A DNA stretch of 35,040 bases from a virus: positions 1 through 35,040 of IMG/VR virus record IMGVR_UViG_3300002835_000583; one strand, written 5' to 3'. Below, one piece after another: positions 1 through 35,040 of the stretch; the stretch's first letter is position 1, and the number at the start of each line of letters is the position of its first letter. The notes under the pieces are model-generated. The model did no database searches, was not told the DNA's origin, and saw only the letters and a list, made by a program, of their open reading frames with translations. The position numbers were made by a program, and so were the translations under genes.

Positions 1-567
1 AGGGAACATCCAAATGCTGTTTCAGATGGTGACGAAAAAGGTAAAAATGAAATCGGTAGTTCAAAAGACATTATAGAAAGAAAACAATTAGTGGGTAAAA
101 ACTCATATAACGAAAGTAACGCGTATAACTCTGGAAATATTAATGCTTTATCTGATGGTGATGAAAAAGGTAAAGGTCAAATTGGTAGCAATGGTAGTGT
201 CGGTACTTTAACAGATATCAATGAAAGAGAAAAACTATTAGCTAAAAATGGTTATAATGAAAATCGATTTTATAGCACAGTAAACAGAAATGCGTTATCT
301 GATGGTGATGAAAAAGGTAAAGGTGAGTTTGATGGTAAAGTTGGTTCGTCAACCGATATCAACGAAAGAAAAACGTTAACCGGTAAAAATCGATACGGTA
401 ATCAAAACCAATATAATAGTACAAATCCCGATGCTATTTCTGATGGTGATGAATTTGGTAAGGGTGAAAATAATGGTCGTGTAGGTTCATTAACAGATAT
501 CAAGGAAAGAACTAGTGGTATCGCTAGAAATGCTTACGGAGAAACTAAAAGATACCCAGATTTTTAA
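1..567 (+). CDS. Repeat-containing phage protein, 5' truncated by window edge
   Basis: The frame is open from base 1, so the start lies outside the window; a GTG at 91 is an internal codon inside a repeat and not a real start. The visible 188 residues are four tandem repeats of about 43-49 residues. Each carries a core N-A-[LVI]-S-D-G-D-E-x-G-K followed by a Gly-rich linker, then [ST]-x-D-I-x-E-R and a K-N-x-Y segment, ending in a short tail (RYPDF). I do not recognise the fold. The acidic DGDE core could bind metal. It lies directly upstream of, and nearly touches, a WYL-like gene (stop at 567, next ATG at 569), in a region of tail and glycosyltransferase genes, so a virion or tail role is likely but not shown. 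Confidence 0.8.
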   Translation, partial: REHPNAVSDGDEKGKNEIGSSKDIIERKQLVGKNSYNESNAYNSGNINALSDGDEKGKGQIGSNGSVGTLTDINEREKLLAKNGYNENRFYSTVNRNALSDGDEKGKGEFDGKVGSSTDINERKTLTGKNRYGNQNQYNSTNPDAISDGDEFGKGENNGRVGSLTDIKERTSGIARNAYGETKRYPDF

Positions 568-568
568 T

Positions 569-1624
569 ATGACACTTGAAGAATATTTTTCAGAGATAAT
601 AGAAGAGCAAGTTAAACAGGGTTATGAAAACAGTTCAATTCTTAAAACGACTAAAACTAGACCGATTGTAAAAGCTATTATCACAAGAAATCCAATCACA
701 TTTTATTATAGTGGACCTAGAAAACCTAAAAAAAATAGTGTTAAAGCTGGATATCGCGTAAAAGCTGAAGCCGTTGCTTTAGGGTTAAATAAAAAAGGTA
801 ATCTAGTTTTACGTGCATATATCAATCCTCCATCAGTTTCTAAAAAAGGATTTAAAAATCCGGACGGAACACCAAATCATAGATGGAGAACGTTTATGTT
901 AGCTAGAATGTCATCTGTTCAAATTCAAACTAACGAGTTTTTTGATGAACCTAGACCACTCTATAATGGCGGTGGTGATGACGCTTTAATGAGTATTACT
1001 TATGTTACAACTGATTTTAGTCAAAAATTGAATAGACCTAAAACTAAAATTAACATAGAGCCGTTACAAAAGGTTGATAAAGAAAAGAAACCAACAAAAA
1101 CCGTTACAGTTACAAAACAAACAAGAAATTTCGACAAAGAAATAGGAACACTTCAGGATGATCTGGCAAATATCCAAAACGATATGGTGTTAAATAATAA
1201 TGAATATAAAAAAGTGAAAGGTACCGGTACTCCAGATGAAGAAAAATACCTTAATATTTTAAAAGATTTAACCGATAAGAAAAAAGAAGTTACAAAAAGT
1301 ATCGATTCTTTAGTAGATGACATATCAAAAGCAATTGTTGATAAAGAAACCGCAAAAGCTAAAGAGTTTATGAGAAAGAATGCAAATAAAAAACCTGAGC
1401 CAGAAATCATATTACCAACGGCTATTGGTAAACCACCTAAAAAACCAGTACAAAGTAAAAAGGTAGAACCCGAGCCAGAGCAGCCAGAAACACAAGAAAA
1501 ACCAAAACTACCAGAAATACCTAAAACCAATAAACCAGAAGAAGCCCCAGAAGATAATGAGGATTTAAATGAAGGTGTTTTAGGTAGAATAAAAAAACTA
1601 TTTAATAAAATGGAGTATCTTTAA
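569..1624 (+). CDS. WYL-like domain protein with Pro/Glu-rich tail
   Basis: I chose ATG 569 over the in-frame codon at 515 because it begins one base after the upstream stop and the residues before it are the upstream repeat gene read in another frame. The N-terminal ~150 residues read as I-x-x-A-I-x-x-x-x-P-I-T-F-Y-Y-S-G, then a basic strand, then L-R-A-Y, then W-R-T-F-M-L-A-R-M-x-S-V. This is the strand order and spacing of WYL domains (small beta domains that bind ligands or nucleic acid, usually in transcription regulators). There is no HTH. A helical, coiled-coil-prone region follows, then a long Pro/Glu/Lys-rich linker and a short amphipathic C-terminus (GVLGRIKKLFNKMEYL). The location among tail genes suggests a virion protein, not a transcription factor. 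The WYL assignment is by eye; the structural role is inference. Confidence 0.6.
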   Translation: MTLEEYFSEIIEEQVKQGYENSSILKTTKTRPIVKAIITRNPITFYYSGPRKPKKNSVKAGYRVKAEAVALGLNKKGNLVLRAYINPPSVSKKGFKNPDGTPNHRWRTFMLARMSSVQIQTNEFFDEPRPLYNGGGDDALMSITYVTTDFSQKLNRPKTKINIEPLQKVDKEKKPTKTVTVTKQTRNFDKEIGTLQDDLANIQNDMVLNNNEYKKVKGTGTPDEEKYLNILKDLTDKKKEVTKSIDSLVDDISKAIVDKETAKAKEFMRKNANKKPEPEIILPTAIGKPPKKPVQSKKVEPEPEQPETQEKPKLPEIPKTNKPEEAPEDNEDLNEGVLGRIKKLFNKMEYL

Positions 1625-1650
1625 CTTTATTTTAATTAAATAATAAAATA

Positions 1651-1658
1651 TATTTATA
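1651..1658 (+). promoter_or_regulatory. TATTTATA box, candidate late promoter
   Basis: An exact TATTTATA ends 5 bases before the ATG at 1664. It is one of a recurring set placed just upstream of starts on both strands. Confidence 0.5.
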
Positions 1659-1663
1659 ACATT

Positions 1664-2227
1664 ATGGGAAACGGAGCAATTACATCAAACGACTTAATGC
1701 AAAAATTAGTTAATGCAAAAAAAGTAATGAATAAGGTTGATGGTGGTAACTTTGAAAGAGGTCACATCAATGAAAATATATTAAGATCATCACCAGAAGA
1801 CGTACAGTCAATGGATACACCAGCGCCGACTAGAAGAGCGAATCCATCAAATGATCCCGATTTAATTAATAAGTCGAAATTACCTGATAATATAAAAAAA
1901 GCTATGATTGAGAACCCAATACCACAAATTTCACTTTCAGAAACTTTGGATATGGATTTCGTAAACAAAGCGAAAAACCTAATGAGAGAAGAAGGTGTTA
2001 TTTCATCTAAACCTACAGGTCAAAGACAACCCCAAGCATCAACTTCAAATGTTGATATAAATTCAATTGCTACATTAATTGAAAATACAGTTAGAAAGGT
2101 TATGGACGAAAAGTTAAACCAATTATTAGCTGCACATCAAACTAGTACTATTAACGAAAACTTAGTATTAAAGGTTGGTGATTCAATTTTTAAAGGTAAA
2201 ATCACAGGGGTAAATAAAGCAAAATAA
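1664..2227 (+). CDS. Hypothetical protein, probable virion component
   Basis: 187 residues, not recognised. The N-terminus (GAITSNDLMQKLVNAKKVMNKVDGG) is helical. The centre is a Pro/Ser/Asn-rich disordered linker, and residues ~125-165 form a predicted helix (IATLIENTVRKVMDEKLNQLL). The last ~25 residues (LVLKVGDSIFKGKITGVNKAK) look like a small beta-hairpin of the type that ends phage structural accessory proteins. It has its own TATTTATA box 5 bases upstream, so it may begin a transcript. Genes on either side are a WYL-like protein and a glycosyltransferase. Confidence 0.65.
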   Translation: MGNGAITSNDLMQKLVNAKKVMNKVDGGNFERGHINENILRSSPEDVQSMDTPAPTRRANPSNDPDLINKSKLPDNIKKAMIENPIPQISLSETLDMDFVNKAKNLMREEGVISSKPTGQRQPQASTSNVDINSIATLIENTVRKVMDEKLNQLLAAHQTSTINENLVLKVGDSIFKGKITGVNKAK

Positions 2228-2277
2228 CTTTCCTTTTTTATTTTAATTTCTTATCATAGACATACAAGTAATATAAA

Positions 2278-3495
2278 ATGTCTAAAATAAGAGTATTAGC
2301 AATTCCTTCAGACGCCCATGGCGTAGGTAAGTACAGGGTACTAGACCCGTACAGATTCATTGGTTCCAATTACGGCGAAGAATTCCATGTCGATATTGTC
2401 ATGGACGTAGCAGATGATGATAAAATATTTGAGAACTATGATATAGTTGTTTTACATAGTTTTATCCACAAAAGCACTTACGAAAGAAATTTAGAAAGAA
2501 TCGCTTGGTTAAAAGCTAAAGGTATTAAGGTCATTGTCGATATTGATGACTATTGGTTAGTAGACCAAAGACATCCAGCATATCATCAAATTGTTTCAAC
2601 TAAATTACCAGAAAAAAAAGTTCAATTATTAAAAGCGGCGGATTATGTTACAACAACAACTCCTTTATTTGCTCAGGTGATTAAAGAAAGGTTAGGATTA
2701 AAAAACATCCACATTTTTCCAAACGCCGTTGATGATACAGAACCTCAATTCCAACCAAAATCAACTAAATCTGAATTAATCCGTTTTGGATGGCTTGGTG
2801 GGTCCTCACATTTGCATGATTTAGAATTGATGCGTGGTAATATATCAAGTATTCATAATTCACATAAGGGTAAGGTTCAATTTGTTCTGTGTGGTTTTGA
2901 TACTAGAGGAAGTGTAACTGAAATTGATAAGAATACTGGTCAAAAAAGGGTTAGGGACATTAAACCAGAAGAAACTGTTTGGAAAGTATATGAAGATATT
3001 TTCACAGATAAATATAAAACTTTAGATCCAGAATACATAAAGTATCTTTTACAATATAAGGAAGGTGATTACGATGATGTAAATCAACCATATAGAAGAA
3101 GATGGACAAAAAATATTAGCACTTACGCATCTAATTACAACAATTTTGATGTATCTTTGACTCCATTGGTAGATTCATTTTTTAATGGGTGTAAATCACA
3201 ACTCAAAGTTATTGAGGCGGGATTCCATAAAAAAGCGGTAATTGCTAGTGAAACTAATCCATATTCGCTTGATTTAAAATCAGCGGTAAGTAATGGGGAA
3301 TTTACTGACGGTAATGCGTTATTAGTTTCGCAAAACAAAAACCACAAACAATGGGCGCAACATATGAAACGATTAATTGACAATCCAAATATGATTGAAG
3401 ATTTAGGTAATCGTTTATATGAAACCGTTAAAGACAAATATTCGTTAAAAAAAGTTTGCCAAGATAGAGTTCAATTTCTTAAATCAATTAAATAA
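2278..3495 (+). CDS. GT-B fold glycosyltransferase (group 1 like)
   Basis: 405 residues, the usual length for a GT-B enzyme. The N-terminal domain has the Rossmann strand IRVLAIPSDAHGVGKYRV and the D-I-D-D-Y-W signature (residues 88-93) seen in phage and capsule glycosyltransferases. The C-terminal domain has a nucleotide-sugar-site region: IRFGWLGGSSH near 170, SLTPLVDSFFNGCKSQLKVIEAGFHKKAVIASETNPYS near 300, and a closing helix. It probably moves a sugar from an activated donor onto phage DNA, a virion protein or host surface sugar; the acceptor cannot be read from sequence. It is one of three glycosyltransferases in this 6-kb segment, which suggests decoration of tail or capsid parts. Confidence 0.85.
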   Translation: MSKIRVLAIPSDAHGVGKYRVLDPYRFIGSNYGEEFHVDIVMDVADDDKIFENYDIVVLHSFIHKSTYERNLERIAWLKAKGIKVIVDIDDYWLVDQRHPAYHQIVSTKLPEKKVQLLKAADYVTTTTPLFAQVIKERLGLKNIHIFPNAVDDTEPQFQPKSTKSELIRFGWLGGSSHLHDLELMRGNISSIHNSHKGKVQFVLCGFDTRGSVTEIDKNTGQKRVRDIKPEETVWKVYEDIFTDKYKTLDPEYIKYLLQYKEGDYDDVNQPYRRRWTKNISTYASNYNNFDVSLTPLVDSFFNGCKSQLKVIEAGFHKKAVIASETNPYSLDLKSAVSNGEFTDGNALLVSQNKNHKQWAQHMKRLIDNPNMIEDLGNRLYETVKDKYSLKKVCQDRVQFLKSIK

Positions 3496-3506
3496 AACAA
3501 ACAATT

Positions 3507-3740
3507 ATGTACTACTTAGTAACTATCGGTTATGAAACCGAACAAATGGACAGAGAAGGTAACCCACGTGTTAAAAAAGTAAAATACGTGTTACAAGCCG
3601 AATCAGTGGAAGAAGCAACTATTGTTGCTGCGAATTATCGCGCTGGCGATATTAGAGGTAGCGAAAGTTTAAGCGTCGCTAAAATGCCAATCGAATGTGT
3701 AATCGATGAAAAAAATACACCAGAATATTATAAAAAGTAA
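3507..3740 (+). CDS. DUF4494-like small protein
   Basis: 77 residues. The pattern YYLVTIGYETEQ-x-x-E-G-x-x-x-K-x-V-K-Y-V-L-Q-A-E-S-V-E-E-A resembles DUF4494, a small family of Bacteroidota and their phages built as beta-beta-alpha with an E-A-E helix. Function unknown. It sits 11 bases after the glycosyltransferase and 5 bases before dUTPase, so it is in one transcription unit with them. Assignment from memory of the family pattern; moderate. Confidence 0.6.
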   Translation: MYYLVTIGYETEQMDREGNPRVKKVKYVLQAESVEEATIVAANYRAGDIRGSESLSVAKMPIECVIDEKNTPEYYKK

Positions 3741-3745
3741 AAATT

Positions 3746-4354
3746 ATGGATAGGGACGATTTAGAAAAATTTATCGAGAAACTTCAAGAATACGAAGAAA
3801 CGCTTCAAAGCGATGAAAACGTTGGTGAGGACTATTTTAAAGACATTGATGAAACATTGGCTGGAATAAGTAATTTAATCCTCAATGAGCAACAAACAGA
3901 ATTTAATAAACTCACACTTAAATTTGTAAATAATTCTAAAAACCCTGACCCTACATTTGCTAACGAAGGTGATAGTGGATTTGATTTAAGAGCAAACCTC
4001 GAAGAACCAATTACACTATTACCTTTTAAGCGTTTTTTAGTACCTACGGGGCTTCATTTTCAGATGGAAAAGGGTTTTGAAGTACAAGTTAGACCACGCA
4101 GCGGTTTGGCGGTTAAAAACGGGATTACAGTGTTAAATACCCCTGGAACTGTGGATAGTCATTACAGGGGTGAAGTTAAAGTGCCACTTATTAATTTGGG
4201 AGAAGAACCATTTGTTATAAATAATGGTGACAGGATAGCACAAGGTGTTTTGTGTCCTGTTTTTGGGGAAGGTAAGGTTTATTTAGAATCAACTGAATCT
4301 TTAAATGAAACCACTAGAGGTGCTGGTGGTTTTGGTTCAAGTGGAATTCTATGA
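3746..4354 (+). CDS. dut: dUTPase (deoxyuridine 5'-triphosphate nucleotidohydrolase)
   Basis: Hydrolyses dUTP to dUMP and pyrophosphate, keeping uracil out of DNA and feeding dTMP synthesis. All five trimeric dUTPase motifs are present: EGDSGFDLRA (74-83), RPRSGLA (116-122), NTPGTVDSHYRGEV (131-144, with catalytic Asp137 and uracil-stacking Tyr140), GDRIAQ (161-166) and the Gly-rich C-terminal arm RGAGGFGSSG (191-200). The catalytic core is normal length, but there is an extra acidic helical N-terminal segment of about 53 residues (MDRDDLEKFIEKLQEYEETL...) not found in standard enzymes. Such an extension may tether the enzyme to another protein. Cytoplasmic, probably in an early or middle unit with PhoH. 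Confidence 0.96.
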   Translation: MDRDDLEKFIEKLQEYEETLQSDENVGEDYFKDIDETLAGISNLILNEQQTEFNKLTLKFVNNSKNPDPTFANEGDSGFDLRANLEEPITLLPFKRFLVPTGLHFQMEKGFEVQVRPRSGLAVKNGITVLNTPGTVDSHYRGEVKVPLINLGEEPFVINNGDRIAQGVLCPVFGEGKVYLESTESLNETTRGAGGFGSSGIL

Positions 4355-4362
4355 TATTTATA
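4355..4362 (+). promoter_or_regulatory. TATTTATA box, candidate late promoter
   Basis: An exact TATTTATA begins right at the dUTPase stop and lies 34 bases before the PhoH start. Confidence 0.4.
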
Positions 4363-4396
4363 AACAAATAATAATTGAAATTTAAAACTAAAAATT

Positions 4397-5131
4397 TTGG
4401 CATTAAAACCGAAAAGTAGAAGAGAATCAACAAATACTGTTGTTTTAGTTGAAGAGAAAAAAACACCACATAAACAAAGAATCCGAGAGATTATTAAAAA
4501 ACCAAAAGAAAAGTTTTTAACAAGGAATCAAGAAATATATTGGGACATTTTAGGTGATAATCAAATCACATTATGTTTTGGTCCTGCTGGAGTCGGTAAA
4601 TCATATATTGCAATGAAAAGAGCAGTTGATTTATTATATGATGATTCCAACAAATACGAAAAAATTATTATTGTTAGACCGGCCGTTGAAGCCGAAGAGA
4701 AATTAGGTTCTTTACCTGGTGGTTTAGAAGAAAAACTAGATCCATACATTTACCCATCATATTATTTGTTAAACAAAATAATTGGTAAGGATGCTAGAGA
4801 AAAACTAAAAGATGAAGGTTATATTGAAGTTGCAGCGTTAGCTTATATGCGCGGATGGAACGTTGACAACACCATTTTAGTTTTTGAAGAAGCACAAAAT
4901 GCTACACCTTCACAAATCAAATTATTGTTAACACGTATCGGTTACAACTCAAAGTTTTTTCTTTCTGGTGACTTAGAACAATCTGACAAATTTAAAGATA
5001 AAACAAAGTCAGGTCTTTATGACGCAAAGAAAAGATTAGGTGATGTTAAAGGTATTGGAGTTTTTGAATTTGGTATGGAGGATATTGTTAGAAACCCCAT
5101 CATTTCTGAAATTTTAAATAGATACGAATAG
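4397..5131 (+). CDS. phoH: PhoH-like P-loop ATPase, TTG start
   Basis: 244 residues. The ATP site is clear: Walker A GPAGVGKS (62-69), Walker B ILVFEEAQN (160-168), a sensor-like region LSGDLEQSD (189-197) and the family block RPAVEAEEKLGSLPGG (94-109). PhoH proteins are ATPases, often linked to RNA metabolism, and are very common in marine phages; their exact role in phages is unsettled. No ATG precedes the conserved region: the only in-frame start candidates after the stop at 4376 are ATT 4394 and TTG 4397. TTG 4397 (then ALKPKSRRES) is chosen. The N-terminal 40 residues are basic. Start choice is moderate; identity is firm. Confidence 0.93.
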   Translation: MALKPKSRRESTNTVVLVEEKKTPHKQRIREIIKKPKEKFLTRNQEIYWDILGDNQITLCFGPAGVGKSYIAMKRAVDLLYDDSNKYEKIIIVRPAVEAEEKLGSLPGGLEEKLDPYIYPSYYLLNKIIGKDAREKLKDEGYIEVAALAYMRGWNVDNTILVFEEAQNATPSQIKLLLTRIGYNSKFFLSGDLEQSDKFKDKTKSGLYDAKKRLGDVKGIGVFEFGMEDIVRNPIISEILNRYE

Positions 5132-5156
5132 CATTTACTTTAAATAATGTAGGGAC

Positions 5157-5164
5157 TATATTTG
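5157..5164 (+). promoter_or_regulatory. TAnnTTTG -7 box (Bacteroidota type promoter)
   Basis: TATATTTG matches the Bacteroidota -7 consensus TAnnTTTG and ends 4 bases before ATG 5169, so a start site about 5 bases downstream would give a leaderless mRNA. I see no clear TTG-type -33 element at normal spacing. Confidence 0.45.
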
Positions 5165-5168
5165 GTAT

Positions 5169-5777
5169 ATGAATGTTTATATATCAATTGATGGTGTCTT
5201 ACGTAATTTTGTAAGCCGGTTCCATTATCACTACGAGCAAGCGTATGTTGACGTAGAAAATCCCGATGAATCTTTCGAGTATAAAGTTATTGAGCCAATA
5301 GCTAATGACAGTTTAATGAATTGTTTTACTTTTCAATCAAAAGAAGAGTATGATTTTTTCAGGTATATAGAATATCCTATGGAGTTGTATGGTCATTCAC
5401 CAGTTAGTTATAATGGTGCAATAAATGACTTAAATAAGTACATACACGAAAATCCCACACATAACGTAACCTTGGTCGGTTTAGATGAATTTGGTAAATC
5501 TAGACCAGCAACATTCTTTTTCTTATCTAGAAATGGTTGCATGGTTAATAATGTCAAATTTATAACATCTGATAACATTTCAAAAGAATGGGAAAATGTC
5601 GACATATGGATTAGTGATAACAAACAAATAATGGAATCCTGTCCAGAGGGTAAGGAGTTCCAATTGTTCGAAACAAAGTATAACCAACACTTTACTTATG
5701 ACAAAAAAATAAATAAATTGATTGAAGGTCAAGCACCTATAACTTTTGATGAAAATAAATTAATAGAAAATAATTAG
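5169..5777 (+). CDS. HAD-like protein lacking the catalytic nucleophile
   Basis: 202 residues. The N-terminus (NVYISIDGVLRNF) has the shape of HAD motif I (D-x-D-G-V-L), but the first Asp, the nucleophile, is Ser6 while Asp8 is kept. The second half has a HAD-like end: K110 after LVGLDEFG, then a strand VKFIT and the motif-IV look-alike DIWISDN (145-151). It is therefore probably a HAD fold without phosphatase activity, possibly used for binding or structure. The middle (FTFQSKEEYDFFRYIEYPMELYGH) is aromatic and not recognised. It has its own TAnnTTTG box and is followed one base later by a small hypothetical gene. Fold call is moderate; loss of the nucleophile is seen directly if the alignment is right. 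Confidence 0.6.
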   Translation: MNVYISIDGVLRNFVSRFHYHYEQAYVDVENPDESFEYKVIEPIANDSLMNCFTFQSKEEYDFFRYIEYPMELYGHSPVSYNGAINDLNKYIHENPTHNVTLVGLDEFGKSRPATFFFLSRNGCMVNNVKFITSDNISKEWENVDIWISDNKQIMESCPEGKEFQLFETKYNQHFTYDKKINKLIEGQAPITFDENKLIENN

Positions 5778-5778
5778 A

Positions 5779-6060
5779 ATGGGAGAAATTTTTGGGAAGA
5801 ATTACTATCTAGATTTAGATGCTGCGGTTGCGGTTTGTAAAACTGGTGATAATATTCAAGATGAGGATGGAAAAGATATTGTAGAGATAAATGTCTTTAA
5901 ATACGAAATGGTAAAAATGGCGATTGATAGAATCCTTGGCGAGATTGACGAAGTCGATGAAGAAATGGGTGTCTTTGGTCAAAAAAATACATCAATATCA
6001 TTTAGGTTAGCATTTAACACATTAATAAAATACGGAATAATAATCGAAGACAATGAGTGA
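5779..6060 (+). CDS. Hypothetical protein, 93 aa
   Basis: Acidic, mixed helix and strand, not recognised. Central segment NVFKYEMVKMAIDRILGEIDEVDEE is a long helix; the C-terminus (SFRLAFNTLIKYGIIIEDNE) looks like a second helix. It starts one base after the HAD-like gene and overlaps the next glycosyltransferase by 8 bases, so it is translationally coupled to both. Confidence 0.7.
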   Translation: MGEIFGKNYYLDLDAAVAVCKTGDNIQDEDGKDIVEINVFKYEMVKMAIDRILGEIDEVDEEMGVFGQKNTSISFRLAFNTLIKYGIIIEDNE

Positions 6061-7120
6061 AAAATTAAAAAACATCGAAAAATTAGAAGATGCTTTAAGT
6101 AGATTAGATAACAACCAAAGTGTTGTTTATTTTTTATGTTACGACACAAAAGGCAACGCAAGAGCCGCAGTAAAACATATATACGATTTAGCGCTAATTA
6201 CAAAACAAAACGGATTCAATAGTAAAATACTAGTTGAAGATAAAAACTATCCAAGTGTCAGTAGTTGGTTAGGTGATAGATATAACGATCTTGAAGTCGT
6301 TTCAATTAAAGATGATAAAATTGAAATTAAAATTGACGACATGATAGTTGTGCCAGAATATTATTCTAATGTTTTACAGCAATTATCTAATATTCGTTGT
6401 ATTAAGGTAATGTTAGTACAGCAAAAAGAATATATTTTTGAAACATTATCTATTGGTAGTAAGTGGGCTGAATTTGGTTTTGATAAAGCAATCGCAACCA
6501 CCGCAGCGTCTAAGGAATATATTCAAAAATATTTTCCAGAAACTTTGGTTTACCTATTACCACCAATCATTGATGATATTTTTAGTGAAAGTAAAAAACC
6601 ATTAAAACCATATATCGCCATTTCAAGTAGAGATAGATTACAACACAGAAAACTAATTTCAGAATTCTACTTGAAATACCCACAATTAAGATGGGTAACA
6701 TTTAGAGACATGGTTCAAATGTCCTATGATGAATTTGCTGAATCGTTAAAAGAATGTTTTGTATCTGTTTGGATTGATGATGAAAGTACGTTTGGAACTT
6801 TCCCTTTAGAATCTATGAAATGTGGTGTACCGGTAATTGGTAAAATACCAACAACGGAACCTGATTGGTTAGGTGAGAATGGTATGTGGACATATGACAT
6901 CAATAAAGTAGTCGATTTATTGGGCACATATTGTTTAGCTTGGTTAGAGGGTGTTGAAATCGGAGACGATGTTAAAGAAAAAATGAAAGAAACCTTAACC
7001 CCATATAATAAAGAAATAACTGCACAAAATACTGTTTCAATCTTTAATTCATTAAGAAATAAAAGAAAAGAATCAATTACTACTGCACTAGATAAATTAA
7101 AAGTAGAAGAAGAAATATGA
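6053..7120 (+). CDS. GT-B fold glycosyltransferase
   Basis: 355 residues. The N-terminal Rossmann half includes YFLCYDTKGNARAAVKHIYDLALITKQNG. The donor-binding half includes IAISSRDRLQHRKLI, then a segment with W-I-D-D-E-S-T-F-G-T-F-P-L-E-S-M-K-C-G-V-P-V-I-G, the E-S-x-x-x-G-x-P-V nucleotide-sugar signature of group 1 enzymes. The ATG lies inside the previous gene's last codons (8-base overlap), and the stop overlaps the next start as ATGA, so the three genes are one coupled unit. Acceptor unknown. Confidence 0.85.
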   Translation: MSEKLKNIEKLEDALSRLDNNQSVVYFLCYDTKGNARAAVKHIYDLALITKQNGFNSKILVEDKNYPSVSSWLGDRYNDLEVVSIKDDKIEIKIDDMIVVPEYYSNVLQQLSNIRCIKVMLVQQKEYIFETLSIGSKWAEFGFDKAIATTAASKEYIQKYFPETLVYLLPPIIDDIFSESKKPLKPYIAISSRDRLQHRKLISEFYLKYPQLRWVTFRDMVQMSYDEFAESLKECFVSVWIDDESTFGTFPLESMKCGVPVIGKIPTTEPDWLGENGMWTYDINKVVDLLGTYCLAWLEGVEIGDDVKEKMKETLTPYNKEITAQNTVSIFNSLRNKRKESITTALDKLKVEEEI

Positions 7121-7902
7121 AAAATATAACAATTTTAGTTCCAGTACATAAGTTAGACAATGATTATGATAAGATGCTAGAAAACGCATTAGATTCTGTC
7201 AAAGAATTTCATAACGATGTTAAAGTTAAAATTATTTGTCCTGAAAAATTAAATAAAAAAATTAAAGAATTCAATTTTGGTCAAAAATTAGAGGTTGAGG
7301 TTATTTATAACACATCAAAAGAAACCGATTTTTGTAGTCAAATAAACTTGGGCATCGATGCTTGTGATACTGAATGGTTTTCAATTTTAGAAGTTGACGA
7401 CGAGTATCAAAAACCTTGGTTAAAAAGTATGAATGAATACGTAACCGAATATCCAGATGTTGATGTTTTTTTAACCATCGTTAAAGACATTGATCCGGAA
7501 GGTGAATTTGCTAGTTTCACAAACGAATCTGTCTGGGCTTACGGATTTTCAGATAAGCAAGGCGTTTTAGATAATGAGGTTTTATTAGAATATCAAAACT
7601 ATCAAACGAGCGGTGGTTTATATAGAACTAGTGTTATTAAAAATAACGGATCATTTAAAAGTAATATTAAACTGACTTTTTCATATGAATTATTGTTACG
7701 TTTAACAAATAACGGTGTAAATGTTATGAGTGTTCCTAAAATTGGTTACAGACACGTTAATTTAAGAGAAGATTCTTTATTTTGGAATTATAAAAATGAT
7801 GAAAAAGAAAAATTGACGGAAAAAGAAGTTAAATTCTGGTTAGAAACGGCTAAAAAAGAATTTTTTTATAAAAATAAGCGCGAAATAAACTATGTAGATT
7901 AA
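7117..7902 (+). CDS. GT-A fold glycosyltransferase (family 2 like)
   Basis: 261 residues. It opens with NITILVPVHKLDNDYDKMLENALDSV, the GT2 N-terminal strand and helix, and carries the acidic metal and nucleotide-sugar motif E-V-D-D-E at 92-96 after WFSIL. The later segment YQTSGGLYRTSVIKNNGSFK is the usual acceptor-side strand. The enzyme is short but complete for the GT-A core. It overlaps the GT-B gene by 4 bases (ATGA), so the two probably work on the same glycan. Acceptor not readable. Confidence 0.85.
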   Translation: MKNITILVPVHKLDNDYDKMLENALDSVKEFHNDVKVKIICPEKLNKKIKEFNFGQKLEVEVIYNTSKETDFCSQINLGIDACDTEWFSILEVDDEYQKPWLKSMNEYVTEYPDVDVFLTIVKDIDPEGEFASFTNESVWAYGFSDKQGVLDNEVLLEYQNYQTSGGLYRTSVIKNNGSFKSNIKLTFSYELLLRLTNNGVNVMSVPKIGYRHVNLREDSLFWNYKNDEKEKLTEKEVKFWLETAKKEFFYKNKREINYVD

Positions 7903-7906
7903 AAAA

Positions 7907-8605
7907 ATGCCTAGAAAACGTACCCAAAAAATTTATTTTGGGGAGGATCAAGAAAAGGCAGTAGTTAATTACTTAGAAAGTACTGACGAAGCAGAAAGAA
8001 ACAAGATATTCAATGAATATTTAAGAGAACCTCTCATCACGATGGTGGAAAGCATCATCAGAAGATATAAATTGTATAGAAAAGATTATGAATTCAGTGA
8101 TTTACATACTGATACAATGTCTTTTTTAATTACAAAAATGAACAAATTTGATCACACCAAAAACCACAAAGCGTATTCTTATTTTGGAACTATATGTAAG
8201 AACTACCTTATGGGGGCTATTCAAAAGGATACTAAAGACCAAAACAGAAGTGTATCCTATGAGGATATTTCTTCCGATATTGAGGAAAGATCTGACTTGG
8301 CTTATTATATTGACGAAGACCAAATTGACTACCGAGATATCATTATTAAATTCACAATAGAATTAGACAAATTTGTTGAAACTGAAAATCTAACAGACAA
8401 CGAAAGAAAACTAGGTTACGCTTTGTTAGAAATCTTCAACAATTTTGACAAAATATTCCAAGTTGGGGAAGGTAATAAATTCAACAAAAACTTAATTTTA
8501 TTGTCATTACGTGAAATGACATCACTATCTACTAAAGAAATTAGAATATCCCTAAAAAGATACCGAACACTTTATGAAGGAATTTTAGGTGGGTTTTTGG
8601 ATTAA
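7907..8605 (+). CDS. gp55-like sigma factor (late transcription)
   Basis: 232 residues. Residues ~30-115 look like sigma-70 region 2: a helix EYLREPLITMVESIIRRYKL, then DLHTDTMSFLITKMNKFDHTKNHKAYSYFGTICKNYLMGAIQKD, matching the kFdp...k.aYsYfgtI.kn.l pattern of T4 gp55 and related phage sigma factors, followed by the basic N-R-S-V-S-Y-E-D. The C-terminal third (TDNERKLGYALLEIFNNFDKIF, LREMTSLSTKEIRISLKRYR) is an HTH-like helical region that could act as region 4. In T4 the homologue directs RNA polymerase to late promoters (TATAAATA). Here the likely target is the recurrent TATTTATA box; that link is inference. Confidence 0.8.
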   Translation: MPRKRTQKIYFGEDQEKAVVNYLESTDEAERNKIFNEYLREPLITMVESIIRRYKLYRKDYEFSDLHTDTMSFLITKMNKFDHTKNHKAYSYFGTICKNYLMGAIQKDTKDQNRSVSYEDISSDIEERSDLAYYIDEDQIDYRDIIIKFTIELDKFVETENLTDNERKLGYALLEIFNNFDKIFQVGEGNKFNKNLILLSLREMTSLSTKEIRISLKRYRTLYEGILGGFLD

Positions 8606-8609
8606 AATC

Positions 8610-8617
8610 TATTTATT
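8610..8617 (+). promoter_or_regulatory. TATTTATT box, candidate late promoter
   Basis: A one-mismatch version of TATTTATA ends 3 bases before ATG 8621. Confidence 0.35.
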
Positions 8618-8620
8618 AGT

Positions 8621-8998
8621 ATGAGAACGATAAGAAAAAACATAGCATTAGAAACTGACTCAGCTTTAGCACTAATGCAGGAAATCTATAACGATATTGT
8701 AGAACAAAAAAATACAGCCACACTGATAATGAAAAAGATGCTATCATTTATGAAAGAATCTGAGGATATGTCAGTTATTGGACCAGTTATTAAAGAACAG
8801 CAAAAGATATTAAACGAGTGTACTGAAAAGAAAATATCACTTGTAAAAATACAAACTAACCTTATTCAAAAAGGTGCTAGTGACAGTAACAAATTTTCAC
8901 CTGGTAAATTAACGTTAAGTGATGAAGATAGGGAAATCCTAGACAAATTAGTCAATGAAGACGATAAGGATAAAAGCGGCGAAAAATACTCATTATAA
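8621..8998 (+). CDS. Hypothetical helical protein, 125 aa
   Basis: Mostly helical with a coiled-coil-like middle (residues ~10-90) and an acidic tail (DEDREILDKLVNEDDKDKSGEKYSL). Its stop TAA shares its last base with the next ATG (TAATG), so it is coupled to the 626-aa structural gene. Its size and place after the sigma gene recall T4 gp33, the late co-activator, but no sequence match is visible and I do not assign it. Confidence 0.65.
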   Translation: MRTIRKNIALETDSALALMQEIYNDIVEQKNTATLIMKKMLSFMKESEDMSVIGPVIKEQQKILNECTEKKISLVKIQTNLIQKGASDSNKFSPGKLTLSDEDREILDKLVNEDDKDKSGEKYSL

Positions 8999-10878
8999 TG
9001 GCTGATTTAAAAAAATTAAGGAGTGATGCTAAAGGTAAGTTTGCTGCGTTAACCACAATTGTGGAGAAAAAAGACGGGTTAAAAAATCTAACCAAAAAAC
9101 TTGACGACGATGCCAAAGAGTTAAGTAAAAACGTTGGTAAAAAAGCACAGGATTTTGCCGACAAAGCAAAACAAAAAATACCTAATTTTAATAATGTATT
9201 TGAAAACCTAATAGGTGACCTTAATAAAATTTTAAAAACAGAACCTGTAAAAGGTGAGAGTAAGATTCGAAAATACACTAGAGAATCGGTTAACGAAACG
9301 ACTAAACAAATAAAACAAGTTGTAATTGATAATGTTAAAGCTGTTTTATTCGCAAATGATAATGATTTTGGTTGTGGTTCAGGTTCTAAAATGCCAATGG
9401 ACGCATTAAGTATAAAACCAAGTGAATTTGATTTTTTAGGTACTTTAAAAATGGACCCAGCATCAACAATGGGTAATTTAGTTTACGAAGATACCACATC
9501 TAGGAATAAAACAAAAATGAATAAAGACCTATATCAAAGTTTTGATAGCGGTACTAATTACACATTTACTAGTAATTCAGGTAATGATTTATTTACAATG
9601 GATTGGGATAGTGGAAGTCAACAATATAATTTAAGTGGATTACAAGGAGCCGGTATTACAACAATAGACCAATTTATAACACAATATTATGAAACAATCG
9701 AATTCCCCCAACCAAGTGATATTCTAAAAAATAGTGTATCAATGTTATTAGCTGGTGATGGCTCACAACCAAAAGAATTCGATATTAATATGAATAATTT
9801 AAATCGAATATTACAAAAAATAACTTGTGCCTGCGGTAAACCTAAAAAAGATGATGAATTACAACAAAATCCAAAAGACCAGTTTAATGAAGATGATGTT
9901 GATGAGCAAATGTTTTTTGACACAGACGATTTGGATGGTATTGATTTAGATGATGAGGCACTGAGATTCAAAAGAGTTTTGAGGTTTACTGATTGTAATA
10001 ACTTTGAAGTTCCAGTTAATCCAAATCATATTGAGGATTTTTCATTACTATCCAAGAAAAACACATTAGATGCTTATAATTCAATATTAAATAAAATGGC
10101 AAAAGATGCGTATAATGCGTCAGGCGGTTCAATTCCAATTGATAATTTACGCATATCAATGAATCTTATGTCAATTTTTAATCTACCAAAAGCATTGTTA
10201 GGTTCAATATTTTCGGCTAAAATATTTTTACCGTTAGTGATATTATGGAAAACACTTAAAGCCGGAGTTTCGTCAGCATTTGTTAGTGCTAAACAATTAG
10301 TTAAAAATTTCTACAAATTATTTTATAACATTTTACAAGATTTGTTTTTTAAATTTATAACAATATTTTGGACTAAAGTTAAACCAGAACTAATTGCTTT
10401 AATTATTTCATTGGTCCCAAAAATTTTTAAAACATCAAAAGAAAAATATCTTAAAGTGATTAAAAGTTTACTCGCTTTCTTAAAATACGCGATACCATTT
10501 ATTGGTATATCAAGTTGTGCTGAATTATATGAACAACTTTTAAAATTAATTGATTTACTTAGAGTTGGTATTAGTCAAAAGGTGCCTAGCTTAATGTTAC
10601 AATTAGCAAAACTACGACCAGGATTTAGTGTCGATAGAGCATTAATTGAGGTTGCTCAAGGTTTAGAGAGTAGGGGTATAACCACTGGCGATTTCTTTGA
10701 ACCTGGAGATAACAATTTACTAGCCACATTAGAAGAAACACTTAAAGGTTGGCATAGTGAAATGAATACTAACTCATTTGTTCAAATTAGTTTAGACGCC
10801 ACATCAATACCAGTCGCACCAGCAGGTGGTGCGGCACTAATAACACCATTGGTTAGAGGAACCGGTTTAATGTCGTAA
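8998..10878 (+). CDS. Large virion protein with hydrophobic helical segment
   Basis: 626 residues, not recognised as a named family. The N-terminus is Lys-rich and helical (residues 1-85). Residues 140-240 are a Ser/Thr/Asn-rich beta region. An acidic stretch (295-320, many D/E) follows a Cys-rich C-A-C-G-K at 277-281. Residues ~395-525 contain several strongly hydrophobic helices (IFLPLVILWKTL, PELIALIISLVPKIF, LLAFLKYAIPFIGISSCAEL). Hydrophobic helices in a tail-region protein of this size fit a tape-measure, hub or membrane-penetration component, but none of these is proven. It is followed 4 bases later by a small coiled-coil gene and then the OB-fold baseplate gene, which supports a baseplate or hub role. 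Confidence 0.75.
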   Translation: MADLKKLRSDAKGKFAALTTIVEKKDGLKNLTKKLDDDAKELSKNVGKKAQDFADKAKQKIPNFNNVFENLIGDLNKILKTEPVKGESKIRKYTRESVNETTKQIKQVVIDNVKAVLFANDNDFGCGSGSKMPMDALSIKPSEFDFLGTLKMDPASTMGNLVYEDTTSRNKTKMNKDLYQSFDSGTNYTFTSNSGNDLFTMDWDSGSQQYNLSGLQGAGITTIDQFITQYYETIEFPQPSDILKNSVSMLLAGDGSQPKEFDINMNNLNRILQKITCACGKPKKDDELQQNPKDQFNEDDVDEQMFFDTDDLDGIDLDDEALRFKRVLRFTDCNNFEVPVNPNHIEDFSLLSKKNTLDAYNSILNKMAKDAYNASGGSIPIDNLRISMNLMSIFNLPKALLGSIFSAKIFLPLVILWKTLKAGVSSAFVSAKQLVKNFYKLFYNILQDLFFKFITIFWTKVKPELIALIISLVPKIFKTSKEKYLKVIKSLLAFLKYAIPFIGISSCAELYEQLLKLIDLLRVGISQKVPSLMLQLAKLRPGFSVDRALIEVAQGLESRGITTGDFFEPGDNNLLATLEETLKGWHSEMNTNSFVQISLDATSIPVAPAGGAALITPLVRGTGLMS

Positions 10879-10882
10879 TTAA

Positions 10883-11080
10883 ATGGAAAAAGATAAAGTA
10901 ATTGAAATAGCTAATGATGTGAAAAATCATTCAAATTCATCACTTATTGATGCTAGAAATTTTTTAATTGATGAATTTGAAAAAACAAAAAAATTAATAA
11001 TTGACTTAACTCGACATATGGAAGGTGTGGAAGATTTATATAACGAAGTTAATAACGAAATAGGTAAAAGAATAAAATGA
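10883..11080 (+). CDS. Small coiled-coil protein, 65 aa
   Basis: Almost entirely helical, with heptad-like spacing (VIEIANDVKNHSNSSLIDARNFL, then KLIIDLTRHMEGVEDLYNEVNNEI). It starts 4 bases after the 626-aa gene and overlaps the next gene by 4 bases (ATGA). A small baseplate or chaperone partner of its neighbours is plausible; function unknown. Confidence 0.65.
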   Translation: MEKDKVIEIANDVKNHSNSSLIDARNFLIDEFEKTKKLIIDLTRHMEGVEDLYNEVNNEIGKRIK

Positions 11081-12618
11081 AAATAATTGATGTTGGTACG
11101 GTTATAGATATTTTAGATCCACAAGGAATTGGTAGAATACGCTATTTTTCTTTTGATGATAATATTGCTACAAAACAAAGAGCATATACTGGTCCTGCTT
11201 GGGATAAAAACGACCCAACTGTTGCATTACCTTTTTTACCGACACATATTAATATCATTCCAGAAGTTAAAGGTGCTGTTAAAATTATAAAACACATTGC
11301 AGAATCTGATGGTTTAACAAACCAAGAATATATCCCAGGACCATTTACAACTTCACACGATTTTCCATCACAATCATTTAGTAGTCAATTAACGTATACA
11401 TCTTATGGTGTTGGTAGTATCCCTAAACCAGATATCAAAAGTTTTAGCGGGTCTAAATTATCTTTTGAGGACAATTACGTTGAAGCCAAATCCGTTGGTA
11501 CAATGGCTAAATTAGGCGATATAGCTATAAACGGTAATTATGGTTCAGATTTATTATTAACTGAAGGCGGAGCTCAATTACGTGCGGGAAAATTTATATC
11601 TAAAGAAACAAAAAGTAAAACAATAAAAGAAAAATTAAGCATATATCCCTACCGCGGTAGAAAAGAAGCTAAATTATCTTTAAAGAAATATCCATATACT
11701 GCTGAATTATTCACTGAAACAACATTTGTGGATAAAATAAGTCGAATGGATTTAAAGCACATTGTAGAATACGATTTAAACGATTTTGAATCTCCTACAG
11801 GTGTAACAATGACAATTTACGAGGTTATTACTGGTGAAGGTGACAAATATAAAACAGATATCTTTAATCAGGAAACAACTAATTTTGGTGCAAATATTAA
11901 ATTAATTTATCAAGATGAGATTGAAGTCGATTCAATAGAAGAGGCGTATGCTGAAGTAAGAACATTTATTGCTAATTTAGATAATGAAAAAATGAATGTG
12001 ATATCATCAACCCTGCCAAATAAAACCGCACATCCATTTTATTTTAGACCAGTTGTTTCACCAAACTCATTAGTTAGAAGAGAAACCCCAACAAATTTAG
12101 GTAAATCAAATAAGGTTAAATTTCTTGAAAATATAGTTGTTAAACCTAGAAAAAATTACGGATTGTTTTTTGATGAAACATCTGCCGATCCTGTAATTTC
12201 AAAACTTAAAAAGACAAATCAATACGTTAGAAATAAAAATATTGTTTATGATGCTAAGGGTAAAATTTTAAGAGAAGATTATATAGAACAATCCATTGGT
12301 TCTGTTATGGCGGATAAATTTTTTATTCTTTCAACTGAAACAAATGGCGGTAGTGGTAAAAGTGTAGATTTCCCTAATTTAAACAAATATGAACTTGACC
12401 AATTTGATTATATTGAAAGAATTGAACCAAATACTTGGTCATCAGTTAGGGGCGAAAAATTAATTGAAATACTTGAATTAATGGTTGAAATGTTATTAGA
12501 ACATAGGCACGGGATAGGTACCACCCCTGCATGGCCACAAGCCCTAAAAGATAAAATTAGGGACCTTAAAACTAAAATGCCAAATGACATGGTTAATAAA
12601 TCAATTAGAATCAACTAA
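11077..12618 (+). CDS. Baseplate central-spike protein with gp5-like OB fold
   Basis: 513 residues. The N-terminus (VGTVIDILDPQGIGRIRYFSF, then WDKNDPTVALPFLPTH and PEVKGAVKII) has the OB-fold pattern of phage T4 gp5 and VgrG-type spike proteins: a D-P-x-G-x-G-R-[IV]-R strand followed by a proline-rich turn. Residues ~144-172 (KLGDIAINGNYGSDLLLTEGGAQ...) match the strand that follows the OB domain in spike proteins. The C-terminus (LVEMLLEHRHGIGTTPAW...) resembles the H-x-H-G tail of baseplate spikes. There is no lysozyme domain between them, unlike T4 gp5. It should sit at the tip of the tail tube. The call is by motif, not by search. Confidence 0.75.
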   Translation: MKIIDVGTVIDILDPQGIGRIRYFSFDDNIATKQRAYTGPAWDKNDPTVALPFLPTHINIIPEVKGAVKIIKHIAESDGLTNQEYIPGPFTTSHDFPSQSFSSQLTYTSYGVGSIPKPDIKSFSGSKLSFEDNYVEAKSVGTMAKLGDIAINGNYGSDLLLTEGGAQLRAGKFISKETKSKTIKEKLSIYPYRGRKEAKLSLKKYPYTAELFTETTFVDKISRMDLKHIVEYDLNDFESPTGVTMTIYEVITGEGDKYKTDIFNQETTNFGANIKLIYQDEIEVDSIEEAYAEVRTFIANLDNEKMNVISSTLPNKTAHPFYFRPVVSPNSLVRRETPTNLGKSNKVKFLENIVVKPRKNYGLFFDETSADPVISKLKKTNQYVRNKNIVYDAKGKILREDYIEQSIGSVMADKFFILSTETNGGSGKSVDFPNLNKYELDQFDYIERIEPNTWSSVRGEKLIEILELMVEMLLEHRHGIGTTPAWPQALKDKIRDLKTKMPNDMVNKSIRIN

Positions 12619-12623
12619 TTCGA

Positions 12624-12631
12624 TATTTATT
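12624..12631 (+). promoter_or_regulatory. TATTTATT box, candidate late promoter
   Basis: A one-mismatch TATTTATA ends 10 bases before ATG 12642, in the 23-base gap after the spike gene. Confidence 0.35.
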
Positions 12632-12641
12632 AAATAAAAAG

Positions 12642-14012
12642 ATGTCATATTTTCGTTCATACTTTGAAAAAAACAACACTATAATAAAAAATTCTCAGAT
12701 TAACACGGCTAAAAACCCTAATACTGAGATATTTTATGGTTCCGGATTCTCAAAATTTATTTTTAAAGTCGATTTAACAGATTTAAAAGCAAAAGTTGAT
12801 GGCGGGGACTACGTTGTTAATGGTAACACAAAACATTACCTTAAAATGACAAACACCATTTTTGGTGATGAAGCGTTTTTGGGGCAAAAAAGAGGTTCTG
12901 GTAGAGAAAGAGCCACCTCTTTTGATTTAATCATTTTTAAAATAACCGAATATTGGGATGAGGGTGTTGGTTTCGATTACGAACAAGTATATGATTTCAC
13001 GTCTGGGAACGAAACATTCGACGAGAGACCGTCTAACTGGTTTAATAGAACTACTTTAGATTCTTGGTCTTCTGAAGGTGTTTATAGCACATCTCCAACG
13101 GTTATTGGAACCATTAGCATGGATAATGGTGATGAGAATTTAGATGTCGATATAACTGACTATGTTAATAGCATAGTGGTTAGCGGAAACACCAATCATG
13201 GTCTTGGTATAGCATTTAGTGTTTTATATCAAGATTTATCCCCAGCAATCGACCAATCTGTTTCATTTTTTACAAAATACACACAAACCTTTTTTGAACC
13301 ATTCGTTGAAACCGTATTTGACGATAGAATTGATGATAATAGAGATAACTTTATCGCTGAGGTAAATCAAAATCTTTATTTATACGTAACTAAAGGTTCA
13401 AATTACTACGATTTAGATAGTTTACCTACGGTTGATATCTTAGATTATAATAATGCTGTTATTTCGGGTTTAGGTAACCTTACAACGACGAAAATACGCA
13501 AAGGGATATACAAGGTCACCTTTGGTCTTTCGGGGCTTCTATGCGACGGGAAACGCTTTTATTTTGATAAATGGAAAGGTTTGTCTATAGACGGCGTATC
13601 AATCGATAATCTTACTCAAAAATTTGTACCTAAGCCATATACTTCGTTATACACTATTGGCGCTAATCCGGTTGAATTACAGAGATATGTTATCCAATTT
13701 TTCGGGTTACAATTAAACGAAAAAATAAAATCTGGTGAAAACAGAAAGGTGGTTGTGACGTTTAGATCCTTAGATTATCCAAAATCAGTACTATTTGACG
13801 AGGTTTATTATAGAATATTTGTTAAAGAGGGTAAAACCCAGGTTAATGTATTTGAATGGACTCAGCTAGATAAAACCAATGAAAATTCATTCTTTTTAGA
13901 CACTTCAATAATGATTCCTAGAGAATACTGGGTTGAAATAAAGGGTAAAACGCATAATGAGGAAATCTTCTATAAGGATTTAATAAAATTTGAAATTGTT
14001 TCAGAAAGATAA
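12642..14012 (+). CDS. Tail-associated beta-sandwich protein, DNRLRE-like
   Basis: 456 residues. Residues ~35-205 read as a DNRLRE-type beta-sandwich: a strand-rich start with long loops, then W-D-E-G-V-G-F-D-Y, then E-R-P-S-N-W-F-N-R-T and W-S-S-E-G-V-Y-S, ending with L-D-V-D-I-T-D-Y-V-N-S-I and N-H-G-L-G-I-A-F-S. DNRLRE domains occur in surface and carbohydrate-binding proteins. The second half (FIAEVNQNLYLYVTKGSNYYDLDSLP..., then KGIYKVTF, then VVVTFRSLDYPKSVLFDEVYYRIFVKEGKTQVNVFEW) is made of further Ig-like strands. The gene follows the spike gene, so a baseplate, wedge or fibre-connecting role is likely. Domain call moderate. Confidence 0.7.
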   Translation: MSYFRSYFEKNNTIIKNSQINTAKNPNTEIFYGSGFSKFIFKVDLTDLKAKVDGGDYVVNGNTKHYLKMTNTIFGDEAFLGQKRGSGRERATSFDLIIFKITEYWDEGVGFDYEQVYDFTSGNETFDERPSNWFNRTTLDSWSSEGVYSTSPTVIGTISMDNGDENLDVDITDYVNSIVVSGNTNHGLGIAFSVLYQDLSPAIDQSVSFFTKYTQTFFEPFVETVFDDRIDDNRDNFIAEVNQNLYLYVTKGSNYYDLDSLPTVDILDYNNAVISGLGNLTTTKIRKGIYKVTFGLSGLLCDGKRFYFDKWKGLSIDGVSIDNLTQKFVPKPYTSLYTIGANPVELQRYVIQFFGLQLNEKIKSGENRKVVVTFRSLDYPKSVLFDEVYYRIFVKEGKTQVNVFEWTQLDKTNENSFFLDTSIMIPREYWVEIKGKTHNEEIFYKDLIKFEIVSER

Positions 14013-14023
14013 AAATATTTAAA

Positions 14024-14437
14024 ATGAACCTTAAAGAACTTATTAGAAAATGTATTATTGAAACACAAGAAGAACGCATCACTGAAAGTGGTGAATCAGC
14101 GTTACCCCTTTTTGTTCTTAGTGGTGGGGTTAATCAAGATGTAAAAGAAGTTCACATAGCGTCTGAAGATACTATAAAAGAATTATTTAGTTTTGTGGGT
14201 GATGGTGTTAACGAAGTATACTACGAAGATGGTGAACTTATCATTGATTTTTGGGAAGACGCAAGGGGTAATATTAGCTGGAAAGATTATGCTCGGTTAG
14301 AAAAATACATGGAACAAATAAGTAATTACTATATGGATGAAGGAATATCTGAAATTATAACCGGATGGAATATTAACACAGTTCGTAGACAAATTAATAT
14401 ATCTTTTTCTGAGGATGATTACGATGTATCCTTCTAA
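14024..14437 (+). CDS. Small protein with capsid-targeting-like N-terminus
   Basis: 137 residues, core not recognised (acidic, beta-rich, with YYEDGELIIDFWEDARGN and a strand-helix end). The first 21 residues (MNLKELIRKCIIETQEERITE) are amphipathic and nearly copied in the next gene. They end in I-T-E followed by S-G, which fits the T4 gp21 protease consensus [LI]-x-E at residues 19-21. Known T4 internal proteins carry such a removable peptide. The stretch just before the ATG is TATTTAAA, a degenerate late box. Packaging into the capsid is inference. Confidence 0.7.
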   Translation: MNLKELIRKCIIETQEERITESGESALPLFVLSGGVNQDVKEVHIASEDTIKELFSFVGDGVNEVYYEDGELIIDFWEDARGNISWKDYARLEKYMEQISNYYMDEGISEIITGWNINTVRRQINISFSEDDYDVSF

Positions 14438-14446
14438 TTAACCAAA

Positions 14447-14454
14447 TATTTATA
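14447..14454 (+). promoter_or_regulatory. TATTTATA box, candidate late promoter
   Basis: An exact TATTTATA ends 3 bases before ATG 14458. Confidence 0.5.
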
Positions 14455-14457
14455 AAA

Positions 14458-14973
14458 ATGAACATCAACGAACTTATTAAAAAATGTATCAAAGAAGCTC
14501 AAGAAGAGCATATTTCAGAAACTGGTACATATATGGTATTGAGTAATTTAACTCAAATAAAGAACGATATTGAAATAATCTTATCATTTAAACACCACCC
14601 GAATTTCCCTAAACTAGTTACAGGTGAACACGCTTGGGCCGGAGATCATGTCGCCACATCAAAAGACGACATTGAAGAGGTTGCTAACTTTGTAAAAAAC
14701 AGTTGTGAGGGTGAAGAAGGTGATTTACGTGAATCAAGTTCAGCAAAACAAGCCGCAACCGCAATTAATATGAAGAAAAAAGGTGTTGAACCTAAAAGTG
14801 AATCATATGGTGAAATAGACGAAAGTAAAAACTGCCCCACCGACCCAGCAAAATGGTCGGCGTCTAAGGCGGCGGCTAAAAGAAAATTTGACGTTTATCC
14901 TTCAGCATACGCTAATGGTTGGGCTGCCAAAAACTATAAAGCAAAAGGCGGTGGTTGGAAAAAATGTAAATAG
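14458..14973 (+). CDS. Small virion-type protein with KFDVYPSAYANGWA motif
   Basis: 171 residues. The N-terminal 21 residues (MNINELIKKCIKEAQEEHISE, then T-G) are a near copy of the previous protein's start and end in I-S-E at the same position 19-21, as expected for a gp21-type cleavage site. The C-terminal 40 residues (KWSASKAAAKRKFDVYPSAYANGWAAKNYKAKGGGWKKC) are a basic, aromatic motif I know from many phage proteins without a settled function, plausibly nucleic-acid binding. The middle is an acidic helix (DDIEEVANFVKNSC) and a linker. The stop is directly followed by the next ATG at 14974. Confidence 0.75.
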   Translation: MNINELIKKCIKEAQEEHISETGTYMVLSNLTQIKNDIEIILSFKHHPNFPKLVTGEHAWAGDHVATSKDDIEEVANFVKNSCEGEEGDLRESSSAKQAATAINMKKKGVEPKSESYGEIDESKNCPTDPAKWSASKAAAKRKFDVYPSAYANGWAAKNYKAKGGGWKKCK

Positions 14974-15735
14974 ATGAACTTACAAGAGAACATACATAGG
15001 ATTAGACAAATGATGATTTCTGAGGAGATGGTACAATCTGATGCTTGGAAATCTATAGAGAAAACATTGGACGTTCTTAAAAAGAAGAAAAAAGTTTTAT
15101 TATTAAGTTGTTCTAATAGACATAATTGGGATAAAAACGATATTGATATACCAAAATCTAAAATGATTGCGATGTATCTTAATGATGAATTGGGTGATAA
15201 ATCAACATTGATAGACGTTTCAGAATTAAACATAGTTCCTTGTGAGGGTAATGTATCAAGAAAAGACGGTAATAGTTGTGGTTTATTAAAATCAAAACTT
15301 AAGGATAAAGATAAAAATCCAACCGGTCACCATAGATGTTGGGCTAGTGTTAACAACCCTAAAGATGAACTTTGGAAAATAAGTAAAGAACTATTTGAAT
15401 CCGATTCTGTGGTATTTCTAAGTTCCGTTAGATGGGGACAAACAAATATGTTTTATCAAAATCTAATTGAACGTTTAACTTGGATAGAAAACAGACACAC
15501 GGCGTTAGGTGAATCCAATTTAGTTAAAGATATTGAAACTGGATTTATATGTACTGGACAGAATTTTAACGGTGTAAATGTGAATGATTTACAAAAGAAA
15601 ATCCATGAATTTTATGGTTTTAAAATAAATGACGATTTATATTGGAATTGGCAATATACTAAAGATATAAATGACGAATCATTAAAATCATATAAAAATT
15701 CACATAAAAAATTTATAAAAGATACCAAATTATAA
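14974..15735 (+). CDS. Flavodoxin-fold NAD(P)H-dependent FMN reductase-like protein
   Basis: 253 residues. After a 38-residue N-terminal extension, strand KKVLLLSCSNRHN (39-51), then LIDVSELNIVPCEGN (79-93), then ESDSVVFLSSVRWGQTNMFYQNLIERLTW (142-170) and IETGFICTGQNFNG (187-200) follow the flavodoxin-like order: phosphate loop, the 'x-D-x-x-x-x-x-x-P-C' segment, and the 'a-D-x-v-x-f-x-S-P-x-Y/R-W-x-x' segment. Cys90, Cys102 and Cys122 lie in one insert, like iron-sulfur or disulfide-bearing family members. It probably binds FMN and reduces flavin or quinone-like substrates. The first 17 residues (MNLQENIHRIRQMMISE) resemble the capsid-targeting-like starts of the two genes before it. It overlaps nothing and is followed 1 base later by a pterin dehydratase. 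Confidence 0.65.
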   Translation: MNLQENIHRIRQMMISEEMVQSDAWKSIEKTLDVLKKKKKVLLLSCSNRHNWDKNDIDIPKSKMIAMYLNDELGDKSTLIDVSELNIVPCEGNVSRKDGNSCGLLKSKLKDKDKNPTGHHRCWASVNNPKDELWKISKELFESDSVVFLSSVRWGQTNMFYQNLIERLTWIENRHTALGESNLVKDIETGFICTGQNFNGVNVNDLQKKIHEFYGFKINDDLYWNWQYTKDINDESLKSYKNSHKKFIKDTKL

Positions 15736-15736
15736 T

Positions 15737-16015
15737 ATGAAAATCGTTATAACCGAAAATCAAAAAAATAAAATTATGAATAGTAGTAATTGGAAGGAAG
15801 TAAGTGGTAAACTAGCTAAGACATTTTATTTTAAAAATTATAAAGAGGTGATGTCATTTGCGAATGAGGTTATGAAAATTGCTGACAAACAGAATCATCA
15901 CCCAGATATGACGGTTCATTATGATAATGTAAAGTTATCCATCACAGACCACGAAAAGGGTAAGATATCCGATAAGTGCCATAAATTTGTTAATGAGGTA
16001 GATAAAATTAAATAA
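15737..16015 (+). CDS. Pterin-4a-carbinolamine dehydratase (PCD/DCoH family)
   Basis: 92 residues, about the family length. The core reads W-K-E-V-S-G-K-L-A-K-T-F-Y-F-K-N-Y-K-E-V, then the catalytic N-H-H-P (53-56), then Y62 and T-D-H (70-72) followed by G-K-I-S. These match the W...F.F..y.e...F...v...A.....HHP.....Y..V...l.tH..ggiT pattern of PCD. The family dehydrates 4a-hydroxytetrahydrobiopterin to quinonoid dihydrobiopterin, recycling pterin cofactor; some members also serve as dimerisation cofactors. It adjoins a flavin-reductase-like gene on one side and a DUF5872-type gene on the other. The N-terminus (MKIVITENQKNKIM) resembles the internal segment IIQISEEQFKRLF of the next gene. PCD in a phage head/tail region is unusual; the role is not known. 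Confidence 0.85.
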   Translation: MKIVITENQKNKIMNSSNWKEVSGKLAKTFYFKNYKEVMSFANEVMKIADKQNHHPDMTVHYDNVKLSITDHEKGKISDKCHKFVNEVDKIK

Positions 16016-16016
16016 T

Positions 16017-16886
16017 ATGAAATTTATAGTATCTAAAGAAGATAAAGAATATATTGAAGAATCTTTAAAATCAGGAGAGGTCTTGCAAGAAGACCTTAGA
16101 AGATGGTTTAAAGAAAAGTGGGTAGACGTTAGTAAAAAGGTAGACGGTAAACACCCGCCTTGTGGTCGAAAAGACGCTGATGGGAAATCCTATCCAAAAT
16201 GTAGACCTTCTAAAAAAGTGTCTAAAGAAACCCCAAAAGTTGCTTCATCTTATGATAAAAAAGAAAAAAAAGCAATGACATCACAAAAAAGAAGAGCCGA
16301 AAAAGAGGACCCAAAAGTCGGTAAAGGAAATAAACCAACTATGGTCAAGTTTGATGAACAAAGTAGTGTCGATGAAAGAAGTAGAAGTTTTGCTTTTACA
16401 AGAAAAAAAAGATTGTTTAGTCAACCAGAAAGAATGTCCAATCCTCTTAGATATAAAGAAATGGATAGATTATCTGAAAGTGTGAAAAAAAGAACAATTA
16501 TTCAAATATCGGAAGAACAATTTAAAAGATTATTTGAATATAATGAAGAAACTCCAGTTTTAATATATGAAGATGAAGATGGTTCGGTACAAATGACCAA
16601 CTATGTTATTGATAATATGTTAAATGAAGCCGAATATCAAGGACGTAAAGTTCAGCTAGGTAAGATAATGCAGGGCGATATTAAAAAATTTAAAGTGTAC
16701 GTTAAGAACGATAAAGGTAAAGTCGTTAAGGTAAACTTTGGTTTTGGCGGTAAATCCGCTAAAGGAAAAAGAATGGTTATTAAGAAGAATAACCCAGCAA
16801 GACGTAAATCATTCAGAGCAAGACACAATTGTGCAAATCCAGGACCGCGTTGGAAACCAAGATATTGGGCTTGTAGAACTTGGTAA
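16017..16886 (+). CDS. DUF5872-like plus basic C-terminal domain protein
   Basis: 289 residues with two parts. Residues ~28-66 (RRWFKEKWVDVSKKVDGKHPPCGRKDADGKSYPKCRP) match DUF5872, a short Cys/Lys-rich family of unknown function seen in phages and bacteria. Residues ~160-289 contain IIQISEEQFKRLFE, then Q-G-R-K-V-Q-L-G-K-I-M-Q-G-D and a very basic tail ending F-R-A-R-H-N-C-A-N-P-G-P-R-W-K-P-R-Y-W-A-C-R-T-W. That tail is a Trp/Cys-rich motif found at the end of phage proteins. A putative gp21-type site L-N-E/A (202-205) lies between the halves, so the basic tail could be released. A DNA-condensing internal head protein is a reasonable guess. Last plus-strand gene of the unit. Confidence 0.7.
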   Translation: MKFIVSKEDKEYIEESLKSGEVLQEDLRRWFKEKWVDVSKKVDGKHPPCGRKDADGKSYPKCRPSKKVSKETPKVASSYDKKEKKAMTSQKRRAEKEDPKVGKGNKPTMVKFDEQSSVDERSRSFAFTRKKRLFSQPERMSNPLRYKEMDRLSESVKKRTIIQISEEQFKRLFEYNEETPVLIYEDEDGSVQMTNYVIDNMLNEAEYQGRKVQLGKIMQGDIKKFKVYVKNDKGKVVKVNFGFGGKSAKGKRMVIKKNNPARRKSFRARHNCANPGPRWKPRYWACRTW

Positions 16887-17201
16887 TTAAATTAATTTTT
16901 GTTTTGACCAATACCACAACCTATTATCTGAATATCTATTTAAACATTTAGCATCTTTCTTTTCCACTAATTTACCTATTTGCACTAAATCAGAATGGCT
17001 TCGGATATCAATACCAACATTAAAGCCACCATCACATTTCTCATATGTGGTATTATTCATAGGGGGTTCATACTTACCCTCATCATCTAATTTTAACATT
17101 TTAATCATTTCGTCCTTTTTCATTTTACACTCAATACTTCTTGTGTAAATCATTTTTTCAAGGACATCCAATCTTAATTTGCTGTAATCAACTTCTGACA
17201 T
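16887..17201 (-). CDS. SAP-domain-like small protein
   Basis: 104 residues. Residues ~5-40 (YSKLRLDVLEKMIYTRSIECKMKKDEMIKML) have the helix-turn-helix-like L...L......G......K...li..L pattern of SAP domains, which bind AT-rich DNA. The C-terminal part (IGKLVEKKDAKCLNRYSDNRLWYWSKQ) is not recognised. Convergent with the DUF5872 gene (stops at adjoining bases) and separated from the capsid gene by a strong terminator, so it must have its own promoter; a TAnnTTTG box lies 4 bases before its ATG. Confidence 0.6.
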   Translation of the reverse strand: MSEVDYSKLRLDVLEKMIYTRSIECKMKKDEMIKMLKLDDEGKYEPPMNNTTYEKCDGGFNVGIDIRSHSDLVQIGKLVEKKDAKCLNRYSDNRLWYWSKQKLI

Positions 17202-17205
17202 AAGT

Positions 17206-17213
17206 CAAATATA
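17206..17213 (-). promoter_or_regulatory. TAnnTTTG -7 box (Bacteroidota type promoter)
   Basis: On the minus strand this is TATATTTG, ending 4 bases before the SAP-gene ATG. It lies downstream of the capsid-gene terminator, where a new promoter is required. The geometry would give a leaderless transcript. Confidence 0.45.
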
Positions 17214-17230
17214 CGTAATTTCTATAAAAT

Positions 17231-17257
17231 AAAAAACCCCCGTATTTCTACGAGGGC
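17231..17257 (-). terminator. Rho-independent terminator of the head operon
   Basis: On the minus strand: GCCCTCGTA, GAAA tetraloop, TACGGGGG, then TTTTTT. The 8-bp stem has one G-T wobble. It lies 23 bases past the major capsid stop. Confidence 0.92.
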
Positions 17258-17280
17258 TTTTATATACTACATTAAGAATA

Positions 17281-19008
17281 CTATCTTAAAGTTCCCATGT
17301 CAAATGTTTGGATACCTTTTACAGAGATTACACCATAGTAACGGTTGTTAACCATTTTCTTTGCGTATCTTGTCATGATACCTTTGATAGGTGTCATGTT
17401 GAAAGGATTATACATTGTTGGAGTTAATTGTAAAGGCACATATGGTGCGTAGATATAACCAGCATCCAATAATGACTTACCTTTGTGACCAATCAAGATT
17501 TTATCAGCAGGGAAGTAAGGGTCACGATACACTTGGTAACGGCCAGCTAAAGTACCTACTTTTTCAATACCCATGTTGTATTGGTCTTGCTCTGGATGAG
17601 CGTTTGATACGTGGAAATATTCTAAATCATCGAATACAGCAGAAACTTCTGAAGAAACTACGATCCAGTTTGCACCACCACGTAAAGTTGTTTTATGGAT
17701 TTGAGCCGATAATTGGTTAATCTTTGTGATTAACGTTTGGTTCCAATCCTTTTGAGTGTAACCTTGTAAAGTTGCTCCTGATGAACCACCGTACTTCCAC
17801 TCATTGTAATCCCACTTAAGAGACCAAGCAGCACCTTTACGTAAATCACGTAAGATTTCACGGTCAACCTCAGCAGCGATTTGCTCAGATAATAAAGCAG
17901 TTAATTCAGCTTCAGCATCGATGTTGTGGAATGCACTAACGTCTTGAGCTAATTCTGGAGACCAAGTTGCTCTTAATTTTCTTTCAGTTACAGAAACTGT
18001 TACAGAAGAAAGGTCGAAAGAAACCTCACCGATTTCTTCTTCGAATTCTAATGAATCATAAACTCTGAAGTTTAATACGAAAGCAGATGCTAACGCGTCA
18101 GAAGCTAAAGTTACAGCGCTGAAACCAGCAGTTGCTGAATAAGTTTGTACGTCTACTTTTACATAGATTACACCTTCTTCGTCGCAAATGTCTTGGTATC
18201 CACCACTAGGATATCCTGATGTTGTATTTTTTTGACCGTAAGCAACGATACCTTTACCGTATTGTTGAGTTACAACGTTGAAATTTTTAGATTCACCAGA
18301 GAAAGATACTGTAGCTGATGCTAAGAAATCTTCAGTGTCCATTACAGAACCGTTTGGTCCGATTAATTTACCTTGAGCTGTTTTAGTGAAACCACTAAAT
18401 TTGATGATTACATCACTCTTAGAAGTACCAGTCATTGCTGAGTTAGCTACTTCAGTTACTTGTCCAGCAGAGAAAGTTACATAAGATGCACCTGCTAAAG
18501 TTACTCCAGAGAATTGACCTTTTGAATAGTCAAATAAACCGCTAGTAGCTTCATCATTCGCTTCGTAGAAACGATCGTAAAGGTTTGTACCTGTGTAACC
18601 TGTGCTTGCGCTAGCTCCACCTGCACCACCTGGGATACCGTATGGAGAATAATGTCCGTTTGCTGCGTTTCTTTCTTGTATCTTAGGGATAAAGAAGAAT
18701 AATTTACCAATTGGTAAGTTCATAGCTTGAACTGAAACGATGTCATTCGCTAATAATTTAGAGAACACACGACGAATAATAGGGAATACCACTGTCTCGA
18801 AAGAACCTGAAGCATCAGAAACTGCTGCTTCGTTGATTAAATAAGACGCTTGGTTTTCATACAATTGCGCGATGTTATCTTTTTGGTGACCGTCAAGGTT
18901 TTCTAAGAAACCTAAGTCATCCCATTTTCTAATAGTATCTTCTTTGATAACACGTAAATGTTTTAATCCAATGTTACCAACCATACCTGATTCTAATAAT
19001 GCTCCCAT
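17281..19008 (-). CDS. Major capsid protein, T4 gp23-like
   Basis: 575 residues, close to T4 gp23 (521) and larger relatives. The N-terminus (MGALLESGMVGNIGLKHLRVIKEDTIRKWDDLGFLENLDGHQKDNIAQLYENQASYL) is the helical propeptide. I-N-E then A-A (58-62) is a gp21-type cleavage site, giving a 60-residue propeptide versus 65 in T4. The body continues with FPIIRRVFSKLLANDIVSVQAMNLPIGKLFFF, the HK97-fold region of gp23, and the C-terminus (RYYGVISVKGIQTFDMGTLR) fits too. Assembles as the capsid shell after proteolysis by the protease three genes upstream in transcription order. A-rich 32-base leader before the ATG, no Shine-Dalgarno; terminator downstream. Confidence 0.93.
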   Translation of the reverse strand: MGALLESGMVGNIGLKHLRVIKEDTIRKWDDLGFLENLDGHQKDNIAQLYENQASYLINEAAVSDASGSFETVVFPIIRRVFSKLLANDIVSVQAMNLPIGKLFFFIPKIQERNAANGHYSPYGIPGGAGGASASTGYTGTNLYDRFYEANDEATSGLFDYSKGQFSGVTLAGASYVTFSAGQVTEVANSAMTGTSKSDVIIKFSGFTKTAQGKLIGPNGSVMDTEDFLASATVSFSGESKNFNVVTQQYGKGIVAYGQKNTTSGYPSGGYQDICDEEGVIYVKVDVQTYSATAGFSAVTLASDALASAFVLNFRVYDSLEFEEEIGEVSFDLSSVTVSVTERKLRATWSPELAQDVSAFHNIDAEAELTALLSEQIAAEVDREILRDLRKGAAWSLKWDYNEWKYGGSSGATLQGYTQKDWNQTLITKINQLSAQIHKTTLRGGANWIVVSSEVSAVFDDLEYFHVSNAHPEQDQYNMGIEKVGTLAGRYQVYRDPYFPADKILIGHKGKSLLDAGYIYAPYVPLQLTPTMYNPFNMTPIKGIMTRYAKKMVNNRYYGVISVKGIQTFDMGTLR

Positions 19009-19040
19009 TTTAAAATTTTTGTTTTTTAATTTTTTATTTA

Positions 19041-20207
19041 TTATTTTAATTTTTTCATCAAATCTTTCATTCTTGCAAATTGAGGTGCTTCGTAAACTTT
19101 TGATTCAGAAAGTACTTCAGTTGAAGATGTTGAAGGTGTTGATGCAATTTTTTCAACAACTGACTCGGTTACAGATTTTTTAGATCCAAGTTCAGTTTTG
19201 ATTGAATTGTAAAGATTTTTTGATTCATTTATAGTAGAAATTGTGTCAAATCTTTTCAAAATATCCAACTTCTCAGTTTTTGTTGTTGAGTGCTCAGTAA
19301 ACAATCTTGTAGCGTAAGCTAAATTTGCATTGAATACAGCAACCTCGTTAAGTTTATCTTTAAATAGTAATAACGCCTTTTTATATTCAGCATTTTGCTT
19401 TTTTAACGTTGTAACTTCTTCGTTTACTGCTTCTCTTTTGTTACCAGCGAAATGTAATTTTTTACTTTTAATTCCACTATGATAACCATGTCCGATGTTA
19501 CGAGCAGATTCAGTCGCTTCAACTTCTTTTGATGTTGACATAACTTCTTCGTCATCGTTTTCACCGTCTAATTCGATTTCATAAACAGTTTCTTCTTCTT
19601 CACCTAATTCTTCGTCACCCGCCATTGGCGCGTCTTCTTCTTCGTTATAACCTTCAGAAAATTCTTCTTCAGATTCATCTTCTTCGTTTAATTTGATGAT
19701 ATATTCATCTTCACCATCTTCTAAACTAATGTTGTCACCATCTTTTTTAACAATAATACCATCTTCGTCAGACATTGCTTTAAACACTTTTAATACTTCT
19801 TCATCAGAAGCACCAGTCATGTCTAACATGTCATTGTCATCAGTTGGCATCTCGTCATCGATTGCTGGTAATTCATCACCAAATCCTTCTTCATCATCAG
19901 GATCAGATAAATCTTCACCATCAATGTCTTTAGATGGTTCATCGTTTATTGCTGGTAATTCGTCATCTCCCTCACCTTCAGCATCTGCTTCTGGGTCGGT
20001 AACATCTTCTTCATCTTCAGGAGCGTCTTCATCATCTGCTTGTTCAGCAGTTAACTTGATCTCCTCATCTTCCATAGATTCTTTAAGCAAATCGTTTAGT
20101 TCTTGTTTCATTGTTGACGCAAGGATACCTTTTGCATTTTGCTTTACTGCTTCCTCAAGTGTTTGCACTTGAAGTAACGCTTGTTCTAAAATTGATTTTT
20201 CAGTCAT
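19041..20207 (-). CDS. Prohead scaffold (T4 gp22-like core protein)
   Basis: 388 residues, extremely acidic through the first half. A D-E-L-P-A-I-x-D-E motif is repeated (DELPAINDEPSKDIDGEDL... then DELPAIDDEMPTDD). A helical second half (EEVTTLKKQNAEYKKALLLFKDKLNEVAVFNANLAYATRLFTEH) is typical of gp22-like scaffolds, as is the C-terminal basic patch FARMKDLMKKLK, which probably contacts the shell. It would fill the prohead and be degraded by the protease. It lies between the protease gene and the capsid gene, as in T4. A TATTTATA box is 20 bases upstream of the start. Confidence 0.87.
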   Translation of the reverse strand: MTEKSILEQALLQVQTLEEAVKQNAKGILASTMKQELNDLLKESMEDEEIKLTAEQADDEDAPEDEEDVTDPEADAEGEGDDELPAINDEPSKDIDGEDLSDPDDEEGFGDELPAIDDEMPTDDNDMLDMTGASDEEVLKVFKAMSDEDGIIVKKDGDNISLEDGEDEYIIKLNEEDESEEEFSEGYNEEEDAPMAGDEELGEEEETVYEIELDGENDDEEVMSTSKEVEATESARNIGHGYHSGIKSKKLHFAGNKREAVNEEVTTLKKQNAEYKKALLLFKDKLNEVAVFNANLAYATRLFTEHSTTKTEKLDILKRFDTISTINESKNLYNSIKTELGSKKSVTESVVEKIASTPSTSSTEVLSESKVYEAPQFARMKDLMKKLK

Positions 20208-20227
20208 TTGTAATGATTAATTTACTA

Positions 20228-20235
20228 TATAAATA
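20228..20235 (-). promoter_or_regulatory. TATTTATA box, candidate late promoter (scaffold)
   Basis: Minus-strand TATTTATA ends 20 bases before the scaffold ATG. Confidence 0.5.
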
Positions 20236-20288
20236 GTAGTGTTTTTAAAAAAAGTTAGTTTTTAATCGTATAATCCTAATAAAAATTG

Positions 20289-20972
20289 TTATTTACTTAA
20301 AAAACTATTAAGGTTTCCCATTAGTTTTTTCATTCTATCATCAACAATTGGCTTTTCTTCAACAGATTCTTGATATTTGTCTTTATCAGATAAATCTTGG
20401 AAGATGTATGCGCCTGGTGTTGATGGTGATGAAACTAAGTCGAAACATACTAATTCAAAGTCATCTTGAACAATGTTTTGACCTCTTTCATTCTTTAATG
20501 AACCAACCCCTCTAGATGATATACCTAGAGTTGCTCCATTTAATAAAAGCATAGCTGCTTGGTCACCTTTAGTTGACACAATACCCATCTTTTTCCAACC
20601 CGGAGATGTGAATAGTTTAATTTTACCCATAAGGATTTTACTATCCCACCAAGTTTCTAAAATACTGTGGGATACCCTGTCTAAGTCAATAAGTGATGAT
20701 GATGGGTGATTTAGTTCGTTTAATGCCGAACCGCTATTAATAGCTTGTTGATATTTTTCGTTTTCTCTTTTTAAGAGTGCCTGTGGGTATATTCTACCGT
20801 TCTTGTTTGGTGTATCGTATTTTTGTAAAACGGCATAGAGAATAAAGTCCTGATTGGTATCTTTATTCTCCATTTCTTTTAACACTGCTCTGTTTTCACT
20901 AGGAGAAATGTGTCCAGCGTCGTATTCTATTAAAATTCCCTTACCTATTTCGTTTGGACCTAATATCTTCAT
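20289..20972 (-). CDS. Prohead core protease, T4 gp21-like (S77 type)
   Basis: 227 residues. Catalytic elements visible: His89 in N-E-L-N-H-P (85-90), the Ser motif G-I-S-S-R-G-V-G (150-157) and D178 in C-F-D-L-V-S-S-P. N-K-N-G-R-I-Y-P (57-64) is the conserved entry to the fold. Serine protease of the prohead core that cleaves scaffold, capsid propeptide and packaged internal proteins at [LI]-x-E sites. Several such sites are present in neighbouring genes. A TATTTATA box lies 17 bases upstream. Order relative to scaffold and capsid matches T4. Confidence 0.93.
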   Translation of the reverse strand: MKILGPNEIGKGILIEYDAGHISPSENRAVLKEMENKDTNQDFILYAVLQKYDTPNKNGRIYPQALLKRENEKYQQAINSGSALNELNHPSSSLIDLDRVSHSILETWWDSKILMGKIKLFTSPGWKKMGIVSTKGDQAAMLLLNGATLGISSRGVGSLKNERGQNIVQDDFELVCFDLVSSPSTPGAYIFQDLSDKDKYQESVEEKPIVDDRMKKLMGNLNSFLSK

Positions 20973-20989
20973 TTATAGATTTTTTATTC

Positions 20990-20997
20990 TATAAATA
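20990..20997 (-). promoter_or_regulatory. TATTTATA box, candidate late promoter (protease)
   Basis: Minus-strand TATTTATA ends 17 bases before the protease ATG. Confidence 0.5.
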
Positions 20998-21011
20998 TCA
21001 CATAATTAAGT

Positions 21012-21440
21012 TCAAAACTTGGTTTTACTAAAATTAAATAAGGTTTTATCGATTAAACAATTGTCAACTAGTTTTTTTACTAGATTTTCGAGCATAAAAG
21101 TAACCTCTTTGTTCTTTATGTCAAATTGTTTTTCAGTGTATAATGTGATTTCAAGGTTCATGAATGATTTCTTATCCAATTTAATTCCCTTGGTTCTAAT
21201 GTCTAAATCTACAATACTTTCTGTCTTAAAAAAGTTATTTAAATTAAATTCTCTAATTGTATCTTTAATTTTCTTTCTACTTCTTAGTATTGTTCTATCA
21301 AAATCGTCAGATTCATTTGTTGGTTTAACCCAAGCGTTTAATTTTATGTATACTGTTTTTAATGTTCTAAAGTCAACAGTTCCGTAGCCAATTTTAATTT
21401 TTTCATATTCGCCTAACTGAATATACTTACCAAATTTCAT
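21012..21440 (-). CDS. Hypothetical protein in gp67/gp68 position
   Basis: 142 residues, beta strands and a long amphipathic helix (DRTILRSRKKIKDTIREFNLNNFF), basic. No recognisable family. Position between a portal-side gene and the protease is that of T4 gp67/gp68 prohead core proteins, but no sequence similarity is visible. Upstream is a 104-base divergent region with the bS21 gene on the other strand. Confidence 0.65.
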   Translation of the reverse strand: MKFGKYIQLGEYEKIKIGYGTVDFRTLKTVYIKLNAWVKPTNESDDFDRTILRSRKKIKDTIREFNLNNFFKTESIVDLDIRTKGIKLDKKSFMNLEITLYTEKQFDIKNKEVTFMLENLVKKLVDNCLIDKTLFNFSKTKF

Positions 21441-21488
21441 TTATCTTTTCATGTTATTGTCATTTTATGGTGTTAGTAACTAATTTAA

Positions 21489-21508
21489 GGAATTTTTTTT
21501 GAAATTCC
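21489..21508. repeat. Inverted repeat in divergent promoter region
   Basis: GGAATTT, six-base spacer, AAATTCC: a perfect 7-bp inverted repeat between the bS21 gene and the divergent 142-aa gene. No T-run follows on either strand in the right direction, so it is more likely an operator or structured leader than a terminator. Confidence 0.5.
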
Positions 21509-21535
21509 AAAAAAACGGTAATTTTGTGATATATT

Positions 21536-21543
21536 TATTTATA
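21536..21543 (+). promoter_or_regulatory. TATTTATA box, candidate late promoter (bS21)
   Basis: An exact TATTTATA ends 1 base before the bS21 ATG (21545); an overlapping TATTTATT at 21532-21539 ends 5 bases before it. There is no Shine-Dalgarno sequence in this leader. Confidence 0.45.
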
Positions 21544-21544
21544 T

Positions 21545-21736
21545 ATGATTATAATTGATTTAAGTAAGGAAAGAAATCTCGAATCTGCTCTTAGAACGTA
21601 TAAAAGTAAGGTTCAAAAGACCAAGCAAATACAAAAATTAAGAGAAAGACAAGAATTTGTTAAACCTTCAGTAAGTAGAAGGAAGGAAGTATTGAAAGCG
21701 ATATACCTTCAACAGAAAAAAAATGGTCTAGATTAA
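21545..21736 (+). CDS. rpsU: Phage-encoded ribosomal protein bS21
   Basis: 63 residues, the length of Bacteroidota bS21. The pattern LESALRTYKSKVQKTKQIQKLRERQEFVKPSVSRRKEVLKAIYLQQKK matches bS21 closely (ALrxyKxKvxKxx...lrxRqxfxKPSvxRrxxxLkAxYxQ). bS21 sits beside the 3' end of 16S rRNA in the 30S subunit. In Bacteroidota it helps occlude the anti-Shine-Dalgarno sequence. The gene lies on the plus strand inside a minus-strand head operon: its stop overlaps the convergent neighbour by 4 bases, and it is divergent from the 142-aa gene. The leader has no Shine-Dalgarno sequence, unlike many host rpsU genes. Phage bS21 genes are known from metagenomes; a modified ribosome favouring phage mRNAs is the usual hypothesis. 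Confidence 0.92.
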   Translation: MIIIDLSKERNLESALRTYKSKVQKTKQIQKLRERQEFVKPSVSRRKEVLKAIYLQQKKNGLD

Positions 21737-22479
21737 TCCAGACCATTTTCTAATTGTTTTAAACGATAGTAGTTAAATTTCGTCGGGACCATTTCGTCCA
21801 TTTCTTTTTTAACATCCGTTAATTTTGTTGCAAATGTTGCGTCGTTAGATTTTGCTTCACTTAAGAGGGTATCTACTTTAGTGGTTAAACTTTCTTTTAA
21901 TTCGTTAACCTTTGTTTTTAAATCTTCATCAGAAAGTGATATAATTGTTTTTAAGGTTTCTTTTTGCTCTTCATTTAATGTGTTATTATAAAGAACGTTA
22001 AAATTGTTTGCCAAAACAGCATGTAATAAATTTTCATTTACTGTGTAAGTTTCGGTTGTTTTCTCAATATTTTCTTTTTTTGTTGTTAAATGTTCTACCA
22101 ACTTCTTTTTAGCCATAACTTTCTTATCAATATTATTTAAGTTATCATCTTCTAATAACTGATCAATTGAATCGTAAAGTTTGTTTTCATCTATTTGCGT
22201 GTCATGAACCGACATGTTGATAACTTGACAAAAGCTATTAATTTTCGTTGCCTTTTCCTTTAATAATTGACCAAGTTGTTCAACATAAAGTTTAGCGGTT
22301 TCTTTATCCTCAAAATACTTGTTCTCTATTTCTTCATAAAATAGATACATTTCTTTGAAATCTCTATTCTTCTTAATCACCTTAAACAAGTTTTTTGAAT
22401 TTTGTTTAAAAGTTTTATCTGTGTACGCCTCAGTTAATTTTTTCAATAACTTCGACTTTATTTTTCCAAAGTTGTTCAT
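21733..22479 (-). CDS. Helical protein downstream of portal, probable prohead core
   Basis: 248 residues, almost wholly alpha-helical and Lys/Glu-rich, with coiled-coil propensity (ENIEKTTETYTVNENLLHAVLANNFNVLYNNTLNEEQKETLKTIISLSDEDLKTKVNELKE). It starts 2 bases after the portal stop, so it is translationally coupled to it. Position matches the T4 gp67/gp68 prohead core genes between portal and protease. Sequence identity with these is not visible; the role is inferred from position and composition. Confidence 0.65.
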   Translation of the reverse strand: MNNFGKIKSKLLKKLTEAYTDKTFKQNSKNLFKVIKKNRDFKEMYLFYEEIENKYFEDKETAKLYVEQLGQLLKEKATKINSFCQVINMSVHDTQIDENKLYDSIDQLLEDDNLNNIDKKVMAKKKLVEHLTTKKENIEKTTETYTVNENLLHAVLANNFNVLYNNTLNEEQKETLKTIISLSDEDLKTKVNELKESLTTKVDTLLSEAKSNDATFATKLTDVKKEMDEMVPTKFNYYRLKQLENGLD

Positions 22480-22481
22480 TT

Positions 22482-24293
22482 TTAATCGTTTAAAATATCT
22501 TTTAATTTATTCTCCATTTCATAAATATTCCTTTGTGCCTTTTCCATATTAAATAAATCTTCTAATTTATCTCCACCGCCTAAAGATGAGATAAGTTTAG
22601 CTTTTTTACCTTCACTTAAAGGTTCCTCACCACCACCTGATGGCGGTCCTGATGGTGCAGGTGGTGCACCCATTGCTCCGCCCAATTCAGGCGCTTCACC
22701 ACCACCTTCAGCGGCGGTAGCCGCCTCTGCTGCTTGCCTTTCATCTTCTGAGATACCGTACTTAGCATCAACCTCATCAAATATTCCAGAACGTTTAATT
22801 ACGGTCTGTGTGTTTGTTAATTCAAAGCCCATCGCTCTTTCAAGACGTTGTTGTTGTAAATCAAGAAGAACTTCATTGTCACTAAATCCAAGAATATTTT
22901 TCTTAGCCCATGTATGTGAAACTGGTAAAATACCAACTTGAGATTGATCAGATGTCGCATCTTTGTAAAGTGTGACTTTTTCTTTCCATTGTTCAATACG
23001 TAATAAATCTGATTGTGCAGATGGATTTGATAAACCTAATGTAAAGTTATTTAATTCATCTTCTAAACCTAACATGTATAGATGAATTAACGCAACCTTG
23101 TTTAATTCTTGAATTAATGATTTTTGAATTCTATTAATAGTTCTTGCAAAACGAATATCCATTAATGCAAGATTCTTACCATCACCAACAACTTCTTCAA
23201 AACCTAAAAACGCTTTAGGTATTCTAAGAGCCGCTAATAATTTCTTTTGAATATATTCAATATCCGCTATCTCACCTAAATTCTGTGCTCCAGGTAGTGT
23301 ATCAATTGGGTTTGGTGCTGCTGGGTCACGTACTGGTATGAAATAATCTTGGTCAACAGCCATTTGATTATATCTCATATCCACTTGACCGTTTCTAGCA
23401 TCTACTGATTGGTCTCTCTTGAATTTATTTGCAACACGTTGTACGTATGGTTCAATATCTTTGTCATCCATATTACCAACGAACACTTTGAATACCCTTC
23501 TTTCAGGGGCTCTAGATGTTCTATAAATTAACATAGCATCTTCAGCAAGTAATAATTGTTTCCAGATTCTTCTAATCTTATCCAACATAGATGTCCCATA
23601 AGGTAGTTTTCTATCATCACCTAAAATTCTAAAGTGAGCAATTTCCCATGCTTGGAATTCCATGTCACGATTTTTCCATCTAAACATTAATTCTTTAGTC
23701 GGTAATTTGCTATCTCTTTGTGATGGTGTTAAACCTAAAGAACCTTCAACTCTTTCTATTTCAATATTTGGTAATTGTTGACAACCGATAATTCCTTTTT
23801 CTGGGTCAACTTTTAAATAAACAAAATCATCACCGTACTTACACATACCTCTAGCCCACATTTGTAAATTTGTGTTGATATCTAATTTGTTTTCAAACAA
23901 ATCAATTAAAATGTTCTTAACTCTTTTTGATTCTGAATAAACGTTTAAAATAAATCCTTTTTCAGACATTGTAGTTGATTCCTCAGCATAAATGTCTAAT
24001 GCTGCTGATACCTCTGGTGTAAATTCCATTGATTCAAAATCATAATATGCGGCTATTCTATTTGGCTCATAATAAACCGATTGATTGTACATTGAATTAT
24101 CAACCTTAGCCCATTTATCAAAAAGATATTGGCTTTGTTGTAGTTTCAATCTTTCACGCTCATATTCCATCGGGTCACTAGTCGTAAGGAGTTCTTCCTT
24201 AGAAAAATTAAACGATGGCGGTTGTGGTGTTTGTCCCTGATAGCCAAAGATTTTGGTTAATCTTTGAAATATTGTTAAATTTTGGTCTGCCAT
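22482..24293 (-). CDS. Portal protein, T4 gp20-like
   Basis: 603 residues. Recognisable gp20 blocks: YYEPNRIAAYYDFESMEFTPEVSAALDIYAEES (~74-106), AHFRILGDDRKLPYGTSMLDKIRRIWKQLLLAEDAMLIYR, S-R-A-P-E-R-R-V-F-K-V-F-V-G-N, and RIPKAFLGFEE (the crown/wing core of gp20). A Gly/Pro/Ala-rich linker near residues 530-555 precedes a helical C-terminus. Forms the dodecameric ring at the head vertex through which the terminase packages DNA. It lies next to the terminase, without the sheath and tube genes that separate them in T4. A TATTTATA box ends 5 bases before the ATG. Confidence 0.92.
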   Translation of the reverse strand: MADQNLTIFQRLTKIFGYQGQTPQPPSFNFSKEELLTTSDPMEYERERLKLQQSQYLFDKWAKVDNSMYNQSVYYEPNRIAAYYDFESMEFTPEVSAALDIYAEESTTMSEKGFILNVYSESKRVKNILIDLFENKLDINTNLQMWARGMCKYGDDFVYLKVDPEKGIIGCQQLPNIEIERVEGSLGLTPSQRDSKLPTKELMFRWKNRDMEFQAWEIAHFRILGDDRKLPYGTSMLDKIRRIWKQLLLAEDAMLIYRTSRAPERRVFKVFVGNMDDKDIEPYVQRVANKFKRDQSVDARNGQVDMRYNQMAVDQDYFIPVRDPAAPNPIDTLPGAQNLGEIADIEYIQKKLLAALRIPKAFLGFEEVVGDGKNLALMDIRFARTINRIQKSLIQELNKVALIHLYMLGLEDELNNFTLGLSNPSAQSDLLRIEQWKEKVTLYKDATSDQSQVGILPVSHTWAKKNILGFSDNEVLLDLQQQRLERAMGFELTNTQTVIKRSGIFDEVDAKYGISEDERQAAEAATAAEGGGEAPELGGAMGAPPAPSGPPSGGGEEPLSEGKKAKLISSLGGGDKLEDLFNMEKAQRNIYEMENKLKDILND

Positions 24294-24298
24294 ATCTA

Positions 24299-24306
24299 TA
24301 TAAATA
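24299..24306 (-). promoter_or_regulatory. TATTTATA box, candidate late promoter (portal)
   Basis: Minus-strand TATTTATA ends 5 bases before the portal ATG, in the 48-base gap after the terminase. Confidence 0.5.
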
Positions 24307-24341
24307 CTTTTTCTTTCTTAATGTACACAAAAACCGACAGA

Positions 24342-26120
24342 TTATAAATGCTTTTTATTAGCCCCAAATAACCAGCCATATTCTTGGTATTGTTGTTTTG
24401 CAGGTTGTGATTGTGTATTATTATATTGTGAACCATCCATTTGCATTGAACCGATTGCATCTAGGGATGTTCCATATGAATAAAAATTCTTACCAGTTTC
24501 ATATGTTCTTTCCGCAATCATCCAAGAATCAACCATAGCTTTTGATTGCTGTTCATTTCGTTTAAGTTGTGTGAAACATATATCCCCAGCATATAATGCG
24601 ATACTCATGCTCATAATAGCATCATCGTGAGCGCCCTTCATGTGGTCTGGTCTACCATTAATATACACAAAGGTGTTTAATTCGTTTAATAATCTATTTG
24701 ACCTGATAGCAAAACCTTTCCTTAATTGCTCCTCAAATGCGGCTACAATCTGGGTTCTTTTATTATTGAAGTTTATTCCCGGTATTTTTTCCATGGCTTT
24801 TTTATTATATTCCCATGGATTCATTGTGTTAACTCCGTCAATGAATAAACTCTTATAATTTAATTCCTGTAATTTTCTTGATGTAGCCACGCCCATACCA
24901 CCAGTAATATCGACAACTATAAACGCTTCGTATAATATACCCCATTTATATGCAACTGCCGCTAAATCATCTGGTGGCATTTTACCAACATATTCAGCAA
25001 CTTGTTCCCTTTCATCAAAGTCAATAATGCTAATAGCTGAATAGTCATCACTATCACCTCTACTAACGTCCACGCCCATAATATATCTATGACCTTGTAC
25101 TGGTTCATTCCATATCCAAAAAGTACCTTGCATGTATTTTTCTTTAGGTACTTTAATCATATTTTTTGCAATATTCTCTTGAACATCTCCCGAAATAACA
25201 CCATCTCCTGAACCTAAGAAGTCACATTCTAATTCCTGCGCAATCTTACGTCTATCATATTTAAATTTCTTAGACATAGATTCAAACCAAGATGAAAATG
25301 GTTTATATCCTTGTTCAACGAGTTCTTGATATTTTTCAATATCAAAGTCATGTAAAACAACTTCATCGTCGTTATATTGCTCCCTATTTAACATGTAATG
25401 GCATATATCAGGACATTTTACCCAACATAGGTCTCTAGTGTAACGCGGGTCTTTAAACCATCTTAAATCCGTTATATGGAAATCATTAATTCCACGTAAT
25501 GCTTGGTCATAAACACCATAATAGATGGGGTCATAACCATTTGGTGTGGAGATAAGAATAATCTTACCACCTGTTGATAGGGACGCCATAGATGCCGCCC
25601 AAAAATCGTCACCTGCTTCAATATATGCTGCCTCATCAAATACAAGTATGGTTGGGGTATATCCACGTAACGCATCCGCAGATGTAGCTACCGCCTTAAC
25701 CTCACAACCATTGTTTAATCTAAATCTACTTTCTGAGTTCTTATCGGGTGAAAATCCCACATTTATCCAATCCGGCCATTGCTCAATAAAGTGTCTAACT
25801 TTATTAGCCATTTCTACCGCGGTGTCTCTTTTGTTCGCAATAAGAAGAACTCTTTCAGGTTCACTTTCTTTTGCTGTCTGTAATTTTTTTGAAATCCACG
25901 CAGCGGTTACTGTTGTAACACCCGCCTGTCTATACTTTCTTGTAATGTTTTCGTTGTATGTTTCGTAATCCTGTATTAATTGAATTTGGTCAGGAAATAA
26001 TTCTAGAGGAACATATTTCTTTTGCGTATTATCATAAGTTGTTAAGTATGTTTTTAAAGCATACGGAGCATCTTTAATAATTTTAGCATATTCTTTTAAT
26101 TGTTCTAATTTATTATTCAT
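24342..26120 (-). CDS. Terminase large subunit, T4 gp17-like
   Basis: 592 residues. ATPase: Walker A variant K-Y-R-Q-A-G-V-T-T (62-70), Walker B ILVFDEA (158-164), coupling motif ILISTPNG (188-195). Nuclease (RNase H-like) domain: MGVDVSRGDSDDYS for the first Asp, VVDITGGMG for the second, and D-D-A-I-M-S-M for the third, all present. Packages and cuts DNA at the portal. It stands behind a strong terminator with a TATTTATA box ending 3 bases before its ATG, so it is probably transcribed from its own late promoter. Followed by the portal gene. Confidence 0.95.
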   Translation of the reverse strand: MNNKLEQLKEYAKIIKDAPYALKTYLTTYDNTQKKYVPLELFPDQIQLIQDYETYNENITRKYRQAGVTTVTAAWISKKLQTAKESEPERVLLIANKRDTAVEMANKVRHFIEQWPDWINVGFSPDKNSESRFRLNNGCEVKAVATSADALRGYTPTILVFDEAAYIEAGDDFWAASMASLSTGGKIILISTPNGYDPIYYGVYDQALRGINDFHITDLRWFKDPRYTRDLCWVKCPDICHYMLNREQYNDDEVVLHDFDIEKYQELVEQGYKPFSSWFESMSKKFKYDRRKIAQELECDFLGSGDGVISGDVQENIAKNMIKVPKEKYMQGTFWIWNEPVQGHRYIMGVDVSRGDSDDYSAISIIDFDEREQVAEYVGKMPPDDLAAVAYKWGILYEAFIVVDITGGMGVATSRKLQELNYKSLFIDGVNTMNPWEYNKKAMEKIPGINFNNKRTQIVAAFEEQLRKGFAIRSNRLLNELNTFVYINGRPDHMKGAHDDAIMSMSIALYAGDICFTQLKRNEQQSKAMVDSWMIAERTYETGKNFYSYGTSLDAIGSMQMDGSQYNNTQSQPAKQQYQEYGWLFGANKKHL

Positions 26121-26123
26121 ATG

Positions 26124-26131
26124 TATAAATA
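26124..26131 (-). promoter_or_regulatory. TATTTATA box, candidate late promoter (terminase)
   Basis: Minus-strand TATTTATA ends 3 bases before the terminase ATG and begins only 1 base after the T-run of the preceding terminator. Nothing else in the gap looks like a promoter. Confidence 0.6.
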
Positions 26132-26132
26132 C

Positions 26133-26158
26133 AAAAAAAGGTGGATAACCACCTTTTT
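26133..26158 (-). terminator. Strong Rho-independent terminator before terminase
   Basis: A 10-bp perfect stem, AAAAAGGTGG / CCACCTTTTT, with a 4-base loop, followed on the minus strand by seven Ts. It ends the transcript from the 437-aa gene. The plus strand also shows a T-rich end, so it could work in both directions. Confidence 0.92.
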
Positions 26159-26165
26159 ATTATTT

Positions 26166-27479
26166 TTAGTCATCACTTCTAGTGATCCCTATGGACCCTA
26201 ACCAGTCATCTAAATCGTCATCATCTATACCTTCAGATGTGTCACTTAAATCCTCGTCAAAAGCGGACATAGCTTCTTCGTAATCGTAGTCATTAACCAT
26301 TTGATTAATACCATCCATTAATTGACTCATTAACCTTTTACCATTTTCACTTCCAGAAATAACCTCTTTCATAAAAATTAAAAATTCTCTAGCTGGTTTT
26401 TTAACAATATGTTGAAATAAAACTAATTGTAACCCAACTTTATCTTCATCTGTTAAAACATCTTCAGGGAATTGCGAACGCATAATGTCCCATATTGCTG
26501 GTCCTAATCTTAAATCCCAAATTTCTTTATCCACAGTGTCTTCTAAATCACGTACCTTTTCAGCAGCATCTGCATCTTCAGGTTGACCATAAAGACCTGC
26601 AACAACTTCCATTGTACCTTTCACCAATTCGTGAACTAATATTGGAAAATTTATTGCTCTAGCGGTAACCTTTGGTGGGTTTGAATTTAAATCAACAGAT
26701 TCTTTACCACCCGCTTGTGGTTCACCATCACTACCGCCTGTAAGCATTTGTAAGGTATTATTTGACATCTGCCAATACATTGTGTCAGCAGTTGACATAA
26801 CAATCCCGTATAACGATAATAAACGGTCTGATCCAGTTATTTCTCTAATTCTTTCCTCAACCAAATGATACATGTAATGACCTCTTTCAGAAGCACCTTG
26901 CATCATTGCGTTGATTAATCTTCTTTTCGCTCTTTCTAAATTTAAATGTGATAATTCATCAAATAATTCAGTTTCAATTTCAACTTCTTCAATGTTTGGT
27001 TCATTGCTTGGTGTCTTTTTAAAACCCTCAGGGTCAACACCACTCATTCCAGATGTTATTTTAGCGTCATATTCAATATCACCTTCAATAACGCCTAATT
27101 GACCCATTGCTAGTTCTACCGCCAATCTTTCTAATTCTGGTTTATGTGTACTCTCAATTTGTGCTATTTGCGCTTGAGTTTGTGTCATCAAACCCATAAT
27201 TCGATGAAGATTACGTTCACCCGTTCCAGCATTAATCCCCGCATATCTACTAAGATTTGCGACTATTTGTTTATATCTAGCAGATGCTAACATCTCCTCA
27301 AAATTCGAGTTTGGTGCTTCAACATCTTTAGGTAAAGGGACTTTCTTAAGATTTGTTTCACGATTAGCTAGGTCACGAGTAACGTCGTCGGCCGGTCTAT
27401 CGTCTGTGTCAAATGTCATTGGCATTTCAGTAAGATTTTCTTTTAATGCCAATAGTAATGATTTTTTAGTTAGTTTCAT
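26166..27479 (-). CDS. Conserved-looking virion protein, 437 aa, function unknown
   Basis: Not assigned to a named family. N-terminus MKLTKKSLLLALKENLTE (LTE then M at 16-19) resembles the capsid-targeting-like starts elsewhere in this window. Residues ~60-135 are helical (YKQIVANLSRYAGINAGTGERNLHRIMGLM...). The middle contains LERAKRRLINAMMQGASERGHYMYHLVEERI, and NFPILVHELVKGTMEVVAGLYGQP (~285-310) is a conserved-looking hydrophobic helix. The C-terminus is very acidic (DEDLSDTSEGIDDDDLDDWLG). Directly upstream of the terminase on the same strand and followed by a strong terminator; likely a head or neck component. Confidence 0.7.
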   Translation of the reverse strand: MKLTKKSLLLALKENLTEMPMTFDTDDRPADDVTRDLANRETNLKKVPLPKDVEAPNSNFEEMLASARYKQIVANLSRYAGINAGTGERNLHRIMGLMTQTQAQIAQIESTHKPELERLAVELAMGQLGVIEGDIEYDAKITSGMSGVDPEGFKKTPSNEPNIEEVEIETELFDELSHLNLERAKRRLINAMMQGASERGHYMYHLVEERIREITGSDRLLSLYGIVMSTADTMYWQMSNNTLQMLTGGSDGEPQAGGKESVDLNSNPPKVTARAINFPILVHELVKGTMEVVAGLYGQPEDADAAEKVRDLEDTVDKEIWDLRLGPAIWDIMRSQFPEDVLTDEDKVGLQLVLFQHIVKKPAREFLIFMKEVISGSENGKRLMSQLMDGINQMVNDYDYEEAMSAFDEDLSDTSEGIDDDDLDDWLGSIGITRSDD

Positions 27480-27487
27480 ATGTTTAA

Positions 27488-28183
27488 TTACTCCGCAGCC
27501 ATTTTAAATTTGTTTCCAGTTATTGCGTCATAAGTCATAAATTCTGGTATTCCATTGTGTCCCTTTTTTGCTTTGTTAGGCATTGGAACAACTTTACCAG
27601 TTTCTGCTTTTGGATTTGGATTCACCTTAGGATTTTCATTTGGATTTCTAAAAGGTGTTCTTCTAGGATCATCTCTTCTTTTAGGTGGTTCTTTTGTTCC
27701 AGGGTCCTTTACCGGTGCTTCTCTTGGCGCTGGCTTTGTTGCAGGTGCATTACCTGATTCGTTAATTTTTTTAGTTATTGTTTCTATCATATCACCTTTA
27801 GTTGTTAAAGGATGATATCCATTTTCAACTAAAGAATTAACCCACTCATTCATTTCAGATTTTTTATCGTCTTTTTTTGCCACTGGTTTTGCTAATTTTT
27901 TCATTTCAGCATCAATCTGGCTTTTAGTTGGCTCTTTACCTAATTCTTTTTGTAATCTTTTAACAGCTGCAAAATAATATGACCATGGAGCAGTTTCGTT
28001 AACTTCAATATCCATAGCTGGATTAGCATCAATAACAGATTTAATTTTTGGGTCTTTTAATTTTTCAGCGCTAACTGTTAATTTTTCTGATAACATTTTA
28101 AGTTTCTTGTCACTAAAACTAACTAATGTTTTCTCACTAAATCCTTCGTTAATAAGTTTTTCAACTAAATCTTTTCTATTCAT
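27488..28183 (-). CDS. Hypothetical protein with basic Pro-rich tail
   Basis: 231 residues. N-terminal 60 residues are helical and open with MNRKDLVEKLINEGF (I-N-E then G at 11-14, a possible prohead protease site). A second helical segment (SYYFAAVKRLQKELGKEPTKSQIDAEMKKLAKP) follows. Residues ~145-215 are disordered, basic and Pro/Asn/Arg-rich (PKRRDDPRRTPFRNPNENPKVNPNP). Basic disordered tails are typical of DNA-associated internal head proteins, but no function is established. It starts 1 base after the 133-aa gene stop and ends 8 bases before the 437-aa gene. Confidence 0.65.
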   Translation of the reverse strand: MNRKDLVEKLINEGFSEKTLVSFSDKKLKMLSEKLTVSAEKLKDPKIKSVIDANPAMDIEVNETAPWSYYFAAVKRLQKELGKEPTKSQIDAEMKKLAKPVAKKDDKKSEMNEWVNSLVENGYHPLTTKGDMIETITKKINESGNAPATKPAPREAPVKDPGTKEPPKRRDDPRRTPFRNPNENPKVNPNPKAETGKVVPMPNKAKKGHNGIPEFMTYDAITGNKFKMAAE

Positions 28184-28184
28184 T

Positions 28185-28586
28185 TTACTTTAATTTGTAT
28201 TTTATTTCTTCGTTTATCAACCTTAAACCCTTTGACGCTAGCTTATTAGTTACAGAATCAATTTGTTCACCAAAATGAAAAGAAACCCTAACAGGTCTTT
28301 CTTCCGATTCAAAATCAAATGATTCCCATCCTAAAGCAATAATTCCATCAACCGCGTCAATCACTCCAAAGTAATCAGAATTTTGAACTAAATCTAGTTT
28401 TAAATCTGAATTTTTTAATAAACCAACCAAATCGATTGATTCTACTTCTGGAGGTATTGCTCTACCTGCTGATGGAATTATGAACCACTCTTCAACTAAC
28501 ACACTTGGGTCTTCGCCAAAGATAAATTCATATTGTCTTTGCCCTTTGTAATCTTGACCTAGTTCATTAATATAGAGTAGATACAT
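28185..28586 (-). CDS. Hypothetical protein, 133 aa
   Basis: Small mixed alpha/beta protein (YLLYINELGQDYKGQRQYEFIFGED, then DAVDGIIALGWESFD and VRVSFHFGEQIDSV). Acidic, no recognised motif. It sits 3 bases after the 441-aa gene and 1 base before the 231-aa gene, so it is in a tight translational chain. Confidence 0.65.
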   Translation of the reverse strand: MYLLYINELGQDYKGQRQYEFIFGEDPSVLVEEWFIIPSAGRAIPPEVESIDLVGLLKNSDLKLDLVQNSDYFGVIDAVDGIIALGWESFDFESEERPVRVSFHFGEQIDSVTNKLASKGLRLINEEIKYKLK

Positions 28587-28589
28587 CGT

Positions 28590-29915
28590 TTATTCAAAGT
28601 ATTTGCTTAATGTCGTGTTGATCGCTTCATTTATGTCACCTAATTCTGGTGTAATATCTGTTTGATCATATTTTCTCAATGTTTTAATTTTCATTGGTTT
28701 ATAGTGATTAAAATATTTTTTATCACGTATATCTAATGATGTGTCGCCATGCTTTGCTGAAAAACTTTCATAATCATCAAAATCTTCTTCATCATAATCA
28801 TCCGAATTGAAATCATCTTCTTTATAATGTTTTGCTTTGTCATCTAACCAACCAATACCAGTTTTCATGCTTTTAGCTAATCTAGATGGTCTTTCAACTT
28901 GTTTTGACGCGTGGAAACCAGATCTTGAAGATTCTTCACCTGGCATTTCATTTGATGATTCTTCGTCGTCAAAGAAAAACATCTCATCAATTTCACTTTC
29001 TATAGCTTTTTCTGGTGTTTTTTTACCACCAATCTTAGTGTTAATTAACTCTTCCAATTTTTTCATTGTTTCAGCTAATTCATCAGTTGGTTCATCTTCA
29101 GCGCTTGGTTCCGCACCAGCATCTTCCCCACTTTCTGGTTCTTCTGGGGTATAAGCATCATCAAAACTTTCTTCTGGCTCAAATCTATCAATTATTGCTT
29201 CTTTATCTTCTTCAGATAATTTTTCAATATCAACAGCAGACAAAATCATATTAATAACGTATTTTACGTCATCACTCTCCATTTCATCTTCGATTTCTCT
29301 AATTGCTTGTCCAAGTTTACCACTTAATCTCTGTACTTCTTTCATGTGTTCAGGACCGCCGTCACCACCTTCTGGTGTATCTGTTGGTTCTTCACCACCC
29401 ATATCTTCTGGCGCTGCGTCCATATCTTCTGGCATTCCACCCATGTCCTCTGGCGCCCCACCCATATCTTCTGGCGCAGCAGATGGTGCAGGAGCAGGTG
29501 CTGGAGCCGGTGCAGATGATGCTGGTTCTGGGAATGTTGGAGCTGGTTTAGGTGCCTCAGTTTTTTGTGTATTTTGTTTTAATACATATTTTGTTGCTTC
29601 TTCTTGAATCTCTTGTGAACTTAATAATTCCAATCTTTTCAATGCTTCAGCATATGAATTAAATCTATTTTTATTCTTCATGAACATACCACCAATATAA
29701 TCAAGGGTAGATTCAGTTAGACCTTTCTTTACGTAGTAACCATCTCTTTCTTTGATGATACCGTAAACACCATTAGTGCTTTCCTTAACAAGTTCCGATT
29801 TAGTGGTTGACTTGGGGTTATTCTTGTTTTCGTGGTAATATGTAAGTTCAAGAATTCTTTTCATTTTGTCAGAACCTTGCAACTTTTCGCTACCTAGAGG
29901 TTTTATATCTCCCAT
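28590..29915 (-). CDS. Acidic virion-type protein with PEDM repeats
   Basis: 441 residues. The N-terminus (MGDIKPLGSEKLQGSDKMKRILELTYY) and a beta-rich segment NGVYGIIKERDGYYVKKGLTES precede a helix. A low-complexity linker (Pro/Ala then four [AM]-P-E-D-M units between plus-strand bases about 29390 and 29480) follows. After that a helix EVQRLSGKLGQAIREIEDEMES and a strongly acidic, Asp/Glu-rich second half with several aromatic stretches. The C-terminal segment TLRKYDQTDITPELGDINEAINTTLSKYF is folded-looking. I do not recognise a family. A TATTTATA box lies 34 bases upstream. Confidence 0.7.
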   Translation of the reverse strand: MGDIKPLGSEKLQGSDKMKRILELTYYHENKNNPKSTTKSELVKESTNGVYGIIKERDGYYVKKGLTESTLDYIGGMFMKNKNRFNSYAEALKRLELLSSQEIQEEATKYVLKQNTQKTEAPKPAPTFPEPASSAPAPAPAPAPSAAPEDMGGAPEDMGGMPEDMDAAPEDMGGEEPTDTPEGGDGGPEHMKEVQRLSGKLGQAIREIEDEMESDDVKYVINMILSAVDIEKLSEEDKEAIIDRFEPEESFDDAYTPEEPESGEDAGAEPSAEDEPTDELAETMKKLEELINTKIGGKKTPEKAIESEIDEMFFFDDEESSNEMPGEESSRSGFHASKQVERPSRLAKSMKTGIGWLDDKAKHYKEDDFNSDDYDEEDFDDYESFSAKHGDTSLDIRDKKYFNHYKPMKIKTLRKYDQTDITPELGDINEAINTTLSKYFE

Positions 29916-29949
29916 TTTTTATAAATTATATATAATCTTATTCTTATCC

Positions 29950-29957
29950 TATAAATA
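29950..29957 (-). promoter_or_regulatory. TATTTATA box, candidate late promoter
   Basis: Minus-strand TATTTATA ends 34 bases before the ATG of the 441-aa gene, in the 70-base gap after the nucleotidyltransferase gene. Confidence 0.45.
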
Positions 29958-29985
29958 CAAAAGAAATGGAAAAAAATTGAGGTTA

Positions 29986-30783
29986 TTAATACTCCACAGA
30001 TAATTTCTTATCTATAAGTTTCTTTTTAAGTCCCAATAGTTTTTCAATGTACCCATTTCTTCTTAATAATTTGAAAGTAAGGTTCTCGTATGAGTACTCA
30101 CCACCATCATCTAAGCCACTTTGTCTAAAACGTTTCAATTTTAATCTTAACTTCTCAACTTGGCTTTCAACGTCTTCGCCATTATTTGCATTTTCGACTA
30201 GTTTATCGATGGTACTTACAAAATATTCTGCTTTTTTTAGTATTTTATCTTCATCAATAGATTCTTTCCCATATTCTGGTTCGACAATCCATTTATTATT
30301 TAATATAGAATATACCCCAGAGGATACGTGCTCCTGATTAATTTCTTGAACATAGATTTCAACATCGTAACCTTTAATTTTAATATCGTGTCTGTTGTTC
30401 CAAACCCTTTCTTTAGCGTCAAAAAATTCTTTTACAATATCTTTTAATGAATCAGATGTTTTTTCAGCATCTTTACCCAATTCATCGAAATCAACTACAA
30501 TGTGTAAATCAATGTCAGAAAACTCTGACCAGTTATAATTTGCCAACGAGCCGGTCAAAACAACGTCATGAACAAAAAAATTAATCTTCACAAAATCTAA
30601 AAAGGCATCAGAAATTAACATTAGTTTTTCTCTAACACCTTTATTCATGGTATAACCATAATCATTTTTCTCAAAAATATCTGAAGATAGTTCAGTTTTC
30701 TTATGAAACGATTTTACAATCTTATCATCAAGTTCTGGGTCTGAAACCTCAATCAGTTCTTCAATTAATGTTTTCTTTCTCAT
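29986..30783 (-). CDS. Nucleotidyltransferase-fold (pol beta-like) protein
   Basis: 265 residues. The signature reads L-T-G-S-L-A-N-Y-N-W-S-E-F-S-D-I-D-L-H (Gly78/Ser79, Asp90, Asp92), and a third acidic strand Y-D-V-E-I-Y-V (139-145, Glu142) would complete the metal site. This is the G-S-x9-10-D-x-D pattern of pol beta-type nucleotidyltransferases. The C-terminal half is helical (KLRLKLKRFRQSGLDDGGEYSYENLTFKLLRRNGYIEKLL). Such domains transfer NMPs to nucleic acids, proteins or small molecules; the substrate cannot be read. The N-terminal 20 residues (MRKKTLIEELIEVSDPE) recall the targeting-like starts. Overlaps the KTSC gene by 4 bases. Confidence 0.8.
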   Translation of the reverse strand: MRKKTLIEELIEVSDPELDDKIVKSFHKKTELSSDIFEKNDYGYTMNKGVREKLMLISDAFLDFVKINFFVHDVVLTGSLANYNWSEFSDIDLHIVVDFDELGKDAEKTSDSLKDIVKEFFDAKERVWNNRHDIKIKGYDVEIYVQEINQEHVSSGVYSILNNKWIVEPEYGKESIDEDKILKKAEYFVSTIDKLVENANNGEDVESQVEKLRLKLKRFRQSGLDDGGEYSYENLTFKLLRRNGYIEKLLGLKKKLIDKKLSVEY

Positions 30784-31025
30784 TTAATTTTAGTATGTGA
30801 ATATTTCCCCTTAACATGCTGGTTAAGATACTTCCCCTGAGAATCTGACATACGAAATTTCGCAAACAATTCCCAAGGAACGCTTTGGTATTCATAAATA
30901 CCTCCATTATTAAAATTAACTATTAATACCTGACTTTCGGTATCATAACTTGCGGATTTTATATTTGTTGAATTAATGTCAACAGTGATGATTTTACCTT
31001 CAATTCTTTCTGAAATTATAGCCAT
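30780..31025 (-). CDS. KTSC-domain protein
   Basis: 81 residues. The pattern S-A-S-Y-D, then L-I-V-N-F-N-N-G-G-I-Y-E-Y-Q-S-V-P, then F-R-M-S-D-S-Q-G-K-Y-L-N matches the KTSC domain (named for the C-terminal domain of some lysyl-tRNA synthetases), which is often encoded alone in phages. Exact function unknown. First gene of the leftward unit; its leader is shared with the divergent ClpC-like gene. Confidence 0.8.
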   Translation of the reverse strand: MAIISERIEGKIITVDINSTNIKSASYDTESQVLIVNFNNGGIYEYQSVPWELFAKFRMSDSQGKYLNQHVKGKYSHTKIK

Positions 31026-31100
31026 AATGTTTTTTCCTATAATTTAAATATAAAAATCCATAAAACAAAATCCTAATCTAGGAAAATAGTCCCTTCTTGG

Positions 31101-31123
31101 TTAGACATTTTTTTAGACATTTT
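31101..31123. repeat. Tandem 11-bp direct repeat upstream of the ClpC-like gene
   Basis: TTAGACATTTT occurs twice with a 12-base offset, in the intergenic region between the divergent KTSC and ClpC-like genes. It could be an operator; alternatively it is the reflection of a 15-codon minus-strand reading frame (31073-31120). Confidence 0.45.
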
Positions 31124-31155
31124 GACGTTTATTTTTTTTTTACGATGAAATATGT

Positions 31156-31163
31156 TATGTTTG
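31156..31163 (+). promoter_or_regulatory. TAnnTTTG -7 box of the ClpC-like gene
   Basis: TATGTTTG matches the Bacteroidota -7 consensus and ends 19 bases before ATG 31183. A TTTG at 31121-31124 is too far (31 bases) for a normal -33 element. Confidence 0.45.
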
Positions 31164-31182
31164 TTAAAAGAACAATTAGCAT

Positions 31183-33213
31183 ATGTCAGTAGATTTTTTT
31201 GAAGACGGCCCAAAAACCAACCCTAGGAACAGAAAAAGTTCCTCCACAACGCCAATTCTTGATAATTTTTCAAGGGATCTAAACAAACTAGCCGAGGATA
31301 ATAAAATAGATCCGGTCGTTGGTAGAGACAAGGAAGTAAAAAGAATTGCACAAATTCTTTCGAGAAAGAAAAAAAACAACGCGGTCATTGTTGGTGATGC
31401 GGGTGTTGGAAAATCTGCACTTGTTGAGAAATTAGCGTTAATGATTGTTAAAGGTAATTGTCCAACCAATTTATTGGATAAACGACTGGTTTCCTTAGAT
31501 TTAACTTCATTAGTTGCTGGTACAAAATATCGAGGTCAATTTGAAGAAAGGATTAAAGCTATTATACACGAATTAGCCGAAAACCCCAACGTAATTCTTT
31601 TTATAGATGAATTACATACAATGGTTGGTGCTGGTAACGCTTCTGGTGCTATGGACGCGGCCAATATCTTAAAGCCAGCATTGGCAAGAGGTGAAATTCA
31701 ATGTATTGGTGCCACAACTTTTGATGAGTTTAAAAAACATATTGAAAAGGACGGTGCTTTGGTTAGAAGATTCCAAAAAATCATTTTAAAAGAACCAACG
31801 GAAACGGAAACAATAGAGATTTTAAAAAATCTAAAGCAATCATATGAGGACTATCACAGAGTTTCTTATGGTGAAGGTGTGATTGAAATTGCGGTCAAAC
31901 TTGCTGGTCGTTATATGACAGATAGACAATTCCCAGACAAAGCAATTGACGTTCTAGATGAATTAGGTTCGGAAAAAAGAGTAGTAATTGAGGTTCCAGA
32001 AATTATTGAGAAATTAAAAAAGGATGCCGAAGTTATTAAAGAAAAAAAACTCGAAGTTGTTCGTACTCAAAATTATGAGCAGGCCGCAAAACTAAGAGAT
32101 GAAGAAAGAAAAGTTATTAATCGTTTAAATAGCGAAAAAGCAATATGGGCAGACAACGAAAAAAATAATAAAATACCGATTAGTATTGATGATGTTTACG
32201 AAATGATTACATCAATGGCCGGTGTTCCGATTACTAGATTAGACCGCAAAGAAACTGAAAATTTAATTAACCTTGAAAAAAGATTAGGTGAAAAAGTTAT
32301 TGGACAATCAGAAGCTCTAACTAGTATATCCAAAGCCATTAGAAGAAATCGTGTTGGGATTAAAGAAACACAAAAACCTATTGGTTCATTCATTTTTATG
32401 GGATCAACTGGTGTGGGTAAAACATATCTAGCCAAAACTTTGGCTGAATTAATATTTGGTTCAGCGGACAATGTTATTAGAATTGATATGAGTGAGTTTA
32501 TGGAAAAACACACAGTATCAAGATTAGTTGGTGCGCCTCCAGGATATGTTGGTTATGATGAGGGTGGGCAATTAACTGAAAAGGTTAAAAACAATCCATT
32601 CTCGGTGATTCTATTTGATGAAATTGAAAAAGCACACAAAGATGTGTTTAACATTTTACTTCAAATATTGGATGAAGGACACGTTACAGATTCTTTTGGT
32701 AGAAAAATAAATTTTACCAACACGTTGATTATTATGACCTCAAATATTGGGGCTAAAAGAGTTTCCGAATTTGGCGCTGGAATTGGATTCTCCACAGCAT
32801 CTAGCGAACAACAATCATATGAGGTTAAAAGAACTATGATTCAAAAATCATTGAAACAACAATTTAACCCAGAATTCCTAAATAGAATTGATGATATTGT
32901 TTTATTTAATCCGTTAGATGAAACAGCACTTAAATCAATTATTACATTAGAAATGGAAAAGTTGACAAAAAGATTAATTGAGAAAAGTTATTCAATTAAA
33001 TTTGATTCAACTGTTATTGATGAAATTTTCAACAGAAATAAACAACAAGAATATGGTGCTAGACCAATCAAAAGAATAATTCAATCACTATGTGAAGATT
33101 TCCTTAGTGATGAAATATTAAAAGGCACCATTAAAGAGAATAAAAATTACAAAATAATATTCAAAGAAGATAAACTAATTCTTAAATTAGTTGTTGGAAA
33201 GGTTAGTGAGTAA
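31183..33213 (+). CDS. ClpC/ClpA-like AAA+ unfoldase without N-domain
   Basis: 676 residues, shorter than ClpC (about 810) because the N-terminal substrate/adaptor domain is absent; D1 begins at about residue 30. D1: Walker A GDAGVGKS (71-78), Walker B ILFIDE (138-143). A UVR-like segment (QNYEQAAKLRDEERKVINRL, ~296-315) replaces a long middle domain. D2: Walker A GSTGVGKT (407-414), pore loop GYVGY (454-458), Walker B VILFDE (475-480), and NPEFLNRID (562-570) with the arginine-finger region. The tripeptide I-G-F at 534-536, in the region where ClpC/ClpA/ClpX carry the ClpP-binding loop, suggests docking to host ClpP. Converges with the peptidase gene (27-base 3' overlap). Confidence 0.92.
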   Translation: MSVDFFEDGPKTNPRNRKSSSTTPILDNFSRDLNKLAEDNKIDPVVGRDKEVKRIAQILSRKKKNNAVIVGDAGVGKSALVEKLALMIVKGNCPTNLLDKRLVSLDLTSLVAGTKYRGQFEERIKAIIHELAENPNVILFIDELHTMVGAGNASGAMDAANILKPALARGEIQCIGATTFDEFKKHIEKDGALVRRFQKIILKEPTETETIEILKNLKQSYEDYHRVSYGEGVIEIAVKLAGRYMTDRQFPDKAIDVLDELGSEKRVVIEVPEIIEKLKKDAEVIKEKKLEVVRTQNYEQAAKLRDEERKVINRLNSEKAIWADNEKNNKIPISIDDVYEMITSMAGVPITRLDRKETENLINLEKRLGEKVIGQSEALTSISKAIRRNRVGIKETQKPIGSFIFMGSTGVGKTYLAKTLAELIFGSADNVIRIDMSEFMEKHTVSRLVGAPPGYVGYDEGGQLTEKVKNNPFSVILFDEIEKAHKDVFNILLQILDEGHVTDSFGRKINFTNTLIIMTSNIGAKRVSEFGAGIGFSTASSEQQSYEVKRTMIQKSLKQQFNPEFLNRIDDIVLFNPLDETALKSIITLEMEKLTKRLIEKSYSIKFDSTVIDEIFNRNKQQEYGARPIKRIIQSLCEDFLSDEILKGTIKENKNYKIIFKEDKLILKLVVGKVSE

Positions 33214-33984
33214 TTTAAGCCCTGTGTCGATGGCTTTAGCAACGTCGTCGACACAGACATATTCTGATTTTCTGTGCATATTATAATATCCACAAGATAA
33301 ATTTACCCCATCAATATCAAATCGTTTTTTCATCATATAAATGTCTGTGTAGGGATGACTACCATATAATGGTTTATAATCAATCTCCTCAAATGTTTTT
33401 GAAACAACTTTAAAGAAATCACTTTCCCTATCAAATATTCTAACACCGTTACAAATTTCGGTAACCAATTGATTTCCAGGAGCATCGTAGGATAATACGA
33501 ACTTTGTATTTTCAAAAAACTCTGGTTCACAATTACTAGAACCAATACAACCTGTTTCTTCTGAAACAAAGAACGCTAGTTTGATATTATCAACACGATC
33601 CAATATTTCTAAACAAACATATACACCACACTTATCATCACCACCACAACCAGTTTCTTCACCATTATCATCATAACCCTTTAAACATAAAACGTTTTCA
33701 TCGTATGGGTATACTTGACCATAACAACTTAATCTAGGTAACCATTCTTCTTTTATGTTGATTTTTGTTTTTTTATGGACGGTGTCTATGTGAGCACAAA
33801 TCAACGGTTTTATTACATCGGTCCCCTTGGTAACAAAAATGTTACCATATGAATCCACACCATACTCATAACCCTTTTTATCAAAATACTCTGATAGGTA
33901 CTCAACCATGTCCCATTCGTCATATGTTACCGAAGGTATTGATAATAAATCACTTAGACGCTCGATATTTACCAGATTTTCCAT
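33187..33984 (-). CDS. M20-family zinc metallopeptidase
   Basis: 265 residues, without the usual inserted dimerisation domain. Metal and catalytic residues: H65 and D67 in C-A-H-I-D-T-V-H, D116/D117 in G-G-D-D-K-C-G, E142/E143 in S-E-E-T-G, D167 in Y-D-A-P-G and H237 in N-M-H-R-K-S-E-Y. All expected ligands of M20-type peptidases (peptidase T or di/tripeptidase-like) are present, so it should be active on short peptides or amide bonds. The minimal size suggests a monomeric enzyme. Its 3' end overlaps the ClpC-like gene by 27 bases on the opposite strand. Function in the phage unknown; it may trim peptides made by Clp proteolysis. Confidence 0.85.
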   Translation of the reverse strand: MENLVNIERLSDLLSIPSVTYDEWDMVEYLSEYFDKKGYEYGVDSYGNIFVTKGTDVIKPLICAHIDTVHKKTKINIKEEWLPRLSCYGQVYPYDENVLCLKGYDDNGEETGCGGDDKCGVYVCLEILDRVDNIKLAFFVSEETGCIGSSNCEPEFFENTKFVLSYDAPGNQLVTEICNGVRIFDRESDFFKVVSKTFEEIDYKPLYGSHPYTDIYMMKKRFDIDGVNLSCGYYNMHRKSEYVCVDDVAKAIDTGLKLLTNLSNN

Positions 33985-34064
33985 TTTTATTATTTTTAGA
34001 ACACAAAAATAAACTTTTTTCTTGAAATTAATAAAAAAAAGTGGACTTTTTCTGTTTTTTTATA

Positions 34065-34072
34065 TATTTATA
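34065..34072 (+). promoter_or_regulatory. TATTTATA box, candidate promoter of a small RNA
   Basis: An exact TATTTATA with no coding start nearby. It precedes a hairpin-rich stretch ending in a terminator at 34172, so it may drive a short untranslated RNA. Confidence 0.4.
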
Positions 34073-34078
34073 TTCTCG

Positions 34079-34175
34079 AGGTACTCTTTGTCGATTACCT
34101 TTTCGTTTTTTTAATAGTGGGGTTGAACCCACGCAACGACCTTAAACCCCGACATCCAGTTGGGGTTTTTTATTT
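34079..34175 (+). ncRNA. Candidate structured leader or small RNA
   Basis: Most of the 231-base gap between the peptidase and lipoprotein genes holds no reading frame but three hairpins: AGGTA...TACCT (34079-34100), followed by a T-rich tract; GTGGG-GTTGAA-CCCAC (34117-34132); and AAACCCC...GGGGTTT with six Ts (34144-34171). The GGGGTT segments at 34119 and 34162 can each pair with AACCCC-type segments at 34126 or 34145, so two mutually exclusive folds are possible, as in attenuators. The end has a terminator form. Whether it is a trans-acting RNA or a switch for the lipoprotein gene is not known. Confidence 0.4.
34144..34172 (+). terminator. Rho-independent terminator after hairpin region
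   Basis: AAACCCC (34144-34150), 11-base loop, GGGGTTT (34162-34168), then a T-rich end. The 7-bp stem is perfect. It lies upstream of the lipoprotein gene, so that gene starts from the box TATATTTA at 34203-34210, or the terminator is leaky. Confidence 0.75.
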
Positions 34176-34202
34176 CTATTTTGTTTTATGATATTAATTA
34201 CA

Positions 34203-34210
34203 TATATTTA
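34203..34210 (+). promoter_or_regulatory. TAnnTTT(A/G)-like box of the lipoprotein gene
   Basis: TATATTTA, one mismatch from TAnnTTTG, ends 5 bases before ATG 34216 and lies between two terminators. Same geometry as the other boxes. Confidence 0.35.
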
Positions 34211-34215
34211 CTGTT

Positions 34216-34398
34216 ATGAAAAAATATACAATGATTTTAGCTATTGGTGCTATGTTAGCATTAACGGCATGTGGTTCAGGGTCAACCACAACTGAAACAA
34301 CCGACTCTACGTCGGTTAATCTAGATTCTACAGCAGTATCTGCAACAGATTCAACAACAGCAGAAATTGGAAAAGATTCTGTAACAACTGTTAAATAA
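34216..34398 (+). CDS. Small Ser/Thr-rich lipoprotein
   Basis: 60 residues. MKKYTMILAIGAMLALTAC is a clear lipoprotein signal peptide with lipobox L-T-A-C (16-19; the Cys would be the lipidated first residue of the mature form). The mature part is short and full of Ser, Thr, Asp and Glu (GSGSTTTETTDSTSVN...). No domain. Anchored in the host membrane, facing the periplasm or surface; may serve in superinfection exclusion or lysis control, but nothing supports a specific role. Flanked by two terminators, so it is its own transcription unit. Confidence 0.8.
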   Translation: MKKYTMILAIGAMLALTACGSGSTTTETTDSTSVNLDSTAVSATDSTTAEIGKDSVTTVK

Positions 34399-34402
34399 AT
34401 TT

Positions 34403-34431
34403 AAGGGCTCTAGTAGCCCTTATTTTTTTTT
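34403..34431 (+). terminator. Rho-independent terminator of the lipoprotein gene
   Basis: AAGGGCT, 5-base loop CTAGT, AGCCCTT, then A and nine Ts: a perfect 7-bp stem, starting 5 bases after the lipoprotein stop. Confidence 0.92.
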
Positions 34432-34458
34432 ACAACTTTCTTTTATTATATTAGTCAT

Positions 34459-34809
34459 ATGAAAGAACTATTAAAGAAAGTATTCGACAAGAAAATTGTT
34501 ATCCCTATTGTTAGCGGTATAGGTGTTGTTGCAATATTCGAATATATCATCTACCCAGGACTAACCACCGCAAATACATTTTTTAATGTATTATCATTTT
34601 TAATTGCAGTATTCGTATTTGTCTTACTTTTTCACCTACTAAAAGTTGAAAACCTTTTTAATTCAGAGCATTTAGAACCAGGAGAAACTGAACTAGATTA
34701 TATACCAAAAGAAGAGGTGATTAAAAAGAAACGAAACCCAAAGCAATTTTCAGATGTTAAAACAGAAGAGAAATTTGTAAAAACAAGAAAAAAAATAAAA
34801 AACAAATAA
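34459..34809 (+). CDS. Two-TM membrane protein with basic tail
   Basis: 116 residues. Two hydrophobic spans, IVIPIVSGIGVVAIFEYIIYP (~14-34) and FFNVLSFLIAVFVFVLLFHLL (~41-61), then an acidic linker and a highly basic C-terminus (KKKRNPKQFSDVKTEEKFVKTRKKIKNK). The layout is that of a small inner-membrane protein with a cytoplasmic tail. A holin is possible but there is no endolysin nearby and no diagnostic motif. Followed 1 base later by the prohibitin-like gene, so the pair is probably coexpressed and may interact. Confidence 0.75.
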   Translation: MKELLKKVFDKKIVIPIVSGIGVVAIFEYIIYPGLTTANTFFNVLSFLIAVFVFVLLFHLLKVENLFNSEHLEPGETELDYIPKEEVIKKKRNPKQFSDVKTEEKFVKTRKKIKNK

Positions 34810-34810
34810 T

Positions 34811-35040
34811 ATGGCAATCTATAATGAAAGTTTTGAGGACCGTTATGCTCGTCAAGAAAAAGAAAGAGAAGAATTAAGATTACAAAAACAATTAAAAATT
34901 AAAAAAATGATAAAAGCAATTAGTGCAGGTGTGTTAGGATTTATCCTATTGGTAGTATTATTTAATTCATGTGAGAGAATTGATGCTGGACATGTTGGTG
35001 TTAAAGTTAATCAGTATGGGGATAATAAAGGTGTGGATGA
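34811..35040 (+). CDS. Prohibitin/SPFH-like membrane protein, 3' truncated by window edge
   Basis: Open to the right edge; 76 codons seen. N-terminus is charged and helical (MAIYNESFEDRYARQEKEREE...), then a membrane segment (ISAGVLGFILLVVLFNSC, ~36-54), then E-R-I-D-A-G-H-V-G-V-K-V-N-Q-Y-G. The [ER]-x-[IV]-x-x-G-x-V-G-V-x-x-x-x-G start after a TM helix is the entry to the SPFH (prohibitin/stomatin) domain. Such proteins form large membrane rings and occur in several T4-like phages with unknown function. The rest of the gene is not visible. Confidence 0.78.
   Translation, partial: MAIYNESFEDRYARQEKEREELRLQKQLKIKKMIKAISAGVLGFILLVVLFNSCERIDAGHVGVKVNQYGDNKGVD

Follow-up and report, generated by a model that had tools for sequence, protein, structure and literature searches.

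The window analysed here, a 35,040-nt stretch of viral DNA to which all window-level statements below apply, probably carries part of a phage-encoded Clp proteolysis line, in which a ClpC-type unfoldase docks on a ClpP, most likely a phage ClpP, with an M20 peptidase as an accessory and perhaps with a private degradation tag. What sequence comparison establishes is the anatomy of the two proteins, the conservation of the ClpP loop, the loss of the N-domain, the presence of ClpP and tmRNA in relatives and the linkage of the M20 gene to clpC. A gene for ribosomal protein bS21 (21545..21736, + strand; PF01165), which marks phages of the bS21-encoding Bacteroidetes type, lies in the window, and the terminase, portal, protease and capsid genes run on the other strand. 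This placement, against the direction of the head cassette, is the arrangement given for bS21-encoding Bacteroidetes phages, the same phage type, in the accessible text of Chen et al. 2022 (PMC9723584). The window is most likely a piece of a T4-like large Bacteroidota phage of the bS21 type, the host probably being Bacteroidetes bacteria, and its clpC gene is located near the head-gene cassette.

An unfoldase with a ClpP loop and no N-domain

The clpC gene (31183..33213, + strand) encodes a 676-aa protein that was assigned as an N-domain-less ClpC-type AAA+ unfoldase using the ORF, Pfam, PHROG and NCBIfam matches, ClpC proteins as the nearest solved relatives, and an AF2 model searched with Foldseek. 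Pfam places AAA at residues 68–202 and AAA_2 at residues 398–572, together with AAA_lid_9 and ClpB_D2-small, and the Walker A and B motifs and pore tyrosines are present in both AAA+ modules. The conserved Walker A motifs are GDAGVGKS in D1 (residues 71–78; 31393..31416, + strand) and GSTGVGKT in D2 (residues 407–414; 32401..32424, + strand). In some relatives a split intein seems to sit at the D1 Walker A motif; the window has none there. The clpC gene of L121 and L148 is in two pieces. The UVR-type middle segment (residues 285–310; 32035..32112, + strand) was recognised by PF02151 (23.4 bits, cut-off 21.5), by conservation and by alignment to S. aureus ClpC, and PF02151 matches 37 of 53 scanned homologues at E 0.001. 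In a 53-row alignment picked out of 66 representatives below 90% identity, Q296, E299, L304, R305 and D306 of this segment are invariant, and residue 298 is Tyr in 51 rows and Phe, the residue of S. aureus ClpC, in the other two. The earlier note had described an AAA+ ORF with both ATPase domains, a UVR-like segment and an IGF tripeptide but without the N-domain; its coordinates were exact and Pfam agrees.

The closest solved structure is S. aureus ClpC 6em9, the alignment beginning at 6em9 residue 154, and the nearest folds to the AF2 model are the ClpC chains of ClpC–ClpP complexes. The NCBIfam equivalog scores fall below their curated cut-offs for ClpB (784.5 vs. 1232.1 bits), ClpA (708.1 vs. 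993.15 bits) and ClpV1 (650.1 vs. 884.95 bits). With the bacterial ClpC of ClpCP (S. aureus 6em9, B. subtilis 3j3t/7abr), the window protein shares the two AAA+ modules, the UVR-type segment, the pore loops and the ClpP loop, and the best structure matches from these two species are 45–51% identical to it. However, it lacks the N-domain and is phage-borne, and its phage relatives often come with a phage ClpP and some lie beside an M20 gene.

Clp_N has no Pfam match in the window ORF, and there is no room for an N-domain upstream, because a divergent KTSC gene lies only 157 nt from the clpC start (gap 31026..31182, from ORF positions). A DPVIGR-type motif was found in 147 of 158 phage proteins, always within the first 67 residues, whereas of the 80 bacterial ClpCs fetched it was found in 78, and in 76 of these it comes no earlier than residue 177. 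Judged by these motif positions, N-domain loss runs through the whole phage ClpC clade, so that the absence claimed earlier for the window extends well beyond it. As it lacks Clp_N, we name the protein "ClpC-type, N-domain-less" and do not call it a canonical ClpC. An N-domain supplied in trans was considered and rejected: no separate Clp_N protein was found in 15 large records, in a search whose control missed B. subtilis, so that weak Clp_N copies could escape it, and the huge phages W01 and W02 alone gave a ClpS.

The tripeptide I-G-F at residues 534–536 (32782..32790, + strand), identified by conservation and pLDDT, follows the hydrophobic-Gly-Phe/Leu pattern, which we take to be the ClpP-loop motif of ClpC. 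Of 158 aligned homologues, 156 have the form [IVLM]-G-F, and the other two are genes broken at the loop. G535 and F536 are invariant in all 53 rows while the following positions vary (8 of the 10 positions 537–546 have at least 2 bits of entropy), showing that the conservation is not due to chance. The AF2 pLDDT is below 50 at residues 533–538, which indicates a disordered, flexible loop around the tripeptide; the IGF is thus modelled in a low-confidence loop, so that the structured core that would have refuted the earlier note was not seen. Docking on ClpP, the first part of the route that it had proposed, is supported by the conserved tripeptide, the predicted flexibility of the loop and the Foldseek matches to ClpC–ClpP complexes, but its choice of host ClpP as the partner needs to be revised.

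The unfoldase would thus be a ClpC-type hexamer in which the N-domain has gone while both motors remain, as do the pore loops, middle segment and ClpP loop. Its docking partner would be a ClpP, most likely one encoded at another place in the phage genome, into which it would thread its substrates. Lacking the N-domain, it would make no usual use of MecA- or ClpS-like adaptors and would therefore escape host adaptor control, picking the proteins to be degraded by the pore loops, the middle segment or phage factors.

The probable ClpP partner

The phage ClpC proteins fall into clade II, which includes the window, and another clade, clade I. Eight records that reach 200 kb carry a clade II ClpC, and every one of them also encodes ClpP, five of the eight having been picked through ClpP; this suggests that the partner of the window ClpC is probably the phage's own ClpP, encoded off the 35-kb fragment; judging from these relatives, the very genome of the window probably contains it. 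Among 26 surveyed records ClpP was found in four, including every one of the three clade II records that reach 200 kb, and it is also present in G028, a sister lineage of the window. The catalytic Ser, His and Asp are present in 81 of 81 phage ClpP rows. No ClpP was found in the 35 kb of the window, in the near-identical records G021–G023 (53–73 kb) or in nine further clade II records below 120 kb. Conversely, a ClpC of the phage type was found in 7 of 25 ClpP-bearing records, and none was found in the ClpP-bearing records G027, G043 and G044, each of at least 200 kb. In clade I, ClpP is encoded in none of the ten records G011–G020, only three of which exceed 200 kb, and host ClpP is the likely partner for most of that clade. 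The earlier proposal that the unfoldase feeds host ClpP is therefore probably wrong for the window's clade but still likely for most of clade I.

A phage ClpC with host ClpP as its only, redirected partner would explain why the loop is kept in clade I, and Bacteroidota ClpC loops are of the same type (VGF or IGF in L170–L172 and L174); SPO1 Gp53 also provides a precedent for phage modulation of host ClpCP (PMC6873191). However, with their own ClpP encoded by all the large clade II records, we regard this explanation as unlikely for the window. Loop and ClpP also bear on the proposal that the protein is a ClpP-independent chaperone or disaggregase aiding virion assembly or refolding. A ClpB-like role needs no ClpP loop, whereas the loop is kept throughout nearly all homologues and the large records of the window's clade also encode ClpP, which makes such a role improbable in spite of the position of clpC beside head genes and the idea, in the accessible text of Iyer et al. 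2021 (PMC7824862), that the ClpA and ClpX of jumbo phages might be translocases or assembly aids. Docking on a phage ClpP is therefore the reading retained below.

Seven phage records of 349–735 kb with a ClpA/B/C-type protein served as a jumbo comparison, the ClpP and M20 counts being limited to these seven because of apparent bacterial contamination in a larger phage collection. In that collection, many among the 60 listed of 170 ClpC matches look like bacterial contamination, which is a judgement on mostly unannotated entries. ClpP is encoded in six of the seven: four of these six carry [VI]GF, while the loop reads IGY in Salicola phage SCTP-2 and shows no clear tripeptide in Salmonella phage 7t3; nor does the sole record without ClpP show one. 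A rule that the loop means ClpP was thus rejected for these seven records, being broken by SCTP-2 and 7t3.

The M20 peptidase and its linkage to clpC

The adjacent gene (33187..33984, − strand) encodes a 265-aa single-domain PepT-like metallopeptidase of the M20/M42 superfamily, assigned from the ORF, Pfam, conservation and structure matches; it is convergent with clpC, the 3′ ends overlapping by 27 nt. Pfam scores are barely above the cut-offs for both M20 (25.2 vs. 24.6 bits) and M42 (25.5 vs. 23.2 bits). H65, D67, D116, E142, E143, D167 and H237, which are presumably the M20 metal-ligand and catalytic positions, are conserved in 87 of 87 rows, the window included, bearing out the earlier description of a minimal, convergent M20 peptidase with all metal ligands. 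The protein is modelled as one confident domain without the lid/dimerisation domain of PepT and DapE, and since its alignments to PepT chains of 373–416 aa span 394–425 columns, we infer that the extra PepT domain is unmatched. The PepT-type M20 and M42 aminopeptidases (3gb0, 3ife, 2gre) have the catalytic fold in common with this short protein, although identity is 12–17% in the ten best matches. An amidoligase partner for phage M20 was considered and rejected, as Pfam showed nothing informative for the large genes that neighbour M20 in Peat1, IME323-1, phi38:1 and Jenst, with just a sub-cut-off DnaJ match in Jenst.

Of the 80 nearest M20 loci, 79 adjoin this ClpC, whereas M20 occurs in the flanks of only 9 among 80 listed ClpC loci and is absent from 71. 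In these counts the link is one-sided, M20 predicting ClpC but ClpC not predicting M20, so the genes do co-occur in relatives, and the refuting outcome named in the earlier note did not arise, but the co-occurrence runs from the peptidase to the unfoldase. The 71 loci without M20, the related peptidases in small phages (43–73 kb) and the 4 to 8 M20 matches in each of four huge phages are what would be expected if M20 were unrelated cargo that merely adjoins clpC through hitchhiking or recombination through clpC. However, all 33 M20 representatives below 90% identity, the window included, are no more than 2.5 kb from clpC, and two orientations occur. In addition, a lipoprotein-like gene directly follows clpC in the sister locus L001 and the window has M20 between those two genes, making M20 a single-gene difference within the window's group, exactly at clpC. 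Unrelated cargo is thus a serious possibility, against which we lean slightly. In the retained reading, M20 would be an accessory exopeptidase gained beside clpC in the lineage, and its most likely role would be to finish short peptides released by ClpP.

Twelve records that reach 200 kb have this ClpC; of these, eight have ClpP only, three have M20 only and one has both, a split that may reflect lineage history or substitution and not one pathway.

A likely tmRNA tag and relation to known systems

The gene order clpC, M20, tmRNA is found in 10 of 11 clade I records. No tmRNA was found in the window. The ClpC and M20 of the window recur in G021, G022 and G023 (in G021 and G023, ClpC at a rounded 100% and M20 at 100%), and a tmRNA passes the score threshold in G021 and G023, whereas G022, a shorter record, has none above it. 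The window's phage probably carries a tmRNA too, off the fragment, and polypeptides tagged on stalled ribosomes would therefore be one likely substrate stream. The likely tag of the window-lineage tmRNA, as read from sequence, is GNVYNNMEIAGLLATSKVAA, a long peptide dissimilar to the Bacteroidota tag GENNYALAA; the clade I tag, as read in this analysis, ends in VTVA. The tags given by ARAGORN (ATEQVTVA at four loci, EKKQTVSFRVLP at two) were rejected in favour of the conserved frame starting at the host resume position.

Perhaps the ClpC unfoldase uses this tag. A complete private line, leading from the phage tmRNA degron through the N-domain-less ClpC and a phage (or host) ClpP to M20, is a tentative extension that we doubt. 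In such a line, the degron (GNVYNNMEIAGLLATSKVAA in the window lineage, VTVA-ending in the other clade) would replace host GENNYALAA, and ClpC, freed of host adaptors, would recognise it on tagged chains. Peptide finishing by M20 would then recycle amino acids, and ribosomes would be rescued for late phage synthesis, alongside the phage bS21. If true, an unfoldase, a protease, a finishing peptidase and a tagging RNA that encodes its own degron would come together in one virus lineage, viruses could operate protein quality control and recycling by themselves, and a natural test of AAA+ substrate choice without the N-domain and an orthogonal tag–protease pair would be on offer.

Phages with single Clp parts, or that modulate host ClpCP, are already known, and nothing equivalent to the present arrangement was found in the open-access literature on phage ClpC/ClpP, M20, tmRNA and split inteins with Clp or phage. 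The accessible text of Chen et al. (PMC9723584) mentions folding chaperones, a "chaperone ATPase" family and Clp protease; it does not discuss N-domain loss, ClpP-loop conservation, M20 linkage or tmRNA, and "peptidase" occurs in it 0 times. For the ClpP, ClpS, ClpA and ClpX of jumbo phages, Iyer et al. (PMC7824862) proposed either action on host proteins or a part in assembly; in the accessible text "m20" occurs 0 times and the clpC–M20–tmRNA order is not mentioned. Phage Melnitz encodes a tmRNA, for which the authors speculated on tagging of host proteins for recycling (PMC9004378), and Sinorhizobium phage AP-J-162 has a tmRNA and six potential Clp ORFs (PMC11242549); the accessible text of these two reports mentions neither a long conserved tag nor a site behind clpC–M20. 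SPO1 Gp53, described as an adaptor that modulates host ClpCP (PMC6873191), resembles the window phage in bending ClpC proteolysis to the phage's own use, whereas the window phage would bring the unfoldase itself, without the adaptor-binding N-terminal region.

The unfoldase and its ClpP loop

The coordinates of the two ORFs described in the earlier note, clpC (31183-33213, +, 676 aa) and the M20 peptidase gene (33187-33984, −, 265 aa), proved exact. Judged by Pfam, PHROG and PDB comparisons, the first encodes a ClpC-type double AAA+ protein that begins in the linker after the N-domain. It was aligned with homologues from 157 phage loci (158 sequences in total, many loci being near-copies of each other; locus L154 has no clpC, and in L005 and L066 the gene is cut off by the contig end). 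The 147 phage ClpCs that have a DPVIGR-type motif all carry it within residues 1–67, whereas 78 of 80 bacterial loci have the motif and in 76 it starts at residue 177 or later (exceptions L191 and L240). Loss of the N-domain is thus a trait of this phage group. A quick tree of 94 rows placed the 76 phage-group rows on one side of a branch with an SH-aLRT of 100, against 15 bacterial and three huge-phage rows. The 76 divide in two: clade I has 24 rows and a support of 94, and clade II, to which the window belongs, has 52 rows and a support of 100. The nearest bacterial ClpCs by identity are Bacteroidota proteins. The huge-phage ClpCs (L337–L339) lack the N-domain too, yet group with bacteria. 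ClpS occurs in the huge-phage records W01 (180435-180641) and W02 (205085-205279), though their ClpCs have no N-domain; ClpP is matched twice in W01 and three times in W02.

The ClpP-loop tripeptide, I-G-F at residues 534–536, is kept as [IVLM]-G-F in 156 of the 158 homologues. In the other two, L070 and L109, the reading frame is broken at exactly that spot (about 9590 and 7590, respectively), by either assembly error or real loss. A set of 53 rows, picked out of 66 representatives, shows no variation at G531, G533, G535 and F536, and entropy reaches at least 2 bits at eight of the ten positions 537–546. In an AlphaFold2 model of the window's ClpC (mean pLDDT 79.7), residues 533–538 fall below 50 and are flanked by two helices. 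The earlier note had staked its claim on the tripeptide lying outside a structured core, and the model indeed predicts a flexible loop there. In the middle segment, Q296, E299, L304, R305 and D306 never vary over the same 53 rows, and residue 298 is Tyr in 51 and Phe in two. Counted on an alignment to the structure, Y298 lies opposite F436 of S. aureus ClpC, a residue that makes contacts in the head-to-head resting state. On this alignment and these conserved residues, the self-inhibition element seems to be kept despite the N-domain loss.

ClpP and tmRNA in the larger relatives

The earlier note assigned the role of partner to host ClpP, a view revised here, since the large clade II records with ClpC all encode their own. 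PF00574 was matched in four of 26 larger relative virus records (G001, G002 and G003 in clade II, G010 in clade I) and in none of the 12 clade II records below 120 kb, including the near-identical G021–G023. Reckoned from coordinates, roughly 100–180 kb separate clpC from clpP, a distance that no short contig can span. A scan with the relatives' ClpP yielded 80 loci, and 25 of those records were searched for phage-group ClpC; seven were positive, and none was found in G027, G043 and G044, which bear ClpP and are each at least 200 kb. ClpP is present in all eight clade II records that have ClpC and reach 200 kb (G001, G002, G003, G028, G029, G035, G036, G045), a count that is not independent for the last five, which were picked through ClpP. 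G028 (L330) falls with the window in a starred seven-row group of the ClpC tree. In clade I records of that size with ClpC, ClpP is present in G010 and absent from G011, G012 and G016. All 81 phage ClpP rows have the Ser/His/Asp triad. The window's phage probably encodes its own ClpP, the matching records all being too short to show clpP.

ClpP also accompanies ClpA/B/C-type proteins in six of seven jumbo phage records; in the seventh, LR756501, that protein lacks the loop tripeptide. The six carry [VI]GF in four cases, IGY in SCTP-2 and no clear tripeptide in 7t3, so that among jumbo phages the tripeptide does not cleanly predict ClpP.

A tmRNA scores above the Rfam gathering threshold in 16 of the 26 large relatives; weaker matches, which also arise in archaeal controls, were not counted. 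Ten clade I records (G011–G020) carry a full-length tmRNA that follows the M20 match after 1.3–1.5 kb on the clpC–M20 strand, with G011 just under the cut-off (45.1 vs. 47); clade I examples behind M20 are L092:10246-10663 and L121:10285-10692. As the ten were located by way of M20, their clpC–M20 neighbourhood is not independent evidence, whereas the tmRNA position is. The eleventh, G010, has just short weak matches. In clade II, a tmRNA occurs in seven of 13 records, about 14–35 kb downstream of clpC by reckoning (valid for G003 and G035 only if read as circular). Among those with a tmRNA are G021 and G023, identical to the window in M20 (100%) and, after rounding, in ClpC (100%); Rfam found none in the shorter G022, which matches both as well, and none over cut-off in W01 and W02.

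The tag frame was read from GGC at nt 93–96, based on the position (94–98) that ARAGORN gives the resume codon in controls from Bacteroidota and Ignavibacteriota, whose tags are GENNFALAA, GENNYALAA (two controls) and GEYNYALAA; a fifth control was misread. In clade I, 15 rows with nine different frames between them (L092 and G012 being the same record) encode tags of 21 residues with VTVA at the end, and the six clade II rows encode tags of 20–21 residues, G[ND]VY.NME.AG.LATS.VA(V)A. The tag in G011–G020 is long and conserved and unlike that of Bacteroidota. ARAGORN's own calls disagree with the tags read from GGC at six phage loci. Pairwise differences by codon position (30/5/90) point to selection on the clade II peptide; those of clade I (246/91/235) are not clear-cut.

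The M20 peptidase and the proposed proteolysis line

The seven presumed ligand or catalytic positions of M20 are kept in 87 of 87 rows. Its confident model (mean pLDDT 93.0) has PepT tripeptidases and M42 aminopeptidases as its nearest structural matches, from which it differs in the predicted lack of their second domain. Annotated phage peptidases show that M20s in phages were already known. The M20 family phrog_4191 is matched 5, 4, 6 and 8 times, at scattered positions, in the huge phages W01, W02, W04 and W05 (LR745206, LR756502, LR756501, LR756504), respectively; one of the W04 matches is weak, and some matches lie in longer ORFs.

The pairing with clpC, on which the earlier note also leaned, stands from the M20 side and fails from the clpC side. 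The 80 nearest M20 loci include 79 with clpC at most 3.4 kb distant (69 same strand, 10 convergent), and in the exception, L154, just 565 bases precede M20; clpC is likewise on the locus in all 33 representatives below 90% identity, window included (27 same strand, six convergent). Viewed from clpC, M20 is found at no fewer than nine of the 80 loci listed, all at 57–59% identity, an undercount because the window's group (L081–L089, 80–100% identical, all with M20) lies outside these 80, and at a minimum of seven of the 74 listed loci having at least 1 kb downstream. Within clade II, M20 is known only from the window's group (window, L083, L086, L089), as one extra gene sitting between clpC and a lipoprotein-like gene that directly follows clpC in L001. 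The M20 tree sets 31 clpC-adjacent M20s apart from nine other phage M20s (100/99) and places the window's group without resolution inside the 31. Most simply, M20 was gained next to clpC a second time; recombination through clpC and an old M20 with repeated loss are the alternatives to this second gain.

Together with M20 in some lineages, the unfoldase, ClpP and tmRNA plausibly make up a phage proteolysis line, its genes, conservation and linkage being read directly from the sequences. ClpP and tmRNA would both be present in the window's own genome, ClpC would read the phage tag, and M20 would trim the ClpP products. A single tight pathway is disfavoured, because, of the 12 records that have phage-group ClpC and reach 200 kb, one has both M20 and ClpP, and most clade II loci are missing M20. 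A phage-encoded Clp proteolysis line is the best reading and somewhat probable, slightly less so because of 7t3 and the ClpP records without ClpC. A private line leading from phage tmRNA tag through phage ClpC and ClpP to M20 is doubtful, being made less likely by G010 and by the six of 13 clade II records without tmRNA over the cut-off. Phage Clp parts and phage tmRNAs are already known singly, according to PMC7824862, PMC9004378 and PMC11242549; no description of the clpC–M20–tmRNA order or of a private tag came up in searches of open-access papers.

Phage type, neighbouring genes and split clpC

The window, a virus record of 35,040 bases, carries a T4-like head cassette on its minus strand, comprising genes for the major head protein, head maturation protease, portal and terminase, as well as a PhoH gene and ribosomal protein bS21 (21545-21736, +). 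This arrangement of minus-strand head genes and plus-strand bS21 matches the pattern that Chen et al. 2022 (PMC9723584) report in phages predicted to infect Bacteroidetes; the authors also mention a Clp protease and a chaperone ATPase family for such phages. A nucleotidyltransferase-fold gene and a KTSC gene (29986-31025, −), divergent from clpC, adjoin it in most relatives among those listed. A 441-aa protein with a Pro/Ala stretch and PEDMGG-type repeats (28590-29915, −), which matched no Pfam or PHROG family, is also near clpC in many relatives. At 34811-35038 (+), a phrog_200 protein (lipoprotein in that annotation; 306 aa in L083) begins and is truncated by the window end.

Eight loci from three lineages of clade I (L090; L120, L121, L124, L126; L148, L157, L158) have clpC divided into two ORFs, with the break inside the D1 Walker A, e.g., L090:4180-7910. 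The first ORF closes with about 25 residues that resemble the start of an intein (CVLGDTWIE...), and the second opens with a C-intein-like stretch whose last residues, ...VVSHN, precede CGKT (PF14890, E 2.4e-4, 21.4 bits, below the cut-off of 35.8). The pattern resembles an atypically split intein, in which case ClpC would need protein trans-splicing. Between the halves lies a 247-aa ORF (L090:4961-5704), with no Pfam match and endonuclease-like by eye, an arrangement as in 'fractured genes'.
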